A stretch of 64,000 bases of DNA from Ricordea florida (Eukaryota > Cnidaria > Anthozoa > Corallimorpharia > Ricordeidae), in the NCBI GenBank assembly GCA_949710005.1, contig OX453275.1, positions 13,581,651 through 13,645,650 of the forward strand, read 5' to 3'. How positions within the stretch are numbered: the stretch's first letter is position 1; every line of letters begins with the position of its first letter. The notes below the pieces were generated by a model. It was not told where the DNA came from and searched no databases. It saw nothing but the letters and a program-made list of their open reading frames with translations. Of this stretch, positions 1-64,000 are shown piece by piece. A program made the position numbers and the translations under genes.

Positions 1-440
1 GATAATTGCTTAGGACAGTCGATCACTCCCAAGGGCAGTCGATCATTGCTAGGGACAGTTTCTCATTTTAGGGAGAGATGATCATTGCTAGGGACAGTAA
101 ATCAGAGCTAAGGACAGATGAACATTGCTAAGAACAGATGGTCATCGCTAGGGGACAGATAATCAGTGCTGGGCAAAGTAAATCAGAGCCAGGGACAGTT
201 GCACATTGCTTGGGACAACTGATCATTGCTAAGGACAGTCAATCAGTGCAAGGGACAGTCAATCACTTCTGGGGACAGTTGCTCATTGCTAGGGACAGAT
301 GATCATTTCTAGGGACAATTGCTCATTGCTAAGGATAGTTGATCATCGCTAGGGACAGATAATCAGTGCTAGGGACAGTAAATCAGAGCTAGGGACAGTT
401 TATGAGTGCTAGGGACGGTTGATCAGTACTAAGGACTGTG
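1..440. repeat. 20-bp minisatellite array
   Basis: About 22 imperfect head-to-tail units of roughly GATCATTGCTAGGGACAGTT fill the left edge of the window, so the array probably continues outside it. Units differ mostly by single substitutions (GATCAT or AATCAG starts, GACAGT or GACAGA ends). The repeat fades after about 440. It has no coding potential. Confidence 0.93.
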
Positions 441-444
441 GATC

Positions 445-1667
445 TACGTTAGAGATTTTTGATTAATGCTGAGGAGAATCAATAAGGGAAAGGGATTGAG
501 AGTGACGGGCGACTATATGGTGCGGGAGACTATATGGCATACTGGCATGAAGTATATAGCAGGTGGGGCCTTCGGCAGCCATGCTTGTTTTTGTCTTGCA
601 GGGTTTCCGTCTCAACGCCCAGTCATACTCATCTTCAACTATTTTAACTAGTAACCGGGGCGATCATGTAAGCTGGGTTTCAGACCTCGGTGCCGGCTTA
701 CCCTGCCTCGTTCAGAAAAAAAAAGTGTGGCAATATCCAGCCGTTTCGATCTTCCTATTTCATGCGTGAAAGTTCATTTTCTTGTCAATAATTTTAACAC
801 GTCCTCCCCCTCCCTTACCTCGCCTACCGATTTCCGCGCGCTTCCTCCAAAAAACAGAAAGCCTTACTCAACTACAGATTATATACGCTCGCAAATCTAT
901 TAGAGGGAAGGCTAGCTTAATGAGTGTTTGCTAGGGTTTGAAGTTGCAGAGGGTTTTTATGCCATGGCTGAATTAGTCTCACACTTAAGGGAGCATTCTG
1001 ATTGTTTCTTTAAGCAGTGCGATTTATTATAAGGACAGTTCACCAGCTGATCTAACTTAATCGCAATTTCATCAGAGAGAAATTGTAGCGTAAGTTCCTG
1101 ATAGCTTGAGGTCACACGGGAGAAGGCTGTTTCTAGGCCCAATTCCTAGGGAAGGCACTGATTTTCCTGAAAAATGGGACGAATTTAGAGAGCGTAGTGA
1201 CTGAGGATACATCCTGTTCTGAACGTAGATCAGTTTACATAATGCTACGACAACTTTGATAGCTTCCGAATACCAGGCTTGACTTTCCGAAAAGATCTCC
1301 TTTTTAGATGCTGTATGCTTTCCGCTTAGGTTGTAAACATCTACACCGCGCTCTATCAGACCGCGGTGTACGTAAGGTAGGCTTAACCCCAGGGATCCGA
1401 AAAGCATAACTCAGAAAATTACCATGCTTCGCAACGGTTTCGTCTTTACTAAGAACGGAACCGTTGCGAGGGACCACATTTTAATTGTTTTAGTTTTGTA
1501 GCCAGTCCTCATTGTTCTCATATCTCTCTCTTTGAACAAACGGCTTCAAGCAAGCCGTTCCTATAATTTGAAGGCGTAACATTCCTCTAGGTACGAGCAC
1601 GCACCAAGTCTGGTAAGCATTCAGGTTATTAAGACTTTCTCAGCGTTCCTACAGGAGACATGATTTC
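445..1667. other. Unannotated spacer with small hairpins
   Basis: No convincing gene is seen. Two short perfect hairpins occur: near 1429-1470 (11-bp stem around CGCAACGGTT and AACCGTTGCG) and near 1539-1559 (8-bp stem AACGGCTT with loop CAAGC). A minus-strand open frame at 1072-1407 has no recognisable domain and no splice context. Confidence 0.5.
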
Positions 1668-1789
1668 TCATGTGAGTGATTTGAATTTTCTCATGTGAGC
1701 GATTTGAATTTGCTGTCAGTTGATTGGAATTTGCTGTGAGTGATTTGAATTTGCTGTGAGTGTTTTGTCATTTGCTGTCAGTTGATTGG
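1668..1789. repeat. Minisatellite, left arm (TTTGCTGTGAGTGATTTGAA type)
   Basis: Tandem units of about 19-20 bp read TTTGAATTTGCTGTGAGTGA or TTTGCTGTCAGTTGATTGG. The array stops abruptly at 1789, where the LTR element begins, and resumes at 7473 in the same orientation and phase family. Together the two arms make one array split by the retrotransposon. Confidence 0.9.
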
Positions 1790-1970
1790 CGCCAGTTATT
1801 AATGTCACCACACCAGGACCCAATAATACTCAGCGTAACCTTTATCTATAATCCGACAAGACAGCAGAACTAACATGGCCGCCCAGGGTGGCAGGTGCTT
1901 AAATACTTAAGCGAGCGTGTCCGTTGACCCAACTACAGCGGCATACCGCTTAACAACAATCCTAATGGCG
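1790..1970 (-). repeat. 3' LTR of the gypsy-like element
   Basis: This 181-bp copy is homologous to 7340-7472. On plus it starts CGCCAGTTATTAA and ends CCTAATGGCG, so the ends form a CGCCA/TGGCG inverted repeat rather than the usual TG/CA. It holds about 48 bp (roughly 1900-1950) that are missing from the other LTR. Several substitutions separate the copies, so the insertion is not recent. Confidence 0.8.
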
Positions 1971-2144
1971 TAGCTTCTCGTTTCCGTTTTCTCTTCAAAC
2001 AAGTGCCCTAATAAAGAAACACTTCTTATGTAAAGGTCTTGCAGTTATTAATTCTTGGGAACGACGGAGTGTCACCGAACTGAGGGTAAATCAAGAAACT
2101 AACTGATAAACAAGGTGAGGGCTAGTGGTGTGGAACCATCTGGG

Positions 2145-2540
2145 CTACTTGAGGACTACCACATAGTCACGAAGATGCTGTGGGAGGCGTCGTAGTCTGG
2201 TTGGGCGTTTGCATTCTGTAGGGTTGTCATTGGGATTGTTGACTGATATACCTGGGTCGTCTCCTTGGAGAACAGGTCTTGTTGCCATGATCTGAGTCAT
2301 CTTCTGTGGGAATAATCGGTGACGGTGGAATGTCTGGGGAGGCAACGATGGGCTTTGTGGGAAGTGCGGTAAGGCGCTATGGGAGCCTTGGCCATAGTCG
2401 GGTGGCCATTTCTCGAGTCTGATAGTAGGGACGTTAAGCAGCGAGAACGGCAACGGCGACGGTGACGGGAGAGGCCTCGGGGAAAACCCAAATCTCATAA
2501 TGCGCATGTCTGCCGGAAAATATCTTGTCGTTTCCGTCAC
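2145..2540 (-). pseudogene. C-terminal tail of the LTR element polyprotein
   Basis: A proline- and serine-rich frame ending shortly before the polypurine tract, with RPTRLRRLPQHLRDYVV near its end. Basic R-R-x-P-x-R-x-x-D-Y-V tails of this kind often close gypsy integrases. If so, this is the last piece of integrase, and the catalytic core (DDE) between here and RNase H has been lost or replaced. Confidence 0.55.
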
Positions 2541-3775
2541 GTCGGAACGTGAATAAAGGCAATCTCCGGTTGTGTGAAAACGTGAGTACTAAAATCCTAT
2601 TTTCTTTGCTATTTTGTCGTAAGTAATGACATTTAAGCAATGAGTGACTTCTGAAAAGTCTAAATATACTTTATAATCATTTTTCATCAGAAAAGTTTGT
2701 CTCCTTGGTAAAGGGGAAAGCGCAACTGAAGACCAAAGCCAAGTAAATTAAGCTCTTTGTTTGAAAATGAAATTACCCGTAGAGAATTTTTCTCGTTTGT
2801 TTGGCCTAGCTACATAACTGAAGTTATATGAAGTAAGCAGTCATTAATTGATTAAAATAATTTTAAATAAAAGCCAGAACCTTTCTGTCGCTGTCTAGAC
2901 CAAGTTCCAAGGTGATAACAGCGTCGCTTGGCCCATTTTGATTTCGGTTAATGTGCAATCGTCTTTGAAAAATTTCTGATCTAACTTTATAATGTGTGCT
3001 ACGAATACATGTTACATTTGACAACAGACCTGACCTAAAAATTGAACTTCGATAATTCTCATGTGAGAACTCGTGTGTTGTTTGTAAACTTTGTATTTCG
3101 CTGTTATTTATTTCGTGTATGTGCAGATGTGATTGAAATAAGGACCGAAAGAATTCTCTGTTCTCTAAAATGGATTTCGGAAACACATTCATCATCCTCA
3201 AGAACATAGAAATCAAAATACTTGAATGAATAGTACGGTAAATCCAAATTTTCCGAACTGTTTGGGTCGTACAGCAAGAGAATATCGTCATCGCTAATCA
3301 GCCTTTGGTATATGGCTAATCAAAAGCTGGTTTCTTGCCGATTTAAGCGAAAAACAAGATAGACAAACTTAACTGGCGGGCCATGATTGCCGTCCCAGTT
3401 TCGCGGTAGCGTGCTTAAGTGCTTTAAAGCTCGCGCCACGACCGCGTTCTCTCCCCAGTCTTTTCGCTGTTCCGACGTTGCCGTTCCCGTTCCGGTTCTC
3501 GCTGCTTAAAGTCCCTAGTGTCTTGCTCGTAATCACTGGCTTCTTCCTCATCGAGGTGTTTGGATGCGTGGTCTTGGTAGGAAGGGACCTTGTGATATGA
3601 GAGGTTCCGTAACTATGAGCCAACGAACTTACGAATTTTGCTCCATTGTCCGTCCTCTGACATTACCAGGTACCTGTTATAGTCTAGTAATAATAATAAT
3701 AACGTTGTCTCTCGATAGACGAGTAAGACTAACATTGAGCTTCAATGCACATGTACAAGAAAAGTTAAAAAGTTA
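2541..3775. other. Unassigned interior of the LTR element
   Basis: Between the polyprotein tail and the TGCD fragment there is about 1.2 kb with no recognisable domain. The minus-strand open frames at 2863-3291 and 3369-3623 lack integrase motifs (HHCC, DDE). An AT-rich part (2640-2870) suggests foreign or decayed sequence. Confidence 0.5.
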
Positions 3776-4018
3776 AACGCCCTAACTGGATGTGACTCAA
3801 CCAGCGCATTTGCCGGTAAAGGAAAGAAGACTGCTCTGAAACTTTGGGAGATTGCCTCAATGGCATGCGAAGGTATGGCGCTACTTGGAAGTTCATTTGA
3901 CATTGAAACAGTTCCCTTCTCAGAATGTGAGGAGTTTATTTGCAAGATGTATGGAAGGCCAGATCTGGCTGGTGTTAATGAATGTCGTTATGTTTTGTTT
4001 TGTACACACATCGAATGA
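3776..4018 (+). pseudogene. TGCDSTSAF-motif protein fragment, opposite strand inside the LTR element
   Basis: A plus-strand frame of about 80 codons reads NALTGCDSTSAFAGKGKKTA, then a stretch with [18 protein letters not shown] and [12 protein letters not shown], and stops at 4016-4018. From memory, TGCD-[ST]-TSAF-x-GKGKK followed by a C-E-x-F-[IV]-x-x-[ML]-Y-x-R block is found in many uncharacterised, often multicopy cnidarian and arthropod proteins. I know no biochemical function. It lacks an N-terminus and sits where the retroelement's integrase should be, on the other strand. It could be a captured exon, a nested transposon remnant, or part of a composite element. Confidence 0.65.
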
Positions 4019-4019
4019 C

Positions 4020-4534
4020 GGCATTAGGTCCATCAAGGGGGTCGCATTGCGGCTTGCGAAATCAGAAGGTAAAATAGCGACTCCTGAAACATGGCTCACA
4101 GTGATTTGGAAGTGGCTAACGGTTGACAGATAGGTGGACACACGTGGACTAGAAGAGAATTCTCCCCTGCACATTTTTTCATAAGCCGGTACACAGGACT
4201 TGCTGTCAGTCAATACACAGGCTTTTTGTTTTGATTGTATTATGTAGGGGCTAACGTGAAGGCAGCGCCAATGGTGAGTTCTTCCACTTCGCAAGGTAAC
4301 CAGAATAACTGATGACCACGTAGCTTTGCACTGAAGAAACCGCCAAGGGCTAATCTGTCTCCACGGAAAATGTGGCAGCGATTCCAGGTCACTTAACAGT
4401 ACCATCTGTCGCGATCCATAATTGGTCATGAGAGTTTGGTAAGGTAATCGTATAACTGGACACAAGGGCAGCTTGAGCAGACTTAAAGGAATTGGCAAGG
4501 TGATGTGACTGCTTACTAGCCACAGCCTCGTCAA
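4020..4534 (-). pseudogene. RNase H domain of the LTR element
   Basis: Degrades the RNA of the RNA:DNA hybrid. The frame shows [20 protein letters not shown] with a catalytic-type D-S-K near 4212-4190, then [17 protein letters not shown], which resembles the C-terminal tether of gypsy elements in marine invertebrates. The open frame continues to 3920, but from about 4018 downward it is antisense to the TGCDSTSAF fragment, so genuine element sequence probably ends near there. Confidence 0.75.
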
Positions 4535-5451
4535 GAGGAGCCAGTAGGGACGAGCAGTGGGGTACTACTCGAGCATGAACTTTGAGGGCGCCAATAAAGA
4601 ACCTCATGCTAGCAACTTTCTTGGGTGGGCTACACGAAGTCAGGGTCGAGATGCGATGGGGACTGGCACGAAGAGTACCTTGAGACCAAGGCCACCCTAA
4701 GATAGAAGCAGTCTTGGGGTTGATGATGGTCTTTGATGCTGACAGGCGCAGGCTAGCTTTGTTAGTACGGAAGTCCAATTCTGAAGTAATTCTTCTGGGT
4801 TGTTGCCCACACAATACAAGTCATCTGCTATCTTAGCTACCATCCAGCTTGGAAAGATCCCCTAAGACACGACACGTCAGCTCTTCAAGTGCTGTTTCCG
4901 AACCCGGTATTTCCATGGCTGAGCGGACATAAACCCGTACACCTCGAAATGGGGTGGCCACACCACAGTACTTCATTGATTCGCGGGCCAGAGGAATCTG
5001 GTAGAAAGCTCCACTGGGCTATGTTGCGAAGAATGGAATCCACATCCGGGAGCAGCGAGGGTTGGGGTTTACTGTAACGACCAACCTCGGTAAAGTCTGT
5101 TAGGAGGCGAAAGCCACCTGATGGTTTCTTCCCTAAGAATGAGGGGTTGAGGTACTCTATAGAAACATTGATGTCTTCAGGGCGCCGGGAGACACCGAGT
5201 CTTTCCAAATCATCAAATTTGTCACGAGCATATAAGGGAAGGCGACCTTTTCGCTGGGGAGGCTCCACGGGACTCTTATTTACCTTTGCCTGGAGAGAGC
5301 CAAAAGCGTTATTGTAGCCGGTGATTGAGAGATTAAAGACGGAGTCGTACCGGTCCAAAACAGTACGGAACTTATTACTGATGTCTAGAGGGAGGAGGTT
5401 ATCAGAGTCAAGGGTCACGCCCTGGGAGTGTTTTGTCTTTAATACTGGCAC
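4389..5451 (-). pseudogene. Reverse transcriptase of the LTR element
   Basis: Copies element RNA into DNA. The 5451-4885 frame has the fingers/palm start, including [20 protein letters not shown], a typical Ty3/gypsy substrate-binding segment. The catalytic box follows as IADDLY (codons for A-D-D at plus 4828-4820), but in a different frame from the segments before and after it. The thumb and connection region continues at 4814-4389 with LGWPWSQGTLRASPHRI. At least two frameshifts break the domain. The box is ADD rather than the more usual YxDD. Confidence 0.85.
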
Positions 5452-5460
5452 TAAACATGC

Positions 5461-6195
5461 TTAATGGATGGGGAGGCTGACATCCGGGTTTAGAGGTTGA
5501 TCCTGAAGGGTAGGTGAGAAGACCCGGTTAATCTGGCAGAAGTGCTCATTCCTTTTTAGGACAAGTGGGCTGTCAAATAGGTTGGGAATACGAACTCTAC
5601 CAGCGATGCTTGTGATGATGCCTGGGGGAGGCCACATGTTAGAGAGCTTTGCCAGTCGTGTGTTGCAGGTGTCGGACCGGGGCTCTAGTGCATACTCAGT
5701 GTCGGGGGTGGCTCCCTCTGGTAGCGTTACCTCAATGAAGTCACCGGGCCAGACAGTTGTTGAGGAGAATGGGGCGCGTAAAACTAGCGTACGACGGACG
5801 ACATTGGAAGCGGGTGGTAAACCCGTGGACCCGTATGTAAAAATGGTGTTGTCTATGAGGATAACGTGGCGTTTCGCCGGGCAAATAGTTAAGTCATTGG
5901 CCTCCATGAATGGTGTACCCGCCAAGACATCAACATCTAGATTCTCTACAACTAGTCCCTCAAAGTGTAACAAGTGGTTCCCTCGAGTGAGGCTAAGACG
6001 AGTTTCCCCCAAGACTGTTGGAAGAATGGGGAAGAGCCATCCACTTGATGAACTGATTGAGAACTTTATTTAATCTCAGCACCTAATCTCTGGGCAGCGG
6101 AAAGTCTGATCATGTTGCCTGTGGCGTCACTATCGATGGCAACTCTTGCATGTTGATGACTGAAGAATCGAATGTACCAATGTATGAAGACTGGC
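5461..6195 (-). pseudogene. Aspartic protease region of the LTR element
   Basis: Would cleave the element polyprotein. Near 6150-6120 on minus, the segment AIDSDATGNMI resembles the retropepsin active site D-S/T-G-A, but the conserved glycine is aspartate, so the enzyme is probably dead. Downstream (6012-5461) the frame carries the family's second half, including DVLAGTPFMEANDLTI, which resembles the hydrophobic-hydrophobic-G flap and C-terminal motif. A frameshift separates the active-site part from the downstream part. It lies immediately before reverse transcriptase, the usual gypsy order. Confidence 0.7.
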
Positions 6196-6571
6196 GCACA
6201 AAAACCCTTCTGGACATACCAGTTGGGCCTGGATCACACTGCTCAACAGGGGGGGGGGGTATCGCAGAACTGAAAATCCGGATTGTCACACTCTTCATTA
6301 AGAATGGAAACAATCTGACGTGTCTTCAGCAAGTATAGGCGGTCTTGTTCGGGGAGAAAACCACACTCGCTGAGAAAGTGATTGTGGATGCGTCCTGCCT
6401 GTTTGCAAAGGGGGCACTATTTGACCCGCACTAGTAAATGGCCCATAAACCTGGCAGATGGTTTGTAGTTTGATGTTCCTCTTTGATAGGGCAACTTGTT
6501 GGATGCAAATGAGGCTCCTTGTCGCATGACTTTTGTGTCATCAGCAAAACGGATTTCATCCAGAAGCGAGT

Positions 6572-7177
6572 TTAATGCCTGAGAGATTTCTGTATTGATG
6601 GAGGCCAGCGTTGCTTGATGAGTTTGGGTAAGGCCGGGTTTATCAGTCTAAGCCATGTTAAAGCTACAAAATGTTCGAAGGTTGGCGATACCTCCTCTTC
6701 CTCAGACATAGTAGAACCATGGTGAGATATGGTGCCAGGTTTTAGTAGACTGTCCTCCACAAATGCCATGAGTCGCTGCTAAAGATCTTCTGGACGTTCG
6801 TCAGCGTTTAAATGAATCTCATTAAAGTCAATGAAATGAGCCCCGGTGGTTTGAAAGCCAAAATAAAGTCTAATCGCTTGCCATATGTCTCCTTTACAAG
6901 TGGTTTTCTTACAAATTGTGCTCCGAGAGATTATTGGACAATAATTGGCGATTTGGCCACGCATAAGCTCAAGCATGTTTACATTCTGAACTGCTGTGCG
7001 CCGCAAAGTAACGGACTCGCCGTAATCCGAGAAACCCCGTAGCGGATTCGCTTTGGTCTTTTTAAACCACGAGGCACCTTCTGCCAGAAAGGGCGCGAAA
7101 TTGGCATCTAGGAACAATGTATAGAAGAGGTTCTGCTTCCAGTTTTCGAAAGGGTTTCGTTTTTGGATAGGCACCAC
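6572..7177 (-). pseudogene. Gag-like frame of the LTR element
   Basis: Two adjacent minus-strand frames, 7177-6779 then 6769-6572, follow the 5' LTR and untranslated leader. The first is moderately basic, with aromatic residues near its start, as in capsid proteins that package element RNA. The second is acidic (an EEEE run) and ends before the protease region. No CCHC zinc knuckle is visible. A stop or shift separates the frames. Assignment rests on position between the primer site and protease rather than on a strong motif. Confidence 0.5.
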
Positions 7178-7328
7178 TGCTTCGGAGCTCGGTTTACAAA
7201 CATCGCTTGCTTCTGGAGATAATAACAGCCGTCGTTTGGCTTCTCGGCGTTCCCGACCAATCTGTCGTAAAGGATGTGATGCTACGAGAAAAATTCTGTC
7301 CCTTGAACGTGGGGATTCGAATCGTTTA

Positions 7329-7339
7329 CGCTACCACCA
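7329..7339 (-). promoter_or_regulatory. Putative primer binding site, tRNA-Leu-like
   Basis: In the element strand the 5' LTR is followed immediately by TGGTGGTAGCG. From memory of metazoan tRNA-Leu, whose 3' end resembles CGCTGCCACCA, this complements the last 11 nt with one difference. A little further in (7309-7323) lies GATTCGAATCCCCAC, which resembles the complement of a tRNA T-arm. The primer identity is inference, not a database match. Confidence 0.55.
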
Positions 7340-7472
7340 CGCCAGTTATTAATGTCACCACACCAGAACCCGATAATATCGGCGCAACCTTTATCTCTAA
7401 TCCGACAAGATAACAGAACTAACATGGCCGCCCAGGGCGGCAGATGCTTTTAAGACAACAAGCGTAATGGCG
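7340..7472 (-). repeat. 5' LTR of the gypsy-like element (internally deleted)
   Basis: This 133-bp copy matches 1790-1970 except for an internal deletion of about 48 bp and scattered substitutions. Both ends (CGCCAGTTATTAA and GTAATGGCG) are kept. The minisatellite resumes directly after it. Confidence 0.8.
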
Positions 7473-7818
7473 TGGAATTTGCTGTGAGTGATTTGAATTT
7501 CCTGTTAGTGATTTGTCATTTCCTGTCCGTTGATTGGAATTTGATGTGAGTGATTTGAATTAGTTGTGAGTAATTTGTCATTTGCTGTCAGTTGATTGGA
7601 ATTTGCTGTGAGTGATTTGTAATTTGCTGTGAGTGATTTGTAATTTGCTGTGAGTGATTTGAATTTGCTGTTAGTGATTTGAATTTGCTGTGAGTGATTT
7701 GTAATTTGCTGTGAGTGATTTGAATTTGCTGTCAGTGATTTGAATTTGCTGTGAGTGATTTGTAATTTGCTGTGAGTGATTTGAATTTGCTGTTAGTGAT
7801 TTGAATTTGATGTGAGCA
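7473..7818. repeat. Minisatellite, right arm (TTTGCTGTGAGTGATTTGAA type)
   Basis: Roughly 18 units of 19-20 bp, consensus AATTTGCTGTGAGTGATTTG with GTTAGTG and GTCAGTT variants. It is the continuation of the array at 1668-1789. An antisense open frame over it (TANSNHSQQ-like repeats) is an artefact of the repeat. Confidence 0.93.
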
Positions 7819-8937
7819 TTTTGTTTAGATGTAACAGTTGCGGGCCACCTTACTTTTATGCGTAGGATCATGGGTAAGGGTATCATCAACACTTACCGAA
7901 ATCGGCAGATGGGCGTTCTTGTAATTAGGTGCAGCATTTGCCTCCTTACGCTGTTAACTGTTTAAAGCGCGTTTTAATTGAAATAATAGATTATTGCTTG
8001 AGGATAGTTCCATCTCAGTGCTTGTGCGAGAGCAGGCAGTTTACCACCGAATTCGCCCTAAACCTCGCCGTTATTGTACCCATCACCCCGGACCTACCTT
8101 TTTGCCCTATATACAATTCCCCAGTAACTGTTCTAGCGTCCTACAGCTTTCTCTTGTCCTACATACTTTTATCTTGGGGATTACGCTATCCCAGCATTCC
8201 GGGTAACAACTTAGCCATCCATGCCAATGACAGCTGTGGTATTAAATTAAAACACAAGACACGCATGATAAGCAAGATGGGCGTGCAAGCTCGTAAGAAC
8301 CTCTTATACTCACAAGTAACGTAGCAGAAAAGAAAAATCAAACACAAAAGGAAAACGGACAGAAAAAGTTATAGAAATTAATTATATTTATAATTATTAA
8401 CTAATAATTTATAATTAATGATAATTTATAGCGCGTGGAACCGAGCGCGATTCTGAGACCAACCACCACGAATCGTATAAGAATGAACAAATCTTTATTG
8501 CCTCAATATTGGATCTGACAGGAAAAGAGTTTACTTAGTTCCAATGTAGCCTTAAACAGACTAAATAAAAGCTACAAAACTTAAATATCTTGGTTACAAC
8601 AGTGATTAAATTACTTTCTTCTTCAATGGATCATAAACTTAACTCGAAATTGCTTAGCTGTCTTCACTTTGGGAAACAAAATGCAACTGAACTATGATCA
8701 CATTTTCAGGATATTACGTATTTGCTGGGAAACTACATATTTAGTCAAGTGTCAATCAAAGTTCGTTCATTTATTAGCTAAACAATTTGCTATTAATAAT
8801 AATATTTATTACATAATATTATAATTGTTATGAATAGTTATATTATTTATAGGTTTATTGCAAATTTTGTAACTTTGTTAACAACTATACTCAGCCTTTG
8901 GCTATGATGTATCATTATAAGTAAATAAAGTATCTAT
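7819..8937. other. AT-rich spacer
   Basis: No gene, splice-bounded exon or transposon is recognisable. An AT-rich patch at 8370-8430 contains ATAATTTATAATTAATG-like inverted repeats. The 131-codon open frame at 7929-8324 has no domain. Confidence 0.4.
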
Positions 8938-8984
8938 TTATGTATGTATCTACCTATCTGTCTGTCTGTCTGCCCCTCTGTCTG

Positions 8985-9027
<43 letters not shown>

Positions 9028-9146
9028 GTCTGTCTATGCATCTATCTATCTATCTATCTAGCTATCTATCTGTCTGTCTGCCTGCCGTTCTGTGTGTCTG
9101 TTTATCTATCTATCTAGCTTTCTATCTATTTCTCTATCTATCTAAG
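8938..9146 (+). repeat. TATC/TGTC tetranucleotide microsatellite
   Basis: About 50 tandem tetranucleotides, mostly CTAT with CTGT interruptions; the longest uninterrupted block is near 8990-9026. It is likely polymorphic between individuals. Confidence 0.97.
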
Positions 9147-9831
9147 CAATAGCTCCAAAACTGTAAGTAGACAACTGAGAAAACCCCTCACAGGTTGTTG
9201 TACTATACAGGTAAAAGCTAGATCTGTTTCAGTGGTGCCAGTTGATGGTTATATTGTAGAGGCCGGTTCGAAGGTGAATTGAGCGAAAAGTTGGGTTGAA
9301 AAATTCGGGTAGGAGTTCATAACAAAATGCAAGCGATAAAACCAAAAGTATATATGTTTGCTTGGAGAATCCCGTTTTAAAGCTAGACATTCTCTGCATT
9401 CTTATTGCTGTATGCGTTTGCTAGGAAGTAAATTCTGTTTTCCCGACCATATTCTTTGCGCTCAAAAAGTCGCCATTACTTCTTATGCTCCCTTCCAGTG
9501 GTAGCTTCTCTCTCCGCATCTGTGTAAGAAAAAGATAATTCATGAATTGACGATTAAAACGCAGGCATTGGCTTACGCAACTACTGGAGGGTAAATTTAC
9601 GAAACTAAGAAAAAGGCCAGCCTACGTTGCAAGGGCTCTGTGTGTTTTTATCGGCCATACTTTTTGTTAGCGCTACAGAACCCCTGGAAACGCTTGATAC
9701 GTAGGCTACAGGAGGTCACATCACTTCAGCGGAGACGACCTCTTTATGATATAAATTCTTACATTGAGGATATGGACAGAAATGTATCTTGACGAGTTTG
9801 TTCGTAGGAGCGTTCGATCGCCCCAAAATAT

Positions 9832-9905
9832 ATATAGGCGTTATTGACCAAGCGTGAGGTCAAGAGAACCGAATATTGGCCGAGTTCTTTCTTTCCGTTT
9901 TATTG
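9832..9905 (+). repeat. GGCGTTATTGACCAAGC interspersed repeat, copy 1
   Basis: TAGGCGTTATTGACCAAGCG, then GAGGTCAAGA and ATTGGCCGAGTT. Related copies in the opposite orientation lie at about 17035-17100 and 22085-22170. It is probably the end of a larger dispersed repeat. Confidence 0.6.
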
Positions 9906-10302
9906 ATCGAGTTTTTTGCACTTTGTTGACAGCAGTGTTCTACTTTAGGTATTTTGTTTGTTTTCTTGGCGATCAAACCGGTCACTCGAGATTCCCGCCA
10001 TTTTGCCCTAGTTAGCCAATCTGATGTAGCGAGAATCACTATCGAAAACAGCGTGGTTGCGCTTCTCTGCAAATAAGGAAATAGTGTGTCTTAAACAAGA
10101 TTATACACTACAGATTTGTAAGAATATCAACAATAATCTCTGTTATAGAAAGCCTTCTGTTGTTTCCTTTTTCATATTATTTTATTTTCAAGGTTATTAT
10201 AGTCGACCTACATGTATGCCTTTACTTTCAGGTGACTAGCTAGCTTGTGCAATAAACATTTGCTGGAATAAACTAGTTCAAAGCAACTGGTAGATCCCCT
10301 GG

Positions 10303-10519
10303 GGCCGGTTGTTCGAAGCAGGGTTAAGTTAACTCAGGGTTAGTGCGAAATTTAAATGCAGATTTGAGAGCTTAAAAAGCACCTTCAGTTCATTCTTTTT
10401 GAATAAAATTTGATAATTGTATGTTCTGTAAAAAGAAAAATAGAAAATTATCAGAGAAAATGTTTTTTAACAAGAGGAATAGAAACCCGGGTTAAAATTT
10501 AACCCTGATTTAGCGCTAA
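10303..10519 (+). mobile_element. MITE family B, copy 1
   Basis: A 217-bp palindromic element beginning GGCCGGTTGTTCGAAGCAGG and ending with TTAACCCTGATTTAGCGCTA. It aligns along its whole length with the reverse complement of 44735-44980, sharing blocks such as CAGGGTTAGTGCGAAATTTA. No coding capacity. Confidence 0.8.
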
Positions 10520-10784
10520 TTTGCCTTTATACTGAAAAAGTTGCCTTTATTTCTTATGTTCCCTTCTTCAAGCGCGAAGCGCGCCGGCCCTAAATCCGAG
10601 CGGAGAATACGAGGATCCATAACTTGCAGTACGGACCGAGATAACGAGGTTTTTAAGATATTTATTATATCTCTGGAGACATTTTGGCGACTAAAACAAA
10701 CTTTTGAATTTAGTAGGCCGTACAGTGAAGTACTGTTTGCTAAATTGACCAATCACAACGCGCGTACTAACTGATAGATATAAT

Positions 10785-11345
10785 GACTTTACTCAAACTT
10801 CCAAGATGTTCTCCATGCGGGCTATATGCTGATGACACTTCGTTAACAGTCTCGGGAAAAAAATATAGATGACTAACTGTACCAAAAAAATATAGAATTA
10901 CCAAATATGCATGAATGACCGTGCTAATAAGTTAACATTAAACCTAAAGAATACCCTCTACTAACTATGAGAAGACAAAATATCTTGTTTTTCGTCAAAA
11001 ATTAAATTTCAATTTATTGTCCCCGCTAATGCTTGCAGGAGAAATATTGGAGAAAGCGTACAATATCAAATACCTAGGAATTGTTATTGACCATCACCTA
11101 CCTTGGCATGACCATATTCATTATGTATGTGATGAAGAAAGTAGAAGTATTAATGTTATGACTAAGGTTAAGCGCTACTTGGGGAAACTTTGTCTAATCA
11201 GTATTTGTCACTCTGGTCTATTCTTATCTAATTTATGGTCGTTTACTATGGGAAAATAATTACGATAGTCCATTATCACAGCTTATTCGTTTACAAAATA
11301 AGGCAGTTAGAATAATGAACGATACTACTTTGTGAGATCCTATTA
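10785..11345 (+). pseudogene. CR1/jockey-like LINE reverse transcriptase, 5' part
   Basis: Plus-strand non-LTR retrotransposon fragment. The catalytic box LYADDTSLTVSGK has Y-A-D-D codons at 10825-10836, then a stop. A second frame continues with NIKYLGIVIDHHLPWHDHI, the thumb motif N-x-K-Y-L-G-[IV] of CR1/jockey elements, and then reaches RLQNKAVRIMND near 11310. Everything upstream (endonuclease, early RT) is missing. The coding frame appears to resume at 15316 after a 4-kb inserted LINE. Confidence 0.85.
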
Positions 11346-11356
11346 CTCCTTATTAT
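11346..11356 (+). repeat. Left target-site duplication candidate of the nested LINE
   Basis: CTCCTTATTAT here and CTCCTTACTAT at 15316-15326 match at 10 of 11 positions and flank the minus-strand L1-like element exactly. Upstream codons differ at third positions, so divergence of separate LINE copies is an alternative. Confidence 0.55.
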
Positions 11357-11534
11357 TATTTTTTATTTATTTATTATTGTTTTTATTTTAATTACAAACA
11401 TACAGTTACAAACAAACATGCAAACAAATAGCCAATGTTTACATTACAATACACTACTATCCTACATTATAGATTCTATTATTGACAGTTGCTATGTAAT
11501 GCTCCCATATCCAGCTGACTATATGAATGCACGA

Positions 11535-12179
11535 TTAAAAATTCACAGCGCTATTGAGGAAGACATTTTCTAATGCATTTAATCTGTACTTTTCCCATTT
11601 TTGATTATGTTTCCTGCTGGAAATGTTTTTATTTGATTTCGCTATTTGTAACTCTAGTCGATAAACATGGTCAACCCTACTTGTAAAAATTCTATAATAT
11701 GGGTGGGTGCATTTCATATGACATTCATACATGTGTTGTTTAGCTAAGATCAAAATATGATTGATTAAAAAAAGTCTTTGTTGCTTTGCCATTTTCCAAA
11801 AGTTATGTCAATATCTGAAAGTTCCTCCAAATCTAAGTTAATTTTTTTACACCCATTTGTAAAGTCCAGCCAGAAAACGTTTTGTTTAAAGACATGTATT
11901 GAGTATATGTTCAAGGGATTTGCTCTCCTGTTTACAGAATGTGCAAAATGAGGTTGTCAATCCAATTTTGTTAATAAACGAATTCGTAGTTAAGTACCTG
12001 TTTAATAGTTTAAATTGAAATTCTCGAGATTTTGTATCCGTAAGAATCTTGAATGGCAATTTATATAAGTACGTAATCGAATATTGTTCCATAAATTTCA
12101 CTTGGGCAGTTGGAGTGGTCTCATACCTGGATCGTATTTCTTTATAAACTTTCTTAGAGACAGCTTTATTGATTCGCAC
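11535..12179 (-). pseudogene. L1-like ORF2 C-terminal region
   Basis: Two minus-strand frames. The upstream one (12179-11886) contains LPFKILTDTKSREFQFKLLN and then CTFCKQESKSLEHILNTC, a C-x2-C...H-x4-C zinc-knuckle-like arrangement typical of the end of L1/Tx1 ORF2 (zf-RVT). The downstream frame (11792-11535) is basic and may be the end of the same protein after a shift. Confidence 0.8.
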
Positions 12180-12779
12180 AGGTAGTTTGATAAGATCCGT
12201 TAAAACAAAATCTTTCCCACTTTAAGGCCCACAAGACGTCAAAGAATTTCGCCAGGGCGTTGGTAGGGCGTCATAAATTTGTATCAAATAGAACACTTCC
12301 ATGGGTGAAAAATTCAATTCGTATAGATTCTGCTTAGGAATTACTTCATTCTAAACATTTACAAGATCCTCAAACGTGATTATTTCTTCTCTAAATAAGC
12401 TTTTATGAAACACCGATTTTCCTGCAATTAAAATGTGTTTATTATTCCATATCATTGTACTCGTTCTGGCAGCAGTTTCCAAGTGTTGCATGTTCACTCC
12501 CGTTGCCGCAGAGTGTTCAGAAAAGACTTGTAAACATGCTTCATAGAATTAAGGTAGTTTAATAGGAAGTTTCTTCATGTTAAATGCACAATTTAAGACT
12601 AATTTACCACCAACTTCCTTTAGATAATGTGAAAGAATTATTTTCCAACTACTCTGCTGCTCCTCAACAAATTCTAGTAGCACATGATTCACTGTGTCTT
12701 AATGATCGACTTTAAATGTGGTGCCCTTAAGCCACCATCTTCCACATCACATATCAAGGCTGACCGTTTGACTTTGTCC
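12180..12779 (-). pseudogene. Decayed ORF2 linker between RT and C-terminal domain
   Basis: Located between two parts of the same ORF2 and of the expected length for the linker, but no frame stays open for more than about 40 codons. No separate gene is seen. Confidence 0.5.
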
Positions 12780-13900
12780 TTTCCTTTCCTAATAAAATTA
12801 AATAGAATTTTGTTTGCTTCCTTAATTATATCTTTGAGTACATTAACTTAACCGGCCCTATACAAAAACATCGGAACGACAGTTTTATGATTTGTATTCG
12901 ACAAAGCACTGTCGGATTTCTCCAGTTCCAAAACTGCAGCTTTTCCTTAATAGATTTCAAAATTTCATTAAAATTTAGCTTTTTCCAAAGGGTCTGATTA
13001 TATGTAAAGTGAACACCTAAGATCTTGATAGCCGTCAAAACGGTGATATCTCTGTCGGTGGAGGCTCTTAACGTTGGCATCGCCAGTTTGTCGTTTCCCA
13101 AAGTCATTACTTGTGTTTTCTGGTAATTACTTTTGGCCCATAGAGCATGAGGTGAAGTTATCCACAGTTTCTAACAAAGCATTGAGTGAAGTGTGATTCC
13201 TCAAAAAAAGCTGTCAAGTCATCAGCAAATATCTCTAATTTGATCTCATTATTATCCAAAAGGCTACGCTGAATTTTTTTATTAAGAGGTATATTAATAG
13301 CTAGAATTTCTTAACACATGATGAATAGATATGGATTCAATGGGTCTCCTTAGCCTGTCTAACACCTTTAAGAACTTTAAATGGGGCTGTCGTAAAACCA
13401 TTGTTCATTACTGTGCTAAGAGTGTTTTCATAGAACATCTGTATCAAGCGAATCAATATGTTGGACCAAAATTGAAAACACGAAGGCACGATTCACTGAA
13501 TCAAAAGCCTTCTGGAAATCAATAGCTACTAATAATCCTTGGATTTTATTTCTTTTTGTATATTCTAAGATATTATCTATTGATCTCACGGCATCATTCC
13601 AGTATCGATCTTCCTTAACATAGGCATTTTTATTTCAGGTCACACCTTCTGAAGTCTTGTTGCGATTGCCTTTGAACCAATTTTCGTGTCAACATTAATC
13701 ACTGGAATGAAATTGGTCTCTAATTGCTTATATGTCGTTTATCTTTCCCTTTCTTTTCTATTAGCTTAATAACGGCCTGTTTTTTATTATTTGGGAATTC
13801 ACCAAAATCATAAGAATAATTGAGACAATCAACAAGTAAATTTCTTAAGGAGTTCCAAAACTATTTATAAAATTCAACCATTGAAGCCATCGTTATCTCC
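12780..13900 (-). pseudogene. L1-like ORF2 reverse transcriptase, fragmented
   Basis: Translation of the minus strand in alternating frames gives RT blocks in order. A GDDGF-like start (about 13890) is followed by LLVDCLNYSYDFGEFPNN, a block like NWRPISLINVDTKIGSKAIA, YVKEDRYWNDAVRSIDNI and VAIDFQKAFDSVN (13540-13500). Near 13107-12826 comes the post-catalytic part with IKILGVHFTYNQTLWKKLNF. The family normally carries F/Y-x-D-D between these; that segment is frameshifted here. It is inactive. Confidence 0.8.
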
Positions 13901-14033
13901 CATAGCAAAGAGCATTACAAAAAGTAATATATTTAAGATCATGAAATCGTAATTATTAAGTATTGAAACTACAATTACTACATACAACAAAGACTTGACG
14001 CTTCTGACATACAAAAATAGGACACCTAAATAA

Positions 14034-14150
14034 ATTAATATATACACACATACATCAAATACATACATACATACTTAATATATACACACATACATCAAAT
14101 ACATACATACATACATACTTAATATATACACACATACATCAAATACATCA
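14034..14150. repeat. About 41-bp minisatellite (TTAATATATACACACATACA)
   Basis: Three near-identical units of TTAATATATACACACATACA followed by TCAAATACATACATACATAC; the number of ATAC steps varies between units. It lies within the deleted stretch of the L1-like LINE. Confidence 0.92.
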
Positions 14151-14369
14151 AGTTTGCTCCAAAAGGACGCTAGAAATAATCCTAATCGCGCCCCTTGATT
14201 TGAGCGAGCAAGGCTGATATGTAAAGGTGCTGCTATTGCTTATTGGCGGCTCATCCACCTCCTCTCATTAAGGGATATCCTATATGAGTACTTGTAGCCG
14301 AACAATGGCTTTACATTGGGCAAAAATTTACACAACGATATAAATAAAGTAAATCAAAGGATACTAAGT

Positions 14370-15095
14370 GGTTTTCCTATGGGCCAGAGTTTCCCTCTAA
14401 TGAACAACTTGCCAAGTTGAGATTTACTAAAGTAAGCTGACATTCTTGTTCTTTTTGCATCTTTAAAAGTATCCATCTGTTGCTTTCCTCTGTTTATCAT
14501 ATCATTTGGAAGATCTTAAAAGATTTGAAAGTCACTCGCTTTCAGTCGTCTGCGACCCAGCGAAATTATTTCCTGAACGTCCTTATCTCTAAGAAAGCGC
14601 GCCAAAATTAGGCGAGGTTTTCCTTCTTTGCTTTTACCGACACGGTGAACTCTCGAGAAAATCTCTAACAATTTTCTCCGAATCCTCGCTTCGGGCGTTG
14701 GTTGGTGTTTCGTTAGGTATATTCATAAATTTAATATTTTCTCGCCGAGAATATGCTTCCAAATATAAGTTTTTCGTACAGAATTCATTCATTCTTTCTT
14801 CGTTCGTTTTTGCCTTTGTTGAGAGATCCTCTATCAAATTATTTGCTTCTTGGAAGGCATCCGCTTTTTCCTTGAAATCATCCCAAGAGAAGTTTAGGCT
14901 AGCTTTCAAATCATCAATATCTTTCTTTGCAGTCTCCTGGAAGCTTTCTTGTTGCTCTCTTCGCAGTTCCAAGTTCTCTAACTTGGATTCGATATTCTTC
15001 AGACAGGATTCTATGACGTCCAGCTTTTGCAAATTTCCCAAAATAGATTTTAACGTTACTGCGAGGTCTTGTGACATATTCAAAGCAGTCATCAT
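14370..15095 (-). pseudogene. L1-like ORF1 (RNA-binding, coiled-coil)
   Basis: Would trimerise and bind the element RNA. The first frame (15095-14634) opens with MMTALNMSQDLAVTLKSILG, then a long heptad-rich coiled coil (about residues 20-115) and LEAYSRRENIKFMNIPNE, the start of the RNA-recognition domain of transposase_22 family proteins. A shift near 14640 moves to a frame reading RLILARFLRDKDVQEIISLG and ending near KPLSI at about 14370, the C-terminal domain. Apart from this shift the ORF1 is nearly full length. Confidence 0.85.
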
Positions 15096-15315
15096 TTCAT
15101 CTTCGTGCTCAAGTTCTGGTTAAGGCGGAGGAGCTGGAATGCTTGGATGTTTTGGCTTCTGTTGAGCTAAAAATCGCGTCTGAAGAGGTCGATAACCTAG
15201 GTCTTCTCTGACTTAAAACTTGTCCGAAAAAATATGACATTTGCCACTGTGGTAGACAGAAATTCCGAGGACGGCCGCAAACTACGTCTATTCTCCGCCA
15301 TAGCTCGACCCATCG

Positions 15316-15935
15316 CTCCTTACTATACAAATTCTGGATTACTAAAATTTCGTGATATTGTCAAGATGTATACATGTTTAATTTTTATGAGCATTTGTGT
15401 GAAAATAACGCAAGTAACTTTCCAGTAACTCTTGTATCTGAGCAACATAATTATTTTACACGCGGTGCCTAAGCTCAACAACTGTTGATTCCCTTTTCTA
15501 GAATAAACATAAGGAAGTTCTGTCCTACCGTTATTGGCAAGGTATTACTGGCATGCCCTCCCTGTTTGTATTCGAGACCTGACAACAAAAATCTCTTTCA
15601 AAAAAGCACTTCGTAAATATTATCTTGCTCAGTATTAGCCTGTTTTTGACTGTCGCATTCAGTTAGTGTGTGTATGTGTGTGTGTGTGTACTTTGTGTTT
15701 GTTACGTGATGTGTGTTATTTTACATAAGAGAGTTATTTTTTGAATTATATCTGTTTCAAGTACCCTGATTAGTTTTTACTATAATATGCCCTTCTCCTT
15801 TCAATATTCTTTTTTTGGATATAAGTAAAAAAAAATACATTGTAATTGTAATAGTTTATATACTTTGTAAATTCTATTTAAATTTATGTACTTAATGAAC
15901 AGAGAGAATCTAATAAAAAAAATAAATAAAAAATA
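15316..15935 (+). pseudogene. CR1/jockey-like LINE, 3' end
   Basis: Continues the fragment at 10785-11345: the last residues there, DPITPYY, are echoed here by RPIAPYYTNSGLLKFRDIVK. With shifts it proceeds to RDLTTKISFKKALRKYYLAQ and a stop (about 15640), the usual C-terminus of these LINEs. A GT microsatellite (about 15666-15692) and an AT-rich 3' UTR with A-rich ends at 15912-15940 follow. Confidence 0.8.
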
Positions 15936-15950
15936 AAGGATTCAATAAAG

Positions 15951-16100
15951 TTGTCATATGGCCATCCTGTTTTGTTTTGTTTCGCTGGACAAAACGGGAA
16001 ATCTCGAATGAAAGATAGGCCTATATATAGCTCGCGAGCATTCGCGTTATCTTGCCTGCTCGCGGAACCAGTCATACGACCAATGTACCTAATTGGTAAG
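15951..16100 (+). repeat. TCATATGGCCA..TGTTTTGTTTTG repeat, copy 1
   Basis: GTCATATGGCCATCCTGTTT, then GGACAAAACGGGAAATCTCG. It is homologous to 17116-17275, which has the same order of blocks (CATATGGCCAGTTTGTTTTG, GCGGGAAATCCCGAG, ACCAATCATA). It is a dispersed repeat of unknown class. Confidence 0.65.
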
Positions 16101-16943
16101 ATAGTGCTGCCAAGCTTTTATTGGAAGTTGTAAACATAGGAAAAAAAAATTAAAAGTAAAGTGTCATCGGCTTATGAAATTATAAGACCGTTCTTTTTCG
16201 TAAAAGACAAGATATAGGGTTATATTTATCTGCGCTGCTATTTCTTCCTCGCATTACCACAGGAAAAATCTGAAAGATCCAACTCACTCGTGTCTTAGAA
16301 GTATCACTGTCACGCAATTTTTTCACTGAATCGCCATTAAAACCCCGCTTTTAAACTAATTTGCACAATGATTTCGCTAACGTTCGCGTGGAGGACCTGA
16401 TCATGAGGCAAAGAAACAGACTGCTCGCGCTGTATAACGCCATGAAATACGACAAATCTTACACCCATTAAAACTTTTTCCTGCATGCGTGGGCAAAAGC
16501 GAATAAAAAAATCTTCATTGTATTTGATGCGAAGTTGGCCAGTTTGTATCGGTAACTTTTCATTGTCATCATGGCAGTTCTCACTTGCTTGGTCAATTTC
16601 GGGCGCTTGGAAAAATGCAGTTGCTGTTGAAGAGCGCTTGGAGTCACTATAAACCTACAATTTCGGGTCCTCTCTGTTAAGGAGTATTCTAATTGAATTA
16701 CCATTGTTTCTTGACTTCCAGCAAGCAACTGATATGGAAAATCATTTTACAATCCGGCTATGGATATATTGTTGTCAGAAAACTGTTAGCCTGTGTAGCC
16801 AGCGTTTCCATGCGGTTTCGGAACAACGAAAGGCCGAGAAAAGAGGAACGGGTTTTCAGTTTTTCACGCGAAAAAAAAGAAAGGAGAGCCAAAAAATTAG
16901 CTCATCCTTCTCAATGGTCAAAACGTCTAGAATTGAATAAAAC

Positions 16944-17022
16944 TTAAAACAATTATTCCATTCGCGCTTGTTTGATCTGCGATTGGCGATATCCAACACA
17001 TGCTCATGGAATAATTGTTGAA
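16944..17022. repeat. Short palindromic element (AACAATTATTCCAT)
   Basis: AACAATTATTCCAT near 16948 is mirrored by ATGGAATAATTGTT ending near 17021, enclosing about 45 bp. This gives a foldback of 14-bp arms, possibly a tiny MITE. Confidence 0.55.
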
Positions 17023-17034
17023 TAACAAAAACGC

Positions 17035-17100
17035 ATCAGAGAACGAGGTCAATATCCAATCATCTTGACCGATTAAGCTTGGTCAATAAATGATTTATTC
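17035..17100 (-). repeat. GGCGTTATTGACCAAGC interspersed repeat, copy 2
   Basis: On minus it reads TTATTGACCAAGCTTAATCG, then GGTCAAGATGATTGGATATT. It matches the order of blocks in 9832-9905 with lower identity. Confidence 0.5.
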
Positions 17101-17115
17101 TGGATTAATGCCCTT

Positions 17116-17275
17116 CTGATTTATCATATGGCCAGTTTGTTTTGTTTTGTTGAGCGGGACAGCGCGGGAAATCCCGAGCTGGCAACATAGACCCATCTTA
17201 CTGGCTTGGGTTGCCAACCAGAAGTCAGGATTCACCTAATTTTCTCTGCTTGAGGGACCAATCATATAACAAAAA
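17116..17275 (+). repeat. TCATATGGCCA..TGTTTTGTTTTG repeat, copy 2
   Basis: Second copy of the repeat at 15951-16100, with the same polarity. Confidence 0.65.
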
Positions 17276-17341
17276 CAACTAGCAGAAGTCGATTTAGAAG
17301 AATCATAACATAAAAAAGAAATTCGTCACAAAGACATATTA

Positions 17342-17631
17342 GGGACAGACCATTAGAAAAGTGATGGGGGGGGGGGTGGGGAATTTTCAGCTTGCACGAA
17401 TTTTTTTTTCGCTCACTGCTTGTTCAGGAATTTTTTTTTCAGGTGAACCCCTCTGCTTGAATTTTTTTTTACTACGTGTGAAAAACTCACAATTGGACCT
17501 TCCTTCTGCATGAATTATTTTTTTTACCTTCTTCTTTGCATGAATTTTTTTTCTTGGCATCTTCCCTTGCATGAATTTTTTTTGTTTCCCCCACCCCCCC
17601 ACCCCCCATCAATTTTCTAATGGTCCGTCCC
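17342..17631. mobile_element. MITE with GGGAC terminal inverted repeats and T-tract units
   Basis: Left end GGGACAGACCATTAGAAAAG and right end complementary to GGGACGGACCATTAGAAAAT form TIRs of about 38 bp that include a G-run. TTA flanks both sides (17339-17341 and 17632-17634), a plausible 3-bp target duplication. The interior repeats a unit of the form TTGCATGAA followed by 8-9 T. The lysine-rich antisense open frame across it is an artefact. Confidence 0.87.
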
Positions 17632-17928
17632 TTAAAAAAGAAGTTTGACTAGCCCCACAGAATTTTAATAGTAGCGAAACACTAAAACATTAGCTGGATG
17701 CGATTGTTGGATCGCGGCCGGTATATACATTTATGATGGCAATGGGCGCACAAAGGAGTATAGGAAAAAAGTTGCATTGTGGTTAAAATACAGATGCATC
17801 TTGGGAAGAAATTGAAAATCTAGACTGATCAATCTCGTCCCCAGAACGCGGACACGGTTATGAGAGCATGAAAACTGGGACCACTGGGGACGAGGTTGTG
17901 TAGTTCTGCTGCCTGGCTCGTGAGTGAC

Positions 17929-18648
17929 TATATCGCAGGCGTGGATCGAGGGTCGAACACACATGATCGGTGATCAGCGATACGCCACTTAGTACGTGGT
18001 GTAAGCTCACGAGTTGATAACCAATATTCTCAAAGAGAGGTGAAAAGATGTTAAACGTCCTTTTATTGACAAAAAACTTGGCACGACACAAAAGATACAT
18101 GGTTGGCACATAATCAAGAACTATAGCATGCCTTTGAAGTACATATTACAAATGAAAAATGCCCACAAGGTAATATCAACCACATACACAAATCTCACTT
18201 TCGAGAAACTAGAATGGACATTAGCTGGAGTTAGCAAAGTGGTCTACAAACGCCCTGTAATAACACCTACCCAACAATTTTCGATCAAGTCAATTCGATG
18301 AATTAAAAGGTTCTACTTCTAAATCTGCTCGTCCTACTTAAATCTACACTCTACACTTCATGTTTTGCAAAAGCGTGCAAGCTTAAAACTGACGAAAATT
18401 CTCAGAACTACGAAACGTTAATCTTTAAAATTAAAAAAAAAAATTCTAAAAATCGACTCCGCTGAGAACCACGAAGTGTTTGTTAATATTTACGCTAAAT
18501 TAAGCTAATATATGTTATATTATTAAAACAGACTTCAAATAGTTAGGATTCAGGCCCAGCTCAAGGGCAAACAAATCAGTTTGCTTTTCAAGCTCACCGC
18601 TGTTCAAAAATTTCGTGTGTTCGACCCTCGATCCACGCCTGCGATATA
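17929..18648. mobile_element. 720-bp non-autonomous DNA transposon
   Basis: A 34-bp perfect terminal inverted repeat begins TATATCGCAGGCGTGGATCG at 17929 and is mirrored at 18615-18648. The interior is AT-rich and shows no transposase. The terminal TATA leaves a TA or TATA target duplication possible. Superfamily not assignable. Confidence 0.88.
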
Positions 18649-20298
18649 GGCGCGAAGATCTGTATAGGTTTTATTTTCGAATTGTATTGGCATCATTTTA
18701 CGGAGAGCTCAATGAGTGAGTACAGTATTGTTCTCAAGCCCTCATAATGAAACTGCTGGAAATTACATCTTCAGCATTCCCACTTTAGTGAGGATATATG
18801 GACTTAACGAAAAATGAGTTTTCAAGTAAAACTCTCGTGTCTTCATTATGAAAGACAGACAAGATGGAAAATGAAAGGCTAAAGATGCATCTGAGGATTT
18901 GGCCTTTTTGAGCTCGCTGACAATATATATCAATGGCCAATTGAGTGGTTCAGTTGGACATTTTCCCTGGATTATGGACTCTGCACGTCTATAGGTTCGT
19001 ATTGTGGATCTGATCACTTCATTTCGGTCGGCCTTGGTCGAGTGTTTAGTGTTCAGTTGACAAATTCTCTCATTCAGTTTTATTTTTTTCCCAACATACA
19101 ATCTTCTTATAAGGTATTTTCACGGATATCCGATTTGAGCCACTTCTTTCACCAGTGGATCAATTGATCGAGAATAAAATACGGACCATCAGCGGAATTG
19201 CATTACCCTTGTCGTAGTTCTACCAGCTTATTGGCATTTGCCACCTGGGCCCAATAAGGCCACGTGATGATTTGTCACTCTGGCCGGGTGTTACCTTCAT
19301 TCTCGCCAAGCATCACTGGAAACAATCCATGTTTGTAATCTAACAGATCGCGCGTCACAGGACATGAAAAATCCCACAACGGATCTTCGTAGGGTAAGTT
19401 ACCATGTACTTTGTGAGTGTGTGGATCTTGAAGAACATTGCTAGTTGGCCTGTGACAGTTAATCAATCAACTGGACCGGCGATTTAGTTATCTTTACTGT
19501 TTTAAAATAGCTAACTTAGAGCCAGTATTCTTAGAGGTATCATGTACAGGAAACGAAACGGGCGAGTTAGCAGCTATGGCAATTTTTTGCCAAGCTGGCA
19601 TAACTCTGTTGTTGAAAGTTGCGAGCGCTTTGCTTCATGCTGCATTGCTGATTTCGCGACTCTCGAGTTCACTGTACAGATTGTACAATTCCCTGATCAC
19701 CCATACCAACCATATTGAACAAATCATCTGTAACACCATAGTTAGTGGAGGAGACTAACTATAGTAACACAATGTAATTCATCACTCGGTCCCTCGATTT
19801 CCTTTATGTCAGTATGAAACGGTTTGAGGTATTTATTACTTTATCTAATGTGACCATTTCTGATAGCAACAAAGGTATTTCTTGAAGAGTATAAACAATA
19901 CATTTCCTAGATTTTTCTAGTTTCTCGATTACTCGGTATTGTATATTGCCTGAGTCATGTATGGTATGCATGTCATATTGCGTTTTCAGCCGGATAAATA
20001 GATTACAAAGAAACCCGATAAGGAGTTAACTTCCGCCGTTTTATAAGGGCCAAGACTGAAGCTTTTCCTTTAAACCTTTCCCTGACGTGAGAAACAAAGA
20101 CAAACAATAACCACAAAACTTTTACCGAAGACTGCACCTCGATTTGTGATCCCAAGTCACGCTATAAGTTGAATGGGTCAAACCGGCGGTTAAACTACTT
20201 TTTGCAGTAGATAATGACTGGGAGAGCGTAGCCTCCGAATTAATTCCTGACTGATCTGGAGAAACCACCCTGAAACCGTAAAGCCGAAATACTGCGTT
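18649..20298. other. Unassigned region with two minus-strand open frames
   Basis: Frames at 19101-18763 (112 codons) and 19466-19275 (63 codons) have no recognised domain. They could be remnants of one coding unit, but no splice pair was found joining them. No RNA gene or transposon end is evident. Confidence 0.35.
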
Positions 20299-20448
20299 AT
20301 GAAGTCTAACTTTGTATTCCTAATCTTCATTCATCTTGGGATCATGCAGTGCTCTTCTCAGTGTAGCGCTGTTTTCACTCAGAACAAGAACCCAGTGGGT
20401 TTCGATGCTTTCAGGATGTACGTATGTTACATGAGACTGTGTCTTTAA
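20299..20448 (+). CDS. Candidate signal-peptide first exon / small secreted protein
   Basis: A plus-strand frame starts MKSNFVFLIFIHLGIMQCSS, a good signal peptide: one lysine, a hydrophobic core, then small polar residues. The mature part has two cysteines and continues QNKNPVGFDAFRMY. There are two readings. As a first coding exon it would end at 20421, where GTATGT gives a phase-0 donor after FRMY. As a stand-alone ORF it runs 49 codons to the TAA at 20446-20448. I could not identify a following exon or a family. It is short enough to be chance, but the signal-peptide start is better than background. Confidence 0.3.
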   Translation: MKSNFVFLIFIHLGIMQCSSQCSAVFTQNKNPVGFDAFRMYVCYMRLCL

Positions 20449-21815
20449 GAATCGCGAGAGTTAAGTTAGATTTATGCGGCTTTGCTCATTACTAGTAAAG
20501 CGTAGCTTATGATGGCCCATGTCTTCCAATGATCAATTTTAACCGTAGCGTTTGGGAAATTCAGAACGCAGCCACTTTTTGTGTGTGTGCAACTCTCGTG
20601 CAGACTGCAAAACTAAAAGTAGCCGTACTAAATTTGCAATGAGAATTGCATATCTATGACAAATGCAAAACGATACCCTGGCTAATCTCTGACAAGCAGT
20701 ACACGGATGAACTGTTTCATGAATTTTTACAATGCTCATTAAAGTTAATTACTTAGCGACCTTATATGTGCGTTTTAACGGCATGAAGGACCAGGGAAAA
20801 AAATTCTCGGCTAGCACTCAAAACTCGCGCCTTAGTACTGATCAGGAGCCCATCAAGATGGCACTGATCTAAAATCTTATTCGTCTATGCGTTGACCTCT
20901 TACATCAGTTTTTTTAGTGTAGTGATGACCTCTTACATCTCCTTTTCAGTGATGACGAAAACAATTGGACAGCAGTCAGCCAATCAAATCATCAGTGTAA
21001 AGCCCCTGAAAATGGCATGCCCAGGCTTGTTTCTTCGTGCATGAATGCATTCTACTGCGCGTCACTTCGTCGAATTATTCTAATATAGTCTTCCTCCATT
21101 TGAACTTAATCTCACATAGCCTTTTAATAAACTAAAACAATTAAACCGATGCTGCAAACTCTCAGAAATGTAACGCAGTTAAAAAGTGGAAGCTAAGCTG
21201 GCTGCCAGAGCATCGGTTATGACGTCTAAATGTTCGAATATGTTTATCTTAATTAGAAAATATCGACAAAATGAAAAACGAGTTCTTCCCGTCTGCTTGT
21301 TACTGGACTGTTAAATTTACACAATTGGCACTACTTAGCTTGTCATTGGTAGCTTATAGGTATCTATTTCCGAAACATCGATTTTCACGAAATTCAAGAA
21401 AGTATTTAGGATACGATACCATTGTCAACTTTGCTTTTGCATGTCTTGAGTCCGGCTCGCGGTTGTACGTGGTCCCTCGAGGAACTTACCAATCTGCGAA
21501 AAAGAAGTTCAGAGTACAATAAGATCGAATTGTAAGTCGGCAATATTTTCAAGAACAGTCGTCCGGAATCTTCACTTCCTTGCGTGCCTGGGAAACGCGA
21601 ATTACCAGCCTCTCTGTTTCCTTTTTAATTGTTTAGAACGGGGCTTCACCGTGACATCAACTGCATCGATTGGTTCATTGCTTCCGGGGGAACCCCACAT
21701 ACCACAGGCTGTTAGCAATTGCAAGTTCCCGTATGATACCCCAGCTGCCTGCGGGAAATATTTTAGTCCGCTGTTGCCAGTGAAAGGAAATAATTGCTGC
21801 TTATGTAATAAATTA
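20449..21815. other. Spacer, no confident feature
   Basis: Includes open frames at 21271-21522 and 21651-21935 without domain or splice support. If 20299 is a real first exon, its downstream exons would be expected here, but none stands out. Confidence 0.35.
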
Positions 21816-21888
21816 CAGTCGAATCTCGCTATCTCGAACTATTTTTCGTTTCCCTTTAGAGTTCAAGATAGCAGGGTTCAATTGTACC
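21816..21888. mobile_element. 73-bp palindromic MITE, pogo/Tigger-like ends
   Basis: CAGTCGAATCTCGCTATCTC near its left end and, on the other strand, CAATTGAACCCTGCTATCTT near its right end form arms of about 27 bp with roughly 21 matches, flanked by TA on both sides. The CAGTCGAAYCTC terminus resembles pogo/Tigger elements. Confidence 0.65.
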
Positions 21889-22084
21889 TGGACAGCACTT
21901 TGCTATTGTCCCACCTCCTGCTTCGTTTCAACTGACAGCCGGGTGAAATTCTTTCAATACGGCTGTGGTACGTCTACAAACTATTTAGCGGCTTTTAAAC
22001 AGTAAACTTCATTAGACCTAGAACGATCATTTATTGTGTGGCTGGTTCCGTGAGCTGGAAAGATGAGGAGAATGATGATTCCCC

Positions 22085-22170
22085 GGTCAATAAAAACCCT
22101 AAAAAAACTCGGCCAATATGTGACGACCTTGACTTCATGCTTTGTCAATAACGCCCATATCGAAAAAACG
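22085..22170 (-). repeat. GGCGTTATTGACCAAGC interspersed repeat, copy 3
   Basis: On minus it reads GGGCGTTATTGACAAAGCAT, GAAGTCAAGG, ATATTGGCCGAGTTTTTTTA. It is the closest match to copy 1 at 9832-9905. Confidence 0.6.
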
Positions 22171-22534
22171 TGTTCTTTCTTCTATTGTAGCTGAGAAAGT
22201 AGAATGAATTGAATTAGTAGCCCAGAAAGAGAATAAAATCTTTTAAGTTTATTTTAAAAAACGAACTAAAAAAGATTCGATAACTTACCCCCTAGATGTC
22301 GGTCCTTCTGCCCATACAATCTCTTATAATGTATTTTCACGGTCGTATAATCGTGATCCTTTGGTAAGTGCCATTATAAAGTTGATGCTTTTTTTCTTGG
22401 GAGGGGAGGGGTGGGGATCTAATTCTTTAGAATTGGTTTTGCTTTCTTATATTCGAGGTAGGTAAAATTCTATGATTAAAAAATTTGATCATAAGAGATC
22501 CGTGCGGCAGCTATCTCTATGGAATCTTGTTTCT

Positions 22535-22615
22535 GGGCAAGGGTTCCCTGCTAGCAGAGGTCTCTCACGGCGCGGCAACGTGAGAGACCTCTGCTAGCAG
22601 GGAAGGGCAAGGGTT
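22535..22615. mobile_element. 26-bp perfect hairpin bounded by GGGCAAGGGTT direct repeats
   Basis: Arms 22544-22569 (TTCCCTGCTAGCAGAGGTCT, then CTCACG) and 22579-22604 are perfectly complementary around a 9-nt loop GCGCGGCAA. An identical 11-bp direct repeat (22535-22545 and 22605-22615) brackets it, overlapping the left arm by 2 bp. The structure resembles a minimal transposed foldback with a 9-11 bp target duplication. No coding capacity. Confidence 0.8.
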
Positions 22616-24938
22616 GAAATGGACAAATTTATATCTGTAAAAAACATCACATGTAGCGGAATCAAGCGTAAGTAAACCGAATAGGAAGTCATGACAAATA
22701 TGATGACATCATGAGTGTAGTTTCTTTGGGAACCAACCTCTTTCGGCTTGAAAGTATTACGAAAAACATGTACACAACGTTCTAATACGAGGGCGCACGA
22801 TAATAAAGCGCTGTCCGTTTCTTTTACGAGGTTAGCTTACCTTCAGTTATATACGGGCGAAGAGATGGCGTGAGCTTACAGTCTCAAACTGGATTGAGAG
22901 AGTTTTCTTTAATCTTTTTTTTCGTCGATCCTCTTTCTTTTCTACCCATGCCAACCATGTTCTTGGGAGTTGTGTCTTTGTATGTATCCCCAGATTCCTG
23001 CCAGTAAGACAGGATTAAAGATTTCGGACCAAGCAACTGGCTGAAATGCTTTTGAAGTGGATTGTCATCGTGGCAAACTCCAGAAAATTCACAGTTGTAT
23101 ATAGTAGGATTGGTGCGAAATGGTGCATAGAAATACGAGGTATGACGTAATTGCTTGTCGCATCTGGCATCTCAAATTTTCTTGGTCGCAGCTTGCATTT
23201 TGTCTGGCATTTGGAATTTTCCAAATTTGAATTATGCGTGCCCTCTGCCGCAGAATCGTGCTGCCAGGAAATCTTGGCGTGATACAGTAAGACGGTTTCG
23301 TTTTGTTGTCACTCTCATTTGGAATCGTCCGTAGGACCCCTGTTTCTGCCTCTCTTTTTTGTTTACCGATAATATAAGCACCCCACCCTCCTGCGCATAA
23401 ATTTGTTTCCTTCCCTCATTCCTACACGCTTTGAGTACAAAGGATGACGGGAATGTAGGCGAAAAATGATGGCTCCTTTGGTAAAGAAGACGCGTTACCA
23501 TTTCCAGGTAGTAGTACCATGCTAGCGGTTGTCTTTACAGTTAGTTCAAGTAACTGTCAGTTAATACTTTTATCGTTTATTGTACTTTATCTTTCGTCCT
23601 TTTAAGGGACCTTCGCCCTATAAGAAAAGAAACAGTCTAAACTCTCGCACAAAATGGCGAATTTTTAATACGACAAAATGAAGAATCCAATTCATGATCA
23701 CGGCTGTTGTTGAGCACAAAAAATATTTATCCCTCTTGAAACTTTGCTAGAAGGAAAAAAAAGCATGCAGGTGCCGGGAATGTGGTATTTTATGTTTCGC
23801 AGCGGGATTGTATGCCTGTTGGCATGCTTGACATGCTTTTCTCGGGAAAAGTTGTTGAGGTTCTATACATTTACAGAAGCAACTGGTACAGAGTCAGTTT
23901 GACTTTTTAGTATAAGCCGACACTTGCTGCAGCAAAGAAAGTAGTACAGCGGAAAGCCGTGACTGACTGACCTATGCCATGACCTTGAATCGCACCTACA
24001 GTCGAGTTTTTATAATGACGTGTCGTTTCATGACCCTTAAAGCCGCCATTCCTCGCATTCTGTGGGGCTTACAGTCCGCATGGTTTGTCGACCACTTATA
24101 CCTTGCTAAACGAAATAGAGCGATTGGAAGTTTTCAGTCTTTCAGCGTTGAGAAGATATTGAAATTGACTTTCTGTCCGGTTAGAGTTTTGTCTATATTA
24201 TACCGGATAGCTTTTCGTGCCGTCATGAAAAATGGGCTGGCCAAGTAGGAACGAAAAGGGCTCAGAACTGGAACAAGACTGGCGGGCCGAAACAAAATTC
24301 GCTCCGAAACTAGTGTTTTGTGTGGGAACAAAAGGCCTGTCCGATTTGTTTTTGTGTATGTCTTGGCTAATCTGTGGTAGGTTGAAAAAGGTTAATATAA
24401 TGACCTCAAAAGATGTGAAAAGATTGGCAAAGGAACACATCTGAAAATTCAAATGGTGGTAGCTGTTGTGAGTGTCTTTCCTTCCTCAGACACCGTGCTT
24501 GCCAGTTATTGTGTATGGAAATAGTATTGCTAAAAACTATTGAGTGGGGAAGGGAATGTCTACAATATGGTCAGTGGATTGTGTTGGAAGGGGTTGTCCT
24601 TGGAATGCTTTTGCAGTGCATCAAGTCTATACTCAGTTATATTTTTCTTCAGGGTGGTGATAATTGTATAAAAAATATAAACTTCTTCATAAAAAGAGAC
24701 TTGTAGTTTTTCCAAGAAAGGCAAACATAGTCATTGGTAATGTCTTTGTTTCGAAAAGCTTCAGCAGTTTGCAAAATAATGCTTGTAATTGTTTTGCTTT
24801 AACAGGGGGCTGTTGCTGACAAAAAGAGTGGCCTGCAAGGTTTTGGTATAATAGGTTGGCACAAAATGAGGTATTTTGCTCTTCAGTTGTCACTACATTT
24901 AACATTAAATAAATGTTACGTAATTATGTCATAAACTG
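22616..24938. other. Spacer, no confident feature
   Basis: Many short open frames on both strands, none with a domain, signal peptide or matching splice sites. No RNA gene recognised. Confidence 0.35.
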
Positions 24939-25040
24939 TTAACCCTTTAAGCCCTGATAGTGTCTTTAGAGATTTTACTCTGGCTAATGCCAGATGATTT
25001 TACTTGTTACTGGGAGACCCCTTGGGGCTTAAAGGGTTAA
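24939..25040. mobile_element. TTAACCCTTTAAGCCC MITE, copy 1
   Basis: A 102-bp palindromic element starting TTAACCCTTTAAGCCC and ending GGGGCTTAAAGGGTTAA, with the interior block GATTTTACTCTGGCTAATGC. The same family occurs at 49584-49685, 52567-52718 and 54547-54698. It is non-coding. Confidence 0.92.
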
Positions 25041-25127
25041 CTGGATCCTGATGTTGGTACAGCATACTATTTACCGGTGTAACATACACTGCATGTATAG
25101 ATGTTATGGAAACATGAGTATGTGATA

Positions 25128-25264
25128 TATATGTTGTAGTTCAATTTTTTCCTTGGTTTAAATTTTATTTTCCTTTGCTTTTTGGTATGGTAATGTATGA
25201 TAATGAATTTGAAACAAAGGAAAATAAAATTTAAACCAAGGATAAAAGTGAACTACAACATATA
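25128..25264. mobile_element. 137-bp foldback MITE
   Basis: Left arm TATATGTTGTAGTTCAATTT ... TTTATTTTCCTTTG and right arm its near-perfect inverse (about 50 bp each), separated by a spacer of about 30 bp. The long arms and TA-rich ends fit a non-autonomous element. Confidence 0.88.
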
Positions 25265-26149
25265 GATTAGTAGCACAATCACCCCTCCCATTTAATGGTC
25301 AGCCAGGTTTACAAGTGAATATCTCGCGGTAGTTGCAAAGAAACACCGTAAGATTTTGAAATGTTTGGGGGAAATGGCAGTTCTTTCAAATGAACTAATC
25401 AATTTTCTGATGGTTCAAACAAAAGCCTATGAAAAATGGAACTACTTGTTCTAAAATGTGCTAATTTGGCCTTAACGCGTTACAGAAATGTGCACCTATG
25501 CGCACATTCACAAGCTTACCGTGCCTTGTTAAACCACAAAGCAGTCCCAAAACAAAAGAAATCAGTAAAGCAATAACTAAAAACATAACTGGTGAAGTTT
25601 AAGGGGAATTACTTTATTATAAGGATAAAAACATGAGATTACTATTTCTGGTCCCCATGTAACGCACCCGCTCAGTCGTTTTACCTCTTCAAGGTTATTC
25701 GGGATTTGTCACTTTCTAAAATCATAATACGAATTAAAACCCTGGGGCCGTAATGGGCTTTACTCAACTATGCTCAAGCTAACTTTATCTGTTCATGTGG
25801 CCAGATACAACCTAATGTAGCCGATGTGAGAGCGATTTGAAGTTGACTGAAACACAATTTATCTTTCCACAATAGCGTCAATTGCAACGACAGTTCACAA
25901 TATTTTGATATCAACTCTTGATAAACCTGACATCAAACCGACAACGCACTGTTGGGCTTATATCGATTTGTCTTTGTTCCGAATTGTAGCTCTTTTAACA
26001 TCATAAAGCACGAGATATTCTTGATTGAATAAAACTGAAACACTTTCTGGTGAAATTGCTGTGCTCGCAAAGCGTAACGAAGGATCAACAAGCATGTAGG
26101 GTCACGCAAGCCATTTCTAACTGCAGGGGTTTCAGTATTTTTTTAAGTA

Positions 26150-26310
26150 GGAGGGTGCAAATGGTTTAGTAGGCGGGGAAGCCTGGCACTTGATGGCCGG
26201 AGGCCAGAGCCTCTAGGGGGGGGTCTGGGGACATGCTCCCCCGGAAAATTTTGAAAATTAAACTCTCGGAAATGCATTTTCCAGCAGTCTGAGAAGGAAA
26301 TTTTCAAGTT
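26150..26310 (+). repeat. Dispersed repeat fragment with GGGGGTCTGGGGACATGCTC
   Basis: GGCCGGAGGCCAGAGCC, GGGGGTCTGGGGACATGCTC and CCCCGGAAAATTTTGAAAAT form the sort of block I recall as common interspersed sequence in marine invertebrates. Boundaries and class are unknown; copy number cannot be judged from this window. Confidence 0.4.
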
Positions 26311-26414
26311 TTATGGCCTTCATTTTGCTGGCAAAAACTGCCAAGATTTTATAATTTTATTTCCTTAGATACTTGAACACACATGTACAGTACCGCTCAG
26401 AAATAAGCGTCCAT

Positions 26415-26515
26415 CGCATACGCAGCGTATACGCGTATATACGCATTCGCATACGCGTATATACGCATACGCATACGCGTATACTCGTATACGCATACGC
26501 ACATACGCAGTTCTT
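26415..26515. repeat. Left subterminal CATACG palindromic array
   Basis: Repeats of CGCATACGCGTATATACGCA, so the array is nearly its own reverse complement. Mirrored at 28870-28975. Confidence 0.9.
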
Positions 26516-27451
26516 TGTTATTCATTGCAAAAATTTTCTTTGTTTAGTATTGTTGAGAAAAACAAAAGAAATAGCAGTGCGAGAAAAACTTGAAAAAGCG
26601 GCAGCCGATCGAGCAGTGTGAAATTTGCACAAAACTATAGTCACTGTGCCGTAAAAACAAGCTATCGTATTTCATATCTATTTGGTTGTCTTTTTGTCAA
26701 GGAAAAGAAAATCTGCCGATTAAACTAATAATAAGATATACCAAAAAGAATCATCGTCAATGAAACCAGTAAACTTCTCCGACAACTAGCAAGTTTTGAT
26801 TCAAAGAGAGAAGCGGTTCGTGGAAACAGTCACGCATTATTTCGCCAGCGACTATTTCCGCCGTATACGCACTCAGGAGTTTGTAAACAGAGTGTGTACA
26901 ATATGCGAGCCAACGAGCCAGCGAGTCATGCGAGTCAATATGCAAGCCATGCGAGTCAACAAGCGAGCCATGCGAGTCAGCATAAAATAACTTTGTTTTT
27001 AACGTAAACTACAAAAAAACTAGCCTCTGTAACTAAGTAACGTATTTATTCCAAAGGCACGTCATTTAAAATTCACCTTCAGAAAAATTCGTCTAACATA
27101 CAAATTGAACGAGGTGAAACAATAACAAAGGGAGAATTCGTTAAACATTAGGTTTAAAGGTTCTTCCTCGGTCACGTTTAATGAGTCACACCATATGTGG
27201 TAAGTCACGATAAAAACATAGATTTCTCGAAGCAGGCGGGTCATAACGTAGTGTTAATCTCCGCTTATTGGCCTCCAGGAGGCTTTGCAGACGTCCATTT
27301 GCCATGAATCTGTAATAGCATGTAAATGATATGCATGAATTTTCAATCGTTTGCATTTTGTTACACTCATAAATAAAACATCAAATCTCAAAATTTAACG
27401 ACAACAAAACAAAACAAAACAAAACTTACTTGAACGAAAGATGGAGGCTAC

Positions 27452-27820
27452 ACTTCAGAATACCCGGCCACGATTGCGTGACATCAAAGTTCTGCTCCCG
27501 CAGTCAATAAATATTTACATATGGAAACAAATACCTAGTTACATAATCCCGTTGCCGAAAACAAGCACAATACACATGAACATACCTTGTTCTATAATCC
27601 ATGTGCCGAAAACAAGTAATCCATGCCATATCTCTTTTTTCCCACTGTGGGACTGCGGGACTGCGGGAGCACTAGTTCTATACCCACTCCATCCACGTTA
27701 TTTCTTTTAAAATATTTTTTGGCCCATTTCCCTATTTTAATTTCATGATTGAGATCGCGGCTGCGGCACCACGGGAGCACGAGATTAATGTCATGCAATC
27801 GTGGCCGGGTATTCTGAAGT
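27452..27820. mobile_element. 369-bp nested inverted-repeat element
   Basis: ACTTCAGAATACCCGGCCAC at 27452 continues with GATTGCGTGACAT and is mirrored by ATGTCATGCAATCGTGGCCG ... CTGAAGT ending at 27820: 33-bp TIRs with one mismatch. Inside, ATAATCC..TGCCGAAAACAAG is repeated twice. It sits within the 26388-29010 element. Confidence 0.85.
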
Positions 27821-28869
27821 TGCTCAAAACTATATTGAAAGGAGAGCGAGGATAGCGAAAACTCATGTCAAATAGCCAAAGGCCGGAGAAAGGAAAATGG
27901 ACTTTGAACTAACATCTGTCTCGCAAGGCGCACATGATGATTCGCATGACTCGCTGGCTCGGAGTTTGTCAAGACCCTTGTAAACAACGCGACACTCGCA
28001 TCCATTCAGTGCGTTGTCTTTAAAACTTCTCTTCAAATGGGGTAAAGTTGTTTGTCTTACCTTGAAGTAAATGTTCTAGAGCGAATATCGTTCGGTATTT
28101 CGAGACAAATAGACGGGAATTTTTGTTCACTTAAAATGATTGCCTTGTCAAACGAGTTTGCGGAGACAGCTTCTGAGAGAGAGAAAGAGAAAGCAAAACA
28201 AGCAAGCTTCATATGCAAAATATTTATTTAACCTAAGTTGACAACTCGATTGCGATAAACAAAAATGTTCACTTTCATTTCGAATGCTGACAATACAGAA
28301 AAGTACAACATCGAAAACAAAATACGACTAAGCGAGTCGCTGTTAAATTCGAAGTTTACAAATCGATTTGTGAAAAATATAATGTTCACTTTCACTTCGA
28401 TGTTCTATGAATTTTTTTATGATGCGCCGTGAACATTTATTAACTTTTATGCAAGATAAAGTTTTTGACCTTCGGCACGCGCCGGCGAGACTTGAATGCT
28501 AATTGTTGTCTATTGTAGCGTCACTGCAAGTAGCGAAAATAATATGATCTCTGGTTCTATTCGGCGTAAATCGGTGATTTAAACGGTAAAATGGCCTTTT
28601 AGGTAGAAGCGGTGTTCCATGCAAGTTTTTATGATGCGTCGGGAATATCTATAAACTTTTATGCAAGATAAAGTTTCGGTGTTTCGACACTCGCCAGCAA
28701 GACTTGTTCGCTTGTAGTTGATTCTCTATTGTAGCGTCGCGGCAACTCTCTTTGGCACGGCACGATTTATTCATTCTACCATACACTTTTAAATGTCGCA
28801 ATGTCGGGTCATTGAAAGAACAATCAACTATCAACAAAAGAAAAAACAATGCAGCTAGCTTATACATAC

Positions 28870-28975
28870 TAATGAGCATACGCGCACACAGAGTATACGC
28901 GTATATACGCATATGCATACGCGTATATACGCATACGCATACGCGTATGTACGCATACGCATACGCGTATTTTGC
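28870..28975. repeat. Right subterminal CATACG palindromic array
   Basis: ATACGCGTATATACGCATAC-type units adjoining the right TIR of the 2.6-kb element; mirror of 26415-26515. Confidence 0.9.
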
Positions 28976-29356
28976 ATATATTTTGGGACGCTTATTTCTG
29001 GGCGGTACTGTAAGATAACCCACCACACAACATGACTTCAAGAAAAACATTATTGGCATGGGTTAAACTATTAAAATTGGCAAGTGAAATCACCAGAATA
29101 CGATATATTATCACACACCAAACTACAGTGTGTTCTTTAATGCAGTTTTTGGGCCTGCAAATATAAACGTTTCTTCAATTGCTTTTGTTGACAGAGTCTA
29201 TCTTGTTTTCTGCTTCACAAGTTATAGACATAGGCCTATCTTGTTTTCTACTTCACAAGTTATCTTACTCACAATACATTTTACATTACTTTTACAGTTC
29301 CTCAATTAACTCTTTAGCACATTGTTTTTCTTTACAAACAAGTGAGAAAATGAGTC

Positions 29357-31649
29357 CTACTCAAAGTCAGAGCCATAGTCAGAATCATCACTATCTGAAT
29401 CTGGCAGCTCCAATGCCTTTGAAGTTTCATTTACTTCTTCTGCAATGTAAGGATCACACGTCTGCACACCAGCATCCACAGCTGTTGCAGCAGCTGCATT
29501 CTCATTCATTACTGAACTGACTGAACTGGCCACAACTGATGTGCTGACAAACTTGGGAGGACACTTTCTCCTTGGTTTGGCAGCTAACCAAGCAGCAACA
29601 GACAAATCAACAACCACTTCAAATTTCTTGCTCCCCACTTCAGGTCCATTAATTAGAATGTGAAGAAGGGAATTGAGCATGTCATTCTTCATTCTACTGC
29701 GAAGTCGTGTCTTCATCAGCTTCAAATAACTAGCAGCCCTTTCCGGCCATGCATTAGACACTGGGAGAGCAATTACTGCCTCTGCCACCTTCGCAACCAG
29801 GGGGAGGTTAAAGGGAACCAGATCTTTCATAAACAATAGCTTGTGGAGGCACCAGTCAGTTAGAGTGGTTGTAGGGTTGCTTCCAGTTCTTCCAGCAGGC
29901 TTTCTAACTTCCTCAGGCAGGTCCTTCTTCCATTTCACCAAGTCGTACTTGAATACCTGCCACTCATCCATCAGCTGCTTCTTGTCTCTTTGGTCATCCA
30001 AGTACTGTTCTGCTAGCAGTGTCACTGCTGCATTGCCATACTCAGCAAATCCTGGTTGGCCCCTTTCCGGAACTTGGGATGGATCAGAAATGCTGAAAGT
30101 GGATAGAAGTGGAAGGCCAGGAAATCTATTCTTTATGGTGCCTTTCAATGAATTTACATATTTCGTCAGGAAATTGTGGAGATACAGCTTGTCTCTGTCA
30201 GAAGCAGTAAGATCAGCTTGTTCCAATCTGCCTCCAGGTGATAGATCTCGCAGAAATTCTGTGACTGGTACACCTGTCGGGGCAATCTTGTCAAGGTCAT
30301 CAGTGCACTTCTGTATTGCTGGCTGAATGTGTGAGAAGGAAACCTTTCCTTGCTGGAACGTACAGCTGAGCTTGTTGAGAACGGGAAGTATGTGATGCAT
30401 GACTGTTACCACCCCAATGAATTTAACGTTGTGCATCTTTCCAAGGAGACCTGCTGCCTGAGCATCTTTCTTATCAAGTTGCTTAAGTGTAAGCATGTGG
30501 GGTAAGTAATCTCTATGTACACCCTCTACAGCCTGGCCAAGAGACAGCCATCTCGTACGAGTGGCTTTAGCAAGTCTACGCAGGCACCTATCTTTAGCCT
30601 CTTTAGAAGGCTCTTGCAGCTTTTTGAAATTCAGTTGGATTTTAAGATATGCTGCAAGCCGTTTGGGGGAATTTTCAAAAAATTTCCAGACCTGAAAAAC
30701 CCATCTCTCAACTTCCTGCACGTATGCAATGCCCTCACTTGTTTCACAGCAAGCAAGTGACAGTTTATCGCAGATGCAGTGGATACTGACAAGGTGTTTG
30801 TTCAATTCTTTGAGTCTTGTGGCCACACCACTGTTTGGGCCAGTCATCACTGATGCTCCATCACTGCAAAGGCCGTTGAGCTTCCCCATTGGCAAATCAC
30901 ATTGATTTAACTCTGCCACAAGAGTAGTCGTTATGGTTTCTGCATTTGCAGAATCTGATTCAGCAAGGAGATCGTTAGCGCTTAGAAACTTAATCTCTGT
31001 GCTTCCAGAAGTGCTGTTCCAAAACTGCACAAATGTGATTAGTTGCTCAGTAACAGCAATGTCTGTCACCTCATCAATTAGGAGACCATAAGACCCTGCT
31101 TTCTTTATTTCTTTGATGATCAAGTTCTTGATCACATCCCCAGTTGTCAAGAACATTTCTCTCACTGAAGCGGGAGATTTGTGGTCAAAATACTGCATTT
31201 TGTCTAATCCAACTGCCCGGAACAGATTCAGCAATGAAAAAAACTTGACGTTAGCAACCGCCTCCTTTGCCAACCAGTACAAGGCTGCAAAAGCATTGTA
31301 CAGAACATCATTGCATTGGTCTGGGCGGGTGGGGTGAGATCATTCATGGACTGAGGTGGCAGCCAGAGGCACCTTCTATATGCTGATGTCCAATCTCACC
31401 ATCTGGTTCCTCCGTAATTCAGCTACTAGCTGCAAGTGAGGAAAAGTGGCACCTTTACCTTTACCTCTACCCTTTACCTTTTACCTTAACCTTTCGAAAT
31501 GCAAATCACGTTCACTTGACATCGCTCATTAAAACTTGAACTGTAAAATGTAAAAACAACTGACCTTTTGATTTCTTTGGAACCACGGCGAAAAATTTAT
31601 CAAGGACACCTTGAGTATGAGCAGGTCTCTTTTTCGTGTTATCCATCAT
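29357..31649 (-). CDS. hAT-superfamily transposase-like gene (ZNF862-like), two-exon model
   Basis: The main minus-strand frame (31282-29357, open a little further to about 31324) encodes about 641 residues of an RNase H-fold hAT transposase. Near residue 70 is YGLLIDEVTDIAVTEQLITF (first acidic motif), near 135 LNGLCSDGASVMTG (second), then HCICDKLSLAC and TRTRWLSL. The C-terminal dimerisation region (about residues 510-580) contains LPLVAKVAEAVIALPVSNAW and ERAASYLKLMKTRLRSRMKN. The end is acidic (DSDSDDSDYGSDFE). A possible first exon lies at 31649-31565: it starts MMDNTKKRPAHTQGVLDKFF, contains the PIP-box-like QGVLDKFF, and ends AAAAG|GTCAGT. The link is not proven: the best acceptor I saw (TTTTCCTCACTTGCAG near 31440) leads to a stop in the required phase. 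No BED zinc finger is visible. It could be an active element, a decayed one, or a domesticated gene; the long intact frame favours recent activity or selection. Confidence 0.8.
31451..31495. repeat. TTTACC/CTTTACC simple repeat
   Basis: ACCTTTACCTTTACCTCTAC and similar hexamer steps, located in the presumed intron of the hAT gene. Confidence 0.8.
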
Positions 31650-32039
31650 CACAAATGGCCATTTGCTTTTCAGTCACATGAAGCATCACGCACATCTGTT
31701 ATGTAACACTTGAAGAGGGAGTCCTGGTGTGTACTTTTGAAACAACTACGTAAGAGATGCATTTCAACGAAACACGATCGCAAATCGGGTCGCTAATATT
31801 TGTTACTTTCCTTGACAAAAACTCTGTAAATTGAAAACCGATTCTTTTCATGGAGAAAAAAAAACTATAATTCAAAGAAGAGAAAGCAGGAGGGAGCGGG
31901 AAAGGTTAGATCAGGTTAGTTGAATGCTTTGGTTTAACCTGGTTTAATCGGGTTTTTCATTTCGCTCAAAGGCGGGTACCGTGCTCAGAGTACACAGGTG
32001 ACAGTACCCGGGTCCCGGCTTCTAATAAAACCCCTGGGT

Positions 32040-33660
32040 TTAACTGGCCATAAATCTTCCCAGTTGGCTCTGTTCAGAACTTTGTAATGCAAACTTCAAT
32101 ACAGCATGCATTAAGTAAATGTGATGTAATCATGGTCATGTGGTCAAACATTCTTGGCTGTACATGTCCAGTAGTGTGTTATCCCTAAAACATGTGTTAA
32201 GTAACTTAGCATGCTATAAAGGACGTTATCACACAGGTGGCAACACTGTTTTGCCTCAGGCCTTTAGCTGAATACAGTAGCTGGTAATGCAGACTGTCAG
32301 TATACCTGTATCTCATATGCATAAGTGACCATGATTTATACATTTTAATTAAGGCACACATATATGATTTTGTCACAAACTGTGTATAATAGTTGGTCTT
32401 GCTAAATGTAACTGCATTCTGATGTACACATATAGAATACAGATGTATGTGATGTAAGATGTATAGTGCTTTGTCATGCAGTGTTGGCTGTGTTCAACAG
32501 TGGCTACGTGGGTGCACAAAGTAACATGCTGTAAATGTGATCTCATGTTGCATACAAAGTGTATATTAATGATAATAATACCCTAACTTACCGTGTATGC
32601 TCTGTGAAACTGTTAACTGTATACAGCTGTCTCTACATTATGCACTGAGAAAAATTATTTGATATAAACTTGAGCATGACATAAATGCTTTATTTTGTTA
32701 CACCATTTTGGCATTCCCCACAGTCATTATAATATTATGCATGAAATAAGTGTATTATAAGTTTACCTGATTGTATGAAATGCATGAATATTTTGTCACA
32801 AACTGGTGGCTTTGTCTAGACGCTGGTTGTAGAAACTAGAAACATGTCTCAATAGATTTTAAAGGTGTTTACAATGTGACTAAAAGTACTTTCTTGGCGA
32901 CAAAAAAGTCACATTTAGTGGCGACCATTTTATTGTGATAAATAAAATACTTAAGGTGAAAAATAATTTCCTAGAAGTCTCGTTTTTGCTTTGCTACAAA
33001 GTGAATCAATCAAAATCATGCAAATTAATCTTCAAATGTGTACCTTTATTAAAATGGCCTTCAAATCACTACTGCATTTTATTCATGGTGATCATGGTCA
33101 CAACATTTTTTTTGAAAGGCTGCTTAATAAAAAAGCACTTTGTCGCCGGGACTGGCTTTTGAAGCTAGCGCCTGCTTTCTTTCATCCAAAAGCCATAAAT
33201 TAATTATCTGTAGTGGAGGAAACGCTGTGTGATTTTCGTAGTTTGCTGCTGTCCAGTAAATGCCAGGAAACAAGATTGTTGTTGGAGTGCAAACAATAAG
33301 AGTTTCTAAAGCTTTCAAAATTATTTGGTGAATAACAACAAATGAGGTTCATATCTGATTTTCCGTTTCTGTACTTTTTGCAAACTACATAATTGAATTT
33401 GGCAACCACTTTTTCTTTGAAAGTCGCTAAATGGCAACTTGCGAATTTTTTCAATTTACAGCCCAGCGATTGTGTGATGCATACATTATTTAATGGCTAA
33501 TGTCATGCAAAGGTAACTGCAAGCATTGTTTTGTCACAAACTATAGTCTCTGTTCAATGGTTTGTACTGCAAACGTTGATTGCATAATGCATAAGCTAAT
33601 GTGATAAAAGCATGGTCATTTGATACATACACTTTCTACAAAAGATTATTGACTTTGTCT
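32040..33660. repeat. Degenerate long tandem repeat
   Basis: TTTTGTCACAAACT recurs at about 32371, 32793 and 33530. A block GCAAAC(T/G)T..ATGCAT..TAATGTGAT..CATGGTCAT recurs near 32090-32150 and 33565-33625. Spacing is irregular (about 420-740 bp). It looks like an old tandem array or several copies of one AT-rich repeat. There is no coding evidence. Confidence 0.5.
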
Positions 33661-35909
33661 GGTGGCTTTTATTCACTACTACATGCGCAGAGCTTAAAAT
33701 TGGCAGTCGCACGGTCGCCAAAAGTTAAGGTTTGATCACCCGATGTGCGACTATGCTACAGAATTTCGAAAAGTTGCAATGTAAATTATGTGAAGTACAA
33801 AGTTAAAAATAAAACTCAATGTGTAGTTTAATTGTACTACCTTCCTCTTCGTTTCTTTGCCTGGACTCTAAGATCATCCATTTTAGTGAATTTTTAGTTC
33901 TAAACTGGAAATTTCAAGCTGCTTTAACAGTGATTTCACGAGCGATCAACATTCACAACATATAGACCCCATTTTTATTTTGTGATTGCCACGTGACTCT
34001 TTCAAAAAAAAAAGTCGAGGGCCACTTCATTTTGGAATGGACCACTAAGAATTCAAGGAAACTGGCGTGACTGACCACCAAGCAGTGGAGTTAATTGTTA
34101 GCTCTATATGTGCAGTGTAAATATGATGTAAAGTTCAGTATCGCTCAGAGTGAAGCAAACTTAAGGTTACTTCAAACCTTCACGGGTGTCCTCCAGAACA
34201 AAATTTGTATGCGTGCTGTTTTCAAGGAAGCCCACACAAATCATAGTGTATCAACAGAAAGGTTATTAAAGATTAATGTAGAATTCAATAAAATTATGTT
34301 TTGTCTTGGCTTTTGCTTTCCAAAGAGGGAAGAAGCCGTCAACTCCAAAATGACTGACTCATGTTCCAGCAAATTAATCAGGTATCAAATGTGTTCATTC
34401 AAACAAAATAACTGTGTATTGTTAATCACAAAGCATCAGTCTCCAACAGGGTGTCAGCGTTTTCTTTTATTTCTATTGGTTATCTTTTTATAGATCTGTC
34501 AAGTTTGACTATCGAAGAATTTGCGTAACCTGTTGCATAAGAGGCTGCCATGAGAAAAGTATTAAATAAAGGAATTTGTCGACTGTGAATGTTCTGACCA
34601 AATTTCATGGAAAAGAGTAAAATCTACAAACCCTATTAAAAATTCATTTAAAGAGAAGGGATTCTCTCGAAAAACGAGTGCGAGTTTTGCCTTAAGATTT
34701 ATAAACATATTGCACCTTCACAGAGGAATGTGTCAGCTTGAGAAGCTGCCAGCCAATGAAATGACATAACTCCTAGTATTCACAGTATGCAAACTTAAGC
34801 TTCGCGGGAAAGCGGTAGTGTTGCGGTCACATTCCAGGCGCACACGTGTTAGCTGTGGTCAGCTATGGGAAAAACGAAGGGAAAGTGACTGGCTTCCCCA
34901 AAACAAAAACAAACAGAGGAACAAGTGCCGCAGCATTGTTTCAACGAGACACTCATTATGAACACGAGATCTCATGGTTAAGTTTTGAGTCCAGTAAATT
35001 GTAAAGTATTTGATAAGAGTTTTAGTATGGGGGATATAGTATAGCCATTTTGTTAGGAAAGAACGAACATTCGCAACTGTAATATCTAACATTTGCGAAC
35101 AGCGGGATTCATGTAGGCCTGTCACAACTTTTTAAAATCTGCTTCGCTTTCTGAGGGATGATTGAACCGCAAGCCCTTGTCACTTTCGGCATGATTTTGC
35201 TTTCTATCTGGATGAAATTCTTCTTTTGGCTTTGCTTTGCTTTTTATCCAAGGACTTTTCTTTGTTCTGGAGCGTTTCATGATGACGAAATGATTTGGTT
35301 TCGAAATCGTGACTACAGTTAAGCGTGAACAAAGAATGCTAATGAGTTCAAATGAGATCTCCGGGATCAAGTCATTTGTCGCAAAACGGTTGCTGGGGAG
35401 TCAATAACTAGAGAGGATTATGGCGGTTTATGAACTCTTATCAAAAAATCTCTTTTTCCCAATAACTTGCACACGTTTTAATAATTTTAGCTACATTTTT
35501 TCGGGAAGTGATACCTTAAATAACAAACTTCAATTTTCTTGACAAAAAAATCGACCAAAGTAGCCCCTTGCAGGTTTGGAGTAACCTTAAACGCATGTTT
35601 AACGTGCACTCTTAAACAAATTTAGTAAAGCGTGTGCATGCATTTGTTTTAAGTACTCACATTAAAGATTTGCATTATAGGAAGGCTCGTTAGTATTAAT
35701 GAGCAAAATCCACCGTTTTCTTGGAATTTTCACATGGTTTAGGGCTTTTTAGTTTTCACAATAGCTTATTCAGCATGAATAACTTGACTTATACAAGCAA
35801 GCGGCTGTCTCCAACAAAACTGATGTGTTATTATTGCACTGAGAGCGATTTTTGGTAATTCTTGAAATTAAAATAATAATAGAGTCAGGGGTTGGCTTAT
35901 GTTGTTGTG
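33661..35909. other. Mostly unassigned; one weak minus-strand exon candidate
   Basis: The only item of note is a 52-codon frame at 35280-35122 (minus) starting MKRSRTKKSPWIKSKAKPKE. It is highly basic then acidic, like the N-terminus of a nuclear protein, with GTGACA near its end as a poor donor. The rest shows nothing recognisable. Confidence 0.25.
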
Positions 35910-36939
35910 TACAGTAACTTTAACAGAAGTAACCTAACAGTGAACGTGTTCTACAAACGCTAATGGAACACGATTGGAATGCAAATGAAGTGTGAATGGA
36001 ACAAGGATGTTTAACGTTCCAATTTTGGGGAATGCATTCTGTCAGAACGTGTTCCCAAACATTTTTGTGCTGAATAAAGTTTACTACTCTTTGTGTATAT
36101 TAATCGCTTACACGTATAAGTTTATAATTGTATCTTGAATTTTTTGTTAGCATGATGGAATGAACTGTTAAGTGAGTTAAATACCATTCTTATGATATTG
36201 TCAGATTTGAAGGCCCTTATTAATAACACGTTCAATAGTCTTTGGAATGTTTTCTATGAAGAAACCAGTGTACATGATGCATCTTTTTCATGAATGACTC
36301 CTCATTTTATCCTTTCTGCATTCAAGAATCTTGTCCTTAAAAAGACATTGCTCTCAACTGCAAAACATGAAGAAGTCATAATGGCGGACAGACTCCAGTC
36401 ATAGCTCTTACTCGGGTGGCATCAATGTAAAACTCAGTATCTGATTTCAACAAGTCTTGACAAAATCAAAACAATAATAAAATGAACTTACATATACTTT
36501 ACCGTTAATGGATATTTCGGTTGGTGGCAGATGCGATATCACTCCCACAATTTTGCGAAAGCAGCGGTGAGGGAATCATTCTACCAAACATTGGTCAAAC
36601 AACTTTTACCAAACATTTGTCATGAAGATAATGCCATGAAAATCATCACTCTCTCATAGTACTTTCAGGTAATGCTCAAATTGCTTGGGTTTGTTTGTCT
36701 CTTTAACAAGTTGATAATATTTAGTTCAAGTCCATCTCCACCCAATTTTCCTTCGTACTTGCCTCAGCCTCAGCCTCAGCCTTTGTTTGAATTGTTTCAA
36801 AAATAGGTTTACCGCTGAGCAAGATGCTATTATAGATCAGTAGCACAGTACATATGTACAATAGTGTAACATGCAACAAAAATACGAAATATTTTAAAAT
36901 GAATAAAAACCTTCTTAGACTCTTCATTTAGAGAATATA

Positions 36940-36975
<36 letters not shown>

Positions 36976-37765
36976 ACAATCGACCTCAAATCACATCCGA
37001 TCGCACAATTCACGAAAAGTCGCATAATTAAAAAAATAATGCACAATGTTCATAAAATAAAGCATGAATCAACAAGTTTCTTTGGAATTCCTGCAAAAAT
37101 ACGCCATTTTCAAGATGATTTACCTTGGAAAAAGGCTAACAAGACTCTTTCACCTTCGATTTCGTATTCATATGAAGTTAAGGCGTTATTTTGAATGTCA
37201 AGGACCTGATACGAGTCTCATTCTTAAAGAGTCGCCTATTGGTGTAACACAAACACACCCCTTGTTCAGATTAGCCAATCTGAATGGCTGTAATTTCCGG
37301 CCGTTTACCCGCACGGCGGACTACCCCCACGGGTCATTTTTGCCAAAAGGAAAGAGGGAATCGTCAGAATTTGCACTTGCGGATAACCCGCACACAAAAA
37401 CAAAAGAAAGTTATGCAAAACAGTTACAGAAAACACAAAATTTGAAGTGATGGAGCGCTTTGAAAATTGCTCTGAGCCTTTCAGGCATTTTTTAATGGAA
37501 CTCGTATTTCTCGTAATTGAGTCGTGGAAACACTTATCGTATCGTATTAGAATCGAAGAAAACTTTATTCCTTGTTTTTTGCTTAACAAAATACTTTTCA
37601 GCATACTATTAGTAAGTTTTCAGAACCACTGAAAACTATTGAGAATTGAACAAACTTGTAGAATTCGGTTCGCAATTTCCTCAAGAAACAATATCTCGGG
37701 ATCTTCCGGGTCTTAGAAATTGCTTGAAACGGGATGCATCAAGTATTTTGGTATTATTTTTATCC

Positions 37766-37801
37766 TCGCAGGAGCCCATTACCCCGATCCTGGGCTCCTG
37801 A
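37766..37801. repeat. Short hairpin CAGGAGCCC..GGGCTCCTG
   Basis: A 9-bp perfect stem with a loop of about 14 nt, inside the 1.47-kb element. Confidence 0.6.
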
Positions 37802-38094
37802 TCCTTATCAGTGTTTTGTTTACATGCGTGCCGACAATTATATTTTTATCGCCTTGAACTAATTATGCGGCGCTATGAATTGAACAGATCACTAAAACAT
37901 TTATTTATCTCAGGTTCTACTTAGTCTAAAAAATCACTTGAAACGGGAATATACTCCACAACGTAAGGCAGTGCTAGCTAGGAATATTTCGCTGATGCGT
38001 TGAGTATTCTTACATTATTTTGTTATCACAGACAATGTTAGGTTTGCACTGCACGTGTGTCGACAGATGTCAGCATCGTGTTTCAGTTTAGCTC

Positions 38095-38160
38095 CACCTC
38101 GTTCCCAGGGTTCTCTCCTACTCGGGGGCTGAGTGGGAGAGGACCATGGGAACAAGGTTG
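38095..38160. repeat. 66-bp imperfect hairpin CTCGTTCCCAGGG
   Basis: ACCTCGTTCCCAGGGTTCTC and, on the other strand, ACCTTGTTCCCATGGTCCTC form arms of about 26 bp with about 22 matches. Possibly a micro-MITE. Confidence 0.65.
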
Positions 38161-40034
38161 AGTTTAGCTTTGTGTTTTACACAATAAAATTGTTTCATAT
38201 AAAGCAGAAACGCATTCAAAATGTCTTAAGAGCAGCAAAAAAGTGTTTTTCTTATCCTGAAACCTGATAAAACAAGCTTAAAATTGCTCAGAAAAAATCG
38301 CACAATCGTCATTATTTATCGCGTAATTGGCCTCTGTAATCGCATAATCTGCCCTGCAAATTTCGCATAATTTGCATTTTTTATCGCACCCTATCAGAAG
38401 GCCTGAATAAAGGACAGTTCTATTACTTGTTCCAAGGTTTATTTTGGGACATTTCGGTTAATTTCCAGAAATTTCTATATTACCCATGATGCATTGCATC
38501 CCACATATGCTAGTGCTCTTTTGTAATGTTTCTTCTTTGAGGCCTTTTTCTTTTCTTCTTTTTTCTCTCTCCATTTTCTCGTTGATTCTGCATCATTTTC
38601 ACGCTCCATTGTGACGGGTGCCGGTTGTAGAGTCGCAAAACTTGTGCGCTCATGTTGACCTTTCATCCACAATCTCACCTGTTTTACTTAACGTAGCTCA
38701 CGTGTACCAGGCTTGTTGCCAACAAAAAGCTTGTAAAATCTTCTGGGGTGGTTAACAAGTTGTTGTTTTTCCTTCAATTGCATGTAGGTGAGTGAAATGG
38801 CGGTCGAATTGGTCAAACCATTTCGAAGTGACGCATGGCTGTTTGCGTTTTATTTCCTCAATGTAACCTGAAAGCCTAAACAAAATGTTTCAAAACGTTT
38901 GGGATTTAGAAAAATGCTTCTAGCTCACTCTTTTTTTTATTTTCTCCTGAAAATGGGCAGTTGGCTTTGTCATGAGGTGAGAGTTACATCGTAGGAAATT
39001 GACTTGTTTGGTTTAACGCTGGCGGTAATGCTGATGGCTTACATTTGGTATATGCACCTTTATTTATGGGAAGACGTGGTATGTTTCATAGTGTTTGGGA
39101 AGCAAACATTTGCTTCATTCTCAGGATCGAAATAGGCGGGGTCGCCAAAATTTTTAGGACTGAGTCTTTAGATGGTGAGAATTCCATTGTAACAAGCTTT
39201 TTACTATCACGGCATTCTATCCCACGGAGACAAGGACCTTTTAACTGATTTCAGGGACTGAAACATGAAGTGTGATGCTTGTACACTTGAACATAAAGTG
39301 CTATTTTCCTCTCAGTTGGTCTGTCTTTCAAGTTTGTAGATATACATCTGAAATCTTTGATTTGTTTTGATGTTTTAGGTAATTTTTCCTGTTGATATCT
39401 GCTGCGAGAAACATGTGGAATTTTAAGATAATGATAATTCTATGCACAGAAATGTTATGCATGACGCCCAAAATTATGCATGTTTTTTAAAAAAATTAAT
39501 TTTGTAAAAAAATTAAAATCCAATAAAAATCCATGATATTTGGGAAAGGTGTAAAGTAATGCCTTTATTATTTGTGCCATGTCTCAGCTTTGTAGCTGTA
39601 AAAGTATGAGAGTTATTTGGTTCATATTGTCCATATTTGTGTTTGTGCATGTGAAGTGTGCTACTGATCACAATATGTAGCTTCCTCGAAAAGTTTTAGA
39701 ACAATTTATTTTTCTCATTTAGTGCAAGTTTACTATTCGTTACCTCACTTTAAATGGCAATTTTCTCATGTTGATTACACAAGCGACCTTCAGATAGTAC
39801 AATTTTGATACAGAAGGAGCGTACATGTAATTGTCGGATAAAGGACGCAACAATACGTTTCAATTTTCTGTACAGATGTATAATCTAAGAACGTGTTCTC
39901 AAACGTTGTAGTGAATGCGTTCCATATTTAAGGGAATGTGAAGGGAATGGAATGTGAATGGAACGCAAATGGAATGCCAAAATAACGCGTTCTGTAGTGC
40001 GTTCCCTGTTAGGCTACTTCTGTCCAGTACTGTA

Positions 40035-43000
40035 TAACTACTATTTTTGAAGTTTTAAATTGGCAGTGTCTTGTGGGTTGTAAATGAGGAAAAGACTTTC
40101 AGAGCAGTAGGAGCATGCTAACATCAAACTCTATATAGCATTTTAACTGGGAAACTGTAGTCAGCCAATTGTACATAACTTTTGTGAATTCTAAACCCTT
40201 TGAAGCATCAGGGAAACTTTTTTGTTTCAATGCAAGGGTGAACAAAGAGTTTTTGCTAAAGAGAAATACACTATTAGAAATATTCTTAGCAAGCTTTTTG
40301 AAATCAAATTAACGTTTGGTTCATTATCTTTTCAAATTACTGTAAGATTTAGTGGTCACATTTTCACTTATACCCAACAAATATTCAGTAATTTGTTCAT
40401 GAGATAATTCGTGTAATTGGTCCATCAAATCAAAATGGTTTTTGGTAGTCAGATGAACAGGGTTACACTGTTGCTCCTTTGGTTGGGGCTAAAATATGAA
40501 TCATTTTGTTTATCCCAGAAATGCTCAGGCATACTGTAATGCCATAACTCCAAGCTGGGTGAACCAGAAGGAATATACCAAATTTGCCTAGTTTTTCATA
40601 TAGGCTGAATATATTAATCATAAGATGTTTGTAACAGGGAAATTTGCATAGGCATTTACAAGCCAACAGTAAAAAGCCTGTCATGTTGGTGTGCAGAATG
40701 AACCCTAGCAAATGTGGTTGGACGTCTTAGTAGCAACAGGCTAGTTGCTATAAACATCCTCACATGATAGCAGCATATTATAGGATTCAAGTGAAGCCAA
40801 TTTCTTGAGTTGCTTGAGGTTGTAGGGTGCAGTAGTTTCCCGCATCCAAGATCAAAGGTATCCTGTGCTGCACTCCCCACCAAAAAGTGCGGTTTTCCTG
40901 CTATTTTCATAATATGTACGAAATCCAACTTCACCAAATGTCAGAAGTCTGAGTGTGGTCAGTTATCAGATTCTTAGAAGCACACCATTATGGGTCAGAA
41001 TGATTGATAATAAAGATAAAGATTTGTCTTTGAAATAAAATGTTGATGCTAAGATTGTATCAAGAACTCTTGTTCTGTAAGCCTTTAATTGAAAGCCTGG
41101 AAACTTAAAACTTAGGGCTTTTTTACAAGCAGAAGGTACAAATCCTATTGACTATTAGTTGTTTTTCTGCTTGGCCTAATCAATGCCCCTCCCTGCTACT
41201 AAAAATTGTATCACATTTATGATGGTAAAGACTATTATAATTCTACCACCACTGAACTCTGTTTTTTCAAAGTTACAGGTACACCTCAACTTAGAAACAA
41301 AACAATCCATAATATTCACTATAATATTATAAATCCAATAGCCTTCTTGGAGTCCATTGGAAAGTTTGTTGAGATTATTCAAGTCTCTCCGTTTGCACAC
41401 TGTAAATATACAAATAATATTTGTTTCCTAACTTTTAACCTTGACTGAAATACAAGTTCTCCAATAGTGCATGTTCTCACTCTTAACACCAAAACAACAA
41501 TCTTTCAACACATGTAAAAGCTGTTGAACTGGATAATTTGCACACTCAGTTTACCTCCCTGCAGTTTCTAGTTTAAGAAATTGCATGCCTGTAACTTTCT
41601 AATCAAAGAGAAATTCATTTTGTTATTAACAGTCATCTGCAAAGTACTTAAGTTTATAACTGCAAAGAAAAATAGATCGATACTGTACCAAATTGGTAAA
41701 ATTGGTAGGATGTCTGTGCAGGTAAAAGCACAATATTACATGACAGTGTATGTTACACAGTGTAATAATTATTTAGAATAATTATTTTAAAAAAAGTGTG
41801 AAGGGCATAGTGCAACCTGTGTTAAACATTTTATTTTTGTTTTCGGCTTTAAGAGCAACTATTACAGATGAGTGAAATCACACTGTTATTACAGAGCTGG
41901 AAACAGACAATTAGCATACATCTTTCTTTTAGGTCATGATTTAAACTAAATATTTTAACTTTACTACATTTACACTGATTAAGTTAAGAAATTCAGTTAC
42001 ATCCTGTCTCTGAGAAACAACCTTATATACCTGAAAATTATTCCAATATATTAAACAAAACTTACATCTTTGAGTAACTCTGGATATTGTACACATGCCA
42101 TAGTGATTGGAGGGTCAGTCTTACTGTCTTTGATCACTATGTTAATTTCATATAAACTTCTACCTTTAAGGTGTCTTGGAAGGATATGCCACTGACAAGG
42201 ATGGTCTGTCCAGGTAGGAAAGAAATTGTATTAGGCTACAGGTTTGATTCACACTGCTTCATAATCTTTGAAGACGCCATCTTATGTGATGATGTGGTTG
42301 TACAAATTGAAATTTGTTACAAGCTAAAATTTTGCGTGGGCTCTGCCATATAATAAGGAACCTGTACCCTGTTTTTTTTTTTTGTTTTGTTTTGGTATTC
42401 CCCCTTGGAGAAAAAAGGTTTCCAAAAAGCAACAATTTTCCCTGCACTGGCCGGCCACGTGCTAATTAGATTAGCCTGTTTGGGTGTGGAGGTCAAAATC
42501 TTGGGCTTTTTGCATATCTAATTTCTCAGAAATGAAATGCTAAAAACGAAAAATAAATACAAGGCACTGCTGTCCTATTTAATTAGGAACTCTGTGCAAA
42601 AATTAGCATTTTCATTTTTTCCATCCAAATGATCACATGCAATAGCTTTGCTTTGGAGTTTTCATGGTTTTTCACACATACTATGTGCGTGTAATGCTGC
42701 AATGCCCATTGCCATTACTGCAGCTTGTTTTTTTGTTTTGTCTATACTGAATTATGGTCATAGATTCATTTTAGTTGTACTACTTTATGTATCCACATTG
42801 TTTATTTAATTAATAAAATTAAGTTATACACATTGCAGTCTAGCAGACTGAATTGCGTGTGAAAAATTTACAATGGGTACTAGTTATAAAATGACTAGAT
42901 ATTATGCGTAAATTCTAAAAAAAAAATTAAAACTCTAAAAGAAAGCCATGAAAATTATTTAAACAATTTTTAAACAACAGATTTTGCTTGGTTTGCCAGT

Positions 43001-43943
43001 TACTTTGTATTACTCTACGTACTAGTGCGTATCATGATCCTGAGTATCTTGCTGAAGCACATGACCCCTCATTGTCATTCCTGGCGGGATCTGAAGACAG
43101 AATGAGACATTCAATCTGATTTCTTTACATTTTCTGTATTGAAGTGTTCATCCTAACTATTACTGGATCATTTTTGCATTGTGTGGAATGTGGCATTTTA
43201 AATTGAGTTATGTTGATGTTTATTCTATATTTATATTTTATTCGATATTTAGCATTTCATGCGGCTGTTATTATTTTGCTGATTGGGTTTGCCATCCTAA
43301 TGTTACGGCGATACAAATGTCTCGCTCTAATCTCGTTATATTGTCTTTTGTTTTCCAATCCTTTGCCAGTGGATTTATTGTCAGGAGTTATTTTATCGTT
43401 TATTGACATGATTTTTTCTGGCTTGAAAATGCCTGATTATCGCTAAGTCTGGCGATCCAAATGTCATGGCGATACACGTCTCGCTCAATTCTCGCTTGTT
43501 TTGTCTCGCTCATGTCAGCTAAATTATCGCCATGACTTGTCACGTTCGAGTCTCGCTGGTTAGCATCTTTTTTTATGGCCTGAATCTGGCCCGTGTCTCG
43601 CCGAGGATTTTCGTACGGGTTGCTATGGATTGAAGTGCCACTTGTCAGTATTTTAGTTGAGGTTTCTCTATAATACCCGGTTATTCTCCATTTAAGAAAT
43701 AGAAAACATGTACCGTGTTTCTATCAAGTTTTAGTATAAATGTATTAGCGTTCTATCGCAAATGCTGTGCTCTGATTGGCTACGCTACCCACTATCTATT
43801 CTGTTATAGTGAGTAGCGTAATGGCAGTCGCTTCTTCACGTTTTCGAAGTGCCCATGAGGAAGATTTAGACAGTTTATTGGTCCAGGCTGTTCCAGAAAA
43901 GACAAAGTTTTGAACGACTAGTGGATTTATACTAAAACAAGTA
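40035..43943. other. Unassigned AT-rich region
   Basis: No domain-bearing frame, RNA gene or transposon terminus recognised in this 3.9-kb stretch. A run of T and TTTTG steps lies at 42371-42392. GGCGATACAAATGTCTCGCT-like words recur at 43310-43520 in a loose repeat. Confidence 0.35.
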
Positions 43944-44013
43944 GATTATTCGCTCTCGATTTCTATCGCCCTCGTCAACTATCACGTGATAGAAATCTCG
44001 AGCTAATAATCTA
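43944..44013. repeat. Palindrome around CGATTTCTATC/GATAGAAATC
   Basis: AGATTATTCGCTCTCGATTT pairs with AATCTCGAGCTAATAATCT across about 20 bp (about 21 of 25 positions). The flanks carry TTTCTATCAAGTTTTAGTAT (43720) and AATAGAAACAGG (44022), suggesting a larger inverted-repeat element over about 43690-44035. Confidence 0.6.
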
Positions 44014-44734
44014 ATTGTTTAATAGAAACAGGAGTGGAAGGTTGGGAGAACACAAACCACTTTTTTTTCTATGCCTCAAAATGCAAAAAGGCTGTATCAA
44101 CAGAAGTTGAAAACAAAGGAAATAGAACGTGACACGCAGAATAGTCCCAATAATAAGATTGTAATAAGATTGCAGTTGCAGCCTTTTGTTTTTGAGTGGG
44201 CTACCTGTGTTATGCCAACCAATTATTCTGACTTGCGTGTGAAACCTGTGCTTTAGGCAATCCTCGCATATGCAACTATTCGTTATCTCAAATGAACCCG
44301 AAGCCCATCCAATCTCCTTTTGTGACAACTCGTCAAAAATTGAAGGATTTCTACGAACAATGGGACTGAGAAATTGTTATGTAATGAACACTAAGTGAGG
44401 TCTCTATTTCTGATTGTAATAAACTTAGTGACATGGTAAGTATTTGTCCCTATTGACTACTTATTATTTCTGATGATATTAAATTGAACCAGGTATTAAT
44501 ACTTCCAGGAAGTGTTTTTTTACTTGTATGGTATAACTTGTAAGGACACATACCACTGTACTTGAATGCAAAATATGACTCCTTATTTTTTGCTGCTCAT
44601 TATTTATTTCAGCAATTCTGGTATAAAAGAAAAAAAAATTATATTCAATCAGCAAATAGTTGGTTGCATGAATATTACCATTCCATTTACTATAATATTA
44701 TTAGTAATTAACCCATTGAAAGTTATGGTACTGA

Positions 44735-44980
44735 GGCCAGTTTTTCGAAGGCCGATTAGCTGTAACCCAGGGTTAAATTTTAAGTTGGGTTTCTTCTTTC
44801 CTCTTTTCAAAAAGTGTTTTCACAGTAACTTTCTCTATTTTATTCAGAGCATACAATCATCAAATCGTATTCAAAGAAAATTACACTGAATGTGCTTCTT
44901 AAGTTCTCATATCTTTATTTAAATTTCGCACTAACCCTGGGTTACCTTAACCCTGGCTCTGGCTAAAAACAACCTGGCTC
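44735..44980 (-). mobile_element. MITE family B, copy 2
   Basis: Reverse-complement relative of 10303-10519 over its full length. Shared blocks include GGTTAGTGCGAAATTTAAAT and AAAATTTAACCCTG. Ends carry GGCCAGTTTTTCGAAGGCCG. Confidence 0.8.
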
Positions 44981-47576
44981 TAAACAGTATTTTCTCTGAA
45001 TTGAATTTGTTATCTGATTGTTCAACTATAGAATCATCAGGGTTGACAATACTGAAAAACACAAAATGGTCAAAATTTCAGGCCGGTACCTTTTGTAGTA
45101 AAGTTACTGTCAAATGAATTTAGGAGAAATCTCACCTTATTTGCACATCAGCCTCTGGATCCTGCTATAATGATAGAGATCATCACATTAAACCCAAAAA
45201 ATTACTTAATTCTTGTTTACACCCAAAAAATGATTATATGCTGAAGTCAGCAGGAACACACAATTCTTCAGTTGTCTCATGAACGCACTGGCTAGTTAAT
45301 CTTAGGGGTTGTAATTATAATAAAGGAGTTGTAGAACTTTTCTTGTTTTTTTTTTGTGGAGGGAAGCAGCTGCTACTTTGGTCTGTTTTTAGCTAGAAGT
45401 CTGTGTTTGTTAGTCATGGGAAAATATGTAGAAACTACAGACATGTCGTTAGATGATTTGAAACGCTTTAAAATAATTATTATATCCAAATATGTAACAG
45501 ATTTATTGGTACACGTGTACATTGTACAAAAAGTATAACATACAGTATTGACTGATTTCATCAGGTGCATGTTGCCATGGGCAATGAAGCCAAATTGCCT
45601 AGAGAATTTGGGTTAAACATAAATGCAATGCATTTTTCATAATGGTAGAAACTTGCTGGGAAGAGCGGTCTAATTAGTGATGCAGTCCTTATTGACTCGT
45701 TTGTCTGGTTCCACTGAATTTACAGTGTTATTCTTAGCCCGTGGCTCATTGATTAACCAACAGAACAACTTTTCATTGTCATATCAAAACCTTTCCAAAC
45801 AAGCAGATACTGCATGTGCTACAATTAATATAAAAATATGATTAGAATCATTCTAACAAACGATTTTCTAAATTAACTTACAAGGTTGTTTGTTGCTTTT
45901 CTGAGGCAAGATTACTACTCATATGGGTTAAACATTTTCATTTCTTTCACATTACCGAGGTATGGACAAATTTTATTAGAAATTAAGTGCTTTTGTCCCT
46001 TTGGAAATTTGTTCTGATGAATGATATGTTTTAAAAAAATTAAACATTAAAATTTAAAAAAACCCGTTATTAAACATTAAAATTAAACATTATAATAAAA
46101 AAAATAATGTTTAAACAGTATTGTGTATAAAGTGTGGGGCTTTTGAGGAGAGGGCAAGAAATCACAGTACATGTACGTGTTGGGGCCAAAGTTAATATAC
46201 AAGAATTATTAAATCCATTTGCATTACCTCTAGGGACTGTGGAATCATGTTTTGAACACTGAAAAAAAAATGCAGAGTGGATCACACTAAGTAAGGTGAG
46301 ATCTAATTGAGTTTGTTCCTGGTTTGCAAGAATCACCCATGTTAATTAAGCTAGCAGCAGTTTGAAATGTAGTGATGAATTCCTAATAGAATAATAACCT
46401 CAAAAGTACTGTCATAGTTAAAAGGTTGTATAACAATGTAGCACCATACACAGATCTACTGCATATAAATATAACCACTGTCCGTCCTTCAAGAAACTCA
46501 GGCAATGAGTGTTCATAACTTCTTAATTTAATGTTGTGGCATCTCGAATTAGAATATTTTATTTATGTCATTGCATTTGCTCGTCAATTTCTGATACATG
46601 AACAAGTCTTTGAAAGAAAGCAAATCTTAAAGTGCGTTGATTTGTGGAATTGACTAGAGTGAGAATTACTTTGGTTGACAGTTCTCCTGTGACAATTTTC
46701 CGTGAACTTGAGTTATTTGTAGAAAATCAGAGAACTACACAAGACATTGGGAAATACATATACTTGCAATGTATTAATAAGTACATGTGTATATATTCTT
46801 ACAATATGGAGGCCTGTAATGTTGTATACATGTACATGTATGAGTATTATGCCTGATATGACAGGGGTTTGAATATCCTAACAATGTATTTGGCCTTATT
46901 GTACGTAACAATTGTATTGGGAAGGATGCATCGTAAGAGGAGGAACCTCTCATCTGGCCTCGTGAAATTTTGTTGTTGAGGTGGTTATTTTCTACAGCGG
47001 ACGCAAACACCGCTTCAAAGAATCTATACTCGAAACCTCTGTTTTCCTGGCAACATTATTCTGGGCACCTTGTAATCGGTTTGGTTGGCTTTTTGGTTTG
47101 ACGTACAGAGAGCGAAACGTCGATTAAGTAATACATAAGGAAAAGCGTACTTACCATTCACATTGTTCCATTTTCAACTAACTCTGTTTTCAAAAGAACA
47201 AACTTCATTTAGTACCTGCATTATTGAGTAGTTAATAGGAGCAGGTTTAGTGCGTGTTTGTAGTAATCAGTCACTTAGAATTGGTAGAATTCGGTGCCAG
47301 CAAGGGTTGTTTGAGCGGCATTGCTTTCGATATCCCCTGGATGCGGTTTCAGGGCGCTTCCCAGTTCGAAATTCCGCTGCCTACGTAGATATGTCGGTAT
47401 AGTGAAATTTTTGTACTTACTAAAATGGTTCCTTACAGTTTTTCAACGTGCGAAATCCAACGCCTTTGACTTCCACTACTATACATGTGCGCGCTGAAGG
47501 CACGTGTCTTGTTATGCAACAGACGTCTGTGTACGAACACCAAGGATGCTGTTGGTGAATCAGGTGGCTGATCGCT
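44981..47576. other. Unassigned region
   Basis: No supported gene. AT-rich inverted words (AATTAAACATTAAAATTTAA) at 46030-46110. The minus-strand frame 46336-46070 has no domain. Confidence 0.35.
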
Positions 47577-47877
47577 GGCGCGGATCCAGGATTTTGAAAT
47601 GGGGGGGATGAATTTTTGTAATAATGTAATAGAACCAAAGCCTGGTTGTTTTTGGATTACATTCTGGAGAGTGTGTTTGTGGGCTCAAAATGAGTAAATT
47701 GATTGGTAGAACCGGTCATCGCTTATGCACATTCTCCACCTCAATCAGAGAAATCAGAGAAATCAAATATTATTTCAATAGTTGAGGAATAAGAAAAAAA
47801 AAAAAGAAAGAAGGGGGCTCAGAAAAAGGGGGGGGGGGGGGGAAATTCACCCATTTCACCTCCCCGGGATCCGCGCC
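47577..47877. mobile_element. MITE with GGCGCGGATCC ends
   Basis: GGCGCGGATCCAGG near 47577 is mirrored by GGATCCGCGCC ending near 47877; inside both lie poly-G runs and TTTGAAATGGG/CATTTCACCTCC. The interior carries an A-rich and an 18-bp G-run. It resembles a short non-autonomous DNA element. Confidence 0.7.
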
Positions 47878-49583
47878 TGGATCGTTATCTCAAGTTCAAC
47901 CAATTGACTGCGAACGTGAACTTGGCGGGAAAGGGCTATTGATGCCAAGACAGTAACAAAGAAATTCTAGAGAATTCTCGCGCGGGTTTTTGTTGGCAGG
48001 GTTCTAGGGTATGGTGGAGTATGGCGAAACGAAGAACGTCCCATCTTTTTTGTAGCCAAACAACGGCTCCTTATTGTAAACACTGCAGGAGTTAGGCATG
48101 ACTGTTGTGTCAGCGTAAAGAATTGATTGTTGTACAGTACTTGTTATGCAGTGTGGTAAGGAAAAAGGAGAAGAGGTTCAGTTACCTTGAACTGGTTCAT
48201 TGGCCTGAGATGTTTCCTTCTCAAAGGATTTGTTGATCTCTCAATGATATTTGCAACTGTTGGCTCTGTAAGACTTGGCTAGAAGTATGTCACTGTTTTA
48301 CTGTTCCCCAAACAAGGCTAGACAATGCCATTTTTGGACATCCAAGCACTTGGCTATCCTTCTATTGCTGCCAGTTCATATTTCTCAATAACGTGTGAAT
48401 AAAGGCAGTCACTTATCACTATGCTCGCATTGTAGTTATGTAAAACATTGGCGTAGTTGTTTGGTGAATTTTGCTGTGTTTCCCAATTGTTTGTTGGAAA
48501 GCTCCAGCGATTCTCCGCAGCTTCCTTGACTGACAAAGGATATGTGCACATTGCAACCAGGTGTACGATCACACAAAGTATGCCTGCTACGCTGATTTAG
48601 TCAGTGAATGTTTACGAGCCACCGACGTTTGAACTCTAATTTCCGCCTAGGCAGCTGAACATTGAGCAAGCTCACAGACTGATGCATTGATTTCTCTTGT
48701 AGCTAAAGGCACAGCAGTAGCAGTGTTGTTACTACAGAAAAAGTCTGTTAGTTAAACGCGAGTTAAGTTTAAATGAAGGTTTCACTGGACATGAAGTTTA
48801 AGTTCTTGGCATTGGATTATTTGACAAATTGTACTCACATCTTTTTGCGTGACGCATATTCAGTTCCTTCCGTGACCTAACTTTGTCGTAAAAACAGCTT
48901 CTGTTGAAAAGACGTTTGTATAAGGCCATGATTAGAAACTTCATTTAGCTGCGGTCAGGCAAGCGCGAAGGGCTGAAGCGAAGCTAAGACATTTGGAAAT
49001 TTTCGTCTTCTGTTCAGGTAGACATAATCTCAAGAATGCGTTCAGACAAGTCCCCTTCCACTGTTTTTATAAATATGTACAGTGAAGTCATCGATAAAAA
49101 TCACTCAACTGCGTCGGTTTCCTTCAGAATTGACTCCACTTAACACCGTTGCTTTGGCAAATTTGGGACACTGGGAAACCATGCTAACATCCTATGGCCC
49201 CAGTTATTTACAGACTCGCGTTAAGGCATCGTCTCTGTGGACTATATGAATTTGTTTTTGGCAATTTCTCTGCTTTTAATTTATTCTCATTTTGAAGCGA
49301 AGTATGTTGTGTTTTTAGTATGAGATTAGTATCTTGTAGAAAGGATATCCGGGTTTCTGGTATTACAGGGTTTTTTTACGAGGCCACAAAGTTACTCCTA
49401 GTCAACCGTTAATTGTAAATTCTATCATGAATTTGCAAAGCCGAGTTGCGATCTTGTGACGTAGACAGTCAAGTTGAAATGAATATAGAATGGGCAGAAA
49501 AGTAATGTAAGAAATTTTCCCGGATAGTAACTCCTTTGGAATCAAGGGTTTTCCCATTGCCCGTGTTTGTCAGTGTATTCCCC

Positions 49584-49685
49584 TTAACCCTTTAAGCCCC
49601 GAGGGGTCTCCCTGTGACGAGTAAAATCTTCTGGCGTTAGCCAGAATAAAATCTGTAAAGACACTATCGGGTCTTAAAGGGTTAA
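49584..49685. mobile_element. TTAACCCTTTAAGCCC MITE, copy 2
   Basis: A 102-bp element in the opposite internal orientation to copy 1: the GTAAAATCTTCTGGCGTTAG block is the reverse complement of that family's interior. Ends TTAACCCTTTAAGCCCC and TTAAAGGGTTAA. It lies just downstream of the last exon of the minus-strand gene. Confidence 0.92.
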
Positions 49686-49735
49686 GGAGATAGTTTTTTA
49701 CACATGATTCACTAAAAAACTTGGTGCTATTTATT

Positions 49736-52700
49736 TTATCCAGTGAAGTTCAGGGAAATTGGGTTTCCCCCAGAGCTGCTCTTTCGTTCTTGTTTTGATT
49801 TTTCTTTGTCATGCTTTGATGCAAGAGTGTTTTTCATGTGAATCATGCATTGTTGGAACGCATTAAGAATTTGATGCCTATGCACTTTCAAGGAAGTGAG
49901 TAAATTTATGATGTGTTGCCTGTGGGGTAATATTCGTTGTGATTCAACGAGGTCATGATGATCGTGAAGGTTGTGGGTGCCTTTTGTTAGGAAAGTAAAA
50001 TCTGGTGTGGGACCAACCAGTAAATTACTCAACAATGGAGCAAGCTATGCAGATCAGTCAGTTAATGCCAGTTTGGGGTAACATTGGTGACAGAAAGTAC
50101 ATCAGCCTTGCACTGACATAGTACAACACATTGCCGCAGATTAAAGATTAAATGGTTAAATACATACACTTATACATACCAAAACTTACGTTTAATTTTT
50201 ACATTGCACTTTCGACTGACCCACATGTAGTAATGGCTAATCTAGGGGGGGGGGGGGGGGGGCAGTCGTAATTCAGATGGGTTTCAAAGTAAATAAAGAA
50301 AATAAATAATTATGTAGTCCTGACAAACAAATTGTGCAGGTCTTTGATCTCTAACAAAAATGTTCATCAGGTGCTCCTTGTATCGAACGTGTGCCTGCTG
50401 TCGTCTTAATTCTCTCAGCGTGAGCCACTGCGATCTGCGAGTAGCAGCAGTACCAGCAGAAACAGCAAAGTCAAAATGTTGGCATTGTTCTCTGAGCTGG
50501 GTCTTTGGTTCTCCTGAGGAAAAAAAGACAGTCCGTCAGTTCCTTATTTACTAATTACGAGCGTGGTCTGAGTTTTTTGACAGAGAATGTTGACATTAAC
50601 AACAATTGCGACCTCGATAAGTTGTTCTTGCATATAATGACTGCGGCTGAACTCCTGTCATTAAACTGACTCTAAGAGGAGCAGCAGTGCAGCTCACTGG
50701 ACTTGGTAGAAGGGACTGCAACCAAAATAGTGGTAATTAAAGTTGTTAATCACCTGATTCATGTGTTCAAACAATTCTGAGCCAAAAACGCGTGGTGTTG
50801 TTAAATCCCTGCAAGAGATGTTTGATAAGTATACATTTTCATAATGATGAATATTCAGTATTACATAAAGGTAGATAGTTACAACGCTTTTGTTTACAGG
50901 CAGGCATGACAGGCAGTTCAGGCTGTCTGTTTGAATTTATAACTCATGTCCGAGTGGTTATTTGAATATTTGAAGACATTGTATGAGACTGCACAAAATA
51001 TTTTCCAAATGCTTTTTCTCCGAACGAAACTAGATAGAACCTACTTCTCTTATGTGTGTGTGTGTGCTATTATTTTGATGTTTTTCCGTTGATGGATACG
51101 ATTTAAGCCATTCTGTTTGCTGACACTATAAAATGATTCTAAAGGCTAGCAACTCCACATGGGCTAAATTAAGGGTCGTCTGCGTTCTAAACTCAATGAA
51201 TCTGTAAGTAGTGGCCATATTTTTCTGTCCCCACTTCGACTTTATTGAAATGATTGCTATTCATTGGAGAGAGGGCAGGAATTAGTTCTGATTTCTAGTA
51301 AATTGCGTCCTGTTTATACAGACGATTGTTTGGCTCACAATATTTCTCTCAAGCAGCAATTAAAACAATTTTATCCACACACTGATCAGTGCGGAAGACT
51401 TACACTGTGTCTTATTACAGTACTCTTCAATAACTTTGCAAGCTTCGTCAACAGCCAGATCAGTGAAAACTGTAGAACCGCATTGCAAAGTAAAACAAGC
51501 ACCTCATATCAGTACAGTACTGTTGAGTAGCTTGCCAGAGAATGATCACGCTTCCAGTTTGTGAACCCATGAAAACTTAAGAACCACACTGTATGAAAAC
51601 AAACATGACCGCAGTATGGTTCTGTTGAGTAGCTTTCCAGAGAATTTAAACACTGCATGATTTTGTCCCAAGATCAACAGCTAAGAGTAATATGATTGAT
51701 CATTAAACTAAAAGAAGTTTGGTATTATGCCTTACCTGTAAATATCATTGGGTTCTGTGCAAGTTAAACCAAAACCCTGGATGGTGTTATCTGCTGGATT
51801 TGGCTACAAGAAAAATATCAAAGCCACGTATTAGATTTGGAAAACGTCGTGTGATTATACTGCTGAGCGAAAACGTCTTCCCTTTTCTGTCCGTCATACA
51901 TTTGAGGGCTTGTGAGATCATGTGGAAATTATTTTAAGTATAGTTACCGTGTTATTAGGGATAATCAAGGTTTACAGCAACGAAATGTTTTTCTTTTTTC
52001 TGTGAAAGAAAATTACATCATGTGTTCACTCCCTATAATAAGCAACATGTTGCTTCATCTCACTGTATCAATGTACTATCAAGCCACTAGAGATGATGAG
52101 AATAGAGAAAAGTATCAACCCAAGAATACTAGATCTGAGCTAACTCTAAATATTCTGACCAAGATGGATGTTTATGGCATTCACTGACAAGAAATAATCC
52201 TGAAATTTGGAGTGAAAACGTTTGGGGAAAAGTGCAATCAAAACTGCATCCTGAGCCACGCCCTCGCTAGAACTAGCACCCATAGAGACATGTTATTGTC
52301 CTACCTCTAAGGCAAGTTGCTCGTCTAGGTCTGCGGCGTGATCGCCTGGTTCCTGTAGAAACTGCTGGCGTTCCTCATTATCACTTTCCCCTTCCTAGGA
52401 AAAACACGGATGTCTTGTTGTTATTGTAAGTGTTATCCTCTCTTTTCTCACAGAAACAAACCATTACAGAATTGAGTAGAAAAGCAGTGGAGAATGATTG
52501 AGTCAAATTCGATCGCTTTCATTGAATATGATATATCAAAGGATAAGGGCATGTGTGGGTTCCATCTTAACCCTTAAAGCCCCGGTAGTGTCTTAACAGA
52601 TTTTACTCTGGCTAACGCCAGAAGATTTTACTCTGGCTAACGCCAGAAGATTTTACTCTGGCTAACGCCAGACGATTTTACTCGTCTCAGGGAGACCCCT

Positions 52701-55644
52701 CGGGGCTTAAAGGGTTAAAAGAAGCTGATCGAAGAGATTAAGTAATGGGGGGAGTACATGTTACCATGTTTCCTTAATCTTTATGCATTTCCCCCCTTGT
52801 TCCCCAAATTCAATTAGAGGTTCCCTAGTTCTCTGAAAGTTATTTGAAATATCCCCTGTTCCCTGAAGTTATATGCTTCTGTTCCCTCGTTCCCTAAAAC
52901 TTGTGGTAGGGCCTCTAGTGATTGCTTACTCCATCAGAGGGCATCTCAACATCTGAGTTACCAGATGACGACCTCATTTCTGCATCGTCGTCTGTTGAGG
53001 AGTAATCTATCTCCATCGGTAAAGCTTCATTCTTTCTGAAAATGTTTCAAACGCATACGTTTTGTGAGAAATGGCGAAACAGCTTTTTTTCTTAGCTGTT
53101 TGAGTGACTATCCTAGAACACTATCTTTTCCAGGATTTTACCGATCAATAGATTGCCCTAGATTAGTGCCACGAGTGGGTTTGACCGATAACTTTTTTAA
53201 TTTTCTGTCCCCACTTCGACTTTATTGAAATGATTGCTATTCATTGGAGAGAGGGCAGGAATTAGTTCTGATTTCTAGTAAATTGCGTCCTGTTTATACA
53301 GACGATTGTTTGGCTCACAATATTTCTCTCAAGCAGCAATTAAAACAATTTTATCCACACACTGATCAGTGCGGAAGACTTACACTGTGTCTTATTACAG
53401 TACTCTTCAATAACTTTGCAAGCTTCGTCAACAGCCAGATCAGTGAAAACTGTAGAACCGCATTGCAAAGTAAAACAAGCACCTCATATCAGTACAGTAC
53501 TGTTGAGTAGCTTGCCAGAGAATGATCACGCTTCCAGTTTGTGAACCCATGAAAACTTAAGAACCACACTGTATGAAAACAAACATGACCGCAGTATGGT
53601 TCTGTTGAGTAGCTTTCCAGAGAATTTAAACACTGCATGATTTTGTCCCAAGATCAACAGCTAAGAGTAATATGATTGATCATTAAACTAAAAGAAGTTT
53701 GGTATTATGCCTTACCTGTAAATATCATTGGGTTCTGTGCAAGTTAAACCAAAACCCTGGATGGTGTTATCTGCTGGATTTGGCTACAAGAAAAATATCA
53801 AAGCCACGTATTAGATTTGGAAAACGTCGTGTGATTATACTGCTGAGCGAAAACGTCTTCCCTTTTCTGTCCGTCATACATTTGAGGGCTTGTGAGATCA
53901 TGTGGAAATTATTTTAAGTATAGTTACCGTGTTATTAGGGATAATCAAGGTTTACAGCAACGAAATGTTTTTCTTTTTTCTGTGAAAGAAAATTACATCA
54001 TGTGTTCACTCCCTATAATAAGCAACATGTTGCTTCATCTCACTGTATCAATGTACTATCAAGCCACTAGAGATGATGAGAATAGAGAAAAGTATCAACC
54101 CAAGAATACTAGATCTGAGCTAACTCTAAATATTCTGACCAAGATGGATGTTTATGGCATTCACTGACAAGAAATAATCCTGAAATTTGGAGTGAAAACG
54201 TTTGGGGAAAAGTGCAATCAAAACTGCATCCTGAGCCACGCCCTCGCTAGAACTAGCACCCATAGAGACATGTTATTGTCCTACCTCTAAGGCAAGTTGC
54301 TCGTCTAGGTCTGCGGCGTGATCGCCTGGTTCCTGTAGAAACTGCTGGCGTTCCTCATTATCACTTTCCCCTTCCTAGGAAAAACACGGATGTCTTGTTG
54401 TTATTGTAAGTGTTATCCTCTCTTTTCTCACAGAAACAAACCATTACAGAATTGAGTAGAAAAGCAGTGGAGAATGATTGAGTCAAATTCGATCGCTTTC
54501 ATTGAATATGATATATCAAAGGATAAGGGCATGTGTGGGTTCCATCTTAACCCTTAAAGCCCCGGTAGTGTCTTAACAGATTTTACTCTGGCTAACGCCA
54601 GAAGATTTTACTCTGGCTAACGCCAGAAGATTTTACTCTGGCTAACGCCAGACGATTTTACTCGTCTCAGGGAGACCCCTCGGGGCTTAAAGGGTTAAAA
54701 GAAGCTGATCGAAGAGATTAAGTAATGGGGGGAGTACATGTTACCATGTTTCCTTAATCTTTATGCATTTCCCCCCTTGTTCCCCAAATTCAATTAGAGG
54801 TTCCCTAGTTCTCTGAAAGTTATTTGAAATATCCCCTGTTCCCTGAAGTTATATGCTTCTGTTCCCTCGTTCCCTAAAACTTGTGGTAGGGCCTCTAGTG
54901 ATTGCTTACTCCATCAGAGGGCATCTCAACATCTGAGTTACCAGATGACGACCTCATTTCTGCATCGTCGTCTGTTGAGGAGTAATCTATCTCCATCGGT
55001 AAAGCTTCATTCTTTCTGAAAATGTTTCAAACGCATACGTTTTGTGAGAAATGGCGAAACAGCTTTTTTTCTTAGCTGTTTGAGTGACTATCCTAGAACA
55101 CTATCTTTTCCAGGATTTTACCGATCAATAGATTGCCCTAGATTAGTGCCACGAGTGGGTTTGACCGATAACTTTTTTAATCAGTAGAGTTAACAGATGA
55201 AAATTAGTGAAGATTGGACATGGAAATGAAATTCTCCTAAATAGGAGAATTAAAGAATTCCAGTTAGATCGGTTATCCTGGGAACAGCGAACCACAAACT
55301 GCGGTTCCAGGTTTATGGCCGGTATTAGTTTAACAGAGCGTTTCAACTTTGACCAAAAAGGAACTGTCCATTTGCAGCTTTTCACTTTGGTCCCACAGTC
55401 AAGCCATTTTAGCCTTTTACGCCGCGATGTTGGATTTCTCTAACTTTAAAGTTAGAAGAAGGTTGGCAATGTTGAACTCGCGGTCTTTCTACCTACAATT
55501 TTTCAGTTAACAGTTAATTACTTTTTGTATTTACATCGTCAAAATACGTGGGATAGCTAATTAAAAGATAAAAATAAAAACAACAACCTGCGAGCATCAT
55601 TTACAAATATGAAACATAAATTGGAAAACTCACGTTTCGTCCAT
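49736..55644 (-). CDS. Six-exon gene of unknown function (about 258 aa), exons partly duplicated
   Basis: Minus-strand model with matching phases: exon 1 55644-55634 (ATG GAC GAA AC, donor GTGAGT); exon 2 55015-54910; exon 3 54374-54285; exon 4 50715-50613; exon 5 50513-50356; exon 6 50044-49736 with stop. The second copies of exons 2 and 3, at 53035-52930 and 52394-52305, are identical. The N-terminus is acidic (MEIDYSSTDDDAEM, EGESDNEERQQFLQEPGDHA). The middle is basic (SQWLTLRELRRQQAHVRYKE). The end is basic (KHDKEKSKQERKSSSGG). No signal peptide or membrane segment. Exons 1-3 are well supported by splice sites and codon continuity. The exon 4 donor (CGAG|GTCGCA) and exon 5 donor (TTTTT|GTTAGA) are weak. 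Exon 5 read in another frame would instead encode a hydrophobic segment ANILTLLFLLVLLLLAD and a stop, giving an alternative tail-anchored short product. I recognise no family. Confidence 0.55.
50245..50262. repeat. 18-bp poly-G run
   Basis: Uninterrupted G-run in the presumed last intron of the minus-strand gene; G-quadruplex-prone and error-prone in assembly. Confidence 0.95.
52305..52394 (-). CDS. Duplicate exon 3 (30 codons, phase 0-0)
   Basis: Acceptor CCTAG|GAAGGGG and donor TTAGAG|GTAGGA. It reads EGESDNEERQQFLQEPGDHA and on to DLDEQLALE. Symmetrical phase means inclusion after the other copy keeps the frame and would repeat an acidic 30-residue block. Confidence 0.6.
52567..52718. mobile_element. 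TTAACCC MITE, copy 3, with expanded interior
   Basis: 152 bp rather than 102: the interior 25-bp unit GATTTTACTCTGGCTAACGC (plus CAGAA) is present three times plus a partial fourth. Ends TTAACCCTTAAAGCCCC and GGGGCTTAAAGGGTTAA. Intronic in the minus-strand gene. Confidence 0.93.
52930..53035 (-). CDS. Duplicate exon 2 (106 nt)
   Basis: Acceptor TTTTCAG|AAAGAATG and donor GATGGA|GTAAGC. It reads KNEALPMEIDYSSTDDDAEM and on to VEMPSDG only when preceded by a 2-nt phase, as supplied by exon 1. After exon 3 (phase 0) it would read AAA GAA TGA, an immediate stop. This copy must therefore be skipped in a productive transcript, or it acts as a poison exon. Confidence 0.55.
53201..55180. repeat. 1,980-bp tandem duplication, unit 2
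   Basis: Second copy of 51221-53200 at an offset of exactly 1,980 bp, followed at 55181 by unique sequence. It contains exon 2 (54910-55015), exon 3 (54285-54374), the exon-like segment (53716-53783) and a MITE copy (54547-54698). It is nearest to exon 1, so its exons are the ones most simply used. Confidence 0.97.
54547..54698. mobile_element. TTAACCC MITE, copy 4 (duplicate of copy 3)
   Basis: Identical to 52567-52718 through the tandem duplication, not an independent insertion. Confidence 0.93.
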
Positions 55645-55900
55645 TGTCTTTCTCGGCCGGATTGTTTGGTCGATCGGCCCCTCGATAGACTGTAAGACTG
55701 AAGTCTTGAAGGAGTTTGTTTTTGTGCCTTCTTGAGAAGCTTTCCGGCTTTAAAGCTTGGAATTAACAAGGGCTCCTTTGCCCACAATCCTCGGGTCTTG
55801 CGTCACAATGTTTTTAAAAAAAAACTTCAGCTAAGTACTCCGTGTATGTGACTCAAGAGTGACGCATTTAATGTGCCAATCTGCAACAAGAAGAGGCCGA
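55645..55900 (-). promoter_or_regulatory. Presumed 5' UTR and promoter of the minus-strand gene
   Basis: Sequence upstream of the ATG at 55644 (minus). It is open in another frame (MWAKEPLL-like, 55787-55557), but that frame does not fit exon 2's phase, so it is treated as UTR. No TATA box is evident. A plus-strand ATGGCGGACACCGGC at 56100 could mark a divergent transcript but stops after 16 codons. Confidence 0.3.
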
Positions 55901-58060
55901 ATTGTGTAGAGTGAAGAGTCTGTTAAATTTGTAGACTGTTTTGAAAAAGCGGGCTGAACGCCGGTTGTATCTAATTTCCGGAACATTGTTCAAGTATTGC
56001 TACCTTCCGGGCGCTTACACTGTTTATATCAGAGCCGTAGCGTTACGCGGAGGTGAACGAAGAAAACATTTACTCGGCCCAGTAACAGCAGTTTTCAAAA
56101 TGGCGGACACCGGCAATGCGACTTTTCACTCGCCTTCGTCATCAAATTAAGAGGTGATTGAAATCAATATTTATGATAGGACCCCCAAAATTCTGGTCTG
56201 GACCCACAAATATTTGTCCAAGGGGTCTACTTCTACCTTCCCGGAGGCTTACACTGTAAATATTACCCTATGTCACAGGGTTCTCATTACAAGGCGGTAA
56301 CCGGTAAAATTTACCTCTTGTAAGAGCACTTTTTAACGCCTGGAAACGCTCAGAAGTCTGCGTATTAACCAAATGGTTTACCAGTTTGAAAATGTCCCTT
56401 ATCTGTTGTGCTGAAAACCAGGGAGAACCCTGTATGTTCCGTAAGACGGAAAACGGAGCAGAATTAAACTTGTTTGTTTTGCTACGCGGGGTCACGATAA
56501 ACGTAGTAAAAATCTATCACCAATGAAACCCTAGGTCGCATTCACTAAATATAAATACAAGTACAAATATAAATACAACATTTTACGAGATAGAAGAAAA
56601 TGATATCGGGTTAAAATCATGCCATCAGTAACAGTAGGGAATGAGGTCTCAGTGTCTTGCATTCTTAGAAGATTGAGTTTGTTCAGTATGTTACAACACA
56701 CTCCCCGGCACACACGCTCAATCTTTATATTGTACTGATTATGTCGCGTGAGAGCCATGTTGTTGATTCCTTGCTTGTGCTTTTATGGTTACTTATGTTG
56801 CATCAGAAGTCACCTTTTCTCGCTTGGTCTTTGTGCTTTAAAGAGAGTCCTCTTTGTACAGGTTATTAACGATTTCGTATTGTTTACCATCGCTTATCTC
56901 GGAACAAGCCCTTTCGTAGTACTAACACTTAGTGTATTCTAAGATTTATCAAGCATTTCCGGCTGTCACGTGAAAGAAAAAGGACTCATTCTCAATGCTC
57001 GCCTTATAACGTGTTAAGTTTTTCTGTTTTCATATTTTCGAAACATTACAAGCGCAAAGAAAGTTGTGCGACTTGGACTTAATACTAAGTTAGTACCAAC
57101 AATAAGCTTATCATAATTATCGTGTGAGCTCACGCATCGTTAAATTGCTACTTCTGCTCCAAAGTTTTACCTTGTGTTCCCTCGGCAGTATGTGTTCGTT
57201 GTATTTTCAGACATCAGGCACTGTCCAGTAGCTGTAGCGCATAAAGATGCAGTGAAGACGGCATGACAACTAGTTTTGCCAGATGGCACTTTCTTCGTTT
57301 GGTTACATGGCATCATCTTTCACCGAATATCACCGATGTGTTAGATTGACCAAGTCGAAATGTTTGACTAGCAAGAAGAAATCTTACTACCCAAACACCA
57401 GTTAAGACTTGATGGTCTGTCTGGATGTTCTGATGACGTTTACCAAAATGTGTTTCCTTGAATAACGAAATCATTTTTTTCTTCAGATAGACTGCATTAA
57501 GTGCGCCACACTGTCCAAGCGATCCTATTCCTTTGCTCAATGCACAGCATACCTACCGTTCAGCATCACTCTCGATCGATGGTTTACCGAATCAGTACTC
57601 CTGTAACGTTTCCGAAGTAAAACCAGCGTTTTACTACTTTTGTGATATTAAATATGCGCTCATATTGAAATTCCTGAAACAAGAAAACAATACCACTGAC
57701 CTTGTGATCTCGCTCATTCTTTAATACGAAGTTATCATTTGCATTATTATGATTGGTTTGTGTAAGTGTAATCTGTCTTTTCGCTGCCTGTTGCCATTGT
57801 CAACTATTGTTGTTACCATTCTCTGTTTTTTGGACCATGTCAGCTCTGTCTGTTTTTGGTTTCTCCCCCTCAAGGCATCAAGTAATTTGCCATTGTTTCC
57901 TGCAGCAAACATGATATTACATTTTCACTTTTAATCTTATTATTTCACATCCTATAAGGTTTTGGCCCTAAATATCTCAGTTCTTATTTAAGGATGGCAT
58001 TTCTAATAGCAGCCAATATTTTCACCGATTGTAAAAGTTTCTCATATAGAAACTTGTTAT
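55901..58060. other. Spacer, no confident gene
   Basis: Contains AAAATGGCGGACACCGGC at about 56097, a start-like context ending after 16 codons. A short ATAAATACAAGTACAAATAT microsatellite-like tract lies at 56550-56578. No domain-bearing frame. Confidence 0.35.
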
Positions 58061-58093
58061 TTGCACGGACAGTTTGGCAATTACCAGTGGCTG

Positions 58094-58262
58094 GTTTGTT
58101 TTAGCCATTGCATTGTTTTGTATTTTTCCCATGCTGAGTGCAAATTTTTTCTGGGAAAAAGGTGATTACCGGTACGCTTCGCTGATAGTAGAAATAAACA
58201 ACAACCTTAAAGATCGCGTGGTTATATTTTAACGAATGTGGACTTGTATGTTTGATATAAAG
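58094..58262 (+). repeat. Direct repeat D, copy 1
   Basis: Begins GGTTTGTTTTAGCCATTGCA and ends CTTGTATGTTTGATATA. Aligns with 58577-58727 in the same orientation with indels. Confidence 0.75.
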
Positions 58263-58576
58263 TTATGTTTTTCTCGCTTGGCAACCATATAGCTTAGATG
58301 TATTTGCGACTCTATAGTTACACTGCCTCGACAGAAATGTGGGAGCATGGCTTGTTTCAATTTCGGAATTTTGTTTCCGTAATGCTAGGACCAGATCATC
58401 TGTTATGTGGGAATATCGGAGCGCTTCCCATTCGACCAAAATTCCAGGTTAAAATTCCTACTACATTTTTTGTGGCGAGTGGATCAGTGTTCGCGCCAAA
58501 CTACAAAATCAAAAATGAAGAATTTTTCACGCAGAAACTTTTGACTTGCACAAACAGGCCAGCAATTATTAACGCT

Positions 58577-58727
58577 TGGTTTGTTTTAGCCATTGCATTG
58601 TCTCGTATTTTCCCATGCTGAGTTCAATTTTTTCCGGGAAAAAGTTTCGCTGATTCTAGAAATGAGCCACAACCTCAAAGATCATCTCGTCATATTTTCA
58701 TGGGTTTGAACTTGTATGTTTGATATA
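58577..58727 (+). repeat. Direct repeat D, copy 2
   Basis: Second copy of 58094-58262. About 310 bp lies between the copies and includes most of an open frame (58298-58621) with no recognised domain. Confidence 0.75.
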
Positions 58728-59461
58728 TGTGAATATCAGGGGATTGGGGAATTGTTTTCCATTTGATGTTTGAGCAGTATTTTATGATGAAAGTGCCCAT
58801 CGTTCCCGTCAATTTAGATTCTTTTTGTTTGCGTTCGGATGAAAATCGTATTTGCAGCCTTCCTGCATTATCTTTTTGGGGACCGTTTATTTTTATGAGG
58901 GAGGGGGTGGGTGCTGGTGTGATTCGGGAAGCACCATTCAAGAATTGCATGACTCCCCTCTCAGCTTTCCAATTTTTCACATGACTCCCCCCCTCCCCCG
59001 AATCAATAGAAAGAGTAGTCAATTTTGGAGTAACACATTATCACATAATAGTTATTTCTAAAATATTTTACGTGACATTCAATGTTTTTTATTTATTTTG
59101 TCGTTATTGACATAGGCGAGATACAGCTGATCCCTTTACTATATTTACTTAATTATTTCTTACACACAGCATGGCCAGCGAAACAATAGTTGCAAATTAA
59201 CATGCATATGTAAAACACAATCCTTTTGGTTAAATTCTTTTCTCAAGAGCTTTAACTGTTATCGTCTCCCTCAGTTGGTGGGTTAGTCGAAGTTCTCGCT
59301 GTTTCGTTCCTCAGCGTCTGCAGAAAAAAAAAAAAAGATCTTGTTTTGTTTTATTATTTTCATCACCAAAATTAGATATATTGCACACGAAAAAAAAGAC
59401 ATCTATGACAGGAGGGAAAAAACAGGGCAAGCCCCAATATACATCAACCCCCTACAATATG

Positions 59462-60091
59462 TTACAAAAATATGAAATATACAACACTAAAAAATAATAC
59501 ATAGACAAAAGAATGTTGAGAAAGGAAAACCGATGGCGGCCGATACATACTAAACTTATTTACATAATATTCATTGATAAGTTTCTTAAATTGATGAATT
59601 GAGTTGATTGAGCTATTCTTAAGATGATTAACAGTTCTGGGAAAATATGAGTGTGAAAAATATGCCTGACGGTGGGAAGTGTTTAGACGGAAATAAGCTG
59701 GGTCGAAGTTACGTGTAAAATAAGAGGAATTTACAGGTTGTGAGAAGTTACCAACATTAACATTAATTAGCCCAATTTTGTATTTAAATAGGAGAGTTAG
59801 ATCCTGTATATCTCTACGATGTTCCAGAGGAAGTATTGTTATTCTGTCACTATAAGTAATGTCACTTGGCGGATAGTTCAGTATAAATTTAGTGGCTCTG
59901 CATTGTATGTCTTCAAGTAGACCCTTGTGTTTTGTGGTGTAGGGAGACCAAACATGTGACGCATACTCTAAGAGGGGTCTGACTAAAGCATTGTATAGAA
60001 GTTTTCTGGTCTGAATGTCAGTAGTGTCTCTTGCACACACTCTTTTGACCAAGCAATTGAAAATACGTGAACTCAAGACAAAGGAAATCAA
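59462..60091 (-). pseudogene. CR1/jockey-like LINE 3' fragment
   Basis: An intact 209-codon minus-strand frame covers the C-terminal region after the RT catalytic core. It contains RKLLYNALVRPLLEYASHVW followed by SPYTTKHKGLLEDIQCRATK and FILNYPPSDITYSDRI, the thumb and post-RT motif (Y-[AG]-x-x-V-W-x-P) of jockey/CR1 LINEs. It is 5'-truncated: the catalytic YADD and everything before is absent, and 60092 onward is a different repeat. The open frame suggests a fairly recent insertion. Confidence 0.87.
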
Positions 60092-60470
60092 GTAATGATA
60101 ATCATAATGAATTTATATAGCGCTTTTTTTCATATGAATATGTTCAAAGGCGCTTTACACTTCTATTGGGTGAGATCGGACGTCAGCATGTAACGGCGCC
60201 TCTCGCTGCCGCTATCAGTCCATATATGGTCTCACACACCCACCCAACCCATGCAAGAATTGTCAGATGAAACCAGACGTAGAGATAGACCACCACACCG
60301 GGAACTACGTCCCCTACTCTTTTCGAACAGTGTGTGGGTTCTTTAACGTCCCACAGATTATTAGGAACAAGGGTTGTGAGACGGGTCCTTCGGTTTATCG
60401 TCCTTATCCGAGAAGACTAGAAAGTCTAACCATTTACAGATGTCCAGCTGTACAGCTAACCAGTCGGCGT
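60092..60470 (+). repeat. Dispersed repeat with TTTATATAGCGC end
   Basis: Starts AATGAATTTATATAGCGCTT, includes CAAAGGCGCTTTACAC and later CACCGGGAACTACGTCCCCT, TTCTTTAACGTCCCACAG and TCCTTATCCGAGAAGACTAG. I recall these blocks as a common repeat of marine invertebrate genomes. It may be SINE-like or a LINE 5' part. It abuts the truncated LINE at 60091. Confidence 0.6.
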
Positions 60471-61524
60471 GACATCGTTTGGATCAAACACGTATCGCTG
60501 TACATTTTATGTCTGCTTCTAATTTGTTTCCTCTGGAGAGCCTATATTTAACAATCGAATCGTGTTTGATCACACTGCGTCGTACTCTTAGCTCTCTTCG
60601 TTGTTTGATATGTGATAAATTTTTCAATTGATCATTGTATGGCTTTCTGGGATATCCTCTGTTGCAACGAAGCGCGTAGCTTAAAGTTTAAGGGTGCATG
60701 TTAAGTTGCGTAACAGTTTTTCGTCAAACTTGTAATATGCACCATTTCTTAAGACGTCGAGGGAAGTTTGTTAACATGAGCTCGTTTAACTACACCGCGG
60801 TTTTATATGCAGCAATGCGCAACTATCGTTTATTATTTCAATGTTTTAATTAATGCGAGAAACACAATGCATGTCTTCCATTTATCCTCGACCTATACCT
60901 TTCAGACATTATTCATGTTATTTTAACACTGAGCTCATTACTTACCTCCCTTAGTATAGCGGCCCTAATAATATAGTGCTCCAATATGAGTTCCCCAATG
61001 TTCACGCTGGAGACGAATACGGAATCAGTTGGTTAATGTTGACACATATTGTCACTTTTTTCTTACAACCATGAGTTCACTTTCAATCTGCTTGTTTATT
61101 TATTTATTTCTTGCTTTGTTTTGTTTTTGTTTTGGCTCTCTAACACAAGTAACACAAAGTGCTTCTGTACTTTCAAACTTAGCTACTGGTGGTAATCTTA
61201 TAGAGCCTCGTCAAGAGGAAATTGCTTAGGTTGCTCATCAAAGCGCTAGCACTAAAATGGTTGAATGTCTCGCGAATATTGTTGACTTACTTGGAACAAT
61301 TTTCTTGTGTTCCTCCATCTGGTTTCCATGGATTTGGCAGGCCCTTCAGTATGAGCAAAAATGTATGATTGACTGAGTTCAGTTTTTATACAAGACGTTG
61401 GTTACTGGCTGATTCTCGACGTCGTTTATAGTGTTTCTCATGTAAGTCATATTAATTTTGGTTAAGACTGTTGCTTGGTTACATGTAGAATAAATTAACC
61501 TAAACCGTTAAATTAATGAAGCTA
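60471..61524. other. Spacer, no confident feature
   Basis: A 66-codon frame at 61029-61229 has a hydrophobic run (LSICLFIYLFLALFCFCFGS) but no splice or family support. Confidence 0.35.
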
Positions 61525-61801
61525 CAATCCTGGCCAAAACGTTTGGGACACTTTTTCTTTATTCCGCAAACTGAGCATTCCAATGTATCCCCCTCCCCCC
61601 CCTGGACAATGTTGGTTTTCAGGAGTTACGGATGTGTCACAAATATTCTACAGTTAAAGGACTTCAACATTGATTGGGGGGGGGAGGGGGCAAAATCTTT
61701 CTAAGGCTGTATTTATAAGTGTAAATTGTTGGTTTCTAGCATCTTTCACGCAAAAAAGCGAGAACAACGGCAAGTGTCCCAAACTGTTTTGGCCAGGATT
61801 G
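61525..61801. mobile_element. 277-bp MITE with Tc1-like ends
   Basis: CAATCCTGGCCAAAACGTTT at the left is mirrored by AAACTGTTTTGGCCAGGATT at the right: TIRs of about 29 bp ending at 61801. The left flank is TA, the right flank TC, so the TA duplication is only half kept. The TGGCCAAAAC..GGGACA terminus resembles Tc1-family ends, and a Tc1 transposase gene lies 430 bp downstream. Confidence 0.8.
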
Positions 61802-62230
61802 TCCGAAAACTCCTGTTTACCTAGATGATGAAAATGTTGTTATTGTTCACTTTCCCAGGCACTATACTCACAAATGTGAATGTTTGGGCTGTCGTTTGTT
61901 CGTTTTTGATTTGTTTTACCTCATGAATGATGTCTTTTTATAATCCAGTATTCTTGTTAGGAAGTGTATTGCTACACCCAAAAACAAACCACTCGGAGAA
62001 AAATTTATTTGAAGTGAAAACATTGAAATAACTGCAAAAAGTAAATTTAAAACATTCCTCGTTATTCAAAGGTGTATTTCTTTTAATATTCTAGAGAAAA
62101 AAGTCTGAAGGGGAAACTAAGTTGCATTTATAGTGCAGGATATACTATTTATTCTTTTGCGCGTGTTAATGCGTCATAAAGACAATGTTATACTTTTACA
62201 TTCAATGCGGCTGAAAACAAAACATTGGAA

Positions 62231-63331
62231 ATGGCAAAAAGGAGATCAAAAATAACACCAGAAGCCAAAGCTCTGGCGGTACTGTTAAGAAAGGCAACTT
62301 CGAAGTCTTTAAGCTACCGTCAGATCGCCAATAGGTGCAAAATTTCTAAGTCTGAAGTGCAACGCTTATGTACAAATAACAGCAAGTTGAAGTCCAGAGA
62401 TCGACCGTCGAAGAATAAAGGAGGGAGGCCGAGAAAGATAGATCAACGCGGAATCAGAGCGTTAATACGGACTATTAACAAGGTACGAAAGAAGAATGTT
62501 AATTTCACCGTGAAAACTTTGGCAGAGGCATCTGGAATAAGTCATCAGGCAAGCAGAAGGACTTTCTCGCGTTATTTAAACGAGCAGGGCTTTAGATTTC
62601 TTCAAACGCGAAAGAAAGGACTATTGAGTGCGAGAGATCGTTTGGTAAGATTACAATACGCCCGAAGAATGAAGAAAAAATTGAAGCAATTACCCGAGTT
62701 CTGGAGCAAATATGTGGTGTTTTACCTAGATGGGGTGTCCTTTATTTACAAAACTAATCCATTAAGTACAGCAACCCAAGCCAAAGCTCGCGTGTGGCGA
62801 AAACGATCAGAGGGACTGACTGTAACTGCCAAAGGATCGAAAGATCTTGCAGGAGGAAAAAGACTGCATGTTTTAGTAGCTATAAGTTATCGAAAAGGTG
62901 TAATTCTCCGTGAACCTTATGATACAGTGAACGGCAACTTTTTTGCTTCTTTTGTGAGAGAGCAATTTCCGAGGTGTTTTGTAAGGGCTGGGAGATCCAG
63001 AGGCCGACTATTCGTGATGGATAATGATCCATCGCAAGTGTCCAAAGCCGCAAAGTTGGCGTTAAAAGATATCAGTGCTGAACTACATCAAATTCCTGCT
63101 CGTAGCCCTGACTTAAATCCAATTGAGAATGTATTCCATATGGTGAGAAGGATGTTAGACTACGAGGCAATTCGTCTAGAAGTAGTTTATTAGTCCTTTG
63201 AAGGGTTCAAGAGCAGAGTGATGCGCTGTTTTGATTCCGTATCTACTGAACTTATAGATCGTACAATAAGGAGCATGCCAAAGCGAATCGGTCAAATCAT
63301 TGCATCCCAAGGTGCAAGGATTAAGTATTAA
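62231..63331 (+). pseudogene. Tc1/mariner transposase with one premature stop
   Basis: Cut-and-paste transposase. The N-terminus has a helix-turn-helix (LSYRQIANRCKISKSEVQRL, about residues 25-50), then GGRPRK, the GRPR-type linker that contacts the TIR, and a second HTH (TVKTLAEASGISHQASRRTF). The catalytic D34E triad is present: D in FYLDGVSF, D in VMDNDPSQ and E in SPDLNPIENVF, with 34 residues between the last two. Codon TAG at 63191-63193 interrupts the frame just after the core, yet the same frame reads on to SFEGFKSRVMRCFDSVSTEL and a natural stop at 63329-63331, the expected C-terminus. Start chosen at ATG 62231 (MAKRRSKITPEAK). TIRs of its own were not found. Confidence 0.9.
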
Positions 63332-64000
63332 GCGTAGAAGAAAAGAGCATTATGAATGGCATCAATTAAAGGAAACTTGAAACCGTTTTAATGCACCGTT
63401 AGCGTGATCACTATCTCTGAGCATGCCGTGCTCCCTGGTAACGCAACACAGTTCTCCACTTCTACATCGCTTCTAGTTCTTGTTTAACAGGCTACACACA
63501 ATTGTTATTCCCTTCATATGACAAGTGGCAATTAATGCTATTCGAAACACGGAATATATTCACAAAGTTGCTTTTAAGTTCTTGGTTTACAACAGTGCTC
63601 CATTCAAATGTCACTTTAAATGATTTAACAGTATCAACTCTTGAATAAACAAATGACGGAGCACTGTTCATTTTCTAACTTCGCCGTATAATGAAAGGAA
63701 CATTTTATCAAGAATTAAATGAAGGGGCATTCTTGTAGATTATTTATAATGATCGAGAAATAAGAAATGTTTCTTCGAGGAGAAAGACAGTAAATTCCCA
63801 CAGAGCACCGTGAAAGAATGGCACGCTGATGCGTTACTCACGCTACCTTATAATTTATATGCCTGTCATGGTTTTCACTTATTGTCAAGAATAAGTTTCG
63901 CAAAACATCTGGGGCAGGGATTTAGACGAAGTTGGTCTTTTTCTGGTATTTGTTTCCAAAAATGGAAGAAACGCCAGCGAACTGACATCATCTGAGAGTC
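63332..64000. other. Right-edge spacer with a small inverted repeat
   Basis: ACAGTGCTCC near 63593 and GGAGCACTGT near 63658 form an inverted repeat across about 75 bp. No gene is recognised; the open frame at 63810-63995 runs to near the edge without a domain. Confidence 0.4.

Follow-up and report, generated by a model that had tools for sequence, protein, structure and literature searches.

A 1,980-bp head-to-tail duplication doubles three exons of a predicted minus-strand gene without any difference in the Ricordea florida assembly

The window analysed here is a 64-kb stretch of the Ricordea florida assembly (C4:13581651-13645650, from a total of 537,793,885 bases in 48 contigs), and it contains no N. 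It holds a predicted gene of six minus-strand exons, within which a piece carrying three of the six exons is doubled without any difference. Base-by-base comparison of 51221-53200 with 53201-55180 gave 0 differences over 1,980 positions. This bears out an earlier sequence-only reading, which had described an exact 1,980-bp head-to-tail duplication; the introns and the MITE that it placed inside the duplication are indeed present in each of the identical units. The match at a period of 1980 runs over 1,981 bases (51221-53201 on the first copy), which leaves the boundary uncertain by a single base (T). We refer to the minus-strand unit that would be transcribed first (53201-55180) as copy a and to the one transcribed second (51221-53200) as copy b. 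Predicted exons 1 and 5 flank the pair, which has the head-to-tail arrangement of an intragenic tandem duplication. When the window was compared with itself, the duplication was the sole long near-exact match among the 42 listed non-self matches of at least 60 bp, the runners-up being 377 bp at 71% and 292 bp at 91%. A whole-genome search (537.8 Mb, 48 contigs) found the unit at 100% identity in the two window places, corresponding to C4:13632871-13634850 for copy b and C4:13634851-13636830 for copy a, and nowhere else among the matches listed.

The same search revealed six further loci with one diverged unit each, some of them incomplete. Four are on C4, from 13804616 (L009, 94% identity) and at 13524347 (93%), 9970719 (81%) and 14186798 (80%); the others are on C5 at 23697274 (92%) and on C9 at 6626112 (88%). 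Minor matches to the unit comprised 484 bases at 77% in two places and 151 bases at 89% in one, and the remaining rows mostly covered the MITE alone. The whole gene neighbourhood (47-60 kb of the window) belongs to a segmental duplication; at least six other copies exist, on C4 (4/6), C5 and C9, and these are 80-94% identical over the unit, with at least one (L013) broken. Elsewhere on C4, a tandem array with a step of ~72 bp extends over 1.7 kb (L015:4899-6575, C4:13700899-13702575) and adjoins a 151-bp fragment resembling intron 3 of the unit.

We aligned ten-kb stretches around the six loci (L009-L014) to 47-60 kb of the window; aligned cover was shortest for L013 (~48-53 kb) and L011 (49-55.7 kb). 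A single alignment spanned the left outer breakpoint (51220/51221) in five of the six loci, and the right outer breakpoint (55180/55181) was spanned in four (L009, L010, L011 and L012). The inner join at 53200/53201, where the microhomology is 1 bp (T), was crossed in 0/6. Every paralog carries a single unit, in some cases incomplete, as expected of loci related to an intragenic tandem duplication. The outer breakpoints are thus continuous in paralogs and the inner join never is, which indicates that one unit is the ancestral state and that the only new adjacency is 53200/53201. In L009, the unit and its two flanks adjoin base to base (C4:13804615/13804616 and 13806461/13806462), and the letters match those of the window at both outer breakpoints. 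The join therefore appears clean, with nothing lost or added.

The predicted exons, all on the minus strand, were followed through seven aligned family rows. The coding part of exon 1 (55634-55644) consists of 11 nt that begin with ATG and leave two codon bases over; its donor is in the top 1.7% of window GTs. The ATG is kept in three of seven rows (the focal copy, L009 and L014); L010, L011 and L012 open exon 2 with ATG. Exon 2 is 106 nt long (54910-55015 in copy a and 52930-53035 in copy b) and has its AG in 5/7 rows, its GT in 7/7 and its phase in 6/7; the acceptor AG is missing in L013 and L014, and L013 is broken in this exon. Exon 3 is 90 nt long (54285-54374 and 52305-52394), with AG, GT and phase kept in 7/7 rows. 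Exon 4, of 68 nt (53716-53783 and 51736-51803), has a donor in the top 0.1% of window GTs, AG and GT in 7/7 rows and a length of 2 mod 3 in all seven; in the focal copy it is open solely in the phase left by exon 3. For each of these three exons, copy b is identical to copy a. Outside the unit lie exon 5 (50754-50808, 55 nt), with AG and GT kept and an open, phase-restoring frame in 7/7 rows, and exon 6 (50415-50513), which encodes a hydrophobic C-terminus, has an acceptor in the top 0.2% of AGs and ends with the stop TGA at 50415-50417. The exon 6 frame is open over the hydrophobic stretch in 7/7 rows, although L010 and L012 have a displaced stop. The sequence-only reading had assigned two coding exons to each unit. 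Its exon 2 of 106 nt and exon 3 of 90 nt are confirmed, but it overlooked exon 4, which brings the number of predicted coding exons per unit to three.

It is the paralogs, and not the splice signals alone, that settle this predicted gene model. Judged by its splice signals alone, the chain of exons did not stand out from shuffled sequence (7/30 shuffles reached the same level), and the count of exon-like objects was not significant (18 in the window versus 5-17 in 20 shuffles). Codon scores, from a test trained on transposon-like ORFs and applied to exons chosen by eye, ranked exons 2 and 3 in the top 0.4% and exon 4 in the top 11% of open stretches; power was low, with 40% of held-out transposase pieces above the 95% line. 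Across the family, exon 3 varies from 63 to 90 nt and exon 4 from 53 to 74 nt, with phase kept in 7/7 rows for both. Relative to the focal copy, exon indels were multiples of three in 9/9 cases in five paralogs (14/15 when the broken L013 is included), as against 20/107 indels in introns 2-5, in counts that are not independent and include cases shared by descent more than once. dN/dS ranged from 0.26 to 0.91 (10 pairs among five copies), and constraint on the gene appears weak to moderate. Considering this weak constraint, the lost exon 2 signals, the displaced stops and the shifting start codon, the gene may matter little.

The gene model is less certain in its 3′ half. The gap between exon 4 and exon 6 contains 112 candidate exons; among the 40 listed, four (50886-50835, 50808-50790, 50808-50754 and 50612-50582) are open, with both sites kept and the frame restored in 7/7 rows. 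We took 50808-50754 as exon 5 because it alone among them has a donor on the strong-donor list. Other candidates were rejected. Placed after exon 4, a 66-nt exon at 51404-51469 runs into a stop codon, and its sites and length are not kept in paralogs. A terminal exon from the acceptor at 50434 (frame RSQWLTL...) is interrupted by stop codons in three paralogs (L009, L010 and L012). Splicing exon 3 directly to exon 6 gives the right final frame but omits exon 4. That the duplicated block reads in frame (from 4a to 2b), as we describe below, is independent of the 3′ half.

With a single unit, the predicted product has 142 residues. Its N-terminal part is acidic, and close to the C-terminus it has a hydrophobic stretch (ILTLLFLLVLLLL) followed by ADRSGSR. 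The best 19-residue Kyte-Doolittle mean of this stretch is 1.94, and the product would resemble a small tail-anchored protein. The stretch is weakened in two paralogs, by a proline in L011 and an arginine in L012. Searches of Pfam, NCBIfam and PDB sequences with the gene product gave nothing above cut-off, only sub-threshold matches (best PDB match, E 2.6). No relatives of exons 1-4 were found in viral contigs, no relative was found in prokaryote contigs with the rejected acceptor-50434 model as query, and Rfam gave no match over 49500-57500.

What the duplication would do to this product depends on codon phase. Exons 2, 3 and 4 together measure 264 nt (106 + 90 + 68), and exon 4 leaves two codon bases, as exon 1 does. 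Both copies in order therefore read in frame: the junction of exon 4a with exon 2b is AG|A AAG AAT, and conceptual splicing of the predicted exons in the order 2-3-4-2-3-4 gives an in-frame product of 230 residues. The duplication would thus reach from intron 1 to intron 4 and copy exons 2, 3 and 4 together with their introns and the MITE; since the predicted codon phase is the same on either side of the block, the added 264 nt would turn the 142-residue protein into one of 230. In this inferred transcript, the longer form would carry in tandem an acidic segment of 88 residues (24 acidic, 3 basic). The new intron between exons 4a and 2b measures 680 nt, and the others 240-927 nt. We would expect default splicing to join both units in frame. 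The sequence-only reading had also predicted that exon 3 can be included twice in frame, which holds as arithmetic (the 3a-3b form has 172 residues), and that adding the second exon 2 after exon 3 creates a stop. The latter also holds as arithmetic, a 3a-2b splice reading AAA GAA TGA with a stop after 71 residues, but as a prediction for the locus it is not supported: the stop arises only if exon 4a is skipped, and the ordinary exon order stays in frame to residue 230.

The MITE is present in both units, at 52567-52718 in copy b and 54547-54698 in the other, with TTAA ends and inverted 18-nt arms. It is missing from the paralogs, and at the empty site in L009 the alignments overlap by 4 bp. 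Together with the single-unit paralogs, this points to an order of events in which the paralog split was followed by MITE insertion and then by tandem duplication. Further members of the MITE family lie at 49584-49685 and 24939-25040, and the genome contains many more; their TTAA ends and 18-nt arms (TTAACCCTTAAAGCCCCG) suggest a piggyBac-type element. The copy in the unit contains ~3.4 internal 25-bp repeats with a CTGGCTAACGCCAG palindrome, and no match to the MITE core was found in viral contigs. A dispersed repeat of ~197 bp occupies 56031-56227, and 33/49 rows of a right-flank search were copies of it at 90-95% identity on many contigs. Inside the unit, a 34-nt repeat (51510-51543 and 51612-51645, 88% alike and 102 bp apart) is perhaps the trace of an older local duplication. 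Farther away in the window, long open frames match a hAT-type dimerisation region (29360-31339, minus strand; PF05699) and a DDE_3 endonuclease (62180-63190, plus strand; PF13358).

We searched the 300-bp neighbourhoods of the two breakpoints for shared homology and found nothing beyond chance: the longest common word was 7 nt, compared with a commonest value of 8 for control pairs, and 1 bp was shared at the join. The homologous sequence at both breakpoints that characterizes non-allelic homologous recombination was thus not found there. Shared sequence at the chance level makes recombination between repeats less likely and favours a joining of the units without breakpoint homology, either by end joining or by a replication template switch. 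With 0/1,980 differences, the upper 95% bound on divergence is ~0.15% (3/1980). The introns of the focal copy differ by 5.4% from those of L009 and by 4.6% from those of L010, the two nearest paralogs. Set against the L009 value, the absence of differences would place the duplication in the last ~3% of the time since the paralog split, barring gene conversion. This supports the suggestion, made in the sequence-only reading, of a very recent event within the minus-strand gene.

Our preferred reading is a real, very recent 1,980-bp tandem duplication within one gene, made without flanking homology, to which we assign a probability of about 0.68; we infer that the duplication exists in the animal's DNA, beyond the assembly. 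An assembly error, in which a contig end or haplotype block was placed twice head to tail to give a false exon gain, would also produce exact identity and a blunt join, as expected from an unmerged contig overlap. False exon gains, and homotype errors without haplotype-specific k-mers, are described for vertebrate assemblies in one study (PMC9516828). Two alleles misjoined in tandem should differ, however, and here the differences at allelic sites that mark heterotype false duplications number 0/1,980. The chance of such identity is ~0.003 at 0.3% heterozygosity and ~0.14 at 0.1%; heterozygosity in two coral genomes is reported as 2.3 and 1.14% (PMC10236652), values that may not be those of the present animal. 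Moreover, the window contains no N, and 48 contigs for 537.8 Mb suggest long reads, which can span 4 kb. This contiguity and absence of N make an assembly error less likely, and we consider it improbable. A copy-number polymorphism, with one unit on one haplotype, two on the other and the longer form in the assembly, would be compatible with a real duplication and with all other observations, and zero divergence is what an event young enough to segregate would leave. The matches listed for the 48 contigs include no near-identical single-unit allele, though a primary assembly would not hold one. We see such a polymorphism as a realistic possibility, at somewhat less than even odds.

Tandem copies can convert each other, and an older duplication might have been held identical in this way. 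Conversion would have had to extend to the last base at both ends and to include the introns and the MITE, in a gene whose introns stand ~5% away from those of its two nearest paralogs; we find this very hard to believe. A different concern is that the duplication disables the gene, through joining of exon 3a to exon 2b or some other break of the frame. Merely 12 of the 64 ordered exon subsets retain the normal C-terminus, and the 3a-2b product ends early, as described above. That splice, however, would require skipping of exon 4a in spite of its strong donor, and complete inclusion of both units is in frame, so that disabling seems quite improbable to us. Returning to a real and recent duplication, we can extend it to a more doubtful proposal, which we offer tentatively: a polymorphism in protein length may be segregating at this locus and have been caught just as it arose. 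The three-exon cassette, phase-neutral and coding for most of the acidic part, would be gaining copies in one member of a locally duplicated, possibly lineage-specific family of tail-anchored proteins, so that a functional protein of 230 residues would exist alongside the one of 142.

If real, the locus offers an exon duplication without measurable divergence, with a known ancestral state and join, and with a sharp prediction for RNA and protein. With newborn cases of this kind, one can test the frequency with which splicing simply takes up a duplicated exon block, as opposed to the block being skipped or destroyed. Should the locus prove to be an assembly error, it would be a clear instance of a false exon gain that checks of the reading frame do not catch.

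Genes with internal tandem duplications are a familiar finding, and human disease examples of intragenic multi-exon tandem duplication have been reported. The present case resembles this class in that complete internal exons and their flanking introns are copied head to tail, with breakpoints in introns and microhomology of at most 1 bp at the join; it differs in that the block is phase-neutral (264 nt) and lies in an unnamed gene without a known phenotype. Like mutually exclusive tandem exons, it sets homologous exons next to one another within a gene, but here three exons are involved, they are identical, no exclusive choice is indicated, and the phases permit joint inclusion of the doubled exons. 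According to one survey, most tandem exon duplications that take part in splicing are of ancient origin, with more than 90% of human ones having bony-fish orthologues (PMC9741552). Coral genomes show pervasive local gene duplication according to two reports (PMC10236652; PMC12314368), one of which suggests that gene families in two corals grew by non-allelic homologous recombination (PMC12314368). The present gene likewise belongs to a locally duplicated family; those duplications, however, concern genes and families, whereas this one is internal and has no repeats at its ends. False exon gains in assemblies share with it an extra exon copy within a gene, but the false duplications of earlier assemblies were mostly heterotype with one named exception (PMC9516828), whereas the present copies show no differences. 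In flies, one study reports that chimeric structures arising by tandem duplication led to changes in expression (PMC5460883). Together, these comparisons place the Ricordea locus within a kind of event that is already known, and what makes it notable is that the duplication is apparently newborn, mapped to the base and phase-neutral.
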